IMG/VR virus record: IMGVR_UViG_3300037156_000434
Location: 1-55,224 of that record
Strand: one strand, 5' to 3'
From: a virus
Length of the DNA stretch: 55,224 bases
A program made the translations under genes and the position numbers. A model generated the notes under the pieces. It saw nothing but the letters and a program-made list of their open reading frames with translations. It had not been told where the DNA came from and made no database searches. Numbering within the stretch: position 1 is the first letter of the stretch; the number at the start of each line of letters is the position of its first letter. Shown here piece by piece: positions 1-55,224 of this stretch.

Positions 1-1116
1 CTACCCGGTGATTTCACTGATATTCAGGTCCGGGACTGCTTCGGACCAAATGATTTCATCGTGGTCCCGCTGGTAGTTTTTGGTCATTCCCTCGCTTGCA
101 TGGCCTGCGATTTTTTGCCCGTCCTTTCCGGCTTTTTTATACAGGTGCAACGACAGTGCCCGCACTTCGTGAAAGCCTGGCATCTCCTCTTCCTTCCATC
201 CCGCGTAGCAGTTCGCCACCTCCCTGACCTCCTTGAATGCTCGAGTCAAATACCGCTCTTCAACCTTCGTCCAGTGGTCCTTTGTCTGTGCCTGCTTCTG
301 TTTCAACCGATCCGGCTTGCGGTGCACCAGGTACGGCGACACAACATCGTCTCGGCACCGGCTAATGACGGCCTGCAACTCGGGCGTAACCCTGAATCGA
401 ATCCAGGCCGCGTCTGTCGCCTTGGCCGTCTTCTTCTGCACGACGTAGAGGAATCCTTCCCTAACCCCGTCAAAGCGCATGTCCAGGATGTCAGTGCGAC
501 GCTGGGCGGTGATCAGTGCCAGGTCGATTGCATTCTGTAGCCAGGCGGGCGATTTCTCCCTAATCGCTTTCAGGCCATCGACGGTATGCCGCTTGCGCTG
601 TTTCTTCTCGATGCGATTGATGGTGCTGGCTGCCGGGTTGTCCGGGCACAGGCCTTTAGCTGCTGCGTGGTTGAAAATGTCGATTAGCAGCGCCCGGGAC
701 TGGTTCGCCGAGCGCGGCGTAATGGCGTCCAGCATCTCCGCAATCATGCGGATCGTGATCTGGTCGACCGCTTTGCCTTCGAACTGCTTCCGAAAGCGGC
801 GGAAGTGAACGGCATAAAGGCCCAGAGTCCCTTTTGCCAGCTCGCGCGGCGGGAGCACCTCGCGCTCGTAGGTATCGAGGAATGTGGTGAACGACTCCGA
901 CGATGCGGAGAGAACGGCGCCGACCAGGTCTGCGCCGCGCATGAACTCTAGGTTCAGTTGCTTGGCGGCATCGATCGCTTTGATACGGTCGCCGCCGAAC
1001 TGGAACCACTTCCCGTCGGTAGGCCGGCGGTAGCGGTATGTCGACCGTCTTGCATCGAAGTACAGATTCTGCGGGAGGCTCTTATTCGCCTTGTTCCGCG
1101 GCCTAGGTACCATCAT
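1..1116 (-). CDS. int: Tyrosine recombinase / phage integrase
   Basis: A 371-residue site-specific recombinase that would integrate and, with the adjacent excisionase-like protein, excise the prophage. The N-terminal 60 residues are basic and arm-binding-like, residues about 70-170 form a core-binding SAM-like domain, and the C-terminal half is catalytic. The visible active-site set is R206 (AQRRTDI), a Lys near 228-229, H316 and R319 (HEVR), H339 (AGHAS) and nucleophile Y348 (KNYQRD), so the enzyme looks intact. The start is supported by AAGGAG four bases upstream. Its ATG overlaps the stop of the upstream gene (ATGA), so the two are translationally coupled. It is unrelated in sequence style to the truncated integrase at 50067-50857. 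Confidence 0.96.
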   Translation of the reverse strand: MMVPRPRNKANKSLPQNLYFDARRSTYRYRRPTDGKWFQFGGDRIKAIDAAKQLNLEFMRGADLVGAVLSASSESFTTFLDTYEREVLPPRELAKGTLGLYAVHFRRFRKQFEGKAVDQITIRMIAEMLDAITPRSANQSRALLIDIFNHAAAKGLCPDNPAASTINRIEKKQRKRHTVDGLKAIREKSPAWLQNAIDLALITAQRRTDILDMRFDGVREGFLYVVQKKTAKATDAAWIRFRVTPELQAVISRCRDDVVSPYLVHRKPDRLKQKQAQTKDHWTKVEERYLTRAFKEVREVANCYAGWKEEEMPGFHEVRALSLHLYKKAGKDGQKIAGHASEGMTKNYQRDHDEIIWSEAVPDLNISEITG

Positions 1117-1325
1117 GCAGCTCCTTTCAATACCATCGCGACCAAGTCGTTACCGTCCGAACGGGTGAATGCGGTCCAGTCGACGTACCAGAGTTTCCCG
1201 ATTTGCTCGCCTGGTACCATGCCGTTTCGGATGTGGTTGCGAATTGCCTGGGAGCAGGGCGGGGTGCCGTTTTCACCCCAGCGACGACGCTGGAATTCGC
1301 TGATTTTGATTAGTTCTTTTCGCAT
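1113..1325 (-). CDS. Excisionase-like small DNA-binding protein
   Basis: A 70-residue basic protein with the winged-helix layout of phage excisionases: an N-terminal helix (ELIKISEFQRRRW), a recognition helix with SQAIRNHIRNG, and a wing ending KLWYVDW. It overlaps the integrase start by 4 bases and probably acts as the recombination directionality factor. The start at 1325 follows GGGAGG at good spacing. An in-frame ATG at 1364 also has a GAGG box and would add 13 residues, overlapping the stop of the preceding gene. Function is inferred from shape and position. Confidence 0.7.
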   Translation of the reverse strand: MRKELIKISEFQRRRWGENGTPPCSQAIRNHIRNGMVPGEQIGKLWYVDWTAFTRSDGNDLVAMVLKGAA

Positions 1326-1356
1326 GCCCACCTCCCTCTGTTTTTCGATCTCTTTC

Positions 1357-1524
1357 TTACCCATGGCCAGCACCTCGTAGGAAGTGATCAGCCAGTACGC
1401 GGCGGGCATCGATGCCGCACGATGCCGACATGGCGTAGATCTCACCAAAAGTGGTTTCTCGGCGCTGCAGAGCGTTGAACAGCTCGATCAGGCGCTGGCC
1501 CTTGGTGCCGTTGCGGCGACTCAT
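1357..1524 (-). CDS. Small hypothetical prophage protein (55 aa)
   Basis: A short open frame starting MSRRNGTKGQRLIELFNALQ, with AAGGGGG about 7 bases before its ATG. It overlaps the stop of the upstream gene through ATGA, and its own stop overlaps the alternative start of the downstream excisionase-like gene. The protein is charged and likely helical, with no signal peptide. The tight head-to-tail overlaps on both sides are the main support. I do not recognise a family. Confidence 0.6.
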   Translation of the reverse strand: MSRRNGTKGQRLIELFNALQRRETTFGEIYAMSASCGIDARRVLADHFLRGAGHG

Positions 1525-1802
1525 AGTTGGACCCCCTTTTTTTGTGGGAGCGGGGTGGCCACCAACGGCTCATTTACAGGCGTTGAACTGGCCTGAGAGG
1601 CCTGGCCCGCCTCGCGCGCCGGGGTGGCCTGCTGTAGGAGCGAATTGTCCGGCAAGCAGCTGATCCCGGTGTTGTTCAAGATCCAGAAGGTGACGCCGCG
1701 CACGCTATCGTGCTGGACGCTGATTACCTGCTCGCCGGCGGCAGCCTGGCCCACGATCAGCAGCAGTGCGAGAAGGGCGGGGGAGATCTGGCGGCGCTTC
1801 AT
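1521..1802 (-). CDS. Small exported hypothetical protein
   Basis: A 93-residue protein with a clear Sec signal peptide: MKRRQ, then the hydrophobic run ISPALLALLLIVGQ and AAAG as probable cleavage site. The mature part contains one conserved-looking block (VTFWILNNTGISCLPD) followed by an Ala/Ser/Pro-rich tail. It would be periplasmic. It sits in a minus-strand chain of overlapping genes ahead of the integrase, expressed during lysogeny or with int. Similar small exported proteins are common in Pseudomonas prophages; function unknown. Confidence 0.7.
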   Translation of the reverse strand: MKRRQISPALLALLLIVGQAAAGEQVISVQHDSVRGVTFWILNNTGISCLPDNSLLQQATPAREAGQASQASSTPVNEPLVATPLPQKKGVQL

Positions 1803-2251
1803 GGCTGCGCATCCGCGCCGACGGCAAACGCCCTCATGACGCGATCGAGCTCGCTGTCGAGGCCGTCTTTCGCCAGCAGATTGCCGTAGAAGTCACGCAC
1901 CTTGATCGGCAGAGTCAGGCTGAATGCGACGTCGCGCAGAAACTCGTAGCGACGGGCATTCGCGGCCATCTTGATGCGCTGGTCGATATGCAGCGATTCA
2001 GCCGCGACTTCGGCCTCACCCCGTATCTTTCCTTCGTCACCCTTATCGGCAGCGCCGAGCATCGCGAATATGCCGTACATGCCTGCTGAAAGAGCGATAA
2101 ACAGAAACGCAAACATCGCGTTTTCGCCGCACGATGGGCCTACTACATCGGGCGAGGTCTCCATCAGCACAGCACTGATAACGGCGGCCACAACTGCCCC
2201 GATGATCACGTTCCGGAGAAGCCCCCAGAGGTTGAATTTCTTACGGTCCAT
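1799..2251 (-). CDS. Hypothetical inner-membrane protein
   Basis: A 150-residue protein with two hydrophobic segments, about residues 12-28 (NVIIGAVVAAVISAVLM) and 45-65 (AMFAFLFIALSAGMYGIFAML), followed by a charged cytoplasmic domain of about 80 residues. The ATG at 2251 is preceded by CAGGAG at 6 bases and is preferred over the TTG two codons earlier. It overlaps the exported-protein gene downstream by 4 bases. A two-TM protein with a soluble tail in a lysogenic operon could act in superinfection exclusion, but nothing in the sequence proves that. Confidence 0.7.
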   Translation of the reverse strand: MDRKKFNLWGLLRNVIIGAVVAAVISAVLMETSPDVVGPSCGENAMFAFLFIALSAGMYGIFAMLGAADKGDEGKIRGEAEVAAESLHIDQRIKMAANARRYEFLRDVAFSLTLPIKVRDFYGNLLAKDGLDSELDRVMRAFAVGADAQP

Positions 2252-2291
2252 GTCCAACTCCTGCTGTTAATTTTGATGATGGTGGAGGGGG

Positions 2292-2450
2292 TTAGTAGCC
2301 GAGCCAGGCGAGGACATCCGCCGACTTGTATTGCTCGTGAACACCAAGGTCTTCGTCGAACTCATCGACGCTTGATCCGTGCTTTTTCACTTCTGCCAGG
2401 GCCTCTGCTCTGGTGACGAAAGCCGGCCAGCTCTCTTCGTAGGTTTCCAT
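2292..2450 (-). CDS. Small acidic hypothetical protein (52 aa)
   Basis: Begins METYEESWPAFVTRAEALAE and is strongly acidic, with a helical, soluble look and no membrane segment. The ATG at 2450 has AAGGA seven bases upstream. An upstream TTG (2501) is in frame but has no ribosome site. It lies between the membrane protein and the LuxR-type regulator on the same strand. Unknown function; the small acidic character is compatible with an inhibitor or a DNA-mimic, but this is speculation. Confidence 0.55.
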   Translation of the reverse strand: METYEESWPAFVTRAEALAEVKKHGSSVDEFDEDLGVHEQYKSADVLAWLGY

Positions 2451-2515
2451 TTCACTTTCCTTCGGCCGAGCGAATCCCGGCCGCGCTTTTTGCTTTCGCA
2501 AAAATCAGGTCTGGG

Positions 2516-2836
2516 TTAGGCGATAAAGGTGCCTTGGAACTGGTCGCTGTCTTCTTGGTGCTGCGGTCCTGGGTTGGGGGCAATAACGCAAGCTGCCTGG
2601 ATCAGACCGAGCGCAAAGGCTTTTGCAACGAGAGCTGCCCGGCGAGTTACGCCCAGCTTGGTAGTGAGCGCCAGAAGGCGCTTATCGACAGTGTCCGGCG
2701 AAACGCCCAGTTCCCGAGCAGCTTCTTTTGAGGTCTGGCCAGACGCCACTGCCATCAAGCACTGCAGCTCGCGCGGAGCTGCCCCGCGGCCCAAGAAGCC
2801 TGTAAAGCCTGCGAAGTTGATGGTGGTGGCGGTCAT
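2516..2836 (-). CDS. LuxR/GerE-type HTH transcriptional regulator
   Basis: A 106-residue protein with little more than a GerE HTH at residues about 20-80: PRELQCLMAVASGQTSKEAA, then RELGVSPDTVDKRL and a closing amphipathic helix. No sensory or receiver domain is present, as in stand-alone NarL/LuxR DNA-binding modules. The start at 2836 has GGAG 8 bases upstream; a longer frame to 2920 lacks one. It lies downstream of the CI-like repressor but is separated from it by a terminator and by operator-like repeats, so it probably has its own promoter. A role in lysogeny control is inferred from position. Confidence 0.8.
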   Translation of the reverse strand: MTATTINFAGFTGFLGRGAAPRELQCLMAVASGQTSKEAARELGVSPDTVDKRLLALTTKLGVTRRAALVAKAFALGLIQAACVIAPNPGPQHQEDSDQFQGTFIA

Positions 2837-2884
2837 TCTGGTAGCTCCATGCGGGTGCGATGGAGTGAAATTTACAATCAGTAT

Positions 2885-2916
2885 TTTGTAATTGCAAATG
2901 TAATTTGTAATTTGGC
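2885..2916. promoter_or_regulatory. AT-rich operator-like repeats upstream of the LuxR-type gene
   Basis: Between the repressor terminator and the LuxR-type gene lies an AT-rich stretch with TTGTAATTGCAA (2886-2897), followed by two further TTGTAATTT-type half-sites. The half-sites TTGTA/TGCAA are the same as those in the palindrome of the cI/cro control region (3733-3750), with a shorter spacer (2 against 8 bases). This suggests, without proving, control of the regulator by the repressor or Cro. Confidence 0.4.
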
Positions 2917-2943
2917 TCAAAATAAAGCCGCCTTTGAGCGGCT
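2917..2943 (-). terminator. Rho-independent terminator of the repressor gene
   Basis: AGCCGC (2926-2931), a six-base loop and GCGGCT (2938-2943). Read on the minus strand the stem is followed by TTTATTTT. It lies just past the repressor stop at 2952 and separates that transcript from the LuxR-type gene. Confidence 0.8.
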
Positions 2944-2951
2944 GTCATCGG

Positions 2952-3710
2952 TCAGCGAGAGAACATGCCCCACCAGAATACGTGCCCTATTATGCTGATC
3001 TGTCCGTCCTGGATATCCTGAAATGAATAGTCTTCATCGGGATGGTCGTCCCGGTTGAAGCTTCTCAGTCGAATCCCGTTGGGGAGTCTGTATACCTGCT
3101 TGATACGCAGCTGACCGTTATGATTGATCGCGTACATCTCGCCATCCACGATATCGCTGATGGAGGTTTTTCCGACGTTGACGCCAACCGTTGCACCGTC
3201 TCTGAGGACTGGAAACATTGAGTTTCCGCTCACCATTACGCACTTGGCATTGTTGAACTGAACGTTGTTGTTCCGAAGGTCTCTTTTGAAGAATCGCAGA
3301 TTTGAGGTGCTGCTTTCCTCGATAGCGAACTTCCCGGAGCCCGCAGAAAGCTCTACTTCCCGCAACAACGGGACGTAAACCTCGTCCTCTTCAAGTGGCG
3401 TTTCATCATCCCAAACCGAAATATCCCCTTGCATGACGGCTTCATTGGCGTCGGGTTCAATTCCAAGTCTCTTTAACACTTCCGGGAAAGGGCCGGCCAG
3501 CAGCCCACTGGCTGTCAGGAGCCTATGGGAGGGAATGTTGAGCGCTCGCGCTATTTCCACAAGCTTTTTAGGGCGGGGCAGGGACCTGCCGGATTCCCAT
3601 GCCTGAACGGCCTGAGGGGTGACCCCAAGCTTTCTGGCTAGCTCGGACTGGTTAAGGCCTTGCTTCTCGCGGGCCTCGGTGATGATCGATGCGGTCATAG
3701 ATATGCTCAT
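2952..3710 (-). CDS. cI: CI-like repressor, HTH_3 plus S24 peptidase
   Basis: A 252-residue lysogeny repressor. Residues about 7-62 form an HTH_XRE domain (EAREKQGLNQSELARKLGVT, QAVQAWESGR). The C-terminal half is a LexA/CI-type S24 self-cleaving domain, with Ser in VSGNSMFP (about S164), Lys in QLRIKQV (about K204) and a likely Ala-Gly cleavage site in LSAGSGK (about 123-124). All parts needed for RecA-stimulated self-cleavage are visible, so the prophage should be SOS-inducible. The start is uncertain: ATG at 3710 or 3698, neither with a clear ribosome site, as often seen in leaderless repressor mRNAs. It is divergent from the Cro-like gene. Confidence 0.93.
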   Translation of the reverse strand: MSISMTASIITEAREKQGLNQSELARKLGVTPQAVQAWESGRSLPRPKKLVEIARALNIPSHRLLTASGLLAGPFPEVLKRLGIEPDANEAVMQGDISVWDDETPLEEDEVYVPLLREVELSAGSGKFAIEESSTSNLRFFKRDLRNNNVQFNNAKCVMVSGNSMFPVLRDGATVGVNVGKTSISDIVDGEMYAINHNGQLRIKQVYRLPNGIRLRSFNRDDHPDEDYSFQDIQDGQISIIGHVFWWGMFSR

Positions 3711-3720
3711 GTGATCAGGA

Positions 3721-3786
3721 TACAACTTGACTTTGTAGTGATCACTGCAAATAACGTTTGTAAAAATGAAATTGCAGTTGTAGCCT
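3721..3786. promoter_or_regulatory. Divergent cI/cro control region with operator palindrome
   Basis: Contains TTGTAGTGATCACTGCAA (3733-3750), an 18-bp near-perfect palindrome. TACAA at 3721 pairs with TTGTA at 3733 as a second inverted pair. More TTGTA/TGCA half-sites follow at 3758 and 3772-3779. A rightward promoter could use TTGTAA (3758) and TAGCCT (3781) with a 17-base spacer, a weak match. These sites are probably bound by the repressor and the Cro-like proteins. Confidence 0.6.
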
Positions 3787-3820
3787 TTGCGGCAATGTCA
3801 TAAGTCCGCAGGGACAACCG

Positions 3821-4117
3821 ATGAGTATTGATGCAATCACTTCAGCGGCAAAAGCTGCTGGGAGCCAGACGGCTCTTGCGAAGACCCTTGGCTGTACACC
3901 GCAAAACGTTCAGTGGATGTGCTCAACCGGCAACGTCCCAGCTAAACACGTCCTAAAAATCGAATCTGCCACCGGTGTGTCTCGTCATCAGTTGAGGCCC
4001 GATCTGTACCCAGAGGCCGCGCCTACCTTGAACGCAAATCTACGCCACGCTCGGACGTTTGATCAGTCCGGCGAGCCTGCTGTGAATTCATCCAGTGCTG
4101 AGCGGTGTGGAAAGTGA
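3821..4117 (+). CDS. YdaS/Cro-like HTH protein
   Basis: A 98-residue protein. Residues 1-65 match the YdaS-type Cro fold: AITSAAKAAGSQTALAKTLG, then CTPQNVQWMCSTGNVPAKHV, and the closing VSRHQLRPDLYP that is characteristic of these phage HTH proteins. The C-terminal 30 residues are polar and not conserved-looking. It is the first gene rightward from the control region, divergent from the repressor, and is preceded by AGGGA. It most likely shuts off the repressor promoter during lytic growth. Confidence 0.85.
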   Translation: MSIDAITSAAKAAGSQTALAKTLGCTPQNVQWMCSTGNVPAKHVLKIESATGVSRHQLRPDLYPEAAPTLNANLRHARTFDQSGEPAVNSSSAERCGK

Positions 4118-4256
4118 AGGAGGTGGCAATAACGTGCATGAGTTGGATGGAAGCCCAACCGTCGTTTACGCAACCATCAGCGATAGGCCCTCGTCAGGGT
4201 CTGGTCAGCGACTTCCAATGGTTGGCTTTTGCCTGCCCAATGAAAAGGAGCCCGGC

Positions 4257-4298
4257 ATGAGCCACCACGAACCCAGTACAAAGCAGGTACTTCAATGA
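4257..4298 (+). CDS. Possible 13-residue leader peptide
   Basis: A very short frame, MSHHEPSTKQVLQ, with AAGGAG six bases before the ATG and a stop overlapping the start of the lambda-type cro (ATGA). It would couple translation of cro, which itself lacks a ribosome site. It is supported only by this arrangement. Confidence 0.35.
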   Translation: MSHHEPSTKQVLQ

Positions 4299-4489
4299 TC
4301 GGGCTTTCCATATGCATACCGCTCACAGAGTTTGTCGAGCGCAAGGGTAGGAAGCAGGCGGCGATTGATCTGGATTGCACAGGACCTGCTCTGTCGAAGG
4401 CTATCGCAGCAGGCAGGACCATTTTTGTGGAGCTGGCGGCTGATGGCTCGGCATCGGCAAAAGAAATCAGCAAATTTCCAAGTCGCTGA
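4295..4489 (+). CDS. cro: Lambda-type Cro repressor
   Basis: A 64-residue protein that aligns by eye with lambda Cro over most of its length. The HTH region is QAAIDLDCTGPALSKAIAAG; the following strand block RTIFVELAADGSASAKEI and the closing FPS correspond to the Cro dimer strands and C-terminus. It is therefore a second Cro-family protein about 180 bp after the YdaS-like one, which is unusual. Its ATG overlaps the preceding 13-codon frame. A 17-bp palindrome lies 45 bp past its stop and is a candidate operator. Confidence 0.8.
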   Translation: MIGLSICIPLTEFVERKGRKQAAIDLDCTGPALSKAIAAGRTIFVELAADGSASAKEISKFPSR

Positions 4490-4533
4490 GGAGGTGTGTT
4501 CCTCGGATGCGCAGGTCTGGCCGCCCTTTGGTT

Positions 4534-4550
4534 GGATACCATTGGTATCC
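4534..4550. promoter_or_regulatory. 17-bp perfect palindrome, candidate Cro operator
   Basis: GGATACCATTGGTATCC: two 8-bp arms around a single central base, the same length and symmetry as lambda operators. TTGGTT stands directly before it and TATGCG directly after it, which would place it exactly in a 17-bp promoter spacer. A second reading uses TTGGTA (4543) and TATACG (4565). Either way a binding protein would compete with RNA polymerase for a promoter serving the early genes from 4768. Confidence 0.5.
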
Positions 4551-4590
4551 TATGCGAACTGGATATACGCCCAGTAGAAGGAATTCAAGA

Positions 4591-4638
4591 ATGAAACACG
4601 CAGACGCACTAGAGCAACAAACAACAGGACCGCCCTGA
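4591..4638 (+). CDS. Possible 15-residue leader peptide
   Basis: MKHADALEQQTTGPP with AAGGAA seven bases upstream, in the untranslated stretch between cro and the first early operon gene. Only the ribosome-site spacing supports it; nothing else does. Confidence 0.25.
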   Translation: MKHADALEQQTTGPP

Positions 4639-4672
4639 ATAGTGCGCCTGCTTCAAATTCTGTTTTTGGCGT

Positions 4673-4708
4673 AGCCCAAAAAGCAGAAAACCCGCCTGGC
4701 AGCGGGTT
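4673..4708 (-). terminator. Stem-loop, terminator-like on the minus strand
   Basis: AACCCGC (4689-4695), loop CTGGCA, GCGGGTT (4702-4708). The T-rich tail is on the minus strand (GGGTTTTCTGCTTTTT), so it would stop leftward transcripts approaching the control region, even though no minus-strand gene lies immediately to the right. On the plus strand it could act as a structured leader for the early operon. Confidence 0.55.
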
Positions 4709-4767
4709 CTCAATCGGCACTTGTTGACGCAAGCGCTTAGGTACTTCTTCGTCTAGAGGACGATTTC

Positions 4768-5085
4768 ATGCACCCGAAAAATAGCACCACCCAACAAACA
4801 GTGCAACTCCCGAAGCTAAAGCCTTGTGCGTTTGGCATGGAGTATACCGATCTCTTCAGCATCAATCCGGATGCAAATTTGATCGAAGCACTTTCTGTCG
4901 CCTCAGATCTGTCCGACGGTATCAGCCAGCTGTGCAGTCGTTTGGCCTACGCAATCAACGGTGGCGAGATCACTTATCTGTCCGAGGTTCGCACCCTTGG
5001 GTTCATTGGTGACGTTGTTTCGGCACTCACTCGCTCTGTGGAGCGCGGGCTCAAAGCTGCATATGAGTCGGAGGATCAAGTATGA
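4768..5085 (+). CDS. DUF3077-like early protein
   Basis: A 105-residue protein. The pattern DLFSINPDANLIEALSVASD followed by a long helix and a second helix (VVSALTRSVERGLKAAYE) resembles the Pseudomonas DUF3077 family, small helical proteins often found near phage control regions. No catalytic motif is visible. It opens a run of tightly overlapping early genes: its stop overlaps the start of the next gene by 4 bases. The first two of these proteins share the layout of a short N-terminus, a helix after an ESLDAA/EALSVA motif and a final helix, suggesting an ancient duplication. Confidence 0.65.
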   Translation: MHPKNSTTQQTVQLPKLKPCAFGMEYTDLFSINPDANLIEALSVASDLSDGISQLCSRLAYAINGGEITYLSEVRTLGFIGDVVSALTRSVERGLKAAYESEDQV

Positions 5086-5351
5086 AAACCGAACTTCTCA
5101 CTCTTGAATCCCCCTTTCATACGCAACGTCTGCACGACGTTTTTAGCGCCGCCGGTGGTGTGCCAGTTCATGAGTCGCTTGATGCTGCGACGAGTTTGCT
5201 GGAGTCGGTAGCTGCTGGTTTGCGCGACTTGATGACAGAGCAGTCGGTGTCTCACCAGGCGACTTTGGTGTGGTTCGCTGCTGAAAGTGCGCTGGCTCTG
5301 GTCTACGCCGCTCACGCTGCCGTAGATCCTGATGCGGGGGGCGTCCAATGA
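5082..5351 (+). CDS. DUF3077-like early protein, second copy
   Basis: An 89-residue helical protein with the motif PVHESLDAATSLLESVAAGL and a final hydrophobic helix (TLVWFAAESALALVYAAHAA). The layout parallels the preceding gene, with which it overlaps by 4 bases. It also overlaps the following gene through ATGA, so the genes form one translational unit. Hydrophobicity is helical-packing-like rather than a clear TM segment. Function unknown. Confidence 0.6.
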   Translation: MKTELLTLESPFHTQRLHDVFSAAGGVPVHESLDAATSLLESVAAGLRDLMTEQSVSHQATLVWFAAESALALVYAAHAAVDPDAGGVQ

Positions 5352-5656
5352 GAACCCGCATTATCCCTGCGATCGAGGTCGCACACGATGCGCTCCTGGG
5401 CCTTGAAACCACCAAAGGAGCGATTGGACAGATCGAGTCGCTGCTCTTCTTTCTCGCTATTGGCGGAGAGCTTCCGGGGTCTTCGGCTCACACCAAAAAC
5501 TTGATCGACATTGCTTGGAATTTGGCTGCGGACGCTGCCAATACCGCTTCATGCGACTACGAGCGGATCAGTGACGGCCTTGATGCCCTTGCTCCACGTT
5601 CTGCGCAACTCGAAAAAACGTGGCGCGGGAATCGGAGGTGCAGCCATGAGTCGTGA
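5348..5656 (+). CDS. Hypothetical early phage protein
   Basis: A 102-residue protein. Residues 5-80 are mainly helical (PAIEVAHDALLGLETTKGAI, then ESLLFFLAIGGELPGSS) and the tail is basic with two Cys. The start overlaps the previous stop by 4 bases and the end overlaps the next start by 11 bases, as expected in a compact early operon. I do not recognise a family. Confidence 0.55.
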   Translation: MRTRIIPAIEVAHDALLGLETTKGAIGQIESLLFFLAIGGELPGSSAHTKNLIDIAWNLAADAANTASCDYERISDGLDALAPRSAQLEKTWRGNRRCSHES

Positions 5657-5870
5657 AGCTCTGCTCCCTGATCGCCTGGAAAACGCGCTACTCACGATCA
5701 ACCAACTGAGCAAGATCCTGATCAACAACGAGGCATTACGCGGGTCTGAGCCGGAACCTCAGCTTGATCATCTGGACGTCGACGCGGTCATGCGGGCGGT
5801 GCTGCTGATCTCCGCCCAGGCGCACGATGACTTCTGCGAAATCATGAATTCTGCGGAGGTTCGGCCATGA
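5646..5870 (+). CDS. Small hypothetical early phage protein
   Basis: A 74-residue acidic protein starting MSREALLPDRLENALLTINQ. The ATG at 5646 has CGGAGG six bases upstream and lies inside the end of the preceding frame. The stop overlaps the antirepressor start by 4 bases. It is helical with no membrane segment and no recognised domain. Confidence 0.6.
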   Translation: MSREALLPDRLENALLTINQLSKILINNEALRGSEPEPQLDHLDVDAVMRAVLLISAQAHDDFCEIMNSAEVRP

Positions 5871-6634
5871 TCATCGCCCCGTTCAATTTCAAAGGCACCA
5901 ACGTGCGCGTCATCACCGAAGACGACGGCACGCCGTGGTTCGTCGGCAAAGACGTGTGTGACCTGCTTGGTTATGCAAACCCGAGCGATGCTATGGGGCG
6001 CCATTGCCGTGGGGTCGCGAAACGCTACCCCATCCTCGACAGCCTTGGCCGCACCCAGGAGGCTCGCGTGCTTTCTGAAGGTGACACCCTTCGCCTGATC
6101 GTCAATAGCACCATGCCGGCGGCGCAGGAGTTCGAAGCCTGGGTGTTCGATGACGTGCTGCCAACCATTCGCATGACAGGTAGCTACCAGCGACCAATGA
6201 CGCCTGGTGAGCAGTTGCTGGCACAGGCTCAGGCGGTAATCAACGTCGAACGTCAACAGGCCGAGCAGCAAGTGGCGCTGGAGCGGATAGAGCGCCGCGT
6301 CGAGGACCTGAGCCAAACGACCGTGTGGGATCACTGCCCGCAGAACTGTCAGTCACTGACCCGCATCAAGGAAACGATGCTGGCACGCCACGGCCTGTCC
6401 GGCGCCGTCGTCGACTACGTGCTGAAGGTCTGGCCAAACCAGCCAAATCCCGCCGGCATGGTTCGCAACGGCCACGAGGAAGCGCTGGGCTCCCAATACC
6501 TGGTCTGGTCCAAGAGCCACGTCACGGCCGCATTCCACCGCTTCGTATCCGAATCCACGATGGTCACCACCACCCAGGCGATCCACCCATATTTTGAGGG
6601 CCGGTTCCGCCTGGTCCAGAAGGTCCAGCCATGA
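5867..6634 (+). CDS. Bro-N domain antirepressor-like protein
   Basis: A 255-residue protein. Residues about 8-105 form a Bro-N DNA-binding domain: VRVITEDDGTPWFVGKDVCD followed by LLGYANPSDAM, then LIVNSTMPAAQEFEAWVFDD and VLPTIR, all hallmarks of the family. A coiled-coil linker (about 120-150) leads to a C-terminal domain with TRIKETMLARHGLSGAVVDY that I do not recognise. In many temperate phages Bro-N proteins bind or mimic the repressor system and favour lytic growth. Here it lies in the early operon between small genes of unknown function. Confidence 0.88.
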   Translation: MIIAPFNFKGTNVRVITEDDGTPWFVGKDVCDLLGYANPSDAMGRHCRGVAKRYPILDSLGRTQEARVLSEGDTLRLIVNSTMPAAQEFEAWVFDDVLPTIRMTGSYQRPMTPGEQLLAQAQAVINVERQQAEQQVALERIERRVEDLSQTTVWDHCPQNCQSLTRIKETMLARHGLSGAVVDYVLKVWPNQPNPAGMVRNGHEEALGSQYLVWSKSHVTAAFHRFVSESTMVTTTQAIHPYFEGRFRLVQKVQP

Positions 6635-7227
6635 ACAAAACGTTGAATATTCCTGCACAGCAGGCGCTACCGGTTGAGCATATCAACGAGGCCCTGTTCG
6701 AGAAAAGTAACGACGCGGCGCTCCTGCTGAAGTGTTTCGAGGTGGTGAAGGACGCACTGGAGGTGATTGCCGAGCCTGAATACTCCATTCAAAGGGAGGA
6801 TGACACTCACATTGACCTATACCGCGCGTTCTACGCGCTCAAGGTTCTTTTCCGGCGCCGCACTGGACACGATGCTGCCGAAGTCGCGCAAGACCACCAA
6901 GATGCAATGACGCGGCATCTGCTGGAGGGTGCGCCGCGCCCCGACAACAAAATCCCTGTCGTCGTGTACCCGACCGAGTGCCTGCCTGACAAAGCATTCG
7001 ACGGCCTGACCGATCAGCAGCTGGCGTGCGCGGCGTTCAACTACAGCGACCGTGTTCGACTTCTGATCATGGATCACTCACCGCATGCTTTGGCGCTGGA
7101 CGAGGCTCGGACTTTTTCCATTGATTCCACAACCGCGCTCCGCCTTCTGGTCTTGCGCCTGTCTGGTGGCTCAGTGGAAGCCATGGGTGCCCGAATGGCG
7201 CACAAGCCAGGGGAGACGCTGCAATGA
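6631..7227 (+). CDS. Hypothetical early phage protein
   Basis: A 198-residue soluble protein with a helical N-terminal half (EALFEKSNDAALLLKCFEVV) and a second region with FDGLTDQQLACAAFNYSDRV. It has no signal peptide, no TM segment and no recognised catalytic motif. It overlaps both neighbours by 4 bases and belongs to the same operon as the antirepressor and the replication genes, so an early role is likely. Family not recognised. Confidence 0.65.
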   Translation: MNKTLNIPAQQALPVEHINEALFEKSNDAALLLKCFEVVKDALEVIAEPEYSIQREDDTHIDLYRAFYALKVLFRRRTGHDAAEVAQDHQDAMTRHLLEGAPRPDNKIPVVVYPTECLPDKAFDGLTDQQLACAAFNYSDRVRLLIMDHSPHALALDEARTFSIDSTTALRLLVLRLSGGSVEAMGARMAHKPGETLQ

Positions 7228-7460
7228 CTACTCCCCTGGAATCAACTACCGGAATCCCCGTAGTTAGACCTGCCACCGCCGAAGTGGTAGCCGGTCCCTG
7301 GCCCAGCTATTCCAACTGCCGCCACCTGCCTGAGCGCGACCGCTGGGAGGTCTACGCCATGGCCAAGGCCTCACGAGGCGCGCTGGAGGATCGCGGCGTG
7401 GTCATGACCGAGAGCTATGACGACTTCATCCGCCGCGTGACGCGGGAGCTGGATATATGA
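7224..7460 (+). CDS. Small hypothetical early phage protein
   Basis: A 78-residue protein with a Pro-rich N-terminus followed by ERDRWEVYAMAKASRGALED and a C-terminal helix (DDFIRRVTRELDI). It overlaps the previous gene and the replication initiator by 4 bases each, so it would be made in step with the replication proteins. No domain recognised. Confidence 0.6.
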   Translation: MTTPLESTTGIPVVRPATAEVVAGPWPSYSNCRHLPERDRWEVYAMAKASRGALEDRGVVMTESYDDFIRRVTRELDI

Positions 7461-8263
7461 GTGTTCAAGCCATGTCCTGGGCGCTCACCCAGCAGGTTGT
7501 CACCGATTCGCATACGCGTCATGTGCTGCTGTGCCTGGCCAACTACGCCGATCAGTCCGGGCGCGCTGCATTCCCTGCCGTTTCGAGTCTTGCGCTTGAT
7601 ACCGGTCTGGCGCCGCGCACAGTCCAATACCGGCTTCGTGAGTTGGAGTCGATTGGCTTGATCAAGCGTGGAAACCAGGCCGTTGCCGCCGCGTATATCT
7701 CCCAGCGCGATCGTGTTCCGGTCTGCTACGACCTCGACCTTTCACGGGGTGCACCGGATGCACCCCGCTCCGAACGGGGTGCACCTGACGACGCAACGGG
7801 GTGCACGCCAGAACAGAACGGGGTGCACGCCACGACCGAGCGGGGTGCACCGGGTGCACCCAATCCACCCACTAACCACCCATTAACCATCCTTAACCAA
7901 AAAGAATGCGCCAAGGCACCTGAGAAGGCCGGAAAGATCAAGGCTCAAAAGTTCGATCCTTTGACTGCCAAACCGGCAAACGCATCGGAACAAGCCTGGG
8001 CCGACTTCTGCGAAATGCGCAAGGCAAAGCGTGCACCGCTGACCCTCCGAGCATGTGAACTGATCGCCAAGAAACTGGCCAACCATCCAGAGCCCGACGC
8101 CGTGCTGGACAAGTCCACCACCAGCAGTTGGTCGGACATCTACCCCGAATCGGTGTTGCCAGGCACTGGCGCCAAAAATGGCAAGCCATCCGCTTACAAC
8201 AACTTGCCCCAGCACACAGACGACATGTATTCGCAGGAGGCTCCCAATGGCCCAGCGTTCTAA
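7457..8263 (+). CDS. Phage replication initiator, lambda O-like (HTH_36)
   Basis: A 268-residue protein. Residues about 10-75 form a winged HTH typical of phage replication proteins: DSHTRHVLLCLANYADQSGR, then LALDTGLAPRTVQYRLRELE and SIGLIKR. Residues about 95-140 form a low-complexity linker (repeats of RGAPDAP/GVHATT) whose coding DNA is the iteron array described separately. A C-terminal helical domain (ANASEQAWADFCEMRKAKRA) follows and probably contacts the helicase loader. Position directly before DnaC- and DnaB-like genes fits a role in origin recognition and helicase loading, as for lambda O. Confidence 0.85.
   Translation: MSVQAMSWALTQQVVTDSHTRHVLLCLANYADQSGRAAFPAVSSLALDTGLAPRTVQYRLRELESIGLIKRGNQAVAAAYISQRDRVPVCYDLDLSRGAPDAPRSERGAPDDATGCTPEQNGVHATTERGAPGAPNPPTNHPLTILNQKECAKAPEKAGKIKAQKFDPLTAKPANASEQAWADFCEMRKAKRAPLTLRACELIAKKLANHPEPDAVLDKSTTSSWSDIYPESVLPGTGAKNGKPSAYNNLPQHTDDMYSQEAPNGPAF
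7744..7905 (+). other. Putative phage replication origin inside the initiator gene
   Basis: Five direct copies of CGGGGTGCAC start at 7745, 7775, 7797, 7819 and 7841; the last four are spaced exactly 22 bp apart, two helical turns. One inverted copy (TGCACCCCG, 7759-7767) and one shortened copy (CGGGTGCACC, 7851-7860) lie among them. Directly downstream (7861-7905) is a repeated CCACCCA/TTAACCA tract ending in AACCAAAAAGAA, which is much less GC-rich and could be the unwinding element. The layout is that of the lambda origin: iterons within the initiator gene followed by a helically unstable tract. Confidence 0.75.
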
Positions 8264-9077
8264 TTTCCGCCGCCAGCCTGAACTGCGCACGTTCTCTGGC
8301 AATTGCCCGCACCATCCTGAAGTCGAGTCTCGCACCGAGGTAGAACAGTTCGACGGATCGATGCAGGTCCGCCCGTGCAAGAAATGCCAGTTCCAAGGCC
8401 TGCGCGTTGCGGAGCCTGGCAGCGAAGCTCATACCCTGGCCGTGGCTCAGGTTGCGGCTGAACGCCTCAACAGCGCGCTCGTCGGCTCGGGTATCTCGCC
8501 TCGATTCTCGGATAGCACCTTCGCTACCTACCGCGCCACCGCCCCGGAGATGGTCGGAGCGCTTGAAAAGTGCAAGGGCTATGCCGATAACTTTGGCGAG
8601 CACTTCGCCGCCGGCCGCAATCTGCTCCTGACAGGCAATGTCGGTACAGGCAAGACGCATCTGGCCTGCAGCATTGTTCGTCAAGTCATCGGGCTGAACG
8701 CGATCGCGGTGATCACTACCGCCGCCGAGATTATCAGAGTGTTCAAGCGCTCCATGGTCCGCGACTCAGGCTACACCGAAGGCGATGTGATCAATGAGCT
8801 GGCGAGCTTCGACCTGCTGGTCATTGATGAAGTCGGCGCCCAGGCGGGTACCCAATACGAGCTGGCGGTGCTGCATGAGGTGATCGACAAGCGCTACAAC
8901 CTGATCCGCCCTACCGTGGTGGTCTCCAATCTGCATCCGACTTCGAAGCCGGACGGGGAAGGGCGCTGCGCCGCCAGTCTGGAGCAATACATCGGCGCTC
9001 GGGCACTGGATCGTCTGCGCGAAAACGGCGCGTTGCTGGTCGGCTTCACCTGGGCTTCGGCACGGGGGCGCACATGA
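8247..9077 (+). CDS. DnaC-like helicase loader (AAA+ ATPase)
   Basis: A 276-residue protein. An N-terminal segment carries CPHH and CKKC, a likely zinc-binding pair. The AAA+ core follows with Walker A GNVGTGKTH (about 130-138), Walker B LLVIDE (about 190-195) and a sensor-like VVVSNLHP near 238. This is the IstB/DnaC group that loads DnaB-type helicases. The start at 8247 has GCAGGAGG upstream and overlaps the initiator gene by 17 bases; the longer frame from 8178 has no such site. It precedes the helicase gene with a 4-base overlap. Confidence 0.9.
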   Translation: MAQRSNFRRQPELRTFSGNCPHHPEVESRTEVEQFDGSMQVRPCKKCQFQGLRVAEPGSEAHTLAVAQVAAERLNSALVGSGISPRFSDSTFATYRATAPEMVGALEKCKGYADNFGEHFAAGRNLLLTGNVGTGKTHLACSIVRQVIGLNAIAVITTAAEIIRVFKRSMVRDSGYTEGDVINELASFDLLVIDEVGAQAGTQYELAVLHEVIDKRYNLIRPTVVVSNLHPTSKPDGEGRCAASLEQYIGARALDRLRENGALLVGFTWASARGRT

Positions 9078-10447
9078 ACGACTTTCGCGAGCTGTACAGC
9101 GACGAAGCGGAACACGCGCTGCTGGGCTCTCTGATGCTGAATGGCGACCTGTTTGATTCGATCACGGCCAGTGTGACCACCGCTGACTTCCATGATCCGG
9201 AAAACGCAGCGCTGTTCCAGGTAATGCTCGACCTGCACGCAACTGGCGCACCGGTTGACCCGGTCACCCTTCACGACTTTAGGCCATATCTTCCCAGTGG
9301 CGGGGCGACCATTGCCTACGCCGGCGAACTGGCCAAAAACACGCCCAGCACGGCCAACTGGAAGGCTTACGCGCGGACAGTCACGGAGCGAGCAGTACTT
9401 CGTCGCCTAGTGCAGGCAGCCGATGCCGTGCGCGAATCGGCCAACGAGAACAGGCCAGTGGCTGAGATCATCGCAGGCGCCCAGCAGGCGATGGCAGATC
9501 TTCGCGACCTGGACACCGGCGAGCCGGATTACAAACGCATGGACGAAGTGGTGACGCGAAACATCGACATCATCGATGCCAAGTTCAACGGCGCCGTTCA
9601 GTCGGGGCTCTCCACTGGCCTGGTAGATCTGGACAAGTTAATCCGCGGTCTGCGCAAAAAAACCGTGACCATCATCGCCGGCCTGCCCGGGAGCGGTAAG
9701 ACCACCCTCGGCCTGCAGATCGCCCAGCACATTGCCTGCTCGGGACTTGGCGTTGGCATGGTGTTCTCATTGGAGATGCCCGAGGAAGAGCTGGCCAACC
9801 GCGCACTAGCTTCCCTGGGCAGCGTAGATCTGCAGGTTCTCGATAACGGCCAACTGCAGGATGACGACTGGCCGCGCCTGACATCAGCTGTCAACAAGAT
9901 CCTCGATAGGCCTCTGTACGTCAGCGACAAGTCCGGCCTTACCGTCGCGCGGATCAGGAGCATTTGCCGCCAGGTCAAGCGCAAACACGGCCTCGACGTG
10001 GTGGTGATCGACTACATCGGCCTGATCGGATCAGATGGCAAGGCGTTCAACCGTACCGCCGAGCTCGGCAAGATATCGACCGGGATCGTCAATATCGCCA
10101 AGGAACTGGAGGTGCCAGTGATCCTGTTGGCCCAGCTAAACCGTGACTCGACCAAACGTCCGGGCAAGAAACCGATCGCTTCCGACCTGCGCGACTCCGG
10201 ACAGATCGAGGCTGATGCCCACTGCATCATCCTTGTCCATCGGGACATGGATGACGAGCAGGGCCAGAACGGTGTTACCGAGCTGATCATGCCCAAGTGC
10301 AGGCACGCACCTGTTGGTTCGTGTGTTGTTCAGCAGCAGGGCAAGTTTGCCCGTTTCGTAAATTTCGCAGGCCGCGAGCCCAGCCAAGAAGAGGTTGAAA
10401 TCAGTCGCCCCTTCGCCAGTCAGTACAGGGGGAGAAAGAACGCATGA
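9074..10447 (+). CDS. dnaB: DnaB-like replicative helicase
   Basis: A 457-residue RecA-fold hexameric helicase that would unwind DNA at the phage fork. The N-terminal domain (EAEHALLGSLMLNGDLFDSI, residues 11-30) is the primase-interacting DnaB_N. The C-terminal motor has Walker A AGLPGSGKTT (about 202-211), the H1a-like SLEMPEEEL block, Walker B VVVIDYIGLI and an arginine-finger/DNA-loop region around LRDSGQIEADA. Length matches bacterial DnaB. It forms a replication cassette with the O-like initiator and the DnaC-like loader. Confidence 0.95.
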   Translation: MNDFRELYSDEAEHALLGSLMLNGDLFDSITASVTTADFHDPENAALFQVMLDLHATGAPVDPVTLHDFRPYLPSGGATIAYAGELAKNTPSTANWKAYARTVTERAVLRRLVQAADAVRESANENRPVAEIIAGAQQAMADLRDLDTGEPDYKRMDEVVTRNIDIIDAKFNGAVQSGLSTGLVDLDKLIRGLRKKTVTIIAGLPGSGKTTLGLQIAQHIACSGLGVGMVFSLEMPEEELANRALASLGSVDLQVLDNGQLQDDDWPRLTSAVNKILDRPLYVSDKSGLTVARIRSICRQVKRKHGLDVVVIDYIGLIGSDGKAFNRTAELGKISTGIVNIAKELEVPVILLAQLNRDSTKRPGKKPIASDLRDSGQIEADAHCIILVHRDMDDEQGQNGVTELIMPKCRHAPVGSCVVQQQGKFARFVNFAGREPSQEEVEISRPFASQYRGRKNA

Positions 10448-10842
10448 ATACCGCCAACGCAAGGCCGAGCCTTAACGGACCGCGTGAAATGCCGTCCACC
10501 CTCGTCGAGTGCGAAATCCTCGACGGGGAATTGAGCCGCGACTCAATCCGACTTGAATGCCAGCTGGGAGTTGTGAAAGGAAAGTCTCAAGCCGATGGCG
10601 AATACGCTGATCCGGTTTGGTACCACAGGGCCAATGCCGCGCTGAAGCACATCAGGCGCGATCGCCAGCGGCTACTGATGCACATGAAGCAACTCAGGAC
10701 GGAGGCGCGCCGCACCGATCCGTACTGGCAGAGCCGCGACCAGATGCTGATCCGGGCTCTACGAAACGAATTGCCAGAAGGCCGTTTCGACCAAATCGTC
10801 GAAGAGGTCGAACAGATTATTGAAGCGGGGATACCTCAATGA
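10444..10842 (+). CDS. Hypothetical phage protein downstream of helicase
   Basis: A 132-residue basic, helical protein with KHIRRDRQRLLMHMKQLRTE in the middle and an acidic C-terminal helix. It overlaps the helicase gene and the next gene by 4 bases each. No recognised domain. Position after the helicase is where lambdoid phages keep accessory recombination or nin-type genes. Confidence 0.6.
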   Translation: MNTANARPSLNGPREMPSTLVECEILDGELSRDSIRLECQLGVVKGKSQADGEYADPVWYHRANAALKHIRRDRQRLLMHMKQLRTEARRTDPYWQSRDQMLIRALRNELPEGRFDQIVEEVEQIIEAGIPQ

Positions 10843-11138
10843 GTAACGTCACTGCGGCATCGCCGCGTAAGAGCCTTTTCGAACACGAGCGCAAATTCCT
10901 CAAGATCGCCGGCGAGAGCCTGGCAAAGGAGAAACTCGGCGGTGCCGCCGCTATGGCTTGCCTCTTGGATATGGTCGCCAGCTGGCACGCCACCAGGGTC
11001 AACATCGAGTTCGGCGATTACTGCAAACGCTGGGTAGTCGAGGGCAATGCCAAGAGCAAGACCGCCGACGCCCTGCTGCGCAACCTGCTCGGCCTGGATG
11101 ACAACCCACCACCTCGCCGCATTCGGAGGGCAGCATGA
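10839..11138 (+). CDS. Hypothetical phage protein
   Basis: A 99-residue protein with HERKFLKIAGESLAKEKLGG followed by an Ala-rich helix and a basic Arg-rich tail (PPPRRIRRAA). It is compact and soluble, in the same overlapping gene chain. The basic tail could bind nucleic acid; no family recognised. Confidence 0.55.
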   Translation: MSNVTAASPRKSLFEHERKFLKIAGESLAKEKLGGAAAMACLLDMVASWHATRVNIEFGDYCKRWVVEGNAKSKTADALLRNLLGLDDNPPPRRIRRAA

Positions 11139-11680
11139 GCATTTACAAGGACGCAGGACACTGCATCAGCCGAGTGATGTCGATCGAGATACACGACGGC
11201 ACCTCCAAGCCGGCATGGCAGAACCGATTCAAGGCATCCGCCGATGATGAATTGCTGACCAGCCGGATTGATGATGGGCTATCGCCGGAGGAGCGCACAA
11301 CGCAGGATGCGATGACACGGGCAATGCTCAAGCGCACCTTGGCAGACGCACAGTGGCACGCGCTGGCCGGCAAGTACTCGGTCAACGAGGGGGAGGTACA
11401 GGAGGCCGCCCGCTACCTGATCCCCCGAGTGGTCAGCCCGGCGCACCACCTGTTCAAGACCAAGTGCGTTATGGCCTGGATGGTGCCGGAGCGCCGCCGG
11501 GGGCTGCCGGCCAACTTCTACGAGATCCACACTTGGGACGCGGACGGAACGCCAGACCGTACGCTACGTCGATGGAGGGCTACCACCATGCGTTGGCTCG
11601 ATGACCAGGTGAACGCAGCACACATCGTCGTCGAGTCATTGCTCGAGGAGAATGGGCTCCTGCTGCAAAGCGTTGCTTGA
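11135..11680 (+). CDS. Hypothetical protein, last gene of the early operon
   Basis: A 181-residue protein, mostly helical, containing TQDAMTRAMLKRTLADAQWH, a ALAGKYSV segment that could be an HTH, and a conserved-looking FKTKCVMAWMVPERRRGLPA. It closes the early operon and is followed by strong RNA structure and a terminator, the position where lambdoid phages encode the late antiterminator. I do not see a Q, NinG or RusA signature, so this is only a positional guess. Confidence 0.6.
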   Translation: MSIYKDAGHCISRVMSIEIHDGTSKPAWQNRFKASADDELLTSRIDDGLSPEERTTQDAMTRAMLKRTLADAQWHALAGKYSVNEGEVQEAARYLIPRVVSPAHHLFKTKCVMAWMVPERRRGLPANFYEIHTWDADGTPDRTLRRWRATTMRWLDDQVNAAHIVVESLLEENGLLLQSVA

Positions 11681-11716
11681 CAGTGGCCGAGTGACCGTTT
11701 AGATTCTTAACCTGCG

Positions 11717-11779
11717 GTTCGGTGCGTGCTTAGGCAGGCACGCCGAACAGAAAACCCGGCCATTGAGTCGGGTTTTTTT
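11717..11779 (+). terminator. Strong stem-loop followed by rho-independent terminator
   Basis: First hairpin: GTTCG and GCGTGC (11717-11729) pair with GCACGC and CGAAC (11738-11748), 11 bp with a two-base bulge. Directly after comes AAAACCCG (11751-11758) pairing with CGGGTTTT (11769-11776) and a T-tract, a typical terminator. The pair ends the early transcript; the first hairpin could also protect the mRNA end or belong to a short RNA. Confidence 0.75.
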
Positions 11780-11870
11780 ATGCCTGTCGAACGCACTTCA
11801 TCTGTACCGAAGTTGACAGCGCTCAAGGGTTGGGCAAAGGTTGAGCTCTATTCAGAATGGAGCAGTACCG

Positions 11871-12188
11871 ATGCGGAAGATCCTCGCCATAGCAGCACTT
11901 TTTATGTCCACGGCTGTAATTGCAGATGACCGGGTAACATTATCCGATATTCATGCAGGACAAGCGCCGGAAGGATTCACCGCAGTAATGGGCACGGCTC
12001 ACAACAATACGAACGCTCAGTTGGGCTCTGTATTTGTGAAGTTCAAGCTTTATGACGCGGCCGGGAATGTTATAGGCAACACTGTGGCCCACGCGGCGGA
12101 CATTGGACCTGGGGAGAACTGGAAATTTTCAGCGCCTACCACCGCACCTTTTGCCCAAGCCAAATTGAGCAGCATCGATATTTACTGA
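11871..12188 (+). CDS. Exported FxLYD-domain protein
   Basis: A 105-residue protein with a Sec signal peptide (MRKILAIAALFMSTAVIADD). A single small beta domain of the FxLYD type follows: GTAHNNTNAQLGSVFVKFKL, YDAAGNVIGNT and a closing PGENWKFSA. It should be periplasmic. The ATG at 11871 has GGAG at 8 bases. It is bounded by terminators on both sides, so it is an independent unit: a moron-like insertion between the early genes and the late control region. FxLYD proteins are often found on phages and mobile elements; their role is not known to me. Confidence 0.8.
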   Translation: MRKILAIAALFMSTAVIADDRVTLSDIHAGQAPEGFTAVMGTAHNNTNAQLGSVFVKFKLYDAAGNVIGNTVAHAADIGPGENWKFSAPTTAPFAQAKLSSIDIY

Positions 12189-12198
12189 TTACGTTATC

Positions 12199-12229
12199 CA
12201 AAAGCCCGGCCACAGCGCCGGGCTTTTTG
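12199..12229 (+). terminator. Rho-independent terminator after the FxLYD gene
   Basis: AAAGCCCGGC, a six-base loop CACAGC and GCCGGGCTTTTTG, a 9-10 bp stem with T-tail, 10 bp past the stop codon. Confidence 0.9.
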
Positions 12230-12340
12230 TTAGAAGTCCCAAGCCGAGATTTCTACAGGGGCACCAGAAACCTTAAGGCCGCAGAAGCGTAGCGCCTCGG
12301 GTGCCGATGTATGCCTGTCACATGAGATCAATGGCTGGTG

Positions 12341-12718
12341 TTAAGAGCTCACTTCTTCGAACAGCTGTTCAAGAATCTCTTCAATTGCTTGCGGTTCAGA
12401 GGAAGTCTCAGGCCTGGTGGACAAGTCCTTCGTGACGTCAGACCAAGCCTCTAGGCGAAACACGTGAATTCGCTTCGCGTATCGACAGAAATTAGGCGCC
12501 GCGGACTGGAGCACCGTCTTTAGATTGATGAGAATTGAGAGTTCTTCCTTGTCTGTTTCAGTGTGGTAAACAGAGCCTTGAAGGTGGCCGTCAAACCCAG
12601 CGGCTCGGAATGCATTGGGGATCTCTTTCTGATAGACCTGAACTACCTCGCTGTGGGTGTAACCATCTGATTTCATTTCCGCATAAGCTAAGTCGAAAGC
12701 GATCGCGTATCTGCTCAT
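12341..12718 (-). CDS. VapD-like endoribonuclease family protein
   Basis: A 125-residue protein. The N-terminal strand YAIAFDLAYAEM, the central LQGSVYHTETDKEELSILIN and the C-terminal RIHVFRLEAWSDVTKDL match the VapD family, which has a Cas2-like fold and RNase activity. The first-strand Asp (AFDL) is the expected active-site residue and is present. The C-terminal 25 residues are an acidic extension. It is encoded against the direction of all surrounding lytic genes and has its own flanking spacers, so it is a moron that can be expressed in the lysogen. VapD proteins occur in TA-like and phage contexts; here no partner gene is visible. Confidence 0.8.
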   Translation of the reverse strand: MSRYAIAFDLAYAEMKSDGYTHSEVVQVYQKEIPNAFRAAGFDGHLQGSVYHTETDKEELSILINLKTVLQSAAPNFCRYAKRIHVFRLEAWSDVTKDLSTRPETSSEPQAIEEILEQLFEEVSS

Positions 12719-13069
12719 TCTTTAATTCTCAAGTTTGTCGATCACTGAGCATAGATCAATCCGCTCTCGTTTGCCTTTATGGACTGACAGTCTGGCGGTC
12801 ATCGCAAATCACGCCCACGCAGCAGTGAAAATTTATGCAGATGAATGCGCAGGCTGAGGCGCTAACGATGCGTGACGATGCCAGGTCGTGGCACGCAAAG
12901 TACGGCGGGTTCGATGACTTGATCACCGAGGTTCAACCCATCTGGCAGATTGGGGACCACGTCGAAAGCCGGAGATCAGTGCCGGCCATCTGCGCCTATT
13001 CATGGCATCAGCGTAGCTGCTGACAGTTTGACCCCGTGCTAATCGTGCATGGGTGCCGTCTTCAACGGA
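12719..13069. other. Spacer with one doubtful small frame
   Basis: Between vapD and the structured RNA candidate. An ATG-started frame at 12835-13023 (62 codons, MQMNAQAEALTMRDDARSWH) has no ribosome site and no recognised domain. A second fragment at 13154-13246 (30 codons) starts with the same ATGCAGATGAA string, hinting at a duplicated or truncated gene start. No promoter stands out. Confidence 0.3.
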
Positions 13070-13149
13070 GGTTGATCTACGGGGTTCGGTCCCCCGGGGT
13101 CGGGAAACGGTTCACAGCCCGTCCTGGCCCGTAACGGTGACGATCAACC
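13070..13149 (+). ncRNA. Structured RNA candidate closed by a perfect 8-bp stem
   Basis: GGTTGATC (13070-13077) pairs perfectly with GATCAACC (13142-13149) and encloses 64 bases. Inside is CGGGG-TTCGGT-CCCCG (13080-13096 with one extra C) and a second possible CGGG/CCCG hairpin (13101-13104 with 13118-13121). Total length 80 nt, GC-rich, in a region with no convincing gene. It is not a tRNA: no T-loop or anticodon arm fits. Direction is assumed from the late genes. Confidence 0.35.
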
Positions 13150-13284
13150 CCCTATGCAGATGAACAAAGCCCGGCCGGCAGCAGTGACGGCGCAGGGGGA
13201 ACAGTCAGCGTGGGGACTGGGGGGAAGCGCCACGACAGCGATCTGACAGGGTCGCTATCTGTATCAACACACATTGAGCCAGGG

Positions 13285-13390
13285 TGCGCAGTTCTGCGCA
13301 GTCAGTGCGCACCTGCGCAGTTTGCGCAAAAGCAGACGCTACGCGGGTTGTGTGTATTTTGATGGGTATTGGAATTGCGCATATTGCGCA
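13285..13390. repeat. Cluster of seven TGCGCA boxes
   Basis: TGCGCA at 13285, 13295, 13306, 13314, 13323, 13376 and 13385. The first five are 8-11 bp apart, about one helical turn, and the last two 9 bp apart. Between the groups lies TTGTGTGTATTTTGATGGGTATTGG, the only AT-rich, promoter-like stretch in this region. The array lies upstream of a terminator and the phage tRNA, where a late promoter with its activator or antiterminator site would be expected. Confidence 0.6.
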
Positions 13391-13570
13391 GCAATCGCCC
13401 GATTGTTTTATGCAGGTTACCGCCCAGGCAGCTGGGCTAAGTCGGTAGAGGCGTCGCCTAATCCCGTGCGGACAATGGGCGGCTACGCGATGAGAGGGCA
13501 GGGTACGTGACCCGGCGATCTGCCCCACCAGAGCTGGAGTGTTGCGCCAGCCACCTGCACCCATTCAAGA

Positions 13571-13596
13571 GCCCCGCCATTGTGCGGGGTTTTGCG
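13571..13596 (+). terminator. Terminator directly upstream of the tRNA
   Basis: CCCCGC (13572-13577), loop CATTGT, GCGGGG (13584-13589), then TTTTGCGTTT. It lies between the TGCGCA cluster and the tRNA/late genes, so late transcripts started upstream would need antitermination to pass it, as at lambda tR'. Confidence 0.75.
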
Positions 13597-13601
13597 TTTC
13601 T

Positions 13602-13687
13602 GGAAGGCGGCGCCAAGTGGTAGGCAAGCCGGTTTGAACCCGGTGCTGCTGGAAACGGTAGGGGTTCGACTCCTCCGCCTTCCGCCA
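13602..13687 (+). tRNA. tRNA-Ser (UGA), phage-borne
   Basis: An 86-nt class II tRNA. The acceptor stem GGAAGGC/GCCTTCC is perfect, with discriminator G and encoded CCA. D-stem GCC/GGC has loop AAGTGGTA. Anticodon arm GCCGG-TTTGAAC-CCGGT places TGA at 13635-13637. The long variable arm CTGCTG-GAAA-CGGTAG has a GNRA tetraloop. The T-arm TTCGACT loop has one mismatch and one wobble in its stem. Discriminator G and the long variable arm fit tRNA-Ser. It lies at the head of the late region. Confidence 0.75.
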
Positions 13688-13792
13688 ATCAACGAGTTTT
13701 ATGTGGGTGAATGCTCAAGGATGAGCAAAGGCCGGATCAGCAGCATTGATCGCGTCCGGTTGCCCGCGCCTATTACGACCTGGAGATCCGCA

Positions 13793-14290
13793 ATGCAGAG
13801 CCATGACTATTTGCCGGGCTTGTCCGGGCGGAAGCTCGACAGCTTCAGCGGTGAAATCGAGATTAAATCTTGCACCCTCGGCAGCGCGGCTACGGCGCCT
13901 GAGCGCCAGATGGTGTCGGTCGAGGTTGCCAGCTTCAGCAAGTACGACTTGCCTAAGAATGCCGGCGAGCTTCTGGCTCTCATGCAGGCAGAGCTGCAGA
14001 AGGTGCCGGAGGAGTACCGCCACGTCGCGGAGTTCGAAGAATTCGATGCGAGCTACGGCGAAGAGTCGTTCAACGCTCGCCTATTCCTGAGCTACTCCCG
14101 CCTTGAGACCGAGGAAGAACTGACTCATCGCCTGGAAAAGGCGGAATCAGCCAGCAAGCTCGTGGTGTCATGTGATCGGTTAGAGATCAGCGCTGGCGGT
14201 CACGTCATGATCGTGATGGCCGTTGAGCCGCCATTCGTGCTGCACGCTGATACATGCCACATCAATGGCCGGATGATTACCGACCGCTAA
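13793..14290 (+). CDS. Hypothetical phage protein downstream of the tRNA
   Basis: A 165-residue soluble protein. The N-terminal half carries two conserved-looking blocks (LDSFSGEIEIKSCTLGSAAT and ASFSKYDLPKNAGELLALMQ); a charged helix (ETEEELTHRLEKAESASKLV) and a beta segment follow. The ATG at 13793 has GGAG 7 bases upstream; the in-frame ATG at 13721 would add 24 residues with a poorly placed site. No family recognised. Confidence 0.65.
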   Translation: MQSHDYLPGLSGRKLDSFSGEIEIKSCTLGSAATAPERQMVSVEVASFSKYDLPKNAGELLALMQAELQKVPEEYRHVAEFEEFDASYGEESFNARLFLSYSRLETEEELTHRLEKAESASKLVVSCDRLEISAGGHVMIVMAVEPPFVLHADTCHINGRMITDR

Positions 14291-14306
14291 CCAGATAGGT
14301 GAACCC

Positions 14307-14522
14307 ATGCCTTTTGTAGTGATCCCTCAGCCTTTTCCCAACTCGCCGCTGCAGACGCAGTTCGCGACCGAGGATGAGGCGAACGCCCGTGCTGAACAGA
14401 TGGTCCAGCAGGCGCCCAAGCAGCCCGTGTATGTCGCGGAGCTGAAAACGATGTACCAAGGCTCAGTGACCGTCACCACCGCGGCGGCAGTTGCTCAGCC
14501 ACTGAATCCCGAACAGGGGTGA
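14307..14522 (+). CDS. Small hypothetical phage protein (71 aa)
   Basis: Begins MPFVVIPQPFPNSPLQTQFA and continues with an acidic helix (DEANARAEQMVQQAPKQPVY) and a short Thr/Val-rich end. AGGTGA precedes the ATG. The pattern of a parameter-like N-terminus with an EQMV helix is common in small phage proteins of unknown role. It is co-directional with the preceding gene, 16 bp apart. Confidence 0.6.
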   Translation: MPFVVIPQPFPNSPLQTQFATEDEANARAEQMVQQAPKQPVYVAELKTMYQGSVTVTTAAAVAQPLNPEQG

Positions 14523-14594
14523 TTGCACCGCCACGCCGTGAGGCGTTGCAGCGACGTGCCGTATCGTCGAGATGACGACACACAAGCACAAACC

Positions 14595-14612
14595 GCCAGG
14601 GTTCGCCCTGGC
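14595..14612 (-). terminator. Terminator of the hicAB operon
   Basis: GCCAGGG-TTCG-CCCTGGC, a perfect 7-bp stem with a stable TTCG loop. Minus-strand continuation GGTTTGTGCTTGTG is moderately T-rich. It lies 6 bp past the hicB stop. Confidence 0.65.
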
Positions 14613-14618
14613 ACCTAT

Positions 14619-15047
14619 TCAGGCTGCCTCGACAGACACCGACAGGCGTTTACCGAGCGCGGCCAAGGCGTTTTCCACCTGTTCCATCTTCGATGTGTGC
14701 AGGAAGTCGACCAGGCGGTCCCCCTGGGCCTGGTGAACGCCCAGCAACCGGCACAAGTCGGCCTTGCGCATATCCCGATCCATCATTGAGTTCCACAGGG
14801 CGATCTTTGCCACGGTCACCGCTGGTAAGTGGATGACGTGTTCGCCGGCCTGGGGTGCTGATGCCGCTGGAATCGCTCGGCGCTCGTCGACGTAGATGGA
14901 TAGCGCACTCTCAATCGCGTCCTGCGCCTCACGGATCGCGTGTTCTTTGTCGTCGCCGTAGCTGTTCAGCTCTGGCAGGTCACGGCAGAACACGGCCAGG
15001 CCGGGAGCGCTGTCGTCCTGCTCAAAGCGGATTGCGTAGTTGTACAT
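14619..15047 (-). CDS. hicB: HicB-type antitoxin
   Basis: A 142-residue antitoxin. Residues 1-65 form the partial RNase H-like HicB domain: YAIRFEQDDSAPGLAVFCRD then LPELNSYGDDKEHAIREAQD. Residues about 85-140 form an HTH (MRKADLCRLLGVHQAQGDRL) that binds the operon operator. The ATG at 15047 follows AAGGAG at 5 bases. It lies 53 bp downstream of hicA on the same strand. Confidence 0.93.
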   Translation of the reverse strand: MYNYAIRFEQDDSAPGLAVFCRDLPELNSYGDDKEHAIREAQDAIESALSIYVDERRAIPAASAPQAGEHVIHLPAVTVAKIALWNSMMDRDMRKADLCRLLGVHQAQGDRLVDFLHTSKMEQVENALAALGKRLSVSVEAA

Positions 15048-15100
15048 GGTCACTCCTTTGGAGGTGATCGCTCAGCGTGCAGATGTGGTGAAGGGGCTCA

Positions 15101-15280
15101 TCAGAGCCCCAGTTGTTTAATGATCGCCTTGCGGGTCGGTTCGGGCATTTCCTTGCTTCCGTGATCCGCGAAGGTGGTCCTGTTGCCGTTTGGGGCGGTT
15201 ACTTTGAAGTGGCTTCCCTTGCCAGCTTCGAAGGTCACCCCTTGGGCCTTCAACCATCGTCTGAACTCGCTGAACTTCAT
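15101..15280 (-). CDS. hicA: HicA-type mRNA interferase toxin
   Basis: A 59-residue toxin of the dsRBD-like HicA family: MKFSEFRRWLKAQGVTFEAG, then KGSHFKV with the catalytic His, and a PEPTRKAIIKQLGL helix. Full length for the family. It is transcribed before hicB, and two tandem palindromes lie 33 bp upstream. The module sits against the direction of the late operon, so it would be expressed from the repressed prophage and may stabilise it or block other phages. Confidence 0.92.
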   Translation of the reverse strand: MKFSEFRRWLKAQGVTFEAGKGSHFKVTAPNGNRTTFADHGSKEMPEPTRKAIIKQLGL

Positions 15281-15312
15281 CACCTCGCCTCGTTGTTGGG
15301 GTGAGCTCATTC

Positions 15313-15349
15313 TACAACACTTTTGTTGTATCACAACACTTATGTTGTG
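15313..15349. promoter_or_regulatory. Tandem palindromic operators for hicAB
   Basis: TACAACACTTTTGTTGTA (15313-15330) and CACAACACTTATGTTGTG (15332-15349): two 18-bp palindromes, start-to-start 19 bp, ending 20 bp before the next plus-strand gene. They are AT-rich and are the likely HicB binding sites over the hicA promoter. They may also repress a promoter facing the lysis gene at 15369. Confidence 0.8.
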
Positions 15350-15368
15350 TTTTTTTATGGAGAGACGG

Positions 15369-15740
15369 ATGGACCCAAACGACCTCGGCCCAGGGACGCT
15401 CGCGTGGCTGAGTGGTACGGGCACCGTAGTGCTTGGCGGCTTGCTCTGGCTGAGGAAGTTCCTCTCCAAAGACGCGACCGACCGGGCAATGGATAACGCC
15501 GACATCGGCACCGTGCGCCGACTGAATGAGCTGCTCGACACAGAGCGCGCCCGGGCCAACGCCGCCGAGGCCAGAGCTGACCAGTTCGCCAAGGAACGCA
15601 ACGAGCTGGCAGCGGCGGTTGGGCGGATGGAAGGGAAGGTAGAGGCGCTGACAAGTCAGATCGCCACCCTGACCGAGAAGGTGACCACGCAGAGCGCTGA
15701 GATTGCCCGCCTGCGCACGAAGCTGGGAGACGACAACTAA
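15369..15740 (+). CDS. Membrane-anchored coiled-coil protein of the lysis region
   Basis: A 123-residue protein. One N-terminal TM segment (TLAWLSGTGTVVLGGLLWLR) is followed by an almost continuous coiled coil of about 85 residues (ERARANAAEARADQFAKERN, then MEGKVEALTSQIATLTEKVT). Such phage proteins are often mis-annotated as chemotaxis proteins. GGAG lies 5 bases before the ATG at 15369. It opens the lysis cassette and overlaps the next gene by one base. The last third is duplicated at 50852-50971. A holin-related or spanin-like role is possible but not shown. Confidence 0.7.
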   Translation: MDPNDLGPGTLAWLSGTGTVVLGGLLWLRKFLSKDATDRAMDNADIGTVRRLNELLDTERARANAAEARADQFAKERNELAAAVGRMEGKVEALTSQIATLTEKVTTQSAEIARLRTKLGDDN

Positions 15741-16090
15741 TGGATAGATGCGCAATGGAGTTCATCGCCCGTCACTGGTGGCGTCGACTCGAGATTTGGC
15801 TGATTGCCCTCCTGTTGGTAGTTGGAGGTGCGACCCTGGGCTGGCAAGCAGGCGTGTGGTCAACCACTGCCGAACATACCAAGCAACTCACCGAAGTGCG
15901 CGCCGCCTACGACGCAGCCCTCGGCAAGCGTGACCTGCGGCTGACCAACCTGGCAGAGAAGACCCAGGACGCAGCCGTGAAGGTGCAAGAGGCATCCCAC
16001 ACCGCCGTTCAGGCAGCTGACACGGCCAGTAAAGCAGCCGACAAGGCAGGTGAGGCGCTGACGCGAGTACAGACTGAGGAACGACCATGA
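15740..16090 (+). CDS. Single-TM coiled-coil protein of the lysis cassette
   Basis: A 116-residue protein with a basic, aromatic N-terminus (MEFIARHWWRRLEIW), one TM helix (about 19-38, LIALLLVVGGATLGWQAGVW) and a long Ala-rich coiled coil (KTQDAAVKVQEASHTAVQAA). By topology it would be anchored in the inner membrane with the helix in the periplasm. It overlaps the preceding gene by one base and the next by 4. A close second copy is at 50971-51309. Candidate lysis or holin-type partner; not assigned to a family. Confidence 0.7.
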   Translation: MDRCAMEFIARHWWRRLEIWLIALLLVVGGATLGWQAGVWSTTAEHTKQLTEVRAAYDAALGKRDLRLTNLAEKTQDAAVKVQEASHTAVQAADTASKAADKAGEALTRVQTEERP

Positions 16091-16278
16091 TCGAGCTGAC
16101 TGACCACAACGGGTACAGCCACTACTTTGCCCCCAACGCCATCGCTCATGTGCAAGAGACCTCAACCAGCACGCAATACCGGGGTATCCACGCAATCGTC
16201 CGCACCTTTGACGGTCGCGAGACAGAGGTGCGGGAGTCTGCCCAATCCATCGTCAGCAAAATCAGGCAGCCGAGCTGA
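16087..16278 (+). CDS. Small FlbD-like domain protein
   Basis: A 63-residue protein whose start MIELTDHNGYSHYFAPNAIA and end FDGRETEVRESAQSIVSKI follow the layout of FlbD-type small beta domains (MIxLT..NG...N...I, closing dG..V.ES). Such domains act as small binding modules. It overlaps the previous gene by 4 bases. Phage function unknown. Confidence 0.6.
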   Translation: MIELTDHNGYSHYFAPNAIAHVQETSTSTQYRGIHAIVRTFDGRETEVRESAQSIVSKIRQPS

Positions 16279-16282
16279 AATC

Positions 16283-16318
16283 CGCGCCACGTTTTCGAAT
16301 GCGCCAAATCGTGGCGCG
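16283..16318 (+). ncRNA. Conserved hairpin element, copy 1
   Basis: CGCGCCACG (16283-16291) pairs with CGTGGCGCG (16310-16318), a 9-bp stem with an 18-base loop TTTTCGAATGCGCCAAAT. The same element occurs at 51312-51347 with an identical loop and one stem base changed from C-G to T-G, which keeps pairing. There is no T-tail, so it is not a standard terminator; it may be an RNA processing or protein-binding site in the late mRNA. Confidence 0.55.
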
Positions 16319-16329
16319 CAGGATTGAGG

Positions 16330-16560
16330 ATGGCCAGAACAAGACAGCCGTATACGCCCTGCAAGCTCTATATCGACGGCGCCCAGGGGCTGGAGACGGG
16401 CGACTACATCACTACATCGGGCGGATCTGCCTATCTCGTGCAATCCACCCGCACCAGTCCTACGCGGCCAGAGCGGCTTTATATGCAATGCCTGCGATGG
16501 CCTATCGACCTCATTCCCGATGACGCCAGGTGCTACCGGTTGAACTGGTACAGGCGGTGA
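16330..16560 (+). CDS. Small hypothetical phage protein
   Basis: A 76-residue basic protein (MARTRQPYTPCKLYIDGAQG, then a beta-rich middle and RCYRLNWYRR at the end). AGGA lies 6 bases before the ATG at 16330. Located between the hairpin element and the Ntn-hydrolase gene in the lysis region. The beta-rich, cysteine-containing sequence gives no family. Confidence 0.5.
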   Translation: MARTRQPYTPCKLYIDGAQGLETGDYITTSGGSAYLVQSTRTSPTRPERLYMQCLRWPIDLIPDDARCYRLNWYRR

Positions 16561-16598
16561 TCGGCTTCCTACCCACAGACTCACTTCACGGTAATTCA

Positions 16599-17048
16599 AT
16601 GACGACAATTGCCTACAAAGACGGCGTTATCGCCTATGACGGCCGTCAGGTCCGTAATGACCGCATTGTCTCCGACAGCGCGGCGAAGTGTGTGGTTGTT
16701 GACGGTGTGAGCTTCTTCCTGTCCGGCGCTGTATGCGACGAGAAGGCTTTGATCGCTGCCTACTTCGGCACCCCATCGACAGTTCCTGTGGAGTGCTCAG
16801 GTTATGCCGTTGACGGCGGAAAATTGATGATGATCGGTCACGACGACACAACCGGGATATGGAAACAGGATCTCGATCCAGCGAACCCGGACGCCATGGG
16901 CAGCGGCGCGCCATACGCCTTGGCTGCCATGGATATGGGGGCAAGCGCGGAGGAGGCGGTGCGTGCCGCGATGAAGCGGGATATCTACACGGGCGGCACG
17001 GTCCGCACCGTCACCATAGCTCCAGTGGAGCCGAGGGCAACACCATGA
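16599..17048 (+). CDS. HslV/proteasome-like Ntn-hydrolase
   Basis: A 149-residue protein starting MTTIAYKDGVIAYDGRQVRN. After removal of Met the first residue is Thr, and TTIAYKDG..AYDGR mirrors the N-terminus of HslV and proteasome beta subunits, where Thr1 is the nucleophile; a Lys follows at about position 33 (SAAKCVVVDG). The rest keeps the family pattern (GAVCDEKALIAAYFG, APYALAAMDMGASAEEAVRA). It is slightly shorter than HslV and has no ATPase partner nearby. The start at 16599 leaves the family N-terminus exposed. It overlaps the endolysin-like gene by 4 bases, so it is a late protein; the substrate is unknown. Confidence 0.8.
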   Translation: MTTIAYKDGVIAYDGRQVRNDRIVSDSAAKCVVVDGVSFFLSGAVCDEKALIAAYFGTPSTVPVECSGYAVDGGKLMMIGHDDTTGIWKQDLDPANPDAMGSGAPYALAAMDMGASAEEAVRAAMKRDIYTGGTVRTVTIAPVEPRATP

Positions 17049-17497
17049 CCACGATCACTACGCCTCGCGGCGTGCGCAACAACAACCCCGGCAATATCGA
17101 CTACAACCCACGAAACCAATGGGTCGGCCAAGTCGGCATCGAGCAGGGTCCCAATGGTCGTTTCGCTGTCTTCGACAAGCCTGAGAACGGCATCAGAGCC
17201 CTGGGCAAGCTGCTACTGAACTACCGCGCCAAGGATGGAATGCCAGGCGTAGGAAGGGCAGGGATCGACACCCCGCTGGAATTCATCAGTCGATGGGCCC
17301 CAAGCAACGAGAACGACACACTGGCCTATGCCCAAGCCTTCGCCAAGCGGCTCGGCGTTGGCGTTCGAGACTCAATTGATATCGCCAATCCCAAGGTTCT
17401 CCGCGCCGGTGTCCTGAGCATCATCTTTCATGAGAACGGCCAGAACCCCTACACCGACGCAGTGATCGACGAAGGCGTCCGCAGGGCGCTGGCATAA
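17045..17497 (+). CDS. Endolysin-like muralytic / virion-associated lysozyme-fold protein
   Basis: A 150-residue protein with the motif RGVRNNNPGNIDYNPRNQWV near the N-terminus, shared by a family of phage muralytic and structural P5-type proteins. A middle block follows (RFAVFDKPENGIRALGKLLL), then LEFISRWAPSNENDTLAYAQ and FHENGQNPY. It has no signal peptide, so release would need a holin. Position between the Ntn-hydrolase and the spanins makes it the best endolysin candidate of the cassette. Confidence 0.75.
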   Translation: MTTITTPRGVRNNNPGNIDYNPRNQWVGQVGIEQGPNGRFAVFDKPENGIRALGKLLLNYRAKDGMPGVGRAGIDTPLEFISRWAPSNENDTLAYAQAFAKRLGVGVRDSIDIANPKVLRAGVLSIIFHENGQNPYTDAVIDEGVRRALA

Positions 17498-17548
17498 CTC
17501 GATCCACACGGAAAATACCAACAGCGCGTCAATTGCCCGGTGCCCTCC

Positions 17549-18004
17549 ATGATTCGATACCTCATTGCCGCCCTGATCGGCTGCCTGATCATCATCTACG
17601 GCGGCTATCAGCGCATCCAGTCTCAGTCTGAGGACTTGGCCACCGCCAAATCCCTGGTCACGACCCTGAACAAGGCGGCCGACTCTCGCCGGAATACTCA
17701 GCGCCTGCTGGCACAGCTCGACACCGACCACACAAAGGAATTGGAGAATGCCCAAGCCGATAATCAGCGTCTTCGCACTGCTGTTGGTACTGGCGCTCGC
17801 CGGTTGTCAGTCGAAGCCACCTGTCCCGCAGTGGGAGCCACCACCGCCACCTCCGGCCTGGGTCATGAAAAAGCGCGAGCCGAACTTGACCCAGCGGCTG
17901 GAGAAAGAATTGTCGCCATTGCCAACGACGGTGACGAGGGACTGATAGCGCTGCGCGCTGCCCAGGACTACATCAACACCTTCTGCCAGGCACCAAGGCA
18001 GTAA
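17549..18004 (+). CDS. Rz: i-spanin (Rz)
   Basis: A 151-residue inner-membrane spanin. One N-terminal TM helix (YLIAALIGCLIIIYGGY) is followed by a periplasmic coiled coil (SEDLATAKSLVTTLNKAADS and onward) and a C-terminal domain ending YINTFCQAPRQ. The Rz1 gene lies entirely inside it in another frame, the classical embedded arrangement. It joins with Rz1 to span the periplasm and fuse the membranes at lysis. An upstream GTG (17540) is possible; neither start has a strong ribosome site. Confidence 0.88.
   Translation: MIRYLIAALIGCLIIIYGGYQRIQSQSEDLATAKSLVTTLNKAADSRRNTQRLLAQLDTDHTKELENAQADNQRLRTAVGTGARRLSVEATCPAVGATTATSGLGHEKARAELDPAAGERIVAIANDGDEGLIALRAAQDYINTFCQAPRQ
17748..17945 (+). CDS. 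Rz1: o-spanin lipoprotein (Rz1), nested in Rz
   Basis: A 65-residue lipoprotein with signal sequence MPKPIISVFALLLVLALAGC; the lipobox LALAGC gives lipidated Cys20. The mature part is Pro-rich (PPVPQWEPPPPPPAW), typical of Rz1. The frame lies wholly within Rz. GGAG precedes the ATG. Confidence 0.9.
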   Translation: MPKPIISVFALLLVLALAGCQSKPPVPQWEPPPPPPAWVMKKREPNLTQRLEKELSPLPTTVTRD

Positions 18005-18042
18005 GCACAGCACACCCCGATTCTCACGCTAAGGAAGCGCTC

Positions 18043-18606
18043 ATGGCTGCTAAATGTGATTGGGCAGCCGTCGAGAGGGATTATCGGACGGGCTGCTATA
18101 CGAACCGCGAATTGGGCCGCCGGCACAATGTGTCGGAAAGCTCAATCCGCAACCGTGCCGACAAGCACGAGTGGCAGAAAGACCTGTCCGAGATGATCCG
18201 TCAGCGCGTCAGGGAGAAGACCGGGCGCGCCGCCGCTACTGCTGTCGCAGAGGCAACCAACGACGCCGAGATCGTCGAGCAGGCCGCCGAGGCCGGTGCC
18301 CAGCTGGTACGCGGTCACCAGATCGTAATTGCCAGAACTCGCGACCTGACGCAGCAATACGTCGACCGTATTCATGAGCAAGTTGCCGCTGGCAAGATCA
18401 CCGTGATGACCCAGAAGGGTGACCCGGTGGAGATCGACATTCCCCTGGACTATGTGGGCAAGAGCATCGGCCACGCTACGCAGTCCCTGGAGCGCCTGAT
18501 CAAGCTCGAACGCCAGGCCCACGGTCTGGACACCGACAAAGAACGGGAAAGCACAGGCAAATCCCTTGAGGATCTGCTGGCTGAGGCAGCTGGTGATGGG
18601 GAATGA
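18043..18606 (+). CDS. terS: Terminase small subunit
   Basis: A 187-residue protein with an N-terminal HTH (TNRELGRRHNVSESSIRNRA) for recognition of the packaging site, an Ala-rich helical middle and a long C-terminal helix region (IGHATQSLERLIKLERQAHG). The length and the position just before the large subunit, with an 11-base overlap, fit. It lies directly after the spanins, so lysis and packaging genes are contiguous. Confidence 0.88.
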   Translation: MAAKCDWAAVERDYRTGCYTNRELGRRHNVSESSIRNRADKHEWQKDLSEMIRQRVREKTGRAAATAVAEATNDAEIVEQAAEAGAQLVRGHQIVIARTRDLTQQYVDRIHEQVAAGKITVMTQKGDPVEIDIPLDYVGKSIGHATQSLERLIKLERQAHGLDTDKERESTGKSLEDLLAEAAGDGE

Positions 18607-20278
18607 AACTGACCGCCAGCGCCTGGTGCGTGAGGGTGACGAGCTAATCGCCCTACACCTCGCCAAGCAGCTCAAGGGCAAGGCTTTACTGTTGAAGGCC
18701 CTGAGCAACAAGTGGTACAGGCTCAACGCGCTGTACAAGATCAAGGATAAGAACGGCAAGGTTCAGCGCTTCAAGCCGAACCAACAGCAGCGCGAGCGGT
18801 TCCTCAACGAGCATAACCGCGACATCATCCTCAAGGCCCGGCAGCTGGGCTTTACCACCTTTGAGATGATCGACGCGCTCGACGATTGCCTCTTCACCAG
18901 GAACTACAGCGCCGGCTGCATCTGCCACACGCTGCCGGATGCCAAGGAGATCTACCGCAACAAGATCAGGTTTGCCTACGAAAAGCTGTCAGGCGACCCG
19001 GCCTGGTCGGCGATCTTCAAGCTGATCGGCATGCGCCTGCCAGTACCGCGCAGTGACAAGGACCAAGGCTACATCTTCGATAATGGCTCAAGCATCCAGG
19101 TGTCGACCTCGTTCCGGGGCGGCACGCTCCAGCGCCTGCATGTGTCGGAGTTCGGCAAGATCTGCAAGCTGAGCCCGGACAAGGCCCAGGAAATCGTCAC
19201 CGGTGCGTTTGAGGCCGTGGGCCTGGGTAACCGGGTCACCATTGAAAGCACCGCCGAGGGCCGTGAAGGCTACTTCTTCACCTACTGCGAGTTGGCCAGG
19301 GCTATTAAAGACGCCGGCCGCACGCCGACGGTGATGGATTGGCAGTTCCACTTCTTCCCCTGGTTCAAAGACCCCACGTATCGCCTGGAGGCATTCGACC
19401 AGGTGGTGGTGCCACAGTGGTTGCAGGAGTACTTCGCCGAGCTGGCAGCCAAACACGGAATCCGCCTCGACCGCGCCCAGCAAGCCTGGTACGCCAAAAA
19501 GGCCGAAGCGCTCCACGACGATATGAAGCGCGAATACCCAGCCACGCCTGACGAAGCTTTCGACCAAGGCATCAAGGGTGCTTATTACCTCACGCAGATG
19601 CGATTCCTGCGGCAACAGGGCCGGATCACCAAGGCGGTGACCCGAAACCCTACGTTGCCGGTTTTCACTGCCTGGGACTTGGGTATGGGGGACGCTATGT
19701 CCATCGTGCTGTTCCAGGTGGTGGGACGCCAGGTGCACATCATCGATTACATCGAGCATTCCGGCGAGGGCATGGAGTACTACGGCGATCTGCTCAAAAA
19801 GCTAGGTTATTCCTACGGTGCCCACTACGCCCCGCACGACATCGTGGTGCGCGAGATCGGTACGGGGAAGTCCCGTATCGATGTGGCAAAGCAATACGGG
19901 ATCACTTTTCAGATCGTCCCACGCGTCTCCCGCAACAGCGAGGGCGTGCAGGCGGTGCGTAACTTCCTGCCGCTGTGTTGGTTCGCCGAGGATGAGCAAG
20001 ACACCCGCGCGTCGACTGGCGATGCCGATACAGGCAAGCCAAGAACCGCAGGCGTGTCGAGGCTGATCGACTGCATCGACAACTACCGGAAAGAGTGGGA
20101 TCTGAGGTTGGGCGTGTACAAGGATCAGCCGCGTCACGACTGGGCAAGCCATGGGGCCAAGGCATTTGAAACCCTGGCCCGCTGCGGGGTCTTCGAGGCA
20201 ACGGCAGGGGCAGTCCCCGCGGCGCCCACTACATCAAACACTGATCGAGCCCGACGCAACTGGAGCGCGCACACATGA
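18596..20278 (+). CDS. terL: Terminase large subunit
   Basis: A 560-residue packaging motor. The ATPase domain has a deviant Walker A, LKARQLGFTT, Walker B/coupling residues around LHVSEFGKI and motif III at TIESTAEG. The C-terminal nuclease has AWDLGMGDAMSIV with its metal-binding Asp and a late HDWASHGAKAFETLA block. Deviant A loops (R/K-Q-x-G) are normal in this family. The start at 18596 is chosen because it lies just inside the small-subunit gene; the longer frame only overlaps it further. Confidence 0.94.
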   Translation: MGNETDRQRLVREGDELIALHLAKQLKGKALLLKALSNKWYRLNALYKIKDKNGKVQRFKPNQQQRERFLNEHNRDIILKARQLGFTTFEMIDALDDCLFTRNYSAGCICHTLPDAKEIYRNKIRFAYEKLSGDPAWSAIFKLIGMRLPVPRSDKDQGYIFDNGSSIQVSTSFRGGTLQRLHVSEFGKICKLSPDKAQEIVTGAFEAVGLGNRVTIESTAEGREGYFFTYCELARAIKDAGRTPTVMDWQFHFFPWFKDPTYRLEAFDQVVVPQWLQEYFAELAAKHGIRLDRAQQAWYAKKAEALHDDMKREYPATPDEAFDQGIKGAYYLTQMRFLRQQGRITKAVTRNPTLPVFTAWDLGMGDAMSIVLFQVVGRQVHIIDYIEHSGEGMEYYGDLLKKLGYSYGAHYAPHDIVVREIGTGKSRIDVAKQYGITFQIVPRVSRNSEGVQAVRNFLPLCWFAEDEQDTRASTGDADTGKPRTAGVSRLIDCIDNYRKEWDLRLGVYKDQPRHDWASHGAKAFETLARCGVFEATAGAVPAAPTTSNTDRARRNWSAHT

Positions 20279-20625
20279 CCACTATGTTTATTGAATGGAA
20301 GCAGGTCGCCGACGTCATAGCCCGCCTGGTTGCCCCGCTCACCGTCCAGAGCTTTCAGCTACGTCGAGACATTGGCTTGGTCCAAGTCGACGCGGTAGAA
20401 ATCAAGGAGCCGGATGGCGGACACCCTGCAGTTCGGGTGCAGTTCGAGATGGCTCACGACCTGGGCGTGACACTCAACGTCAAGTTGGCCGAGTTTGCGG
20501 CCGACCCCGTCAACTACATGCAGGATCTGCTGGCCAACCTGCGGAAGCTGGAGCACGGCGCGAAACTGCGCCGCTCCGGCCGACAGGCTGAAATCAACGT
20601 TCATGAGGCAATGATCCATGGCTGA
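20275..20625 (+). CDS. Hypothetical protein between terminase and portal
   Basis: A 116-residue protein with a helical start and a beta-rich middle (VQVDAVEIKEPDGGHPAVRV) and a basic C-terminus. It overlaps the terminase gene by 4 and the portal gene by 8 bases. Small proteins at this location occur in related podoviruses; function not known. Confidence 0.65.
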   Translation: MTTMFIEWKQVADVIARLVAPLTVQSFQLRRDIGLVQVDAVEIKEPDGGHPAVRVQFEMAHDLGVTLNVKLAEFAADPVNYMQDLLANLRKLEHGAKLRRSGRQAEINVHEAMIHG

Positions 20626-22951
20626 ATTAGGTTTGCTGCAATTCAGGAGCGCCGCAGACCTGCATGCTGATGAAGTCGCCGCTGAGGAGCAGGCGCTGCA
20701 AAGCCGGCGCGCTCTACAGGTGCAATCGTCTTTGGCGGCGCACATCCGTCGGTGCTTCGATTCTGCCAAAAACGCCAAGCGTGAAATCGATGATCGGCTG
20801 CTGGACTGCGCGCGGCGCCAGAAAGGAAAGCATGAGGAGACGAAACTCCAAGCGATCCGGGAAGCTGGCGGCAGTGAGATTTATCCCAAGCTGACCACCA
20901 CCAAGTGCCGCGCGGGCGCCTCCTGGATTCGTGACATCCTGATCCCGGTCAACGGTCACCCATGGGGGCTAGATCCAACGCCGGTGGCGGATATCCCGCC
21001 CGAGTTTCTTGCTGCATTTCAGCAGCAGCTCGCCCAGCAGATGATGCAGGCCCAGCAGACCCAGCAGGGGGAACAGGGGCAAGATGCGCCGCCACAGACG
21101 ATGCCTGACCCAGCCGAGCTGGAAGCGAAGCTGCGTGAGCTCATCCAAGAGAAGGCGAAGGAGGCGAGCGAGGCGCATGAAACGCTTATCGCCGACCAGT
21201 TGGCCGAGGGCGGTTGGGAAACTGCGCTCGAGGAGTTCATCGACGACTTCACCATCTACCCGGCGGCATTTGTTAAAGGGCCATTGCTTCAACGTGTGCC
21301 GCAGATTGCTTGGGGTCAAAACTGGCAGATGATCGAAACGGAGGAGATTCAACCCCTGTTTCACCGGGTTTCGCCCTTCGACATCTATCCTTCGCCAGAT
21401 TCGACGAACACCGATGACGGTGCATTCATCATTGAGCGCGAACGCTATACACGGTCGCGTCTCAACGCGCTAACCGGTGTTCCCGGCTACAGCGACAACG
21501 CGGTTCGCGCCGTGCTTGCCGAGCATGGTCAAGGCGGCCTGCGTGAGTGGCTCGCAACTGATTCGCAGCGCGCGCGGCTTGAGGACAAGGCCGGCGACTG
21601 GATGATCAATAACGGGGAAACCATCGAGGGGCTGCACTATTGGGGCGGTGCCCAGGGGCTGATGCTACTGCAGTGGGGCATTGATCCATCCCAGGTGCCG
21701 GACGTGCTTGATGAGTACCAGGTTGATGCGATCCTGATCGGCAATCACGTTATCCGGTGCGTGTTCAACCGCAACCCTCTGGGCGGCCGGCCATATCACA
21801 AGGCGTCGTTCCAGATCGTGCCTGGCTCGTTCTGGGGGATGTCGATTCCTGAGTTGATGAGTGATGTGCAGGACTTCTGCGGCTCAACAGCCCGGGCACA
21901 GGCCAACAACATGGCGTTTGCCAGCGGCCCGCAGGTGGAAGTCGATGAAGACCGCTTGCAGCCGGGTGAAAACCCAAACGAGATGTATCCGCTGAAACGC
22001 TGGCGGGTGAAAAGCGGCCAGACGGCAGGACTGCAGGGAGGTGCGACGTCACCGGTGATTCGCTTTTACCAGCCGGTCAGCATGGCTGGTGAGCTTCAAG
22101 CGGTCTATGACTCATGGGAGAAGCGCGCGGACGACGCGACGAATATCCCGCGATACATCTACGGCGCCGAAAAAGTCGGTGGCGCAGGCAACACAGCCAG
22201 CGGTCTGTCGATGCTGATGGAGTCGGCCAACAAGGGTATCAAGGACGCGATCCGCCACATCGACCGTGGAGTGGTTCGCCGTGTCATCGAAGCGCTGTGG
22301 TTGTTCAACATGCGGTACTCCGATAACAACGCCATCAAGGGCGACCGCAAAGTCGTGGCCCGGGGCGCAAACGCGATGCTACAGCGCGAGCAAACGCTGA
22401 ACGCGCGCACTCAGTTCCTGAGCTTCACCAACAACCCGACCGACATGCAGATCCTCGGCCTTGAAGGTAGGGCCGCAATCTTGCGCAAGGTCGCCGAAAG
22501 CTTGGATATGCCAGGGCTGATCCCGACGAAAGCCGAGATGAAGGCCCGGGAGGAGCAGCAGCAGGCGCAGCAGGCTCAACAGCAGCAACAGCAAGCCGCT
22601 GCGGTGGGGCAGCAGGTCGAAGCTGAAACCGAGAAAACCGCTGCCCAAACAGCTGAACTGACCGCGAAGGCCGAGAAAACCCGTGCTGAGGCCCAGCGCC
22701 TCGGTATGAGCAACGGTGCCGTGGTCGCCCAACTTCAACATGCAGGTGGCGGAGCCAATGAAACCCAGCAACCAACAGTGGCAAGCCCTGGTCAACCTGA
22801 CCAACTGCCCGGAATGGATGCACCTCAAGGAGATACTGAGCAGCCATTTGATGGAGGCGCAGCAGAGCCTGGAGGGAGTGAACAACCTGGAGGGTTTATT
22901 CAGGGCCCAGGGCAGGGCGAGCCTGGCCAGGGAGCTGATCAAGACGTTTGA
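20618..22951 (+). CDS. Portal protein
   Basis: A 777-residue protein forming the dodecameric channel at the head vertex. Recognisable podovirus portal blocks include CRAGASWIRDILIPVNGHPW, FIDDFTIYPAAFVKGPLLQR, RVSPFDIYPSPDSTNTDDGA and a later SGLSMLMESANKGIKDAIRH. Residues about 120-190 hold a Gln-rich insert, and the last 130 residues are a Gln/Ala coiled coil ending in a Gly/Pro/Gln-rich tail. That low-complexity tail overlaps a gene in another frame. Confidence 0.93.
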   Translation: MAELGLLQFRSAADLHADEVAAEEQALQSRRALQVQSSLAAHIRRCFDSAKNAKREIDDRLLDCARRQKGKHEETKLQAIREAGGSEIYPKLTTTKCRAGASWIRDILIPVNGHPWGLDPTPVADIPPEFLAAFQQQLAQQMMQAQQTQQGEQGQDAPPQTMPDPAELEAKLRELIQEKAKEASEAHETLIADQLAEGGWETALEEFIDDFTIYPAAFVKGPLLQRVPQIAWGQNWQMIETEEIQPLFHRVSPFDIYPSPDSTNTDDGAFIIERERYTRSRLNALTGVPGYSDNAVRAVLAEHGQGGLREWLATDSQRARLEDKAGDWMINNGETIEGLHYWGGAQGLMLLQWGIDPSQVPDVLDEYQVDAILIGNHVIRCVFNRNPLGGRPYHKASFQIVPGSFWGMSIPELMSDVQDFCGSTARAQANNMAFASGPQVEVDEDRLQPGENPNEMYPLKRWRVKSGQTAGLQGGATSPVIRFYQPVSMAGELQAVYDSWEKRADDATNIPRYIYGAEKVGGAGNTASGLSMLMESANKGIKDAIRHIDRGVVRRVIEALWLFNMRYSDNNAIKGDRKVVARGANAMLQREQTLNARTQFLSFTNNPTDMQILGLEGRAAILRKVAESLDMPGLIPTKAEMKAREEQQQAQQAQQQQQQAAAVGQQVEAETEKTAAQTAELTAKAEKTRAEAQRLGMSNGAVVAQLQHAGGGANETQQPTVASPGQPDQLPGMDAPQGDTEQPFDGGAAEPGGSEQPGGFIQGPGQGEPGQGADQDV

Positions 22952-23009
22952 AGAATCCCGCGAGATGCTTGAGCGAATCCAGGCAAGCACCTCGCGGCCT
23001 ATCCAGTAG
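22758..23009 (+). CDS. Small protein overlapping the portal gene end
   Basis: An 83-residue helical protein (MKPSNQQWQALVNLTNCPEW, then HLKEILSSHLMEAQQSLEGV and SLARELIKTFEESREMLERI). It is in a different frame from portal and overlaps it by 194 bp, exactly where portal turns low-complexity. GGAG precedes the ATG. The sequence is well balanced, with no low complexity, and ends just before a terminator. Small helical proteins after portal are common in podoviruses; function unknown. Confidence 0.7.
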   Translation: MKPSNQQWQALVNLTNCPEWMHLKEILSSHLMEAQQSLEGVNNLEGLFRAQGRASLARELIKTFEESREMLERIQASTSRPIQ

Positions 23010-23015
23010 CTACAG

Positions 23016-23047
23016 AAAAAGCCGCCCAACTTGAGGCGGTTTTTTTG
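23016..23047 (+). terminator. Rho-independent terminator after portal
   Basis: AAAAAGCCGCC, an eight-base loop and GGCGGTTTTTTT. It lies 7 bp past the preceding stop and separates packaging from capsid genes, allowing different expression levels. Confidence 0.9.
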
Positions 23048-23140
23048 TGGCCACTCTCCGGTCATTCGGCCAAGTGCCCGGAACCAGTAGCACACCCAGA
23101 AGCCCGGACCTGCCGGCTCTACCCAAGGAGAACACGATCA

Positions 23141-24082
23141 ATGAGCACGCTACCCCGCAACGTACAGGCGCAAATCGATGAAGCAACGGCTATTCAGGAA
23201 GCGCTGAATAAGCCTGCCGAGAACCCCGCACCAGATGCGGCTCCGGCAGCAGATCCAAATGCGCCGGTGATCTCAGACCAACAAGCACCCGCCCAAACGG
23301 ACCCGGCCCCCGCCGCCCGAAACGACGGTGCTGATTACTGGGAGCAACGCTTCAAGGTCATGCAAGGGAAATACAACGCTGAAGTACCCGCGTTGCAACA
23401 GGAGGTGTCCCGACTGACCGCAGAACTGACGAAAGCGCAGCAGCCCGCAGGCAATGCGGTGCAACGCGCAGTGTCGGATCTGACCCCCGAGGAAATTGAG
23501 AGCTACGGGCCGGACCTCATAGCACTTATCCAGCGAGTAGCTGGTGGCCAGGCTTCTGGCGCCAATCCCGCGGAACTGGAGTCGATCAAAACCGAACTCG
23601 AGGGGCTGAAGCATAAAACCCAGAAAAGTGAGCAGGAAAAAGCCGAGCAAGCGCAGGAAGAGTTCTTCCGGCAACTGATTCAGCGCGTTCCTGACGCAGT
23701 TGAGATCAACGGATTGCCCACGTTCCATGAGTGGCTCAGCCACATGGACACGTTCACCGGCAAAGAGCGGCAGCAGCTTTTGATCGAGGCCCAGACAGCC
23801 AACGACGCATACCGCGCCGCCGCGCTGTTCCAGGCCTTCAAAGACGCGCAGCCCGCACCGGCAGCACCGAACCCAGATCGCACCATCCCACCGGAAAACG
23901 TTCAGCCGCGCTCCACTCGCACCGATCCTACGCCACCGGCGGAGGGTAAGTGGTGGAGCAATGCTGAAATCAACGAGTTCTACAAGGATGTGGCACTGGG
24001 CAAGCGGTACACGAAAGCCGAGGCGACTGCGATTGAACAGGAAATCTCAGACGCGGTAGCAAACGGTCGCATTTCGCGATAG
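23141..24082 (+). CDS. Capsid scaffold protein
   Basis: A 313-residue protein with an Ala/Pro-rich disordered N-terminus (NPAPDAAPAADPNAP), a coiled coil (YNAEVPALQQEVSRLTAELT), an acidic helical core and a C-terminal coat-binding-like helix (EINEFYKDVALGKRYTKAEA). It lies directly before the coat gene. AAGGAG lies 10 bases before the ATG. Composition and place are typical of podovirus scaffolds. Confidence 0.85.
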   Translation: MSTLPRNVQAQIDEATAIQEALNKPAENPAPDAAPAADPNAPVISDQQAPAQTDPAPAARNDGADYWEQRFKVMQGKYNAEVPALQQEVSRLTAELTKAQQPAGNAVQRAVSDLTPEEIESYGPDLIALIQRVAGGQASGANPAELESIKTELEGLKHKTQKSEQEKAEQAQEEFFRQLIQRVPDAVEINGLPTFHEWLSHMDTFTGKERQQLLIEAQTANDAYRAAALFQAFKDAQPAPAAPNPDRTIPPENVQPRSTRTDPTPPAEGKWWSNAEINEFYKDVALGKRYTKAEATAIEQEISDAVANGRISR

Positions 24083-24129
24083 CACGCGCTCTGTAACGCC
24101 GCGAGGCGTCAGGAAATAGGAGCTACACC

Positions 24130-25068
24130 ATGGCAGGTCCAGTACGCGCCGCAGGGCATCCAGACTACAGCTCGTCCAGTGCATCGGGTTTCATCCCTGC
24201 GCTGTGGTCGGGCAAGCTGGTGCAGAAGCTGTACGCCGCTACTGTTTTCGGTGAAATCGCTAACACCGACTACGAAGGCGAAATCAAGAACCAGGGCGAC
24301 ACCATCAACATCCGCACCGTGCCGTCGATCGTCATCAAGGACTACAAAATCGGCGGCGGTGTGGTCTACGAAAAGCCGGTCAGCGACAAAGTCACGCTGC
24401 AGATTGACCAGGGCAAGTACTTCGCGTTCGAGGTGAACGACGTCGATGCTTACCAGGCCGATATCAAACTCATGGACGAGTTCAGCACCGACGGCGGTGA
24501 GCAGATGAAGGTGGCTATCGACACCCAACTGCTGAACCGCCACTACGCCGACGCTGCAGCGGCCAACCGCGGCGACAACGCCGGCGCCAAGTCCGGCGGC
24601 ATCAACCTCGGCAAAGCTGGCGCGCCTGTGCAGATCACCAAGGACAACATCCTGGATGTGTTGGTGGACTGCGGCACCGTTCTCGACGAGCAAAACGTAC
24701 CCGAGCAAGGCCGCTGGGTAGTGCTGCCTGCCTGGATGAACGGCATGCTGAAGAAGTCTGATCTGCGTGATGCGAGCATCATGGGTGATGCCACTTCGGT
24801 CTTCCGCAACGGCAAGGTCGGCATGCTCGATCGCTTCACGGTGTACATCAGCAACAACACCACCGCAGTGGACGATGCGGTCGCGGCAAAGCGGGCGAGC
24901 AACGTGATGTTCGGTCACAAGAAAGGCCTCACCTTTGCCAGCCAGATGACCAAGATGGAAACCCTGCCGAACCCGAACGACTTCGGCAAACTCGTTCGTG
25001 GTTTGAACGTGTTCGGTTCCGGCGTCATCGACCCGAAAGCGATCGGCAACCTGTACTGCAGCCGCTGA
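24130..25068 (+). CDS. Major capsid protein
   Basis: A 312-residue HK97-fold-type coat protein. Recognisable blocks include FIPALWSGKLVQKLYAATVF near the N-terminus, TINIRTVPSIVIKDYKIGGG, the spine-helix region MDEFSTDGGEQMKVAIDTQL and the C-terminal FGKLVRGLNVFGSGVIDPKA. Length and blocks match coat proteins of podovirus-like temperate phages. Flanked by the scaffold gene and a terminator, it can be expressed strongly. Confidence 0.92.
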   Translation: MAGPVRAAGHPDYSSSSASGFIPALWSGKLVQKLYAATVFGEIANTDYEGEIKNQGDTINIRTVPSIVIKDYKIGGGVVYEKPVSDKVTLQIDQGKYFAFEVNDVDAYQADIKLMDEFSTDGGEQMKVAIDTQLLNRHYADAAAANRGDNAGAKSGGINLGKAGAPVQITKDNILDVLVDCGTVLDEQNVPEQGRWVVLPAWMNGMLKKSDLRDASIMGDATSVFRNGKVGMLDRFTVYISNNTTAVDDAVAAKRASNVMFGHKKGLTFASQMTKMETLPNPNDFGKLVRGLNVFGSGVIDPKAIGNLYCSR

Positions 25069-25090
25069 TCACCATCATCTCCACCCCATA

Positions 25091-25112
25091 AGCGGCCACC
25101 AGGCCGCTTTTT
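25091..25112 (+). terminator. Rho-independent terminator after the coat gene
   Basis: AGCGGCC-ACCA-GGCCGCT followed by TTTT, 22 bp past the coat stop. It probably limits read-through into the less abundant head and tail genes. Confidence 0.9.
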
Positions 25113-25131
25113 GCTTTCCTCGGAGAAAATC

Positions 25132-25815
25132 ATGATTCGCGAATTGATTGATAAGGCAAAAACAGCCGACAAAGACGGTTTGCTCGAAATGCTCAAAGAT
25201 CTGGGCTTGAAGGCTGACCAACGCAAGAGCGAGGACACACTACGCTCCGAATTGCTCGCAGGGCTCGAAAAGGCCCTGGCTGATGAAGCCGACGACGAAA
25301 ACGCGCCGAACCCTGATCTGGAGCCAGGCAATGCCGGCACTGCCAGCCTCGCTGATCCAAAGACTACCGGAGATCCTGACGCCGGTACTGACACCACGGT
25401 GGACAAAACATCGGATGACGGCACTGATAAGGCTGTGGCGGGCGAACAAGCACCCGTCGACGATACCGCTGCTCATAGTGCTGCTGTTGAAACCGTGCAG
25501 GTAGCTGCCGACCCAGGCCCCGGGCGTCACATCGGGCCGGTCACCTTAAATGGCGAAGACGGCCAGCTGTACATCCCGCAGGCGCTCGTCGATGAGATGA
25601 GCATCCCCGGTATCAACATGAAGTTGGTAGGAGGCGACCCACCAACAGACTCTGCTTTACGCGAGGCCCAGGCGCCTGATCTCGAAGACGTTGACGATGA
25701 TCATGAACGCCAGGCGCCGGTCACCGGCAATCGTCTGCTGCGCAACACCAGGACCGGCTGCGAGTTCGTATGGACTACCGAGCTGGCGAAACTCTCCTAC
25801 ATGCAAGAGGTGTAA
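25132..25815 (+). CDS. Acidic head-associated protein
   Basis: A 227-residue very acidic protein. The N-terminal 40 residues look like a helical LEM/SAP-like module (IRELIDKAKTADKDGLLEML, KDLGLK). The middle is an Asp/Thr/Ala-rich disordered segment, and a C-terminal folded part has GPVTLNGEDGQLYIPQALVD. The start at 25132 is preceded by GGAGAAAATC. Located between coat and adaptor genes; possibly a head decoration or stabilising protein. Confidence 0.65.
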   Translation: MIRELIDKAKTADKDGLLEMLKDLGLKADQRKSEDTLRSELLAGLEKALADEADDENAPNPDLEPGNAGTASLADPKTTGDPDAGTDTTVDKTSDDGTDKAVAGEQAPVDDTAAHSAAVETVQVAADPGPGRHIGPVTLNGEDGQLYIPQALVDEMSIPGINMKLVGGDPPTDSALREAQAPDLEDVDDDHERQAPVTGNRLLRNTRTGCEFVWTTELAKLSYMQEV

Positions 25816-25818
25816 AAC

Positions 25819-26517
25819 GTGGCCGTGACGACTGTAGGCAACATCCTGACCCGCGCCAAAAAGATCCTGCAGGAAGTCACTTCCAACGGCACCCGGTGGG
25901 CAAACACCGAGCTGCTGGATTGGCTGAATGAAGGGTATGCGGCAATTTGCAACATCAAGCCCAATGCCAGTTCCGTCACGGCCGAAATTACTTGCGCCCC
26001 GGGCACCAGGCAATCCATCCCCGAGGGCGGCCTGCGCCTGCTGGAAGTGGTGCGCAACATCACCCCCGCGGGCGGTGGGCTGAGCGTGATTCTCACGACC
26101 CGGGGCGCCATCGATTCAACCAGGCGCCGGTGGCACGCCGAGCAACAGGTTGAAGAGATCGAGCAATACATCTTCGACGAAGCGGCACCGCGTCAGTTTT
26201 ATGTCTACCCGCCGGCGATGGACACCAGCAAGCTCGAGATCATTTACTCGTCGGTGCCAGACCCGCACGCCCAGGCGATGGCCACCGACTCGGCCGCTGA
26301 AAAGATCCGCCTCGATGACTCGTTTGCGCCGGTGCTGGTGGATTACATCCTCTCCAGAGCCTACGCGAAAGACGCCGAACACGCGGCCAACCTCAACCGC
26401 GCAACGATGCACTTCCAGATGTTCCAGGCTGCCCTGGGCATGAAAGTGCAGACAGATCGCATGCTTGGCCCTCTGCCGGTCGCCGCCACATCCCAACAAC
26501 AGGTACCGCAGCAATGA
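25819..26517 (+). CDS. Head-to-tail adaptor protein
   Basis: A 232-residue protein of the podovirus adaptor type (DUF6682-like). The start is TVGNILTRAKKILQEVTSNG, TRWANTELLDWLNEGYAAIC, followed by a beta block (RLLEVVRNITPAGGGLSVIL) and the C-terminal DYILSRAYAKDAEHAANLNR. Its start codon is GTG with GAGGTG upstream. It should bind under the portal to close the head. Confidence 0.8.
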   Translation: MAVTTVGNILTRAKKILQEVTSNGTRWANTELLDWLNEGYAAICNIKPNASSVTAEITCAPGTRQSIPEGGLRLLEVVRNITPAGGGLSVILTTRGAIDSTRRRWHAEQQVEEIEQYIFDEAAPRQFYVYPPAMDTSKLEIIYSSVPDPHAQAMATDSAAEKIRLDDSFAPVLVDYILSRAYAKDAEHAANLNRATMHFQMFQAALGMKVQTDRMLGPLPVAATSQQQVPQQ

Positions 26518-27059
26518 ACGTGAGCCAGCTGGTCGACCAGATCCTGCCAAACGTGCCGGGGGTGGTAATCGCCTCTATCCGTGACGGTGTGGCCTGGGCG
26601 CTGCGCGAGCTGTGCACAGAGGTGCCGGCTTGGAAAGTCAGAATCCAGCTGTCCGATGGTGAGCAGCAGATCACCGCCGGGCCAGGCCTTGAGCCGATCC
26701 GCATCCAGGCGCTGTATCAGGATGGTCGGCCTGCACATTACCAAGTGTTCCAGCCTTCGCCGGACAGTGTCATTGTCACCGGTGGCCCTTCGGGGCTGAC
26801 CGCTGATGTGGTCGTGCGGCCCACGTTTGGCTCCACTGTGGCGGTGCCCCCGGACTGGCTGCTGGACCGTTACTGTGAGGCGTTGATGCTCGGCGCACAG
26901 TACTGGCTGCGCAAGATGCCCGAGAAACCCTGGTCCGACATGCAGCGCGCCCTGATGGATCAGGCAGCGTTCTATGCCCTCTGCACAAATGCCCGATCTG
27001 AGGCGCTCGCCGGCCACCAGTCCGGCAGCATAAGGATGAAAACACCGAGGTTTCCATGA
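26514..27059 (+). CDS. Virion structural protein, neck/tail component
   Basis: A 181-residue protein (DQILPNVPGVVIASIRDGVA, then WALRELCTEVPAWKVRIQLS) with a C-terminal helix set (CEALMLGAQYWLRKMPEKPW). The fold pattern parallels the preceding adaptor, with helix bundles flanking a beta domain, suggesting a second adaptor or head-closure ring. It overlaps both neighbours by 4 bases. Confidence 0.7.
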   Translation: MNVSQLVDQILPNVPGVVIASIRDGVAWALRELCTEVPAWKVRIQLSDGEQQITAGPGLEPIRIQALYQDGRPAHYQVFQPSPDSVIVTGGPSGLTADVVVRPTFGSTVAVPPDWLLDRYCEALMLGAQYWLRKMPEKPWSDMQRALMDQAAFYALCTNARSEALAGHQSGSIRMKTPRFP

Positions 27060-28672
27060 CATCGATTGCGATCACGTCTTTCAAGGGCGAGCTGCCGGCA
27101 CTGACTCCGCGTCTTTTGCAGCCGACCAACGCCCAGGCGGCCCGCAACGTGAACCTGCGCAAGGGGTCGCTGCGGGCTGAGAACGCGCCGCTGCCCGTGC
27201 TTGGGATTGGCGGCGTGATCAATCCGTCATCTATCTACCGGTACCCATTCGGTAACAACGGCGCCGGGTTCTGGTTTGCCTGGGGCGATGGTCAGCAGGT
27301 CAATGCAGCAAAAAGCCCGCTGGCGAAGGATGCTTGGTCGCGGGTGTACTGGACCGGCGACTCGTTTCCCAAGATGGCCCCCATCGGTATCGCCACTCAG
27401 GGCGCTGGACCATACCCATCCGGGTTTTATCGGCTGGGCATCCCTGCTCCGGTCAGCGCGCCATTGGTGACAGAGCCAGCCGGCGGTGAAGCACCGCCCA
27501 CCACCACCGTGGGCGCGACGTATGTGGTGACCTATGTCTCAGCCTATGGCGAAGAGGGGCCGCCCAGCCCTGCGTCGAACATCATCAACCGCTGGGACGG
27601 CGCGGGCGACCAGCTGCCTGGGAAAGTCAACGTTCAACTGCCGCCGTCGCCCAACGGTCCGTACAACATCGTCACCAAGCGGCTCTACCGGTCGGAAAGC
27701 GGCGGTGAATTCCTGTATTTGGCTGACTTCCCTGTGGCCCAGGGCAGTTGGGTGGACGACGTGAACAGCGATGAGCTGGGTATTGCCTGCCCGTCGCTCA
27801 CCTGGGATATGCCAGATCCGGCGATGGTCGGCCTGGTCGAGATGCCAAACGGCATATTTGCCGGATTCTTCGACAACACGCTGTGCTTTTGCGAGCCGTA
27901 TCACCCGCACGCCTGGCCGGTTGATTACCAAATTTCCTTTCCTGACAAAATAGTCGGGATCGGCGTCACCACCGCCGGGCTGGTGGTTGCCACCACCGGA
28001 CGTCCGCGACTGGTCACCGGCACAACGCCTGCGGCGATGAGCGCTGCTGACCCGGATGCAGACCGTGTATGCGTGTCCAGGGGGTCGGTGGTCGATATGG
28101 GCGAGTACGTAGTCTATGCGTCGACTGAGGGGCTGGTGGCGGTGTCCGGCGGGGAGCCGCAGCTGATCACCGACGGGGTGCTAACGCCGGAGCAGTGGCA
28201 AGCGCTGAATCCCGCATCGATCCATGCCTGCCGATACGAAGGCCGGTATCTGGCCTTTTACGATGGCGGGTGCTTTGCCCTGGCCCCGGGCGAGGGTATT
28301 GAGTTCATTGACGCCCAGGCGGCCAACTCCTACTACGACATTGCGGCCTCCACGCTGTATCTGATCCAGGGCAGCACGATTGCCAAGTGGCGAGGCGGGC
28401 CGCCGATGACCTACCGATGGCGCTCGAAGGTATTCGAGTTTCCACCTGGTTCGGCGAATTTCAGCTGCGGAAAGGTGGTGGCGGCGGCGTTTCCGGTCCA
28501 GTTTCGGGTGTTCGCCGATGGCATCACTGCGCTCGACGCCGAAATTGGCAGCAACCAGATGTTCAGGCTGCCGCCGGGTTTCGCGGATGCGCGCGAATGG
28601 CAGGTGGAAGCGTCCGGCTCGACCGAAGTTTTCTCTATCCAAATTGCGAACACACCCTCTGAGTTGACCTAA
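27056..28672 (+). CDS. Tail hub / virion structural protein
   Basis: A 538-residue beta-rich protein with a start typical of the podovirus tail component family (SFKGELPALTPRLLQPTNAQ, AARNVNLRKGSL) and a fibronectin-like stretch around 150-200 (ATYVVTYVSAYGEEGPPSPA). Repeated beta-propeller-like segments follow (VGLVEMPNGIFAGFFDNTLC, AGLVVATTGRPRLVTG). No enzymatic motif seen. It lies between the adaptors and the J-like protein in an unbroken chain of overlapping genes. Confidence 0.75.
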   Translation: MTSIAITSFKGELPALTPRLLQPTNAQAARNVNLRKGSLRAENAPLPVLGIGGVINPSSIYRYPFGNNGAGFWFAWGDGQQVNAAKSPLAKDAWSRVYWTGDSFPKMAPIGIATQGAGPYPSGFYRLGIPAPVSAPLVTEPAGGEAPPTTTVGATYVVTYVSAYGEEGPPSPASNIINRWDGAGDQLPGKVNVQLPPSPNGPYNIVTKRLYRSESGGEFLYLADFPVAQGSWVDDVNSDELGIACPSLTWDMPDPAMVGLVEMPNGIFAGFFDNTLCFCEPYHPHAWPVDYQISFPDKIVGIGVTTAGLVVATTGRPRLVTGTTPAAMSAADPDADRVCVSRGSVVDMGEYVVYASTEGLVAVSGGEPQLITDGVLTPEQWQALNPASIHACRYEGRYLAFYDGGCFALAPGEGIEFIDAQAANSYYDIAASTLYLIQGSTIAKWRGGPPMTYRWRSKVFEFPPGSANFSCGKVVAAAFPVQFRVFADGITALDAEIGSNQMFRLPPGFADAREWQVEASGSTEVFSIQIANTPSELT

Positions 28673-30435
28673 TGACGACAAAACGCTCAAGCCTTCCTGC
28701 ACCCAGCAGCAAGGTTTCGGCGGAGTTGCGCCCGTTTTTCAGTGCTCTGACTGAGATCATTGAGACGGGCGAGGGGAATCGCGGGAATGGCCTCGACAAG
28801 AAGCTGACCTACCGGGATTTGCTGGAAAGCGGTGCGTTCACGCTCCGGCCAGGCTGGAAGCCAGGTGGTAACGGCGGATTGGTTCCAAGCCCTGGCGTGC
28901 CGGACCGGGCAATACCGCCTGCCCCTGTGGGGTTCCAAGGTGCTGGTGTGTTCGGCATGAACACCCTGACCTGGGATAACCCCTACAAGCTCTATCGAAA
29001 CCACTCGCTGACCAACATTTACCGCAGTGAAACCGACAACTTCGGTCAGGCGACGCAGATCAGTCGCGCCACGGGCATGATGTACAGCGACCCAATTCGA
29101 GGCGATGCGGTAGACCCCAACGATCCCAAGAAAGGGAAAGTGTATTTCTACTGGATCACCTGGGTTTCCACCTCGGGCATTGAGGGGCCTCCTAACAGCC
29201 CGGCCGGCACCGCCATCGAGGCGCAGCTCGATATCGAGTATCTGCTCAAGCTGATCACCAGCCAGACCAGTCAGAGCGAGCTTGCGAAAGCGCTGGCGAA
29301 AGCCATCGATTTGGAAGGGCTGAATCAGACGATAGCAATGCTGGATGCGGCAGCGCAGTCGGCGAGGCTTCTGACGTCCGCTGAGCGATTCCTGCGCGAT
29401 GACGACAACGTCCAGATCCGCCGGCAAATCACCGATATCCGGGTGCAGACTGGCGAAGACGTGAAGGCGGCTATCACGCAGTTGCAGGAAGTCATTACCT
29501 CCGATCAGCAGGCAATCGCCCATCAAATCGACCTGATGCAGGTCAGCGTCGGTAAGGCCCAGGCCGATATCGTCGGTGAGCGCTCGGCACGTATCACCCT
29601 GCAGGACGCCGCAACCCAGGCACTGAACGGCATGTCATCCCGCCTTGAGACAGCTGAGGCGGTGCTGACCGGTTATAGCGAGACCTTTGCAAGTGCTTTG
29701 GAAACCCAGGTCCGCAACATGATGAGCCTGGTCGCGCGGATGGATAACACCGATGCGATATACGTTCAGGATCAGCAGGCCATCGTCAACGAGTTCGAGG
29801 CGACCACCCGGGCTATCACCACATTACAAAGCAACTTGAACGACCAGTCAGCAGCTATCGAGCAAACCCTCAGCACGCATTCCTCGGCGCTTGAGGGGCT
29901 GTCTGCTCAATACACGCTCCGGCTCGACGTAAACGGGCTTATCAGTGGCTTCGGCGCTTATAACAATGGTCAGGTGGCTGACTTTTCCATCTTGGCCAAC
30001 CGCTTCTGGCTCGCCACACCAGGTGCTCACGGCCCGAACTACGTGAACCCATTTATGGTGGATAACGAGCGGGTCTACATCAACACACTGCTGGTGAAAG
30101 AGGCATCCATCCAGCAAGCGCAGATCGGCCCGATTAGCATTGGCAAGCTGACTGCCAATGACGGATTCACGCCGATTACCACGATTGGCGGCCAGCTGCG
30201 CGCCGACGCCATTGACGTGGCGAGCATCACTATCGGTTTCGGCCAGATTTACGGGCAGTTGGTGAGCTCGCAGATAGGTGCCGGCGGGCTGCCACGGTTC
30301 GTGATCGACCCGCAGGCTGGGATATTCATGAACGGGCTCGTGGGTGGGACGCGCATGGTCATGACGGACCAATACCAACACTGGTACGACGCCGCCGGCG
30401 GCCTGCGCATTGAAATCGGGGAGATGATGGTATGA
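28672..30435 (+). CDS. DUF1983 / lambda J-like tail tip protein
   Basis: A 587-residue protein. The N-terminal part has fibronectin-like TWDNPYKLYRNHSLTNIYRS. Residues about 190-410 are a long helical stalk (LAKALAKAIDLEGLNQTIAM and onwards). The C-terminus carries the DUF1983 signature YTLRLDVNGLISGFGAYNNG, followed by FSILANRFWLA and IDVASITIG, as at the end of lambda J. Its presence in a podovirus-like genome shows tail-module exchange with siphoviruses. Confidence 0.85.
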   Translation: MTTKRSSLPAPSSKVSAELRPFFSALTEIIETGEGNRGNGLDKKLTYRDLLESGAFTLRPGWKPGGNGGLVPSPGVPDRAIPPAPVGFQGAGVFGMNTLTWDNPYKLYRNHSLTNIYRSETDNFGQATQISRATGMMYSDPIRGDAVDPNDPKKGKVYFYWITWVSTSGIEGPPNSPAGTAIEAQLDIEYLLKLITSQTSQSELAKALAKAIDLEGLNQTIAMLDAAAQSARLLTSAERFLRDDDNVQIRRQITDIRVQTGEDVKAAITQLQEVITSDQQAIAHQIDLMQVSVGKAQADIVGERSARITLQDAATQALNGMSSRLETAEAVLTGYSETFASALETQVRNMMSLVARMDNTDAIYVQDQQAIVNEFEATTRAITTLQSNLNDQSAAIEQTLSTHSSALEGLSAQYTLRLDVNGLISGFGAYNNGQVADFSILANRFWLATPGAHGPNYVNPFMVDNERVYINTLLVKEASIQQAQIGPISIGKLTANDGFTPITTIGGQLRADAIDVASITIGFGQIYGQLVSSQIGAGGLPRFVIDPQAGIFMNGLVGGTRMVMTDQYQHWYDAAGGLRIEIGEMMV

Positions 30436-30713
30436 CGTCGATCATTCGATGCCGTGATGCGAATCAGCAGGTCACGTTCGATAGCACGGTTCGAACAATC
30501 CGAAAAATGGAGTCGATCCGAACGCAGAGCAACGCCGGTGGTAGCTTGGATCTGACGCAGTATGCGGGCTTCAAACTGGATATCAGCCTGATGCCTGCTG
30601 AAAACGTGGGGTTCTCTCCTGTGCCACTTGTGGTGATCAGTGCGGACGGCAATACGCTGACATGGTCCGCAGCGCCCGTGTCCTGCTTTCTGATCCTCGG
30701 GATTTCTTCATGA
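30432..30713 (+). CDS. Small tail-associated hypothetical protein
   Basis: A 93-residue beta-rich protein (LTQYAGFKLDISLMPAENVG, then PVPLVVISADGNTLTWSAAP). It overlaps the DUF1983 gene and the next gene by 4 bases each. Companion proteins of this size occur after J-like genes; function unknown. Confidence 0.6.
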   Translation: MTSIIRCRDANQQVTFDSTVRTIRKMESIRTQSNAGGSLDLTQYAGFKLDISLMPAENVGFSPVPLVVISADGNTLTWSAAPVSCFLILGISS

Positions 30714-31546
30714 GCATCGGATTCAGGATTAAAAACGACTGGGGTAACCTCGCCGTCGATGAGAACAATCCGATCTTCATCGCGGTCGGCGAGAGCGCTG
30801 GGCACGTCGATAACGCCGGCTGGACTGACATCCGCCTCTACAAGGAAAAGGATGGCATCCCGCCGGTGGCGATCTTCCTGGAATACACGTTTTACGGCGT
30901 ATCAACCAGTCCCACGCCGCCGCTGGTGTTCGCCAGGCCACGCAACGTCGCCTCGCAGGTTAGCACCGTCATCGGCTACGTTGCCGCTAAGGGCGCGCCA
31001 GGCGCATGGACCGGTATGGTGGTGGTGTTCACCATCACGAACCTTCCGGGCAACCCGCAGAACACCGCGCAGCTGTATCCGCTTATGCGGGCCTATATGT
31101 GCGAGTTCCTGGTGGTGTTCTCCGGCGGGTATATCAGCGGCGAAACCCACGGCGTGCGAGTTTGGGCGCCAGGGTCGTCAACGGTGGTGTTCGACTCTGG
31201 AAACAATGCAGTCAGCTACAAGCGATCCAATGGCGTCTGGAACTACAGTCACCGCGACCAGGTGCTCAACGACCAATACCTCGAGGCTTGGAACGGTTCG
31301 GATACTTTCGGCGCGCGGAACGAGTGGATGCTGATCAGCTCTATCGGAACGGGCTACTACATGCGCTACAACGGTGAGGTAGCTGGTAGCAGGATGATTA
31401 TTCCAGGCCTGATTGGCGAGCCCGTGCAGCGGCTCATCCTTACTGGCCGTTCTGGCACGCTGATTCATATGCCATTCCTCTTCATCGAAACCAGAAGGCC
31501 GGTCGAGCAGGGCGTTGTCCTGCCGACCGGCCCCGGCCCTGCGTAA
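30710..31546 (+). CDS. Tail-tip-associated hypothetical protein
   Basis: A 278-residue beta-rich protein (FRIKNDWGNLAVDENNPIFI, then PPVAIFLEYTFYGVSTSPTP and GVRVWAPGSSTVVFDSGNNA). The last phrase is typical of phage tail-tip or fibre-adaptor proteins downstream of J-like genes. The ATG at 30710 overlaps the preceding stop. It probably connects the tip protein with the esterase fibre that follows. Confidence 0.65.
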   Translation: MSIGFRIKNDWGNLAVDENNPIFIAVGESAGHVDNAGWTDIRLYKEKDGIPPVAIFLEYTFYGVSTSPTPPLVFARPRNVASQVSTVIGYVAAKGAPGAWTGMVVVFTITNLPGNPQNTAQLYPLMRAYMCEFLVVFSGGYISGETHGVRVWAPGSSTVVFDSGNNAVSYKRSNGVWNYSHRDQVLNDQYLEAWNGSDTFGARNEWMLISSIGTGYYMRYNGEVAGSRMIIPGLIGEPVQRLILTGRSGTLIHMPFLFIETRRPVEQGVVLPTGPGPA

Positions 31547-31563
31547 ACTCTTCAGGAAAAATC

Positions 31564-33381
31564 ATGGCTACGACTCATATCTACCGCGCTGGCACGGTCA
31601 GTATCGCTGCGGGCGCAGTAATTGCGACCGGCGCCGGTACAGCGTGGCTATCCAACGCCGCCAGGGGCGACGTGCTCCTGATCCCGAGCGGCCAATGCTT
31701 CGAACTGGTGACGGTCGAGTCTGACAACCGTCTGACACTCGACGCGGGCCCGGCGGTGGCCGTCAATGGTGCGCCGTATGTCCTGCTCCGATTTGCTACC
31801 GCTCAGAACGTGCGCGACCTCCTCGAGAAGGTCGAGGAGTTCCTGAAGGATCGGCAGGTGAGCCTCGCGGAGTTCGCAGACTGGGCCACGGGTTCAGCCA
31901 ACGGCGGGCCGAACAAAGACGGCAATTATCCGCTTACTGACCGGTATGGCACGGTCACCATGGCCGCATGCCCGGCCAGGCTCGCAGTTATCGCGGGTTC
32001 CGGCGGCGGCGTTGGTGGCGGGGCCGGAACGGTCAAGAGGCTCAATGACGTTGTACCGGATGAGAACGGTAAACTTACAGTTACCCCCGGCGATATCGGG
32101 GCGGCGACAGCGGACCAGGGCAATTTGGCTGATGGTGCCGTGCAGAAGGCGCTGGCTCGCCTCTACAAGCCCTTGCTCACCGATGTGCTGGTGCTCGGTG
32201 ATAGCCGCGCGTTTCAGTGCACCAAGGGCAACGTAGGCTTTGCCGACTGGGCTGTCTCTGAAACGGGCGGCCTTGCCGCGTTTCCGCTGTCCCTGAACAA
32301 AGGGATCGACGGCAACACCACTTCGCAAATGCTGGCAAGGCTGCAAACCGATGTAATCGCAAACAGCAATTCCTTTGACGTGATGGTGCATTTTGGTACC
32401 GGAAACGACCGGATCAAAGGCATGACGCTGGAACAGACGATTCGAAATCTGGAGTACATGTACTCGGCGTTGATCAAGCGGGGCAAGATAGTCATTGCCA
32501 TTGCTGAAACGCCAGTAATGGGCGCTAATGTTGGGCTCCCTGCGCAGCAGACCGCGAACCATTTTGCAGTCCATAACTGGTATTTGAACGTTGCACCCAG
32601 CCTGGGCGTGGTGGTGGTGAACCCCTGGGACGAAATGGTTGACCCAGCTTCCGGTTCGAATTTCTGGCCTTTGGGCGGACTTACAGGTGATGGTCTCCAT
32701 CCCACTGCGGCAGGCGCGCGAATCATAGGCCGCAAGGTCGCTGAGGCATTGAAACGCCTATTCACCTTTCCGGCAGTGCTCCCAACCGCGAACGTTGCTT
32801 ACGACGCGGCGCTGGTTCCCGGCGGCAGCTTGATTCCTAACTCGCTTCTAATCGGTACCAACGGTGTGCTGGGTGGCGGCAGCAATGCCACCGGACAGTT
32901 GGCTTCATCCTGCACGTTGCTGGGGTCGGACCTCAACGGCCTGGCCGTGGCCGCTTCAAAGGAGGCGGCAGATTTTGGATTCAAACAGGTTCTGCGGATT
33001 ACCGGTATGCCGAGCGGCACCACACCGACGCTGACTTTAGAACAGTCGGTGGACGTCTCGAAACTCGCAGTGGGTCAACGCCTGAGTGCGGTGGCTGGTT
33101 GGGAGTTCATCAGCGTGAATACCAGCGTGCTGCAGGTGGCCCTCCAAATCGTCGCTGTGGGAGCGAGCGGCACCACCGTTGCCCAGATCGGGCAGAACCA
33201 GGAGCTAAATCACGCAATGCCAATCGGGACCATTGCCGGCACGCTTGTCACGCAGACGCTTGCCCTGTCGGAAGTGCCCACCAGCCTCAAGCTTCGGCTG
33301 TCCATCATTTTCAAATCCGGCACCGGCCAGGACGCAACGATCAAATTGCGTCAGGCGGATCTGACACGACTTTTCGCGTGA
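31564..33381 (+). CDS. Tail fibre with SGNH/GDSL esterase domain
   Basis: A 605-residue receptor-binding protein. The first 130 residues look like a virion-anchoring domain followed by a Gly-rich hinge (AVIAGSGGGVGGGAG) and a short collar repeat (LNDVVPDENGKLTVTPGDIG). Residues about 205-400 are an SGNH hydrolase: block I LVLGDSRA (S214), block II Gly at about 247, block III GTGND (N281), block V GDGLHP (D376, H379). All catalytic residues are present. The C-terminal 200 residues are a beta domain for trimerisation or binding. It probably deacetylates O-acetylated surface polysaccharide (LPS or capsule). Confidence 0.88.
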   Translation: MATTHIYRAGTVSIAAGAVIATGAGTAWLSNAARGDVLLIPSGQCFELVTVESDNRLTLDAGPAVAVNGAPYVLLRFATAQNVRDLLEKVEEFLKDRQVSLAEFADWATGSANGGPNKDGNYPLTDRYGTVTMAACPARLAVIAGSGGGVGGGAGTVKRLNDVVPDENGKLTVTPGDIGAATADQGNLADGAVQKALARLYKPLLTDVLVLGDSRAFQCTKGNVGFADWAVSETGGLAAFPLSLNKGIDGNTTSQMLARLQTDVIANSNSFDVMVHFGTGNDRIKGMTLEQTIRNLEYMYSALIKRGKIVIAIAETPVMGANVGLPAQQTANHFAVHNWYLNVAPSLGVVVVNPWDEMVDPASGSNFWPLGGLTGDGLHPTAAGARIIGRKVAEALKRLFTFPAVLPTANVAYDAALVPGGSLIPNSLLIGTNGVLGGGSNATGQLASSCTLLGSDLNGLAVAASKEAADFGFKQVLRITGMPSGTTPTLTLEQSVDVSKLAVGQRLSAVAGWEFISVNTSVLQVALQIVAVGASGTTVAQIGQNQELNHAMPIGTIAGTLVTQTLALSEVPTSLKLRLSIIFKSGTGQDATIKLRQADLTRLFA

Positions 33382-33391
33382 GGGCTTATCA

Positions 33392-33856
33392 ATGATCGAA
33401 ACACAAGAGCAATTGCTCGCCCGGGTACTCAAGGGCAACCCTGATGCAATCTTATTTTGCGAGACGCTGTTCTCTATCTCGCAGACCCTGGATGACATCG
33501 TGGACGGTGATAAACCTCTGACCCCCAACGACGTCTACCAGGCGTTCTGGCTCGCGCTGATTGAGCTGCCCATCAATCCGTTCTACCGCCACTTCGAACA
33601 CTTCGTTCGCCCGCTGATGGCAGGGGCACTGCAAGACTGGCGCGACAGCGTCACCCTGGAGAGAGAAGGGGACCACCACGGTCGTAGCTTGGCCTTTGTC
33701 TTGCGGGATCAGCTCACCGGTCTGGTGGTGCAATGCGCCTACCTCATCGGCGGGAGCGCCTGGATGGCCCAGGTTTCCGCCGGCATACGTCGGTTTTTCC
33801 ACGACGAGACCTTTTCCGCCTACAACCAGGAATTGATCAAGGGAGGTGCACAATGA
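33392..33856 (+). CDS. Hypothetical protein, tail/ejection region
   Basis: A 154-residue helical protein with aromatic-rich blocks (DVYQAFWLALIELPINPFYR, HFEHFVRPLMAGALQDWRDS) and GLVVQCAYLIGGSAWMAQVS, which is hydrophobic but also bears polar residues. It lies 10 bp after the fibre gene and overlaps the next gene by 4 bases. Not assigned to a family. Confidence 0.65.
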   Translation: MIETQEQLLARVLKGNPDAILFCETLFSISQTLDDIVDGDKPLTPNDVYQAFWLALIELPINPFYRHFEHFVRPLMAGALQDWRDSVTLEREGDHHGRSLAFVLRDQLTGLVVQCAYLIGGSAWMAQVSAGIRRFFHDETFSAYNQELIKGGAQ

Positions 33857-34545
33857 GTGGCGGTGGTGGAAAAACCGATAATTCGATACAGGACACGCCC
33901 GAACAGAAGTATGCCGCTCAAGTGGCTGCGGAAAAGTGGAACTACGCCCAGGAAAGGTTGGCGCCGGTTGAAAACGCGTACATGAAGCGCGTGGATGACA
34001 TGGATTCGGCCGGCAGCATGGCCTACGTCCGCGGCAAGGCGAACGCGGGAACTCAACAAGCACTGTCGTCGGGCCTGAAGCAGGTCGACCAAGGCATGGC
34101 CCAGCAGTACGGCCTGAATCCAAACAGCGGCCGCTCTGTCGGTGCCCAGGCCGATCTGGCCGCAAGCGTGGGGGCGGCGGGCGGCGATACCATGGCTCGT
34201 GCACAGTTCGAACAGACAGGGCAGAAAATCGCCGGGCTCAGCAGTGTGGCAGCCATCGGCCAAGGGCAATCGTCCCAAGCACAGGCGGGCCTCAACACCG
34301 TCGCCAACCAAGCTGCTCAAGACGCCCAGTCCGCAGCGTTTACGAATTTCAATCGCAAGTCTGCAAACCTGCAACTTGCAGGTGCCGCTATGGGAGCTGT
34401 TGCTGGCGGAGCAGCCTACGGGCTTAACAACATGGCCCCAGCCAAAACAAATGTTGCCAACTCAACCGTCCTCAATCCTAAAGGGCTGAGCGGGAATATT
34501 TACGACAGCGCCAACGGCGCCGCCAATTTTGGGGGGTATGCCTAA
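33853..34545 (+). CDS. Internal virion / ejection-type protein
   Basis: A 230-residue Ala/Gln/Gly-rich protein starting MSGGGGKTDNSIQDTPEQKY. It contains helical repeats (SSGLKQVDQGMAQQYGLNPN) and a hydrophobic Gly-zipper-like stretch (LAGAAMGAVAGGAAYGLNNM). Low aromatic content and composition resemble podovirus ejection proteins that leave the head with DNA. The ATG at 33853 follows GGAGG. First of a block of five such genes. Confidence 0.7.
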   Translation: MSGGGGKTDNSIQDTPEQKYAAQVAAEKWNYAQERLAPVENAYMKRVDDMDSAGSMAYVRGKANAGTQQALSSGLKQVDQGMAQQYGLNPNSGRSVGAQADLAASVGAAGGDTMARAQFEQTGQKIAGLSSVAAIGQGQSSQAQAGLNTVANQAAQDAQSAAFTNFNRKSANLQLAGAAMGAVAGGAAYGLNNMAPAKTNVANSTVLNPKGLSGNIYDSANGAANFGGYA

Positions 34546-34961
34546 TGCCTTACTACGTCGATCCGAATGCAGCGTTCGCTGGAAAACAAGGTGCTTCCAC
34601 GGTGCTGGGCCAACTGAGTCGCTCCCAGTGGGACGATTGGAAAGCTCGTTTTCAGCCCTACGTCGACAAGCTGGCCAACATCGCCACCAGCGAATCTTTC
34701 GCAGGCGAGCAGGCTGCAACCGCCACCGATTCGGTAAATAAAAGCTTTGATAGCGCGGCCCAGGGTTTGCAAATGCAGCAGCAGGGAATGGGCTTGATGC
34801 TGTCACCCGCGCAGCAGGCCGCCCAGGACCGGAAGATGCAACTTGGCCGAGCATCTGCAACTGTGGATGCGAGCAACAACGCCCGCGTTTCGGCGCGCGA
34901 CCTGCAAGAGCAAATCATGGCCGGCGGGATGGGCCTCAGCGGATTGAAGCCGGGGAGTTAA
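34545..34961 (+). CDS. Internal virion / ejection-type protein
   Basis: A 138-residue Gln/Ala-rich protein with FQPYVDKLANIATSESFAGE, LQMQQQGMGLMLSPAQQAAQ and NNARVSARDLQEQIMAGGMG. It is helical, with no cysteine. It starts within the TAATG of the preceding gene. The pattern of Gln repeats and Gly-rich end matches its neighbours, which suggests that they act together in DNA ejection. Confidence 0.65.
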   Translation: MPYYVDPNAAFAGKQGASTVLGQLSRSQWDDWKARFQPYVDKLANIATSESFAGEQAATATDSVNKSFDSAAQGLQMQQQGMGLMLSPAQQAAQDRKMQLGRASATVDASNNARVSARDLQEQIMAGGMGLSGLKPGS

Positions 34962-34964
34962 ATT

Positions 34965-35213
34965 ATGGGATATGGACTGATTGGTCTTAAGCAGGAAATG
35001 CAGGGAGAAGCTATGCAAGGCCTCTCGCAGGTGTCTCAACAGCAACAGCAAGCCAAGATAGCCGAGGACCAAATGAATCAGCAGGCCAAGGCCAATACTC
35101 AATCCAGCCAGGTAGGCATGGCTACAACAGGCGCCATGGTGGGCTCAGCTTTTGGCCCTGTTGGTACGGCAATCGGAGCGGGGATTGGCTACATCGCTGG
35201 GTCGTTTATGTAG
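34965..35213 (+). CDS. Small glycine-zipper virion protein
   Basis: An 82-residue protein. The first half is Gln-rich (QGLSQVSQQQQQAKIAEDQM); the second is a glycine-zipper membrane-inserting segment (GAMVGSAFGPVGTAIGAGIG). Such zippers can insert into the host membrane, in line with forming part of the ejection conduit. It follows the preceding gene by 3 bases. Confidence 0.65.
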   Translation: MGYGLIGLKQEMQGEAMQGLSQVSQQQQQAKIAEDQMNQQAKANTQSSQVGMATTGAMVGSAFGPVGTAIGAGIGYIAGSFM

Positions 35214-35257
35214 ATGGCTGCGCTACACTCAAATTTTTATTTCTTTGAGAATCGCTC

Positions 35258-35476
35258 ATGGAACTTGCGCTTTGGTTTATCGCCATCTTGCTTCTGCTCA
35301 TTTACTTGCTGCTCCGTCAGGCGGTGCAGCTGCTGAGGAAAGATCTGCCTAAGCTGATCAGGGTTGCCTCAGACTTGAATGTAGAGCGATTAGATCAGGT
35401 TACGGAGCGGGTAGAGGATGTGCGCGGAAGCATCGATTCACTCGCTTTAAACCGCTCGCATGAACTGGAGCGGTGA
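35258..35476 (+). CDS. Small single-TM protein
   Basis: A 72-residue protein with one N-terminal TM helix (MELALWFIAILLLLIYLLLR) and an amphipathic charged tail (RLDQVTERVEDVRGSIDSLA). Located between two ejection-type genes and not overlapping them. It could be a membrane partner in DNA entry or a late holin-like protein; neither is proven. Confidence 0.6.
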   Translation: MELALWFIAILLLLIYLLLRQAVQLLRKDLPKLIRVASDLNVERLDQVTERVEDVRGSIDSLALNRSHELER

Positions 35477-35557
35477 ACATAAACAACCTTTTTCATTGGA
35501 CTACAGCAGTCATCCTGCCGAGTGATGTCCGGGAAATACTATTGTCGGGAGACAACA

Positions 35558-37105
35558 ATGGCAGGCGGATTAGATACCCGTGGCGGAATGGATGGCTTCA
35601 CCCAGGGCTTTGGCCTGGTAAGCAATCTCCTCGCGCAGAAGGACCAGCGAGCACTCCAGCAGGCTCAACTCGCTCAACAGGCAGAGGACCGGCAATACGG
35701 TCGCGAGATCCAGCAACAGGAAATGGGCCTGCGCAAAGACGATTTGGCATATCGACGGGAAACTGATCAGCGAAACTACACTGACACCCAGGCCCAGCGT
35801 CAGTACCTCCACCAGCGCGATGCCGATAACGCTGCGCGCCAGGATCGCCAATTCCAGGCAACCTACGGCCTTCAGGTGGCCGGCCAACGGCAGGCGGCGG
35901 CGAGGATGCAGCGCGAGGATCAGCGCTTTGACCTTCAGCAACAGCAGCTGACCCGCCAGATCGGCCGGCAGGACAAAGCGGAGATGCAACAGCAGGATGC
36001 GCTCACAGCGAAATCGGCTTATGCCAAAATCGCCGCCGGCGGTGACCTGGATGACAACGACCTCGAAGTCTTCAAGCGCAACCCATGGATGGACCCCCGG
36101 CACGTCCTTTCTCCCGCGATGCAAGACGACGTGGCCACCGCCGGCAAAGTATTCACCGGAGAGCTCAACTCCAATGCCCCGGAAGCCTTGGATGCTGTAA
36201 ATCGGGTGTTCGGTCCTGACATCCAGAAGGGGGGCGGCGGCAAAAAACGCATTGTTCAGGTGATGCCCGGCCAAACCGAGGGCACGGTGGTGTTTGAGCT
36301 TGAAGTCACCGGTGATGACGGGAAGAAATACACCGCGCCCATGACCAAAAATCGTGGCACAGCGAACGATGCTGACGACGAAGTGCTCGAGGTGCCCATT
36401 GAGAAGTTGGTTGACCGTGTGTCCGGCTACAAACTGCTGAGCGGAGTTTTCAACACCCCTGAAAACAGGCAGGCCGCGCTGCGGTATGGTCAGCAAATGG
36501 GGCTGGCCCCGAAAGATCAACTGAGCAAGCCACTTGCGGCGCCGGTTCAAAAAGCCGAGGACAAGGATCTGGAGGCGATCGCCGCCGCATCAACCATGAA
36601 CGATCAGTTGTCGAAAATCGGTGAGCAGATCACATCCGGTAAGCTCAACCTCGGCCCGGTCAATAACAAACTCGCAGCGGCGCGCAACGCGATGGGCATG
36701 AGTACCGAGGAGTCGAGGAACTACGGCTCGCTCAACTCGACACTCGAGCAATTACGTAACGCCAGTCTGCGACTCAATGCTGGTGTGCAGACGGACGGTG
36801 ACGCCCAGCGGGCCTGGAATGAGCTCATCACCAACATCAACGATCCGGCGCTGGTGCAGCAGCGCCTGACTGAAATCCGTGCCCTGAACGAAAAGGCAAT
36901 GGAGCTCAAGACCAACATGATCCAGCAGCGCCGGCATAACGCCCGTGCTGAGCCACTGGATATCGGCACCGTCATTCCGCAGGTCGACCAGCAGCGCGGC
37001 CTCAGTATGCCTTCGGCTGGATCACAGCCTCGTCAGCCAGCAACAACCTCGAAGGCATCACCTGCTGAACTCCCGCACGGTGCCAAATTCCTCGGCTTCG
37101 AATAA
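35558..37105 (+). CDS. Large Gln-rich internal virion protein
   Basis: A 515-residue protein. Residues 20-150 are an extreme Gln/Arg coiled coil ([20 protein letters not shown] and similar). The central part is globular ([20 protein letters not shown]), and the C-terminal half is helical ([20 protein letters not shown]). GGGAG lies 6 bases before the ATG at 35558. Composition and place suggest an ejection protein forming part of the trans-envelope channel. Confidence 0.72.
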
Positions 37106-37115
37106 GGAGCAAGTC

Positions 37116-40100
37116 ATGCCAATCGCAAAGTTTGAGATGCCGGACGGCCGTATTGCTCGTTTCGAGATGCCCGATGGAGCCACCCCGGAGCAGGCTCAAG
37201 AAGTGTTCTCCCAGATGGCCAAGATGAGCGCGCCCGTCGCGGACGCACCAAAGAAGCCTGCGGCACCAGAGGTCGGCGCTTTTCGGGCGGGCTTGCGAGG
37301 CCTGAATGACGGCCTGACCTTCGGGTTTGCTGACGAAATTTCCGGCGGCCTTGCAGCAACGCTGGAGCCATTGGTCGGTACCGGCAACCCAGGCAAGACC
37401 TGGCGGGAGCGATATGACCAGAACGTCGCGGGCGAGCGCAACCTTGATGCGGCCTCACGCTACCAGCATCCGGTTGCAAATATCGGCGGCGGATTAGTCG
37501 GCGGTGTTGTTCCAATGCTTGCCAGCGGCGGTACCACTGCCTTGCCTGGCCTGGCGGCTCGCGCTTCGGCAGCGGCAGCTCCCACGACCGCGCAAGTTAT
37601 TGGTCGGTCGGCAGCCACCGGTTCGGCTTACGGCGGGTTGTATGGCTTGGGATCAGGCCAGGGGGATCTCGCTGACCGCATTCCTAGCGCAGTGGAAGGG
37701 GCGGCCCTCGGGGGTGTTGTAGGCGGTGCTTTACCTGCGGCAGCAGTAGCCGCCGGCGCCGTCAAGCGTGCGCTGACTTCATCAGAGAACTCGGCAAACC
37801 GTCAACTTCAGCGCGCGCTTGAGCGAGACGGCATCAGCCTTGAGGAGTGGCAGCGCCGGGTTCAGGCCATGCGTGAAGAAAACCCGGCCGCTCTGCCCGT
37901 CGACGCTGGGGGCGAGAACGTAGCAGGCCTTCTGGAGCGTGTAGCGAATACGCCAGGTGCTGGGCGCACCAAGATCATTCCTGCGCTGAACGAGCGCCAG
38001 GCAGCTCAACCTGATCGCGTAGCTGAGCAATTGTACAGGCTGACCGGCGCAGGTCGTGGCCGTGACAAACCGGTGGCTATGTCCGATTCCAAGGAGATGA
38101 CTATTTGGCAGCCGCCTGCACCGGGCTCGCGTGAGGGCGATGCGATGTCGAAGGTCGCCGACGATATGGCCGCCGGCGGCACACCAGAACAGCGCCGGAG
38201 TGCCTACCGTGCCCTTGAAGATACGATGAAAGAGCGCGCCAAAGCGGCCGCGCCCTTATACGAGCAGGCTTACAAAGAACCGGTGCCCTGGACCAAGGAA
38301 CTTGAGGAGTTAATGGCCCGCCCGGCTATGCAGACGGCATTCCGTGATGCTAAGACGCGCGCTGGAAACCAAGGCCGTCCGTTCTACGGAAAGTTTGTGG
38401 AATTGGCCGACGATGGAACGTTCACCGTCAAGGATGTGCCCAGCACCGGCGACCTAGACATCATGAAGAAAAACCTCGATGACCAGATTGGCGCGTTCAT
38501 GCGGTCGGGGGAGAAGGGCCGGGCAGGCGACATCATCAACATCAAAAACAAGCTGCTCGGTATCATGGATGAGTACAGCCCCACCTATTCCAAAGCGCGG
38601 AAAGTCTGGTCTGACGACTCCAGCTATATGGGAGCAACGGAGAAAGGGCGCGATCTGATCTTCAATCAAAAAATGAGTCCCGAGGAGTTCGCAGACACGT
38701 TCCGTAGAATGTCGCCTGCCGACCGAGAAGGCTTCGCGACCGGCGCGGTTTCGTCTGTGATCGGCAAAATGGGCAGCAAGACCAGCACCTATTCGGATGT
38801 TGTTCGAGATCTGAACTCACGGAACATGCGCGAGAAAATCGGCGCAATGTTGCCGAATAAGGCTGCGCGGGACCACTGGAACACCTTGCTCGATCAGGAA
38901 GTGGCGTCGACTGCTCTCCGTCAACGAGCAACCGGTAATAGCGCTACCGCTCGGCGAATGGCCGAAGTTGATGATGAAAGCGGAGCGGTGGAAAGGGCGG
39001 GCGGAGCTCTTGCTGATCTTCTGGGCGGGCGGTTCTTGGCGTTGACCGGCAAGACTATTGCGGCTGGCTACAAAGGCACCCGTGATCGATTGCATGCTCG
39101 TTCGGATGACGCTGTGGCTGACCGCTTGCTTAAGCCCGAAGTTGCTGCGAAGGCTCAAGACGTTCAGCCGATGCCCGCGATCGAGGCACCGTCGCAAATA
39201 GCTGCACCGGGTGCTGTTATTTCGGCCCTGGGCGGCGATGAGTCGGAACAACAACCAACTCCGCCCGAGGCGGCACGCGCGTCAGTCGCAGCTGGTGTTC
39301 AAGGGGCTGATCGCACATCCCCAGCACCTGTGGCAGGGCAAATCACTGCGGGCAACATTGATTTGAGCGCCAGGCCCACGGTCAGGAACGCTGACGGCTC
39401 GATCAGTACCGTTCGATCAATGTCGATCGGCATCGATGGCAAGGAAGTGCTCATTCCCACAGTCAGCGATGACGGCAGGATCATGTCGGACGACGAGGCG
39501 ATCCAGACTTATCAGCGCACCGGCAAGCACCTCGGTATGTTCAAAAATCCCGAGAGCGCTAATGCGTACGCTGAAAAGCTGCACGAGGACCAGGCGGAAC
39601 AATATGGCGACAAGGATGGCGCCAAGCCCGGTGACGTTCTGCCGGAGGCTGGTGACGATCAAGCCGCCTTGCCCCCTGCCAAAGCGCTGGACCTCGCTGC
39701 TCGAAGTGCCGCTACCTCTCCGGACAACGATCTGCCTGAACCGAGTACTGCCCAGAAGGAAGCGGGCAACTATCGCAAGGGGCATATCAAGCTGCGGGGG
39801 CTGAACATCGCCATCGAGAATCCACGCGGTTCTGAGCGGAAAGGCGTCGATGCGAACGGCAAGGAGTGGTCGCATTCCATGTCCGACCATTACGGCTACA
39901 TCAAGCGCACCACCGGTGCTGATGGCGACCAGGTTGACGTGTACGTCGGTCCTGAGCCTTTCAGCCAGCGTGTGTTCGTCGTGGACCAGAAAGACCAAGG
40001 CTCAGGCAAGTTTGATGAGCACAAGGTCATGCTGGGCTACACCAGCCAGGCGGCGGCGATCAAAGCCTACAAGTCAAACTTCGACAAGGACTGGAGCGTG

Positions 40101-40310
40101 GGCGACGTCACCGAGATGAAAATGCCGGAGTTCAAGGCCTGGCTCAAGGCTGGCGACACCGCCAAGCCGCTGGCAGCCTCGGCTTCGAAGCCAACCGTGA
40201 AGTCCATCAATGCCAAAATGGCAGCGGTGCGCCTCGGCGGAATGAGTGCAGAGCGCAAACAGCAGGAGTTGGCCAAGCTGACCCAGGAACGGGAACAACT
40301 TGCCAGTTGA
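37116..40310 (+). CDS. Large polyvalent ejection protein with InPase-like domain
   Basis: A 1064-residue protein, the largest in the window. The N-terminus has a duplicated motif ([17 protein letters not shown]). Residues about 65-220 are Gly/Ala-rich with hydrophobic zippers, and a long helical middle follows. Near 750-840 lies the block [39 protein letters not shown], found in phage polyvalent proteins. Near 900-1010 lies an inorganic-pyrophosphatase-like domain ([40 protein letters not shown]). The C-terminus is helical. Large, multi-domain and at the end of the virion operon, it is probably injected into the host. AAGGAG precedes the ATG. Confidence 0.75.
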
Positions 40311-40385
40311 TTTAAGTGGCCTGCTTGTAAAGGGGCCGCATCCCTATCAATCCGGCCGTGAGGCCCCACCCAGTAGGTATTTCAG

Positions 40386-41078
40386 ATGCCTGGACAATCT
40401 CCAGACCCGACACTTTTCAATGACCCGGACCGCTTGAAACCCGGTGAGCGAGAGCCGATTCGCGGGCTGAATCCACTACCGTTGAACGGCCAGGTTCTGT
40501 GTTCATGTAGTTGCGGCTGGTTCGGCCCGGCCGGACAGCGACAGGAAGGTGCGTGCCCCGCGTGTGGTTCTACTACAGCGAAAGCGCCCACTAGAGCAGT
40601 GGTACACGTCTACGAGACGCTGACCAAGCTGCTGAGCGACAACAGTGAACGACTCAGGGGTGCTCAGATCGACTGCTTATCGCTGCGCGCGATGGTGGAT
40701 CAGTCGGTCCAGAATTGCCGAACGCTTCAGGATGTTCAGACCCCGCTCACAGCAAAGGCGGCGGCATTCGACGCCTCGCTTAAGCTGATCGGCCTATCGG
40801 CGGATACGGTACCTGATGTGTTCCCTGGGTTTGTGCAGTCCATCCTGCACGACCAGCTCCGCTACACCATGCACCGCGACGTGCTCCGGCTCGACCCGAT
40901 AGCGTGGGACGGAATCCAAGATTTTCCCCAGCATAAGATGACGCCTGCTGAATATGATCTGGCTATCGACCGGCAGATATCTCGTTGGAGGCAGGTTCAA
41001 CAACAAGCTGAAGCTCGACGTGAGGAAGATGTACGGCGCGTGGAAGCGGAGGCCGCTAAAACGGCTGAAACCGAGTAG
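40386..41078 (+). CDS. Cys-rich N-terminal hypothetical protein, last gene of the late operon
   Basis: A 230-residue protein with a zinc-ribbon-like cluster (CSCSCGWFGP then CPACGS, residues about 38-60). A helical domain with KLLSDNSERLRGAQIDCLSL and a charged coiled-coil tail (QQAEARREEDVRRVEAEAAK) follow. It lies 75 bp past the polyvalent gene and ends the co-directional phage block. Function unknown; a structural or injected protein is possible. Confidence 0.65.
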   Translation: MPGQSPDPTLFNDPDRLKPGEREPIRGLNPLPLNGQVLCSCSCGWFGPAGQRQEGACPACGSTTAKAPTRAVVHVYETLTKLLSDNSERLRGAQIDCLSLRAMVDQSVQNCRTLQDVQTPLTAKAAAFDASLKLIGLSADTVPDVFPGFVQSILHDQLRYTMHRDVLRLDPIAWDGIQDFPQHKMTPAEYDLAIDRQISRWRQVQQQAEARREEDVRRVEAEAAKTAETE

Positions 41079-41408
41079 CTCAGATTTACCCGCAGCCGGC
41101 CACTACCGGGCGGCCGATAAACTTGCTTCGGATAGAGGAGAATCCATCCGAAGGATGGCTGGTACCTACGTCGGGAACTTGCCATAGCTCAAATGCACCG
41201 AGGAGTATGATCGGGCGCTGGTCACATTTACGACTCGCCTGTAGTACCTTTTAGGAGTCTCCCACCCTAAAAATACTGCGCTTTTTGATCTAAGATCCGA
41301 CACTGATCGTGGCTTGACGAATCTCGAAATCCCTTCGTCAAAACGTGGATGTGAGCGATCATGTGGGAAATTGCCAAAATCTTAGATTGATAGGGTGTGG
41401 AGTACGTC
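41079..41408. promoter_or_regulatory. Intergenic spacer with 8-bp inverted repeat
   Basis: No gene seen in these 330 bases. TTGACGAA (41314-41321) and TTCGTCAA (41334-41341) form a perfect inverted repeat with a 12-base spacer, about 70 bp before the AT-rich membrane-protein gene. TTGACG is also a good -35 hexamer. An operator or promoter for that gene is likely. Confidence 0.4.
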
Positions 41409-42461
41409 ATGGCAGACGGTGTATTGTTGATGGTCACGATATCGCTGGCAGTGTTAGTTTCATTAATGTTGGTTGCATGTTTTGTTGGCAAAGGGGAGTG
41501 GGGGTGGTCTAGAGTAAATTCAACTTTGCAACTCGATACTAGCCAAGGGCTAGCGCATCAGGGCTTGCTTTGGCTGTCTATTTCTACCCCCGTTGCAATA
41601 GCAGTTTCATTGGGTCTTTGGGTTTGGCCTAAATATAGCTTCGAACTTTCGCCGGCAGGTTTTAAAAATTTTATTGATATTAGTATTCTGCCGCTGGCAA
41701 TAATGTCATTGTCGTTGCCGTTGTCTGGATTAATATCAAAATTTCATTCGACGCAGCAAACAGCAAAGCAAATTGAGGTGGTAAGTTTTAAAAATAACTT
41801 AGATGCATTTTATACTCACAGAAAGGAAATGCTCGCGTATTTTGCTGCTATGGATGAAGTCGACTATTTCGGGGTTGCGACGTTCGAATATCATCTGCAT
41901 CCTGTCTTACACCTCCGTTTTTTTTCAGGCACCCCTGAGAAGGGGCTCCCAGCGGTTGACATGGATGCATTTAGGTTGGTCGAAGCGTCGATACTTTCGG
42001 CAGCGAAGTTTCTTAAAGGGGTGTTGGTTCTAGATCGTGTTAGCTCTATCTCGACTCTTGACTTGTATCTGCACGCATGTGAGAGCATTCGTGTCGCCGC
42101 TGATTCTCTTCACATAACAAAGATTACAAGAGATTTTGTTCTGCAAGGTGTGTTGATTAGAAGTGAAAAGTGTAAGCCTCCGAATTACGATATGGTTACT
42201 TTAGGCACAACTACTTTGCATGCTTTAGCTGCTATAAGATTTGTCAGGGGGTTTTATGATAATCTTTGTGACTTTGCGGGGGTTTCTAGGTGGGTTGTAT
42301 CGAAGGAATTGGATTTGGTTTTTTACGGAGGAAAAAGCCTTATTGAGGGAGAATTGCAAATCGAGCTTTTACACAAAACTGAGATTCAACATCTAGTCGA
42401 GATCGGGAGTGCTAGATACAATGAAAAGCATCCGCTCCTAACGGAAAATTTCTCCTACTAA
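41409..42461 (+). CDS. AT-rich moron: multi-TM protein with soluble C-terminal domain
   Basis: A 350-residue protein with three hydrophobic segments (about 6-26 LMVTISLAVLVSLMLVACFV, 52-72, 92-112 ILPLAIMSLSLPLSGLI) and a cytoplasmic-type domain of about 240 residues. The linker STQQTAKQIEVVSFKNNLDA followed by FYTHRKEMLAYF resembles the junction found in many phage-defence membrane proteins of accessory regions. Base composition is clearly lower in GC than the neighbouring phage genes, a sign of recent transfer. GGAG lies 6 bases before the ATG. It could be a superinfection-exclusion or abortive-infection protein; the family is not recognised with certainty. Confidence 0.7.
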   Translation: MADGVLLMVTISLAVLVSLMLVACFVGKGEWGWSRVNSTLQLDTSQGLAHQGLLWLSISTPVAIAVSLGLWVWPKYSFELSPAGFKNFIDISILPLAIMSLSLPLSGLISKFHSTQQTAKQIEVVSFKNNLDAFYTHRKEMLAYFAAMDEVDYFGVATFEYHLHPVLHLRFFSGTPEKGLPAVDMDAFRLVEASILSAAKFLKGVLVLDRVSSISTLDLYLHACESIRVAADSLHITKITRDFVLQGVLIRSEKCKPPNYDMVTLGTTTLHALAAIRFVRGFYDNLCDFAGVSRWVVSKELDLVFYGGKSLIEGELQIELLHKTEIQHLVEIGSARYNEKHPLLTENFSY

Positions 42462-42469
42462 TAAGGCTT

Positions 42470-42720
42470 TTATATCTTAGGAAGGATTAATTCTGGCTCT
42501 TTGTTTCGTGTATTACCAACTGCCGCGTCTACCTTAAACCACTCGAATGCCTCGGCCGGCTCGCCCTGGTGCAGCACCATCTCCTCGGCGCGCTCCTTGG
42601 GCGTGGCCGGGGCCAGCCACTCCCTGGCCAGATCTGGTGTCAGCACCACGGGCCGCCTGTCGTGAATGTATACCATGCGGCCCGCGCAGTGATTGTCGCG
42701 AAGCCGTGATCTTAGGCTGG
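42470..42720 (-). pseudogene. C-terminal fragment of an SRAP (YedK/HMCES-like) gene
   Basis: About 80 codons: NHCAGRMVYIHDRRPVVLTP, DLAREWLAPATP, KERAEEMVLHQGEPAEAFEW, ending in PELILPKI. This is the C-terminal part of the SOS-response-associated peptidase family, which forms DNA-protein crosslinks at abasic sites. The catalytic Cys2 and the N-terminal 150 residues are missing, and upstream codons run into stops in all frames. It was probably cut by the rearrangement that placed the excisionase-like genes on its right. Confidence 0.75.
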
Positions 42721-42799
42721 GCCTTCATCAGTATCCGTTGTGTGGGCTCCCTTGAGCGTTACCATTATGAAATTCGCTGGCTCGCCTAAAAATCATCCT

Positions 42800-43063
42800 T
42801 CATATCAGAGGAGGAGGACTTAGAGAGACTCGTTCTTTCTGGCTAACTACAAGTTGCGAAAGTCTGCGGATTACGCGCTTAGGGGCGATCGTGCTTTCTA
42901 CCCATGTCTCATACCCGCGTACGTCGATCAATACCCGTCTATCCGGAGCGTGTCGCCAGACTAGGTTCTCAGCCCAAGTCCCATCAGACATCTTTGCTCT
43001 GATTGCAGCCTCGGTATAACCGCTTTCGGCCGAAAACTGCCTCACCGTTTTGTAATTGACCAT
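42800..43063 (-). CDS. Phage excisionase-like protein
   Basis: An 87-residue protein (MVNYKTVRQFSAESGYTEAA, IRAKMSDGTWAENLVWRHAP, DRRVLIDVRGYETWVE), the pattern of a common Pseudomonas excisionase family: an N-terminal HTH that reads a directionality site and a wing with RRVLIDVRGYE. AGGAG lies 7 bases before the ATG. It is not near the integrase at 1-1116, so it belongs to another element whose integrase is missing or is the truncated one at 50067. Confidence 0.75.
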   Translation of the reverse strand: MVNYKTVRQFSAESGYTEAAIRAKMSDGTWAENLVWRHAPDRRVLIDVRGYETWVESTIAPKRVIRRLSQLVVSQKERVSLSPPPLI

Positions 43064-43077
43064 ATCAGCACTCCTAA

Positions 43078-43338
43078 TCAACGGCCGATACTTTTCAGAG
43101 TGGGCGGCACCTGTCGTTTCCTGCCAACCTTTGTTGGCTTGGTCTCGATCTTGCCGTCCCTGCAGTCCTTCAAAAACTGCATTACGTCGTCCCGTAACCA
43201 ACAATGCCTGGTCCCCATTCTGAAGCTTTTTGGCAACCAACAGACTTGGCGGCAGAGACCCTCCCTGATTGACGCCTCGGTACGGCTGAGCATACGCGCC
43301 AATCCTGCAACATGAATTACCTCGCATTCATCGTCCAT
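43078..43338 (-). CDS. AlpA/excisionase-type small HTH protein
   Basis: An 86-residue protein with VAGLARMLSRTEASIREGLC as HTH, then LPKSFRMGTRHCWLRDDVMQ, the strand-turn of the AlpA/MerR-like winged helix, and a basic tail. It precedes the excisionase-like gene by 14 bp on the same strand. Such pairs control integrases in islands and satellite-like elements. It is an orphan here. Confidence 0.7.
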   Translation of the reverse strand: MDDECEVIHVAGLARMLSRTEASIREGLCRQVCWLPKSFRMGTRHCWLRDDVMQFLKDCRDGKIETKPTKVGRKRQVPPTLKSIGR

Positions 43339-43361
43339 TAAGAAGCCTCCCAGGATTTTGC

Positions 43362-43580
43362 TTACACGTTAGATTGTTGGTTCAGTCGGGCGAGGCCCTG
43401 CTTTATGTGTCCAGCATTCTCACCAATGGTGTGTAGTGCGCCCCGGACGTTATTGCCGGCATCAACGTGGCCCTGGCGCTCGACGAGAAAGGTCAACTCC
43501 ATCAGTGCAGCCTCAAGGGCGAGCTGGTTTTCGTAGATGCGTTCCAAGACATCAGGAAGGGAGTATTCGGGAGAGGGCAT
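43362..43580 (-). CDS. Small acidic helical prophage protein
   Basis: A 72-residue protein beginning MPSPEYSLPDVLERIYENQL, continuing LALEAALMELTFLVERQGHV and NVRGALHTIGENAGHIKQGL. The ATG at 43580 has GGAG at 8 bases. The pattern is familiar from the early or lysogeny region of Pseudomonas prophages. It forms a minus-strand group with the two HTH genes. Confidence 0.6.
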   Translation of the reverse strand: MPSPEYSLPDVLERIYENQLALEAALMELTFLVERQGHVDAGNNVRGALHTIGENAGHIKQGLARLNQQSNV

Positions 43581-43622
43581 TGCTTGGTCTCCGATAAGGG
43601 GAATGGAGAGCATAGCCGCGGA

Positions 43623-43652
43623 CAAAAAAATGGCCCGCTTATGTGCGGGCCT
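43623..43652 (-). terminator. Minus-strand rho-independent terminator
   Basis: GGCCCGC (43632-43638), loop TTATGT, GCGGGCC (43645-43651); the minus strand continues A-TTTTTTT. It insulates the prophage fragment on its left from transcripts coming from the host-like genes on its right. Confidence 0.85.
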
Positions 43653-43880
43653 AAAGGGAATTCTTCAAAGGAGTAGGGTGAGTTTGACCCCCGTCCTGTA
43701 AATGCCAGGTGAAAAGGATGTCGCAAAAGCAGAATGTCCATGCTCGGCTGGTTTCTGCGATTGGTCTTGTCGTTTGCAACACAAAGCTTACCAAGTCGCT
43801 ACACGAAAAATATGACGTACCCCATTCTGCAGCTGTCATAAGTCACGCGGATCAACTGTTCCTGAATAGAGAGCGTAGTT

Positions 43881-44057
43881 ATGACTTTAAATCGATTGGT
43901 CAAGGTTGCAGCAGTTGTTGCTTTGCTGTCTTCTCTGTCGGGATGCTGGATTTTTATGCCGCCAGGAGGTGGTGGCGATGGTGGTCACGGTGGCCACGGT
44001 CAAGGTGGCGGGCCTGGTGGGGGTCCTGGCGGTGGCCCTGGTAGCGGACCGCGGTAA
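43881..44057 (+). CDS. Gly/His-rich small lipoprotein
   Basis: A 58-residue protein: signal sequence MTLNRLVKVAAVVALLSSLS followed by GC, with lipobox LSGC. The mature part is WIFMPPGGGGDGGHGGHGQG and further Gly/Pro repeats. Similar Gly-rich lipoproteins are chromosomal genes of Pseudomonas, and it is the first clear host-type gene. A frame covering it from 43718 in another phase is unlikely to be real. Confidence 0.7.
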   Translation: MTLNRLVKVAAVVALLSSLSGCWIFMPPGGGGDGGHGGHGQGGGPGGGPGGGPGSGPR

Positions 44058-44082
44058 CGAACCAGGACTTGAAGGCGGCGAG

Positions 44083-44268
44083 ATGAGGGGAGGCGATCAT
44101 CAAGATCGCTTCTTCGTGTGGGTTGTTCTAATCATGCTGGCGCTGCTGGGTGGCGAGCATCATGCAGCGGTTAGTGAATTAGAGGTACAAGAAACCCTCC
44201 CGCGGCAACGTTTCACGGGATCAAATTTCAGACAACAAAAAGCTCGCTCGATGGCGGGCGTCACGTGA
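44083..44268 (+). CDS. Possible small single-TM protein
   Basis: A 61-codon frame (MRGGDHQDRFFVWVVLIMLA, then LLGGEHHAAVSELEVQETLP) with one hydrophobic segment and an AAGG box. It follows the lipoprotein gene by 25 bp. Plausible as a co-transcribed small gene, but there is no independent support. Confidence 0.35.
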   Translation: MRGGDHQDRFFVWVVLIMLALLGGEHHAAVSELEVQETLPRQRFTGSNFRQQKARSMAGVT

Positions 44269-44284
44269 ATACTGTGAGCGGCTG

Positions 44285-44695
44285 CTACCCCGCCAAGTAT
44301 AAATCTCCACGATGAGCGATATGTACCTTGTTGCCATCTGGATCACGCAGGTACGCACCGTAGTAACCGTCACCATAGTGGGGACGTTGGCCAGGTTTAC
44401 CTTCATCAGATCCGCCCGCAAGAAGCCCAGCTGCATAGGCGCTGTCTACCGCATTTGGAGAGGGTGCGGTGAAAGCCACCATGCTGCCATTCCCTGCTCC
44501 GGCTTCATTGCGGTCATAAGGGCTGTACACGTAAAAGCGAGGGAGAACGCTATCTGGCTTAATCCAGCATGCCGAAGGTGGTCCGCCATCAGGCGTCACA
44601 GGCCTGCGGCAGAGCCCCAGGGGGATCAGCACCGCGTCATAGAAGATCGAGGCCTTATCAAGATCGTTTGTCCCAACGGTTACGTGACTGAACAT
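44285..44695 (-). CDS. VOC-family (glyoxalase-like) protein
   Basis: A 136-residue single-module vicinal-oxygen-chelate protein: MFSHVTVGTNDLDKASIFYD with the first metal-ligand His, VLIPLGLC, and the closing GYYGAYLRDPDGNKVHIAHR carrying the second motif. Related proteins are lactoylglutathione-lyase-like or resistance proteins, and the substrate cannot be deduced. It is host-type and probably part of the chromosome around the integrated elements, or cargo. Confidence 0.85.
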   Translation of the reverse strand: MFSHVTVGTNDLDKASIFYDAVLIPLGLCRRPVTPDGGPPSACWIKPDSVLPRFYVYSPYDRNEAGAGNGSMVAFTAPSPNAVDSAYAAGLLAGGSDEGKPGQRPHYGDGYYGAYLRDPDGNKVHIAHRGDLYLAG

Positions 44696-44969
44696 CCTGT
44701 ATTCCTACTTACGGAGGCAAGACGTCATCGTGTCATTATGAAGGTGGGCGTGTATAGCCGTCGTCGGGTAGGTCGGGAAGGGCGAGTCTCTGCCCTCCAA
44801 ATCGCAGGCAAGAAAAGCCCGCGATGGGGAGGGCGGACTTAAGGGCTTCATTAGGAGACGGGGTAACCAATATGTTTCGTAGCGTACAGCCACCATTGGT
44901 CTAACGTCCGACTTAATACTCGCCATTGCGACTACGATCAATGCACCCATAACCGCGATAGAGGCTCCG

Positions 44970-45191
44970 ATGAAAGAGGTGCAGCGAAGACTGACCCTGA
45001 CAGCTTGGCGCCAGCTTTCTGCACTTGCCGGGAGTCGAATGGACGCAGAGGATAAATATTTCGAATTGCTGAGGCGGGCTGACGCGATGGAGCGAGCTGA
45101 CCTCATCAGCAGTGACGAGTGGAGAAGGCTTGTAAAGCACGCCGGAGCATTGCTTTGTAGTACTGCACAATGTATGGGCGGACCAGGGTAG
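44970..45191 (+). CDS. Small hypothetical accessory protein
   Basis: A 73-residue helical protein (MKEVQRRLTLTAWRQLSALA, GSRMDAEDKYFELLRRADAM, ERADLISSDEWRRLVKHAGA). GAGG lies 5 bases before the ATG. It is followed by a terminator. The type occurs widely in Pseudomonas prophages and islands; function unknown. Confidence 0.6.
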   Translation: MKEVQRRLTLTAWRQLSALAGSRMDAEDKYFELLRRADAMERADLISSDEWRRLVKHAGALLCSTAQCMGGPG

Positions 45192-45200
45192 GGAAGAAAC

Positions 45201-45230
45201 AAGAAGCCCGGCTCTGGGCCGGGCTCTTGC
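45201..45230. terminator. Bidirectional terminator
   Basis: AAGCCCGGC-TCTG-GGCCGGGCTCTTG: a 9-bp stem between convergent genes, with partial T-tails on both strands (GGGCTCTTG and GGGCTTCTTGTTTC). It serves both the small gene on the left and the KilA-N/BstA-like gene on the right. Confidence 0.8.
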
Positions 45231-45237
45231 TAATGAT

Positions 45238-46152
45238 TCAGGACCCGAGCTGAGGCTTGCTCGTGTAGGCGGAAATCGCAAGCTGGGCTACTGAAACGGG
45301 CAGCGCCTTTTGTTTGACCTTCGTGCTGAGGTACGCTTCAAACTTCCCAGCACCTATGTAAACCTCTCGAAACCAGCGCCGAAACTCTCCCAACGCCAAT
45401 TCTGGGTAGCAATTGGACTCCTGAGGATTCGACAACGCCTGAGGAAAGTAGTCAGGGTAATTGTGGTCATACTTGATTCTTGCGCCGTAGAAGTTCTCGA
45501 GTTCAGCAGCTTTCCAGTGCCTCGCCCAGTGGCTTCCAACGCTTCCATCTGGGACAAATGTACTGTCGATGTGTATTCCGCTTTGTCCGAGATGGACCAC
45601 CATATCGGCGATCTCTTTGAATATTCCGAAATAACCAGCTGGCACCGCGTTGTAGACTAGTGACATACGATCATGGAACTGCTTCCACTGCACCGGCACA
45701 TGGTTACTCGGATCGTAACCTACCTGGGTGTAGATGAAGTCTTGCAACGCCTTTCCAGCAAGAAGCCGGAAATTCATTAGTGCTTCGTCTTTTTTGTTAA
45801 TCCCGGCGTCAAACGCATAATATTCAAGGACGGCTAGGCATACGGCGTCGGGCCAAGCGTGGACAATGCCTGTTTTGTTGTCTGGTATCGCGGTAAACGG
45901 AACTTCATATACTTGACCATGTGTAGCAAGAATTTCCTGTATACGGCTTACAGTAGGCTTCGTCGTATTCCAGTCCGCCCCCACGCTCTGAATGACCGAG
46001 TGGTGCACGCCGCAAAGGCGGGCGAGACCGCGACCGTTCAAAAAGGGAGTGCCGTCAGATAGCACTCCCATTCCGATTCCGTCGATCTCTGTCTGCTTGT
46101 CTATTCCGAGAGGAATTTGAGGAGGGGTGGCGGGTGCGGAAGGCGTTTTCAT
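45238..46152 (-). CDS. KilA-N-like / BstA-like protein, putative phage-exclusion gene
   Basis: A 304-residue protein. Residues about 25-135 look like a KilA-N-type DNA-binding domain (GVLSDGTPFLNGRGLARLCG, then VHAWPDAVCLAVLEYYAFDA), followed by NFRLLAGKALQDFIYTQVGY. The C-terminal part (FYGARIKYDHNYPDYFPQAL, LGEFRRWFREVYIGAGKFEA) is not a known enzyme. The overall layout fits the BstA family of prophage abortive-infection proteins, but I identify it from memory of the pattern only. AGGGA precedes the ATG at 46152, and a good promoter lies upstream. Phage remnants on its right suggest it came with a prophage. Confidence 0.5.
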   Translation of the reverse strand: MKTPSAPATPPQIPLGIDKQTEIDGIGMGVLSDGTPFLNGRGLARLCGVHHSVIQSVGADWNTTKPTVSRIQEILATHGQVYEVPFTAIPDNKTGIVHAWPDAVCLAVLEYYAFDAGINKKDEALMNFRLLAGKALQDFIYTQVGYDPSNHVPVQWKQFHDRMSLVYNAVPAGYFGIFKEIADMVVHLGQSGIHIDSTFVPDGSVGSHWARHWKAAELENFYGARIKYDHNYPDYFPQALSNPQESNCYPELALGEFRRWFREVYIGAGKFEAYLSTKVKQKALPVSVAQLAISAYTSKPQLGS

Positions 46153-46175
46153 GGTTAAGTCCCTGAATCCATTGA

Positions 46176-46203
46176 TATATACCCTGGCGGGCGTCCACTT
46201 CAA
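46176..46203 (-). promoter_or_regulatory. Sigma70-type promoter for the BstA-like gene
   Basis: On the minus strand TTGAAG (46203-46198), 16 bases, TATATA (46181-46176), 24 bases before the ATG. GAATGATGGCCATTC (46207-46221), an imperfect inverted repeat, lies just upstream of the -35 and may bind a regulator. This is a constitutive-looking promoter, as expected for a gene expressed in the lysogen. Confidence 0.55.
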
Positions 46204-46288
46204 AATGAATGATGGCCATTCAATGTTAACCGGTATCCCCGCCGGCAGTACGACCCTCTATCAGGCGTTTCTCACTACTGTTGGAGCG

Positions 46289-46475
46289 TCAACTCTCCCG
46301 CACAATCCTTCCCACCTTCACCTCATCCGCATAACCCGCCAGCTTGTCCTCCATCGCCTGGTAGCTCAGCGCGATCATCATCAACTCGTCTGCGCTGATT
46401 TCATCACCAGCAGCGATAAGCCGCTTGGCCAAGTTGAATAGATCGACGCCTGACCATTTGAGCAGGGCCGCAGCG
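46289..46475 (-). pseudogene. Truncated small phage gene
   Basis: About 60 codons reading AAALLKWSGVDLFNLAKRLI, AAGDEISADELMMIALSYQA, MEDKLAGYADEVKVGRIVRE. A stop codon lies directly upstream and no start is present, so the N-terminus has been lost. The composition is of a phage accessory protein. It abuts the lysin remnant at 46480, marking a recombination scar. Confidence 0.5.
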
Positions 46476-46479
46476 GCTT

Positions 46480-46870
46480 ATAGGTCGCGGCTAGGGACCA
46501 GCCGCCATATCGCCGTGACCTGGACTATCCGCAACCGTGTGTTCGACGGCAAGGCCGCCCCTGGTGGGGGAATTGCTATGCCGGTGTGCGCCTGAAACCA
46601 TCGCAGTTCAGCTGCTGGACCAGAACAACCCGAACTACGCCTACCTGAGCGGTGCCAAGCAGATTCTGGCCGCGCAGTTCGCCCATGCCCAGCTCGCAGC
46701 CGACCAAGTGATGTCGGGTGGAGTGCCAGATCCAACTGGCGGCGCCACGCACTACTACGCAATCACGATGCCCAAAGCCCAGGCCTGGGCGGCGAAGGCC
46801 ACGCAAACGCTGCGCCTGGGTCACTGTCTTCTTCAAGGATGTGTCGTGTGTCGTCCCGGCCTGGATGACG
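46480..46870 (+). pseudogene. Broken cell-wall-hydrolase (SleB/Hydrolase_2-like) gene
   Basis: Fragments in shifted frames: RNRVFDGKAAPGGG, then a stop, then LDQNNPNYAYLSGAKQILAA, QVMSGGVPDPTGGATHYYAI and TMPKAQAWAAKATQTLRLG, with a final frameshift before VFFKDV. These are the GGA-THYY and PxxW blocks of phage cell wall hydrolases. At least two frameshifts and loss of the N-terminus make it inactive. It shows that a third lysis-region remnant lies here. Confidence 0.7.
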
Positions 46871-46876
46871 TCGATT

Positions 46877-47527
46877 CTAGAGCGCGTCTTCGATGTCTAA
46901 ATCAGGCCACTCGAGGGGGGCATGCACAGTCTTTGCAAGGAACATCCCGTGAACAGCTTGGACACCAGGTAGCCCCGAAAGAATGCTTTTTGCCGCTGCA
47001 AAGCTCGCTCCCCGAGTTATAACGTCGTCCACCACGATGACATACGGGCGTAGGGGCGCCTGAAGATAAGTCCTGTCTAGTTGCAGTGTTGCGGCCAAGC
47101 CTTCTGGATCAAGCCTATTGCCCTGATGCTGAGCATCCCTAGCTGCTGACTGAGCAAGCAGCGGACGGACGTCAATGCCAGCTTTTCGTTGAGCTACATA
47201 CTTCATAACTTGAAGCATCCGGTCATCATGCTCGGGGTGCCCAACAGGTTTCGAGCATGGTATCGGAACGAATGTGACGTCCGTTGCACATACGTCCAGA
47301 TTCAACCCTGCCGAGGTCAGAATGACCTCACCCCAATACGCAACGGCTCTTAGCTTCCAGTGGAGTTGAGCAGGGGGGGCATTAGGACTTTTTTTAAGAT
47401 TGAAAATTTGCTGATTTGTTTCGCTGGCACCGAAACCCCCACCAGATGTGTATTCACCGTAATGAGCACAGCTATCATCGACTGACAAAAACCTAAAGTT
47501 TGCGGGATCAAGAATTGAGAGTCGCAT
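46877..47527 (-). CDS. Phosphoribosyltransferase-fold protein, ShosT-like toxin candidate
   Basis: A 216-residue protein. The C-terminal half is a type I PRTase, with the PRPP loop VIVVDDVITRGASFAAAK (acidic pair at about 167-168). The N-terminal half has FVPIPCSKPVGHPEHDDRML, a ComF-like flexible loop. It lies directly after a DprA-like gene, with a 20-bp overlap. A PRTase toxin with a DprA-like partner is the layout of the ShosTA toxin-antitoxin/defence system, and ComF proper would not be paired in this way. The ATG at 47527 is preferred to the adjacent TTG. Confidence 0.75.
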   Translation of the reverse strand: MRLSILDPANFRFLSVDDSCAHYGEYTSGGGFGASETNQQIFNLKKSPNAPPAQLHWKLRAVAYWGEVILTSAGLNLDVCATDVTFVPIPCSKPVGHPEHDDRMLQVMKYVAQRKAGIDVRPLLAQSAARDAQHQGNRLDPEGLAATLQLDRTYLQAPLRPYVIVVDDVITRGASFAAAKSILSGLPGVQAVHGMFLAKTVHAPLEWPDLDIEDAL

Positions 47528-48446
47528 CAATATTCAGCTCTTCCATTAGATGAGATACATTCTTGATTCTTACGGCCCCAAGCTTTTCAAAGCGTTGTGG
47601 CCAAGTCAGCTCTGGCTTTCGAAAGCAGCTTTCTAAAATGAATAGTTTGCGGCCTTGTGCGAGAGCCGCCCGGGCCTGTACCAATGTGCCTGAGGTGTTT
47701 CCCGCCTCGACGATGATGGTCGCCTGGGTGATGGCAGACATCGTTACGTTTCGGGCTGGAAAGAAAAGCCGATTCGTCCGGTAATTCTGATTTTGGTATC
47801 GAAGAAAAGGGACTTGAGATATGACGAGAAACCGCTTAGCGATTTCCTCCTGGAGGGATCGGTTTTCTTTTGGGTAGCTCTCAGTTAGTGGCGTGCCGAT
47901 GACTGCGATAGTCTTTCCACCGGCTGCCATTGCAGCCGTGTGGGCCGCTGTGTCAATGCCCTTGGCAAGCCCAGAAACGATTGTATAGCCGGCTCTGGAG
48001 AGGGAGTGGGCAATTCGACCCGCATTGAGTGCTCCCTCATCGCTTGGTGAACGTGTCCCGACGATCGCTACGGACGGCGTTTCTACTAGTTCCCAGTTGC
48101 CTTCGTAGTAAAGAACTTCTACGGGATGGTCTGCGTCGCGCAACTTTTTGGGATATTCGCCGGCGCCGTTAACGCGAATTCCAATAGACCGCAGTCGTTC
48201 CTCACCAAGGAGCTCGATAAGCATGGCCCGTACGCGTGACACTTCTTCCTCCGGGACGAGCTCGGAGGGGAGCGCCCCAGGATTAGTCCGGAAAAGCTCT
48301 GCCAGGTTGGCGAACCACGCTCCTTGCCCCATCCATAGAGACTCGTAAGCGCACATCTCGTTTTGGAGGGTGATGGGAGGTGACTCGAACAGATCTTCGA
48401 AGCTGAAGCTATTTTTCTTCATATGATATGCGGTATCGACTCGCAT
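47508..48446 (-). CDS. DprA-like protein, ShosA-like antitoxin candidate
   Basis: A 312-residue protein with the DprA Rossmann-like fold: VAIVGTRSPSDEGALNAGRI, TIVSGLAKGIDTAAHTAAMA, VIGTPLTESYPKENRSLQEE and a modified RTNRLFFPARNVTMSAITQA. An N-terminal helical part of about 110 residues replaces the usual SAM domain, and the C-terminal winged helix of housekeeping DprA is missing or short. It overlaps the PRTase gene. Start 48446 is the first ATG; a second ATG at 48422 also lacks a clear ribosome site. Confidence 0.78.
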   Translation of the reverse strand: MRVDTAYHMKKNSFSFEDLFESPPITLQNEMCAYESLWMGQGAWFANLAELFRTNPGALPSELVPEEEVSRVRAMLIELLGEERLRSIGIRVNGAGEYPKKLRDADHPVEVLYYEGNWELVETPSVAIVGTRSPSDEGALNAGRIAHSLSRAGYTIVSGLAKGIDTAAHTAAMAAGGKTIAVIGTPLTESYPKENRSLQEEIAKRFLVISQVPFLRYQNQNYRTNRLFFPARNVTMSAITQATIIVEAGNTSGTLVQARAALAQGRKLFILESCFRKPELTWPQRFEKLGAVRIKNVSHLMEELNIDATLNS

Positions 48447-48758
48447 CTCGGCGGCTCATCCAGTGAGTGAGTGGTACGAGCGGGGTGTCCAGACCACTCG
48501 CAAGGTTTTATAACATCATACGTTGCAGAGTAGCTCAAGGCATTCGTGCCTTGGCCCAGCCGCAGGCGGCTGGCAGCAAAATATACGTTTTAAGCTGTCT
48601 AAAACTACCTCAGGCACTGTAGATTCATTGACCTTACAGGCGAAAAATCCAGCAAGAGTTTTAGACCGGTGTCCTCTACAGGCCGCGTATCAAGCGGTCT
48701 AAGTACTTCCCCAGCCCATACTGCTGCAGTTTTGGAGGTTGCCGATCGTTACGGTGAT
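48447..48758. other. Spacer between ShosTA-like operon and HNH-like gene
   Basis: No gene seen in 312 bases. A GC stem CAGCCGC-AG-GCGGCTG lies at about 48559-48574. TATAAAACC on the minus strand (about 48507-48515) is a possible -10 for the DprA-like gene. This spacer is the only untranslated block of the cluster and could hold its promoter. Confidence 0.4.
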
Positions 48759-49688
48759 TCAAGAGCTGGGCACAATATGCATTGAGACATTTGCCGACAT
48801 AGCCGTTATCGCATCGGTCTGTGTAAACTTACATGTTGACAGATCTATCTTTATCGAAAAACCATCATATTCATCTGCGCGTATGCCAACAGCGGGAGTC
48901 GCGTAGACGGCGGCAAATACACCAAAAAGACTTACCGATGTGATGAGGTTTCCACCTATGATCACAGACAAAAGAACATGGGTACCAGTCTCCCTTTCAC
49001 ACGAGATACCAGGTATGTTTACAGTTCCACCCCGCATTCCTATTGAGCCAAGATCTTCATCGCGGCTTGTTTCTAACCCTTGGCGATACATTGCCCCACT
49101 TTCTGAGTTAATCGCGCTGTCTCCAAAGCACCAAACCGTCATCAGATAGGCGATTTTCAGTAACTCTTTTTCTACCAGATAAGTATCGCCGTTGAACGAG
49201 GCAAGCACCTCTGGGTTCGGTGAGCTAATGGTCTCGCCGATTTCTACAGCAATTTTCTTCTTGGCGTGGTCCCGCTTTACTCTCTGAGCGTGCTCATTGG
49301 CGGCATCACCAAAACCTCTTACGCCCGTAACCCTGCCTGTTTCTGGATCAGTAACGACTGGGTTCGCAAATTTCAGTTCAAGTCCATTCTGTGAGAGCGC
49401 TAGTTTCACCGCTTCCCCACTAGAGGTAAGTGTGGCGGGAAGCTGAGCGACAATCGGCCCCGATCTGGACACAACGCCTTGGCTCATGGAGAGAAACCGA
49501 ATGAGCGCATCATTAGAAAAAGGGGCGTCGATAAGGTCATTCATCCTGCTGTTTTCCAGCTCGGATGCCTTTACGGAAAATTTCGTCGGCGCACCAATTG
49601 CGACAGGCAAAACATGCTCTTCATTGACTCGCTCGATTGAGCTCAACGGAAGATTGGTATACGGACATAGAGTCTGAGATGCTGGCAA
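48759..49688 (-). CDS. Uncharacterised protein with HNH-like N-terminus
   Basis: A 309-residue protein. The N-terminal 65 residues read CPYTNLPLSSIERVNEEHVL, PVAIGAPTKFSVKASELENS, RMNDLIDAPFSND. The order Cys-x3-..EEHVLP..G....N.xNDLID resembles HNH endonucleases of the EHIIPE type, but the usual zinc cysteines are not all there. The rest is unfamiliar: a helical part, then HVLLSVIIGGNLITSVSLFG and a beta-rich C-terminus. Moderate GC. It lies between the ShosTA-like pair and the attachment site, so it is accessory cargo, perhaps a nuclease effector. No partner gene is evident. Confidence 0.6.
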   Translation of the reverse strand: MPASQTLCPYTNLPLSSIERVNEEHVLPVAIGAPTKFSVKASELENSRMNDLIDAPFSNDALIRFLSMSQGVVSRSGPIVAQLPATLTSSGEAVKLALSQNGLELKFANPVVTDPETGRVTGVRGFGDAANEHAQRVKRDHAKKKIAVEIGETISSPNPEVLASFNGDTYLVEKELLKIAYLMTVWCFGDSAINSESGAMYRQGLETSRDEDLGSIGMRGGTVNIPGISCERETGTHVLLSVIIGGNLITSVSLFGVFAAVYATPAVGIRADEYDGFSIKIDLSTCKFTQTDAITAMSANVSMHIVPSS

Positions 49689-49949
49689 GATCCGTTTCCT
49701 TAGATATCGTCCTGCTCAAACGATATCACAATGATGTCGAAGCCTCTGGCGGAGCAATATAAACGCCCAGATCAGCGCCTGGGGGTGTTCACGGTAGAGG
49801 TCAGGCCAGCCATCAGTCGCTCACTGCGCAAAACCTCCTCTGGAGGCTGCGAGTTTCCGTTTGCATAAGCACAAAAAAGCGGATGTTTTGCCAGTGACCA
49901 AACAGGTCGTTATCCTTATAAAACAATTGTTTGGGTCGCTACAGTCCCC

Positions 49950-49998
49950 AGCATGGGGTGCTAGGGGTCGAGTGTTCGAATCACTCCGTCCCGACCAT
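49950..49998 (+). other. Attachment-site candidate: 3' part of tRNA-Pro(GGG)
   Basis: AGCATGGGGTGCTAGGGGTC, then the T-arm GAGTG-TTCGAAT-CACTC, acceptor strand CGTCCCG, discriminator A and CCA. This is the anticodon-loop-to-3'-end half of a tRNA-Pro(GGG); the 5' acceptor and D-arm are absent (the bases before 49950 do not fit). A half tRNA next to an integrase gene is the mark of an attachment site left by an element on the left, here combined with the integrase on the right. Confidence 0.75.
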
Positions 49999-50014
49999 AT
50001 TTTTCAATGACTTA

Positions 50015-50042
50015 GCCGAACTCTAACCAGTTCGGCTTTTTC
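50015..50042 (+). terminator. Terminator downstream of the tRNA-Pro fragment
   Basis: AGCCGAACT-CTAACC-AGTTCGGCT followed by TTTTC: a perfect 9-bp stem 17 bp after CCA. This is the natural tRNA terminator, carried with the attachment site. Confidence 0.9.
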
Positions 50043-50066
50043 ATGCATAGGGACTTTTGCGGGGGA

Positions 50067-50857
50067 TCATCCCGATTTCCTCCTCAAGATAGTCAGCGCT
50101 GGCCCGCGAGAGTCAGTTGCCGATACTTTGTTCGCAGCCTCAATCAGGTGCTGCAGCTCCGAGGTAGAATAGTGGCTCGTAATGCTGCCGTTCTTGTGCC
50201 CCAACAGTGCTTTCCGATCTTCCTCTGTCACGCCCGCTGCACGTAGCCTTCTGCCAAAGGTGTGCTTCAGGTCGTGAATCCGGAATGCCCTGAACCCTGG
50301 ATGCGCCGGCGACTGGTTGGCTACCTCCCACTTGTCCGCCGCGCGCTTCCTGGCCTTCCTCCAGGCGGAGTCGTTCATTCTGTCCATGGTAGTGGCCCCA
50401 TATTGATCTGGCTGTCCGTAGGGGAACACCAAGTCTTTATGCAGGCCGCGCTGCTTGTCGATTATATTCATCGCCACTCTATTCAAGATCACCAGGCGTT
50501 CATCGCCGTTCTTTACCCCAGCTTTATCACTTCGCCCACCGAATCCGGCAGGTATCAAAAACACGCTGGTGTTCAGATCCGGCACCCGTATTTCCCACTC
50601 CCATCGTAACTTGCACACTTCCTGTTCCCGGCACCCCGTGTTCACCTTATAGAGGGCCATCCTCAACAGGTGATCCGGCAGTTCAGGGAACAGAATCGCC
50701 TGCTCTTCCCAGGACATCGGGTAGGGTTTCCGGGCAGACCTCTTTTCCTCAAGCATCGATATCATCGGCACGCTCTCCAGCCACGGCCGCTTTTCAGCAT
50801 CGCGCCACTTGTGGTGGCATAGGTTCAAAATCCTGACGACGCGCTGCAGTAGGGCGC
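50067..50857 (-). pseudogene. N-terminally truncated integrase of the second element
   Basis: About 260 codons of a tyrosine recombinase. The catalytic half is whole: GCREQEVCKLRW (first Arg), RIHDLKHTFGRRLRAAGV (His and Arg/Lys box), LLGHKNGSITSHYS (His and nucleophile Tyr). The N-terminal arm- and core-binding domains are cut: ALLQRVVRILNLCHHKWRDA is the first recognisable stretch, and the frame then meets lysis-gene DNA at about 50850. The first in-frame start would be an internal TTG at 50828. It differs from the prophage 1 integrase. Its location 69 bp from the tRNA-Pro fragment fits integration into that tRNA. Confidence 0.85.
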
Positions 50858-50971
50858 ATGGAAGGGAAGATCGAATCCCTCACAAGCCAGGTCGCGCAGC
50901 TCACGGCAACGGTCACCTCGCAGAGCGAAGAGATCGCCCGACTGCGAACCAAGCTGGGAGGCATCAACTGA
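50852..50971 (+). pseudogene. C-terminal fragment of the coiled-coil lysis-region gene
   Basis: Reads GRMEGKIESLTSQVAQLTAT, VTSQSEEIARLRTKLGGIN then stop, matching the last 38 residues of the protein at 15369-15740. Homology starts abruptly at GGGCGCATGGAAGGG next to the integrase fragment, which locates the deletion junction within a few bases. Confidence 0.85.
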
Positions 50972-51309
50972 TGGACAGATGCGCAATCAACTTCATCGCC
51001 CACCATTGGTGGCGGCGCGCCGAAGTATGGGTCATTGCGATCCTGCTGGTGTTCGGCGGGCTGACACTTGGCTACCAAGCCGGCGTATGGTCCGCCAGTA
51101 GCGAGCAGACCAAACAGCTTGCCGAGGTTCGCGCCGCTTACGACGCCGCCCTGGGCAAGCGCGACCTGCGACTTACTACCCTGGCCGAGAAGACCCAGGA
51201 CGCTGCAGTGAAGGTGCAAGACGCTTCACGCTCCGCAGTCCAGGTGGCTGATACCGCTAGCAAGGCGGCCGAGAAGGTCAGCGAAGCGGTAGAGCGGCAG
51301 GCGCCGTAA
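50971..51309 (+). CDS. Single-TM coiled-coil lysis-region protein, second copy
   Basis: A 112-residue protein, close paralogue of 15740-16090. The start MDRCAINFIAHHWWRRAEVW, a TM helix (VIAILLVFGGLTLGYQAGVW) and a coiled coil with KRDLRLTTLAEKTQDAAVKV identical over long stretches. It is a complete gene, with its ATG overlapping the stop of the preceding fragment (ATGA), as in prophage 1. It may still be expressed if a promoter exists. Confidence 0.8.
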   Translation: MDRCAINFIAHHWWRRAEVWVIAILLVFGGLTLGYQAGVWSASSEQTKQLAEVRAAYDAALGKRDLRLTTLAEKTQDAAVKVQDASRSAVQVADTASKAAEKVSEAVERQAP

Positions 51310-51311
51310 TC

Positions 51312-51347
51312 CGTGCCACGTTTTCGAATGCGCCAAATCGTGGCGCG
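51312..51347 (+). ncRNA. Conserved hairpin element, copy 2
   Basis: CGTGCCACG (51312-51320) pairs with CGTGGCGCG (51339-51347); loop TTTTCGAATGCGCCAAAT is identical to copy 1 at 16283-16318. The single difference in the stem (C to T) leaves a T-G pair. In prophage 1 it follows the FlbD-like gene; here it directly follows the coiled-coil gene and precedes the Acb2-like gene. Confidence 0.55.
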
Positions 51348-51366
51348 CAATCATGAGGAATCCCCC

Positions 51367-51597
51367 ATGGATAACCAGCACAAGAAAATCACCGGCTACC
51401 GCGACCTGAGTCAGTCCGAGATCGACGGCATGAACTCGATCAAAGCTCTGGAAGCCGACGCCGGCGAGCTGTTCAAGCAGATCGGCCAGATTGAAGGCGT
51501 TGACCCGCGACTGTTAGCGTTGGCAAAGTCCAATCTGCAGCAGGGTTTCATGTGGTTTGTGCGCTCGATCGCGAAACCTGCCGATCCGTTCAGCTGA
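51367..51597 (+). CDS. acb2: Acb2-like anti-CBASS sponge protein
   Basis: A 76-residue helical protein: MDNQHKKITGYRDLSQSEID, GMNSIKALEADAGELFKQIG, then LLALAKSNLQQGFMWFVRSI and AKPADPF. The start (KKI-GYR-LS..EI..MN.IKA) and the end (LA.(A)K..LQQGFM...R..A.P) match the Acb2/Vs.4 family, hexameric proteins that bind cyclic oligonucleotides and silence CBASS defence. It is slightly shorter in the middle than the founding member. GAGGA precedes the ATG. It lies in the degraded second prophage but is itself intact. Confidence 0.75.
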   Translation: MDNQHKKITGYRDLSQSEIDGMNSIKALEADAGELFKQIGQIEGVDPRLLALAKSNLQQGFMWFVRSIAKPADPFS

Positions 51598-51632
51598 AGA
51601 GCAATGTAACCCGCCTGCGCCACGCGCTGCCG

Positions 51633-51785
51633 ATGAGCCAGGACATCAACAAGGCACTGACCGACCTGGATGTGGCCATCGCCAAGGCGGTCGACGCTGC
51701 TCGGGTCGCCGGAATCCCTCAAAGGCTGATCGTCGCGGAGCTGCATGGGCACGCACACGTACAAACCCACATCATGGTGAGTTGA
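51633..51785 (+). CDS. Small phage protein downstream of acb2
   Basis: A 50-residue protein (MSQDINKALTDLDVAIAKAV, DAARVAGIPQRLIVAELHGH, AHVQTHIMVS), helical then His-rich. It follows the Acb2-like gene by 35 bp. Small proteins with this ending are widespread in Pseudomonas prophages; no function known. Confidence 0.6.
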   Translation: MSQDINKALTDLDVAIAKAVDAARVAGIPQRLIVAELHGHAHVQTHIMVS

Positions 51786-51819
51786 ATAGCCGTTAAGGAG
51801 CTGGGGTGAGATCAGGCAG

Positions 51820-52353
51820 TTAACGTTTTATCCCCATGCAAGCATCCAATGAGTCTTTGCTCCGTTCCAGCGCCGCCAGTGTCTCTTTGCGCTGCTCTCC
51901 TCGAGTCGAGAATACATCCAGTGCCGATATAGCGAGTTTGCTCTCCAGTCTTGAAATATCTTGCCTGTAGGGTTCGCAGCGTTTATCAGATGCCGTGAGT
52001 GCTTTGTAGGTTTCAGCTTCTGCCTTAGAGTTCAAAGCGTCCCGATTGATGGAGGCGAGTTGTTTATCGAACTCTTCGAGACGAACCTCTTTCGTGGCGA
52101 GATCGATTCGGCTTTGGAGCAGTGAATCGTTGAGCTGCTTGTTTTCGAGGTGAGCTGACTCAAGGTCCTTTCTCACCTCCGCCAACGTGTCAGTCAGGTG
52201 TTTGACGTCGCTTCTAAGTTGACTTCGTTCATCTACGACATTAATCGCAAAAATTAACAGTACTGTGAAGCTTGCAAACCACGTCCCGTCCTTTAGCAAG
52301 CTAAGAAGTTTGAATCTTGGGGGCTTAGGTTTTTGATGGCTCAGGTCTTTCAT
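51820..52353 (-). CDS. Single-TM coiled-coil moron
   Basis: A 177-residue protein: a basic N-terminus (MKDLSHQKPKPPRFKLLSLL), one TM helix (GTWFASFTVLLIFAINVV) and then 120 residues of coiled coil (LRSDVKHLTDTLAEVRKDLE and onwards), ending in a Cys-containing tail. It is transcribed against the flanking lysis remnants and is less GC-rich, so it is a moron inserted in the lysis region. The role could be exclusion or surface modification; no family recognised. Confidence 0.6.
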   Translation of the reverse strand: MKDLSHQKPKPPRFKLLSLLKDGTWFASFTVLLIFAINVVDERSQLRSDVKHLTDTLAEVRKDLESAHLENKQLNDSLLQSRIDLATKEVRLEEFDKQLASINRDALNSKAEAETYKALTASDKRCEPYRQDISRLESKLAISALDVFSTRGEQRKETLAALERSKDSLDACMGIKR

Positions 52354-52466
52354 TTCATTAAGCTCTAGGTCGTTCGTTACGCACGAGAACCTACCATCTC
52401 AAAGACGTTATGGGGGAGTCGTGAAAAGGCCGATGCCTGCTGCTTCGTTGCTCGATCCCTTAGATT

Positions 52467-52829
52467 TTGTCTTCTCACAATATTCGCCTGACCCCAGCTC
52501 CAGAGGTGTGGGACTGGCTCCAAGCCGAGATCCTTGCCGACACCGGTAGCATTCACAACGAAGACCATGCCCACCTATTGGATGCAGACATCCGGGTGAT
52601 GTGGGCGTCATCGAGCTTCGAGAAGCAGGGCAGAACAGTTCTTGGCCAGGCCGAACAGGTAGCGTTCCGCGCCGGCGGTTGGCAGAAAGCCCGGATGGAG
52701 CAACAGATGCGTGATTGGTTCGCCGAGCAGGCCGGCCTGCACAAGGATGATTTGGCCGCAATAGCTAAAGCCGCCAGCGCGCAAGCCCGCGCAGAACAGA
52801 ACAAGCGCCTGGCCATCGAGAACTATCCG
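52467..52829 (+). pseudogene. Fragment of a phage metallopeptidase-domain gene fused to spanin DNA
   Basis: Residues read RLTPAPEVWDWLQAEILADT, GSIHNEDHAHLLDADIRVMW, QVAFRAGGWQKARMEQQMRD, WF. This is the N-terminal third of a putative phage metallopeptidase family. The family continues with a His-Glu active site, but here the frame passes into unrelated Ala-rich sequence and then into Rz/Rz1. The only available start is a TTG. It is a deletion fusion, with no catalytic site left. Confidence 0.55.
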
Positions 52830-53107
52830 ATGCTCAACGCAACCAGGCTCTTTTGCGCGATCGCCTTGCCACTGCTGATGTGCGGCTGTCAGTCCTCCTT
52901 GCCGACGATCCAGCCAGTGGCTGCAACGTGCCTACCGCCGCCGGCACCGTCGGCGTGGTTCATGCAGCCCGTCGAGCCCAACTTGACCCAGCGCATGCTC
53001 AAAGAATTATCGGCATCACCGACGCCGGCGACCAAGGATTGATCGCGCTGCGGGCCTGTCAGGGTTATGTGAAAAGCATTTTAACTTCGCACTGGAGGAG
53101 TTATTAA
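52816..53107 (+). pseudogene. i-spanin (Rz) fragment with frameshift
   Basis: The C-terminal part of Rz in one frame: ELSDAQRNQALLRDRLATAD, VRLSVLLADDPASGCNVPTA, then ITDAGDQGLIALRACQGYVK. Upstream the coding sense shifts to the frame of the preceding fragment (QNKRLAIENY), so an indel near 52815-52825 breaks the gene, and no TM segment is attached. It is homologous to 17549-18004. Confidence 0.65.
52830..53042 (+). CDS. Rz1: o-spanin lipoprotein Rz1, second copy
   Basis: A 70-residue frame with signal sequence MLNATRLFCAIALPLLMCGC (lipid-attached Cys20) and a Pro-rich mature part (CLPPPAPSAWFMQPVEPNLT), similar to 17748-17945 (EPNLTQR is shared). It is nested in the broken Rz as usual. It could be expressed as a lipoprotein, but without an intact Rz it cannot form a spanin complex with its own partner. 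Confidence 0.7.
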   Translation: MLNATRLFCAIALPLLMCGCQSSLPTIQPVAATCLPPPAPSAWFMQPVEPNLTQRMLKELSASPTPATKD

Positions 53108-53601
53108 GTTATGGGTAAGCAGTCCTTTTTGGCGCTTTTGTCTTGCTCATCGCTGCCGTCGATTTTGTGACCAGCGCATTGGGGTAGGGGTTTTCCTAAC
53201 CGCTGTTTCAACATTCCTACACTTAAACAGGGGTTGTCGGATGGTTGCGATGATGTCAATGAGCCATTGTTTTGCTAGAAGCTCGATCACCGGTCCACCA
53301 GCGGCTACAGGTTATGAGTGGGAGACAAGCAGTGATCGAGCGGACTCCAACCATTGTGCAGCTTTGGCTCCGCTTCCCGTGAGGGGTGGCAGCCTGCTAT
53401 GGGGGGCTTTCTGTTGACTAAACGTGATGCCCAGACTCATGTCTTAAGGCGCACTCCAGTAAATTGGATGACTGTTGAGAGCGCCACTCAAGCTAGGGCA
53501 CTAGCAGTCGATAAAGAGTGATGTCGATACGACATCATTCGATCTTTGCATTAAAAATCTAAAAGTCCGAGCCAAGGATGCTCCACCAGTCGAGCATACA
53601 T
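53108..53601. promoter_or_regulatory. Non-coding region upstream of the chemoreceptor, with palindrome
   Basis: No gene seen in 494 bases. It should contain the right end of the mobile DNA and the chemoreceptor promoter. TGATGTCG-ATA-CGACATCA (53519-53537) is a perfect 8-bp inverted repeat 65 bp before the ATG. It lacks a T-tail and so suits an operator. CTTTGCATTAAAAATCTAAAA nearby is the AT-rich promoter-like segment. I found no second copy of the tRNA-Pro 3' end here. Confidence 0.45.
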
Positions 53602-55224
53602 ATGTATAGCAAACTCAGTATTTCCCAAAAGCTCTACCTCAGCTTTGCCGCCATCGTGTTTCTGTTGGGCATCCTTGTCATCAGCGCATACCGTGGGTTT
53701 GGACAGGTCGACAGTGCGATCAGCAGCAACGTCCACAGTTATCGCGTGTTAAGTCAGTCCAAGATAGCCCTTGAACAGTTGATCAATATCGAGACCGGTA
53801 TGCGCGGCTTCGTCATCACCGGCAAGGACAACTTTCTTGAGCCCCAGATTGCCGGTGAAAGTACATTCTCTAGCAGTCTTGCGACGCTCAAAGAACTGAC
53901 GATTGATAACGCCGAGCAGCAGAAACGGCTTGCCTCATTGGAGCAGCTACAAAAGCGGTGGCTGGACGAAGACGTTCATTCGATCATCGCGCAACGGCGT
54001 GAGCTGACGCAAAGCGGCACCTCCGGTGATTCGCTGAATCAGCGCATAAGCAGCGGCGCAGACAAAGCCAAAATGGATGGCATGCGCGGCATTATTGCAG
54101 AGCTATCGCAGGCAGAAGACGTTCTGTTGGCAAGCCGCACTCAAGAGATGAACAACGCCAAGGATCGCGCGATTACGATTCTGGTGGCCGGTGGTTTGAT
54201 TGCGGCCTTTTTGGCGGTCATCCTCGCCTATGCTTTAGGCCGCACCACGCGCGCCCGCCTGCAAGTGGCTATAGACGCGGCGACAGCGGTTGCTGAAGGT
54301 AGATTGGACACCGTGATTGATACCAGCAGCAGCGATGAACTGCCCAGGGCATTTGATCGCATGCAAACGCGCCTGCGGGAAATGATTCAGCAGATCAATC
54401 AAGCTGCCAGTCAATTGATTGAATCCGTACAGAAGATTTCAGGAGCTTCGGAGCAGCTTTCCAGCGCGGTAAACGAACAATCAAACTCGGCATCCGCGAT
54501 GGCGGCCACGGTTGAAGAACTTACGGTAAGTATCAACCATGTATCCAACAACGCAGGCGAGGCCGGCGGACTCGCTCATCGCTCTGGTCAGCAATCAATA
54601 GATGGATCCACTGTCATCCAGAACACACTGACCAGCATGAATGGTATCGCGAAGACCGTGCAGCATGCCTCAACCAAAGTGTCAGAGTTGGGCCACCATT
54701 CCGAGCAGATATCTACCATTATCAGCGTTATTCAAGGTATCGCAGATCAAACCAATCTCCTCGCCCTCAACGCTGCCATTGAGGCTGCTCGAGCGGGTGA
54801 ACAAGGCCGCGGCTTTGCAGTAGTCGCCGACGAGGTACGGTTGCTCGCGCAGAACACTGGTAAATCTACTAAGGAAATTGCCGGCATGATCGACAAGATC
54901 CAGCTCGGAGTCCGTGAGACTGTGGAGAGTATGCGCAGCGGAGTGATGGAAGTTAGCCAGGGTGTGGAAATGGCGGAGTCAGCTGGCAAGGCTATTACCG
55001 AAATTAGTCAAAGCTCTGGCCAAGTGCTCGAGGTGGTCGAACAGATTTCTTTGGCCTTGCGTGAGCAAACAGCTGCAAGTCAGGACGTCGCACGTAACGT
55101 CGAACGATCTGCACAGATGGCTGAGCAAAATAATCAGTCTGTGCAAGATCTTCTGCGCACCAGCAACGATTTGAATCAGTTGGCGATAGGACTTAAACAG
55201 GAAGTAGGTCGGTTTCGTCTGTAA
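53602..55224 (+). CDS. Methyl-accepting chemotaxis protein with CHASE3-type sensor
   Basis: A 540-residue chemoreceptor, complete to its stop at the window end. TM1 is at about residues 10-32 ([20 protein letters not shown]). The periplasmic CHASE3-like domain has [20 protein letters not shown], and TM2 is at about 190-210 ([20 protein letters not shown]). HAMP follows, then the cytoplasmic signalling coiled coil with the invariant tip [38 protein letters not shown]. It should couple to CheA/CheW. An ATG at 53578 would add 8 residues but has its AAGG box immediately next to it; the ATG at 53602 fits the family N-terminus better. Host gene that marks the right edge of the mobile DNA. Confidence 0.95.

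Follow-up and report, generated by a model that had tools for sequence, protein, structure and literature searches.

The iteron array and the AACC-repeat tail found within the gene of an O-like initiator very probably constitute the replication origin of a temperate Pseudomonas phage, placed inside its own initiator gene. A preliminary description had proposed an origin at this site of the window, i.e., the whole 55,224-base stretch of viral DNA analysed here, and this reading is now supported by the retention of the repeats, their 22-bp phase, and the co-variation between the iterons and the recognition helix of the initiator. The nearest relatives of the contig, an IMG/VR viral record, are Pseudomonas prophages.

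The initiator matches the PHROG families 678 (4e-49) and 1032 (2e-43), both "replication initiation (O-like)", and its Pfam matches are limited to HTH_36 (5e-8) and HTH_24. A search of PDB sequences returned nothing useful. AlphaFold models the N-terminal winged helix with confidence and predicts a C-terminal helical domain, and the iterons and the tail lie in the codons of the stretch predicted to be disordered (residues 99-134 and 140-163, pLDDT <50). The gene is preceded by an anti-repressor gene and two small phage genes, is followed by genes for a helicase loader and a helicase (Table 1), and overlaps its neighbours, like part of a continuous operon.

Table 1. Features of the putative origin and of the surrounding replication genes
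Feature	Position	Strand	Remarks
Phage replication initiator gene, 268 aa	7457..8263	+	N-terminal winged helix, disordered linker, C-terminal helical domain
HTH recognition helix, codons 53-66	7613..7654	+	AlphaFold model; co-variation with iterons best for segments starting at 50-56
Iteron 1, CGGGGTGCAC	7745..7754	+	Reading frame 0
Inverted iteron ATGCACCCCG, one mismatch	7758..7767	-	23-bp near-palindrome together with iteron 1
Iteron 2	7775..7784	+	Frame 0
Iteron 3	7797..7806	+	Frame 1; 22 bp past iteron 2
Iteron 4	7819..7828	+	Frame 2; 22 bp past iteron 3
Iteron 5	7841..7850	+	Frame 0; 22 bp past iteron 4
Terminal inverted iteron GGTGCACCC	7853..7861	-	The "shortened copy" of the preliminary description
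Putative unwinding tract, three AACC (7874, 7885, 7895)	7862..7906	+	Lowest duplex stability of the region; G-poor top strand; AACC spacing 11 and 10 bp
DnaC-like helicase loader	8247..9077	+	IstB_IS21 2e-13; phrog_50 3e-61
DnaB-like replicative helicase	9074..10447	+	DnaB_C 2e-75; phrog_19 3e-107

Elsewhere on the contig, a homolog of BstA, a prophage-encoded abortive-infection protein (45238-46203, minus strand; PADLOC 4e-115), lies beside a ShosTA-type defence pair made of adjacent ShosT-like (2e-39) and ShosA/DprA-like (7e-97) genes (46877-48446, minus strand). The contig may include host DNA next to the prophage, or be a junction of two elements, because it has an integrase-like ORF at its left edge (1-1116, minus strand), an integrase-family gene near its right end (50067-50828, minus strand), and a chemotaxis-receptor-like ORF (53578-55224).

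The iteron array

The iteron CGGGGTGCAC is present in five direct copies (7745-7850) whose starts are separated by 30, 22, 22 and 22 bp, so that the last four are exactly in phase, and there are no further copies on either strand of the contig. This agrees with the preliminary description, including the additional inverted copy. The description also listed a shortened copy, GGGTGCACC (7852-7860), which is better read as the inverted iteron GGTGCACCC on the minus strand, because the core GGTGCACC is self-complementary. For the same reason, the pairs at the two ends (7745-7767 and 7841-7861) are both inverted and flank the direct 22-bp array. The terminal inverted copy was also seen in most relatives.

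Chance is excluded as the origin of these repeats. When the peptide was recoded synonymously 20,000 times, the number of exact CGGGGTGCAC copies never exceeded two (five are observed), two was also the maximum in 300 Markov-simulated windows, and no repeated 10-mers stood out in 150-nt stretches outside the array. In four Pseudomonas host genomes (~26 Mb), the sole cluster of CGGGGTGCAC is the prophage array, in the three genomes that have one; away from it, the 10-mer occurs only singly.

Conservation of the layout and of the tail across the initiator family

We analysed 132 distinct O-like initiator genes from viral contigs, phage records, and Pseudomonas genomes, calling an array when its score exceeded the largest of 40 synonymous recodings. 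Most of these genes carry an internal array above this null, in which 22 bp is the prevailing spacing (21-23 bp among the distant members); no array exceeded it in seven distant homologs (L030, L035, L046, L155, L159, L168, and L178). Scans with single proteins (L156 and L033) retrieved one locus apiece. The layout is mostly kept across the ~130 genes while the sequence of the iteron diverges: the cores of the clades include GTGCAC, GTGCAA, GTGCAG, GTGTCAC, and GGTGACA, among others, and the iterons themselves are CGGGGTGCAC, -GCAA, -GCAG, CGGGGTGTCAC, GGGTGACA, CCGGACA, and others.

The divergence of the iterons is associated with that of the protein. In 41 representatives with GGGGTG-type arrays, the variable bases of the iteron co-vary with the recognition helix once corrected for the remainder of the N-domain (partial Mantel r 0.45, permutation p 2e-4; kinship among sequences inflates tests of this type and weakens the p value). 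The comparison of segments along the protein serves as an internal control, and among 73 ten-residue segments scanned those starting at residues 50-56 scored highest. All four representatives with TGTCA iterons, one of them from a distant clade, have an arginine at position 58, where a tyrosine is usual in initiators with TGCAN iterons. At the level of sequence, this co-variation supports, without proving, the idea that the initiator binds its own iterons.

The array is followed by the less GC-rich TTAACCA tract noticed in the preliminary description. It has a single G in the 45 nt of the top strand and includes the only AACC triplet so spaced in the contig. The least stable 40-bp duplex of positions 7201-9000 starts at 7867 (99.9th percentile within 5-12 kb). 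The same signal recurs in the family: in 52 clusters of initiators, the 60 nt after the array contain on average 2.35 AACC, compared with 0.04 GGTT on the same strand and with 0.26 AACC per 60 nt elsewhere in the same genes. These motifs use all three reading frames (44, 48, and 30 occurrences), their commonest spacing is 11, and the self-similarity of the tail is maximal at lag 11 (z 15). Of 51 clusters, 37 have a pair of AACC 10-13 nt apart and none has one on the opposite strand; the frequency in control windows is 12 of 1,218. The full 11-bp consensus, found on one strand, is (t/g)GAACC[A/G]TC[A/C]; where a cluster was scored negative, a variant 11-mer such as AATCCGTCCTCT or CTATCCGTCAT is often present. 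The tail repeat accompanies unrelated iterons in phages of Pseudomonas, Bordetella, Arthrobacter, and Gordonia; GAACC[A/G]TC repeats are present in Pseudomonas MD8 and Gordonia DatBoi, and GAACCAGTCA in SfV and Vibrio D290.

We also searched IMG/VR with a DNA-only pattern of the tail, GAACCRTCAN{1,5}AACCRTCAN{1,5}AACC, which retrieved at least 80 loci. Among the matches listed, 60 of 74 ORFs (at least 100 aa) match PHROG replication initiation families and 58 of 74 have HTH_36; of the 62 loci that had enough upstream DNA once simple-repeat and collagen-like matches were removed by eye, 61 have an array directly upstream of the tail that outscores 95% of synonymous recodings. The iterons of these arrays include many unrelated sequences, and their spacing nearest the tail is 21-23 bp. 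Since the pattern was derived from initiator genes, the recovery of close relatives is expected, and the informative part of the search is the arrays with unrelated iterons. A scan of 199 Pseudomonas genomes (~1.2 Gb) gave no occurrence of the strict pattern, so its chance background is negligible; its strictness also excludes the majority of Pseudomonas prophages, in which the tail has variants such as TTAACCA. Eight matches on unrelated viral contigs (L222, L223, L250, L252, L258, L271, L276, and L282) are long AACCGG/AACCGT hexamer-like arrays and are not initiator genes. At two initiator-type loci (L227 and L257), the upstream repeats themselves include the tail sequence GAACCATCAGATT, as if iteron and tail had merged.

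The AACC repeat is probably a melting element and perhaps, by analogy with other origins, a strand-specific binding site. On balance, and with modest confidence, we favour the view that HTH_36-type origins share an 11-bp one-strand repeat, about one helical turn past the last iteron, conserved between phages of Proteobacteria and Actinobacteria while iterons and recognition helix co-diverge; it would be a phage counterpart of the DnaA-trio and of the RK2 DUE repeats, read as single strand. It would be read either by a conserved region of the initiator or by a replication factor shared among hosts, because the loader neighbours differ among carriers: tail-bearing initiators stand next to DnaC-like, lambda P-like, or primase/helicase genes, or none of these. 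The open-access literature that we searched held no description of the tail motif, of HTH_36 phage origins, or of a conserved tail beside co-diverging iterons and recognition helices. The element thus seems previously undescribed, although priority is unproven given that the search covered open-access text.

The array could instead be an operator for the HTH protein or for another phage regulator of the replication operon, with replication starting elsewhere. HTH_36 is a generic DNA-binding domain, the nearest solved folds in a fold search were winged-helix regulators of the MarR type (weak matches only), the sites contain palindromes, and autoregulation is compatible with origin function. However, the array lies ~290 nt inside the gene, past its start, the gene overlaps its neighbours, and an operator has no need for a constrained, 11-bp phased, easily melted tract recurring beside unrelated iterons. 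We therefore regard this alternative as very unlikely.

RNA, protein, and DNA as targets of selection

Still less probable is a role at the RNA level, with the repeats folding into an element of the operon's transcript. The RNA of positions 7740-7910 does fold better than shuffled sequences (z -4.7), through the inverted copies at its ends, but such a fold arises because the iterons are self-complementary, and it is not general: z is below -2 in 24 of 42 diverse arrays, several direct-repeat arrays show none, and there is no Rfam match. We rejected the RNA element on these grounds.

The pattern of substitution points to the DNA itself. Since a step of 22 bp is not divisible by 3, consecutive iterons fall in different frames, and iterons 2-5 are translated as RGAP, TGCT, GVHA, and RGAP. 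In 13 close relatives, third-codon (synonymous) sites vary at 0 of 16 positions in the iterons and 0 of 14 in the tail, whereas the HTH region has 71 variable sites out of 85 (Fisher p 9e-11 and 1e-9, respectively). When all codon positions are considered, one of 50 varies in the iterons and three of 44 in the tail, whereas the spacers that separate the iterons vary at 23 of 47. The synonymous sites are frozen, so the constraint acts on DNA, and at the level of sequence comparison this shows that iterons and tail are both maintained as such. Selection on a repeated peptide of the linker, with the DNA repeat as a by-product, is the least credible explanation and was rejected: RGAP and NHQ/EPS peptides do recur in the linkers of relatives, but the encoded peptide changes with the frame in which a copy is read, synonymous sites do not vary, disorder is predicted for the linker, and the 20,000 recodings never regenerate the repeats.

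The preliminary description had suggested that the sequence of the linker is dictated by the DNA, and had advised an alignment of related initiators: these genes keep the repeats in 22-bp phase, with no change at any synonymous site within them. It had also held that finding the same initiator without the repeats would speak against an origin; there is no such case among relatives with at least 60% HTH identity. One initiator (L020) has an additional 11-bp tail repeat at codons ~135-142, which shifts the frame and truncates the protein to 142 aa, as expected of a repeat that evolves as DNA within a gene.

Comparison with known origins and proposed mechanism

An origin located within the initiator gene is already known from phage lambda. 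The origins of lambda (gene O) and of Stx phages resemble that of the window in this location, in the presence of a helicase-recruiting gene next to it, and in having at least four iterons about two helical turns apart (their starts are separated by 20, 24, and 23 bp in lambda) with an adjoining AT-rich unwinding tract. The analogy with lambda made in the preliminary description therefore holds for the layout. It fails for the protein family and for the tail element: lambda O belongs to Phage_rep_O (PF04492), which the HTH_36 initiator of the window does not match; lambda iterons are 18-bp inverted-repeat units, whereas those of the window have ~10 bp; and the purine-rich tract of lambda carries ACAAAAGACA-like repeats but lacks the AACC repeat, whereas the iterons of the window are followed by AACC repeats and by no ACAAAAGACA-like purine-rich tract. 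Lambda also obtains the host DnaB via P, whereas this phage encodes its own DnaC-like loader and DnaB. In lambda, mEpX1, Gifsy-1, and KO-TP1, all with Phage_rep_O-type initiators, inspection by eye found ACAAAAGACA-like repeats where the tail would sit, and no AACC tail. Each of the two classes of initiators thus seems to be associated with an unwinding tract of its own, irrespective of the helicase loader. The O proteins of lambda and Stx phages bind AT-rich single strands (PMC7466680).

Among the closest known counterparts are HTH_36 initiators of PHROGs 678, 1032, 391, and 270, e.g., in phages JBD68 (Pseudomonas), Andrew (Arthrobacter), and DatBoi (Gordonia), which share the domain, the in-gene array, and the AACC tail, and differ in the sequence and copy number of the iterons. 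Their annotation goes no further than initiator or hypothetical protein, and the records fetched list no origin feature. The origins of iteron plasmids (RK2 oriV, F) also place iterons beside a DUE with repeated elements; their winged-helix Rep proteins bind the iterons and one strand of the opened DUE, every repeat of which is needed (PMC4081077). Such binding suggests a role for the one-strand AACC repeat, which we propose, by analogy, to be a similar contact, even if the RK2 repeats are 13-mers of another sequence and the window has no Rep_3 initiator. The DnaA-trio of bacterial oriC is likewise a short strand-specific repeat beside the double-strand sites of the initiator (PMC10797057), but its unit is 3 instead of 11 bp, its sequence differs, and it serves the AAA+ protein DnaA, to which class the initiator of the window does not belong. 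A DnaA-assisted origin was rejected, as there is no consensus DnaA box near the array (the only TTWTNCACA of the contig is at 42367).

The best-supported model, considering the DNA-level constraint on iterons and tail, the layout kept across diverse initiators, the co-variation of helix and iteron, and the neighbourhood of replication genes, is lambda-like. We infer that replication initiates at this site, where the recognition helix in the N-terminal winged-helix domain of the initiator would mediate binding to the CGGGGTGCAC iterons that lie within the initiator's own gene. The 22-bp phase, equivalent to two helical turns, would place the bound initiators on one face of the DNA, with inverted pairs closing the array at both ends. 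The nucleoprotein complex might then open the adjoining 45-bp AT-richer tract, the 11-bp AACC repeats serving as melting element and perhaps as a strand-specific contact for the initiator or another part of the replisome, and the DnaC-like loader would put DnaB onto the exposed strand. The cumulative GC skew has a shallow minimum near 9-10 kb, which is confounded by the direction of transcription and is not diagnostic.

Few phage origins have been located beyond the lambdoid and T-phage models. The grammar of this family (iterons 21-23 bp apart, a terminal inverted iteron, and 11-bp AACC repeats, all within the initiator gene) can flag origins in thousands of uncultured phages by sequence alone. 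It also provides a natural series of pairs of recognition helices and DNA sites with which to study the specificity of HTH_36, and the conserved tail makes the melting of DNA by a winged-helix initiator, and the choice of the strand given to the helicase, directly testable.
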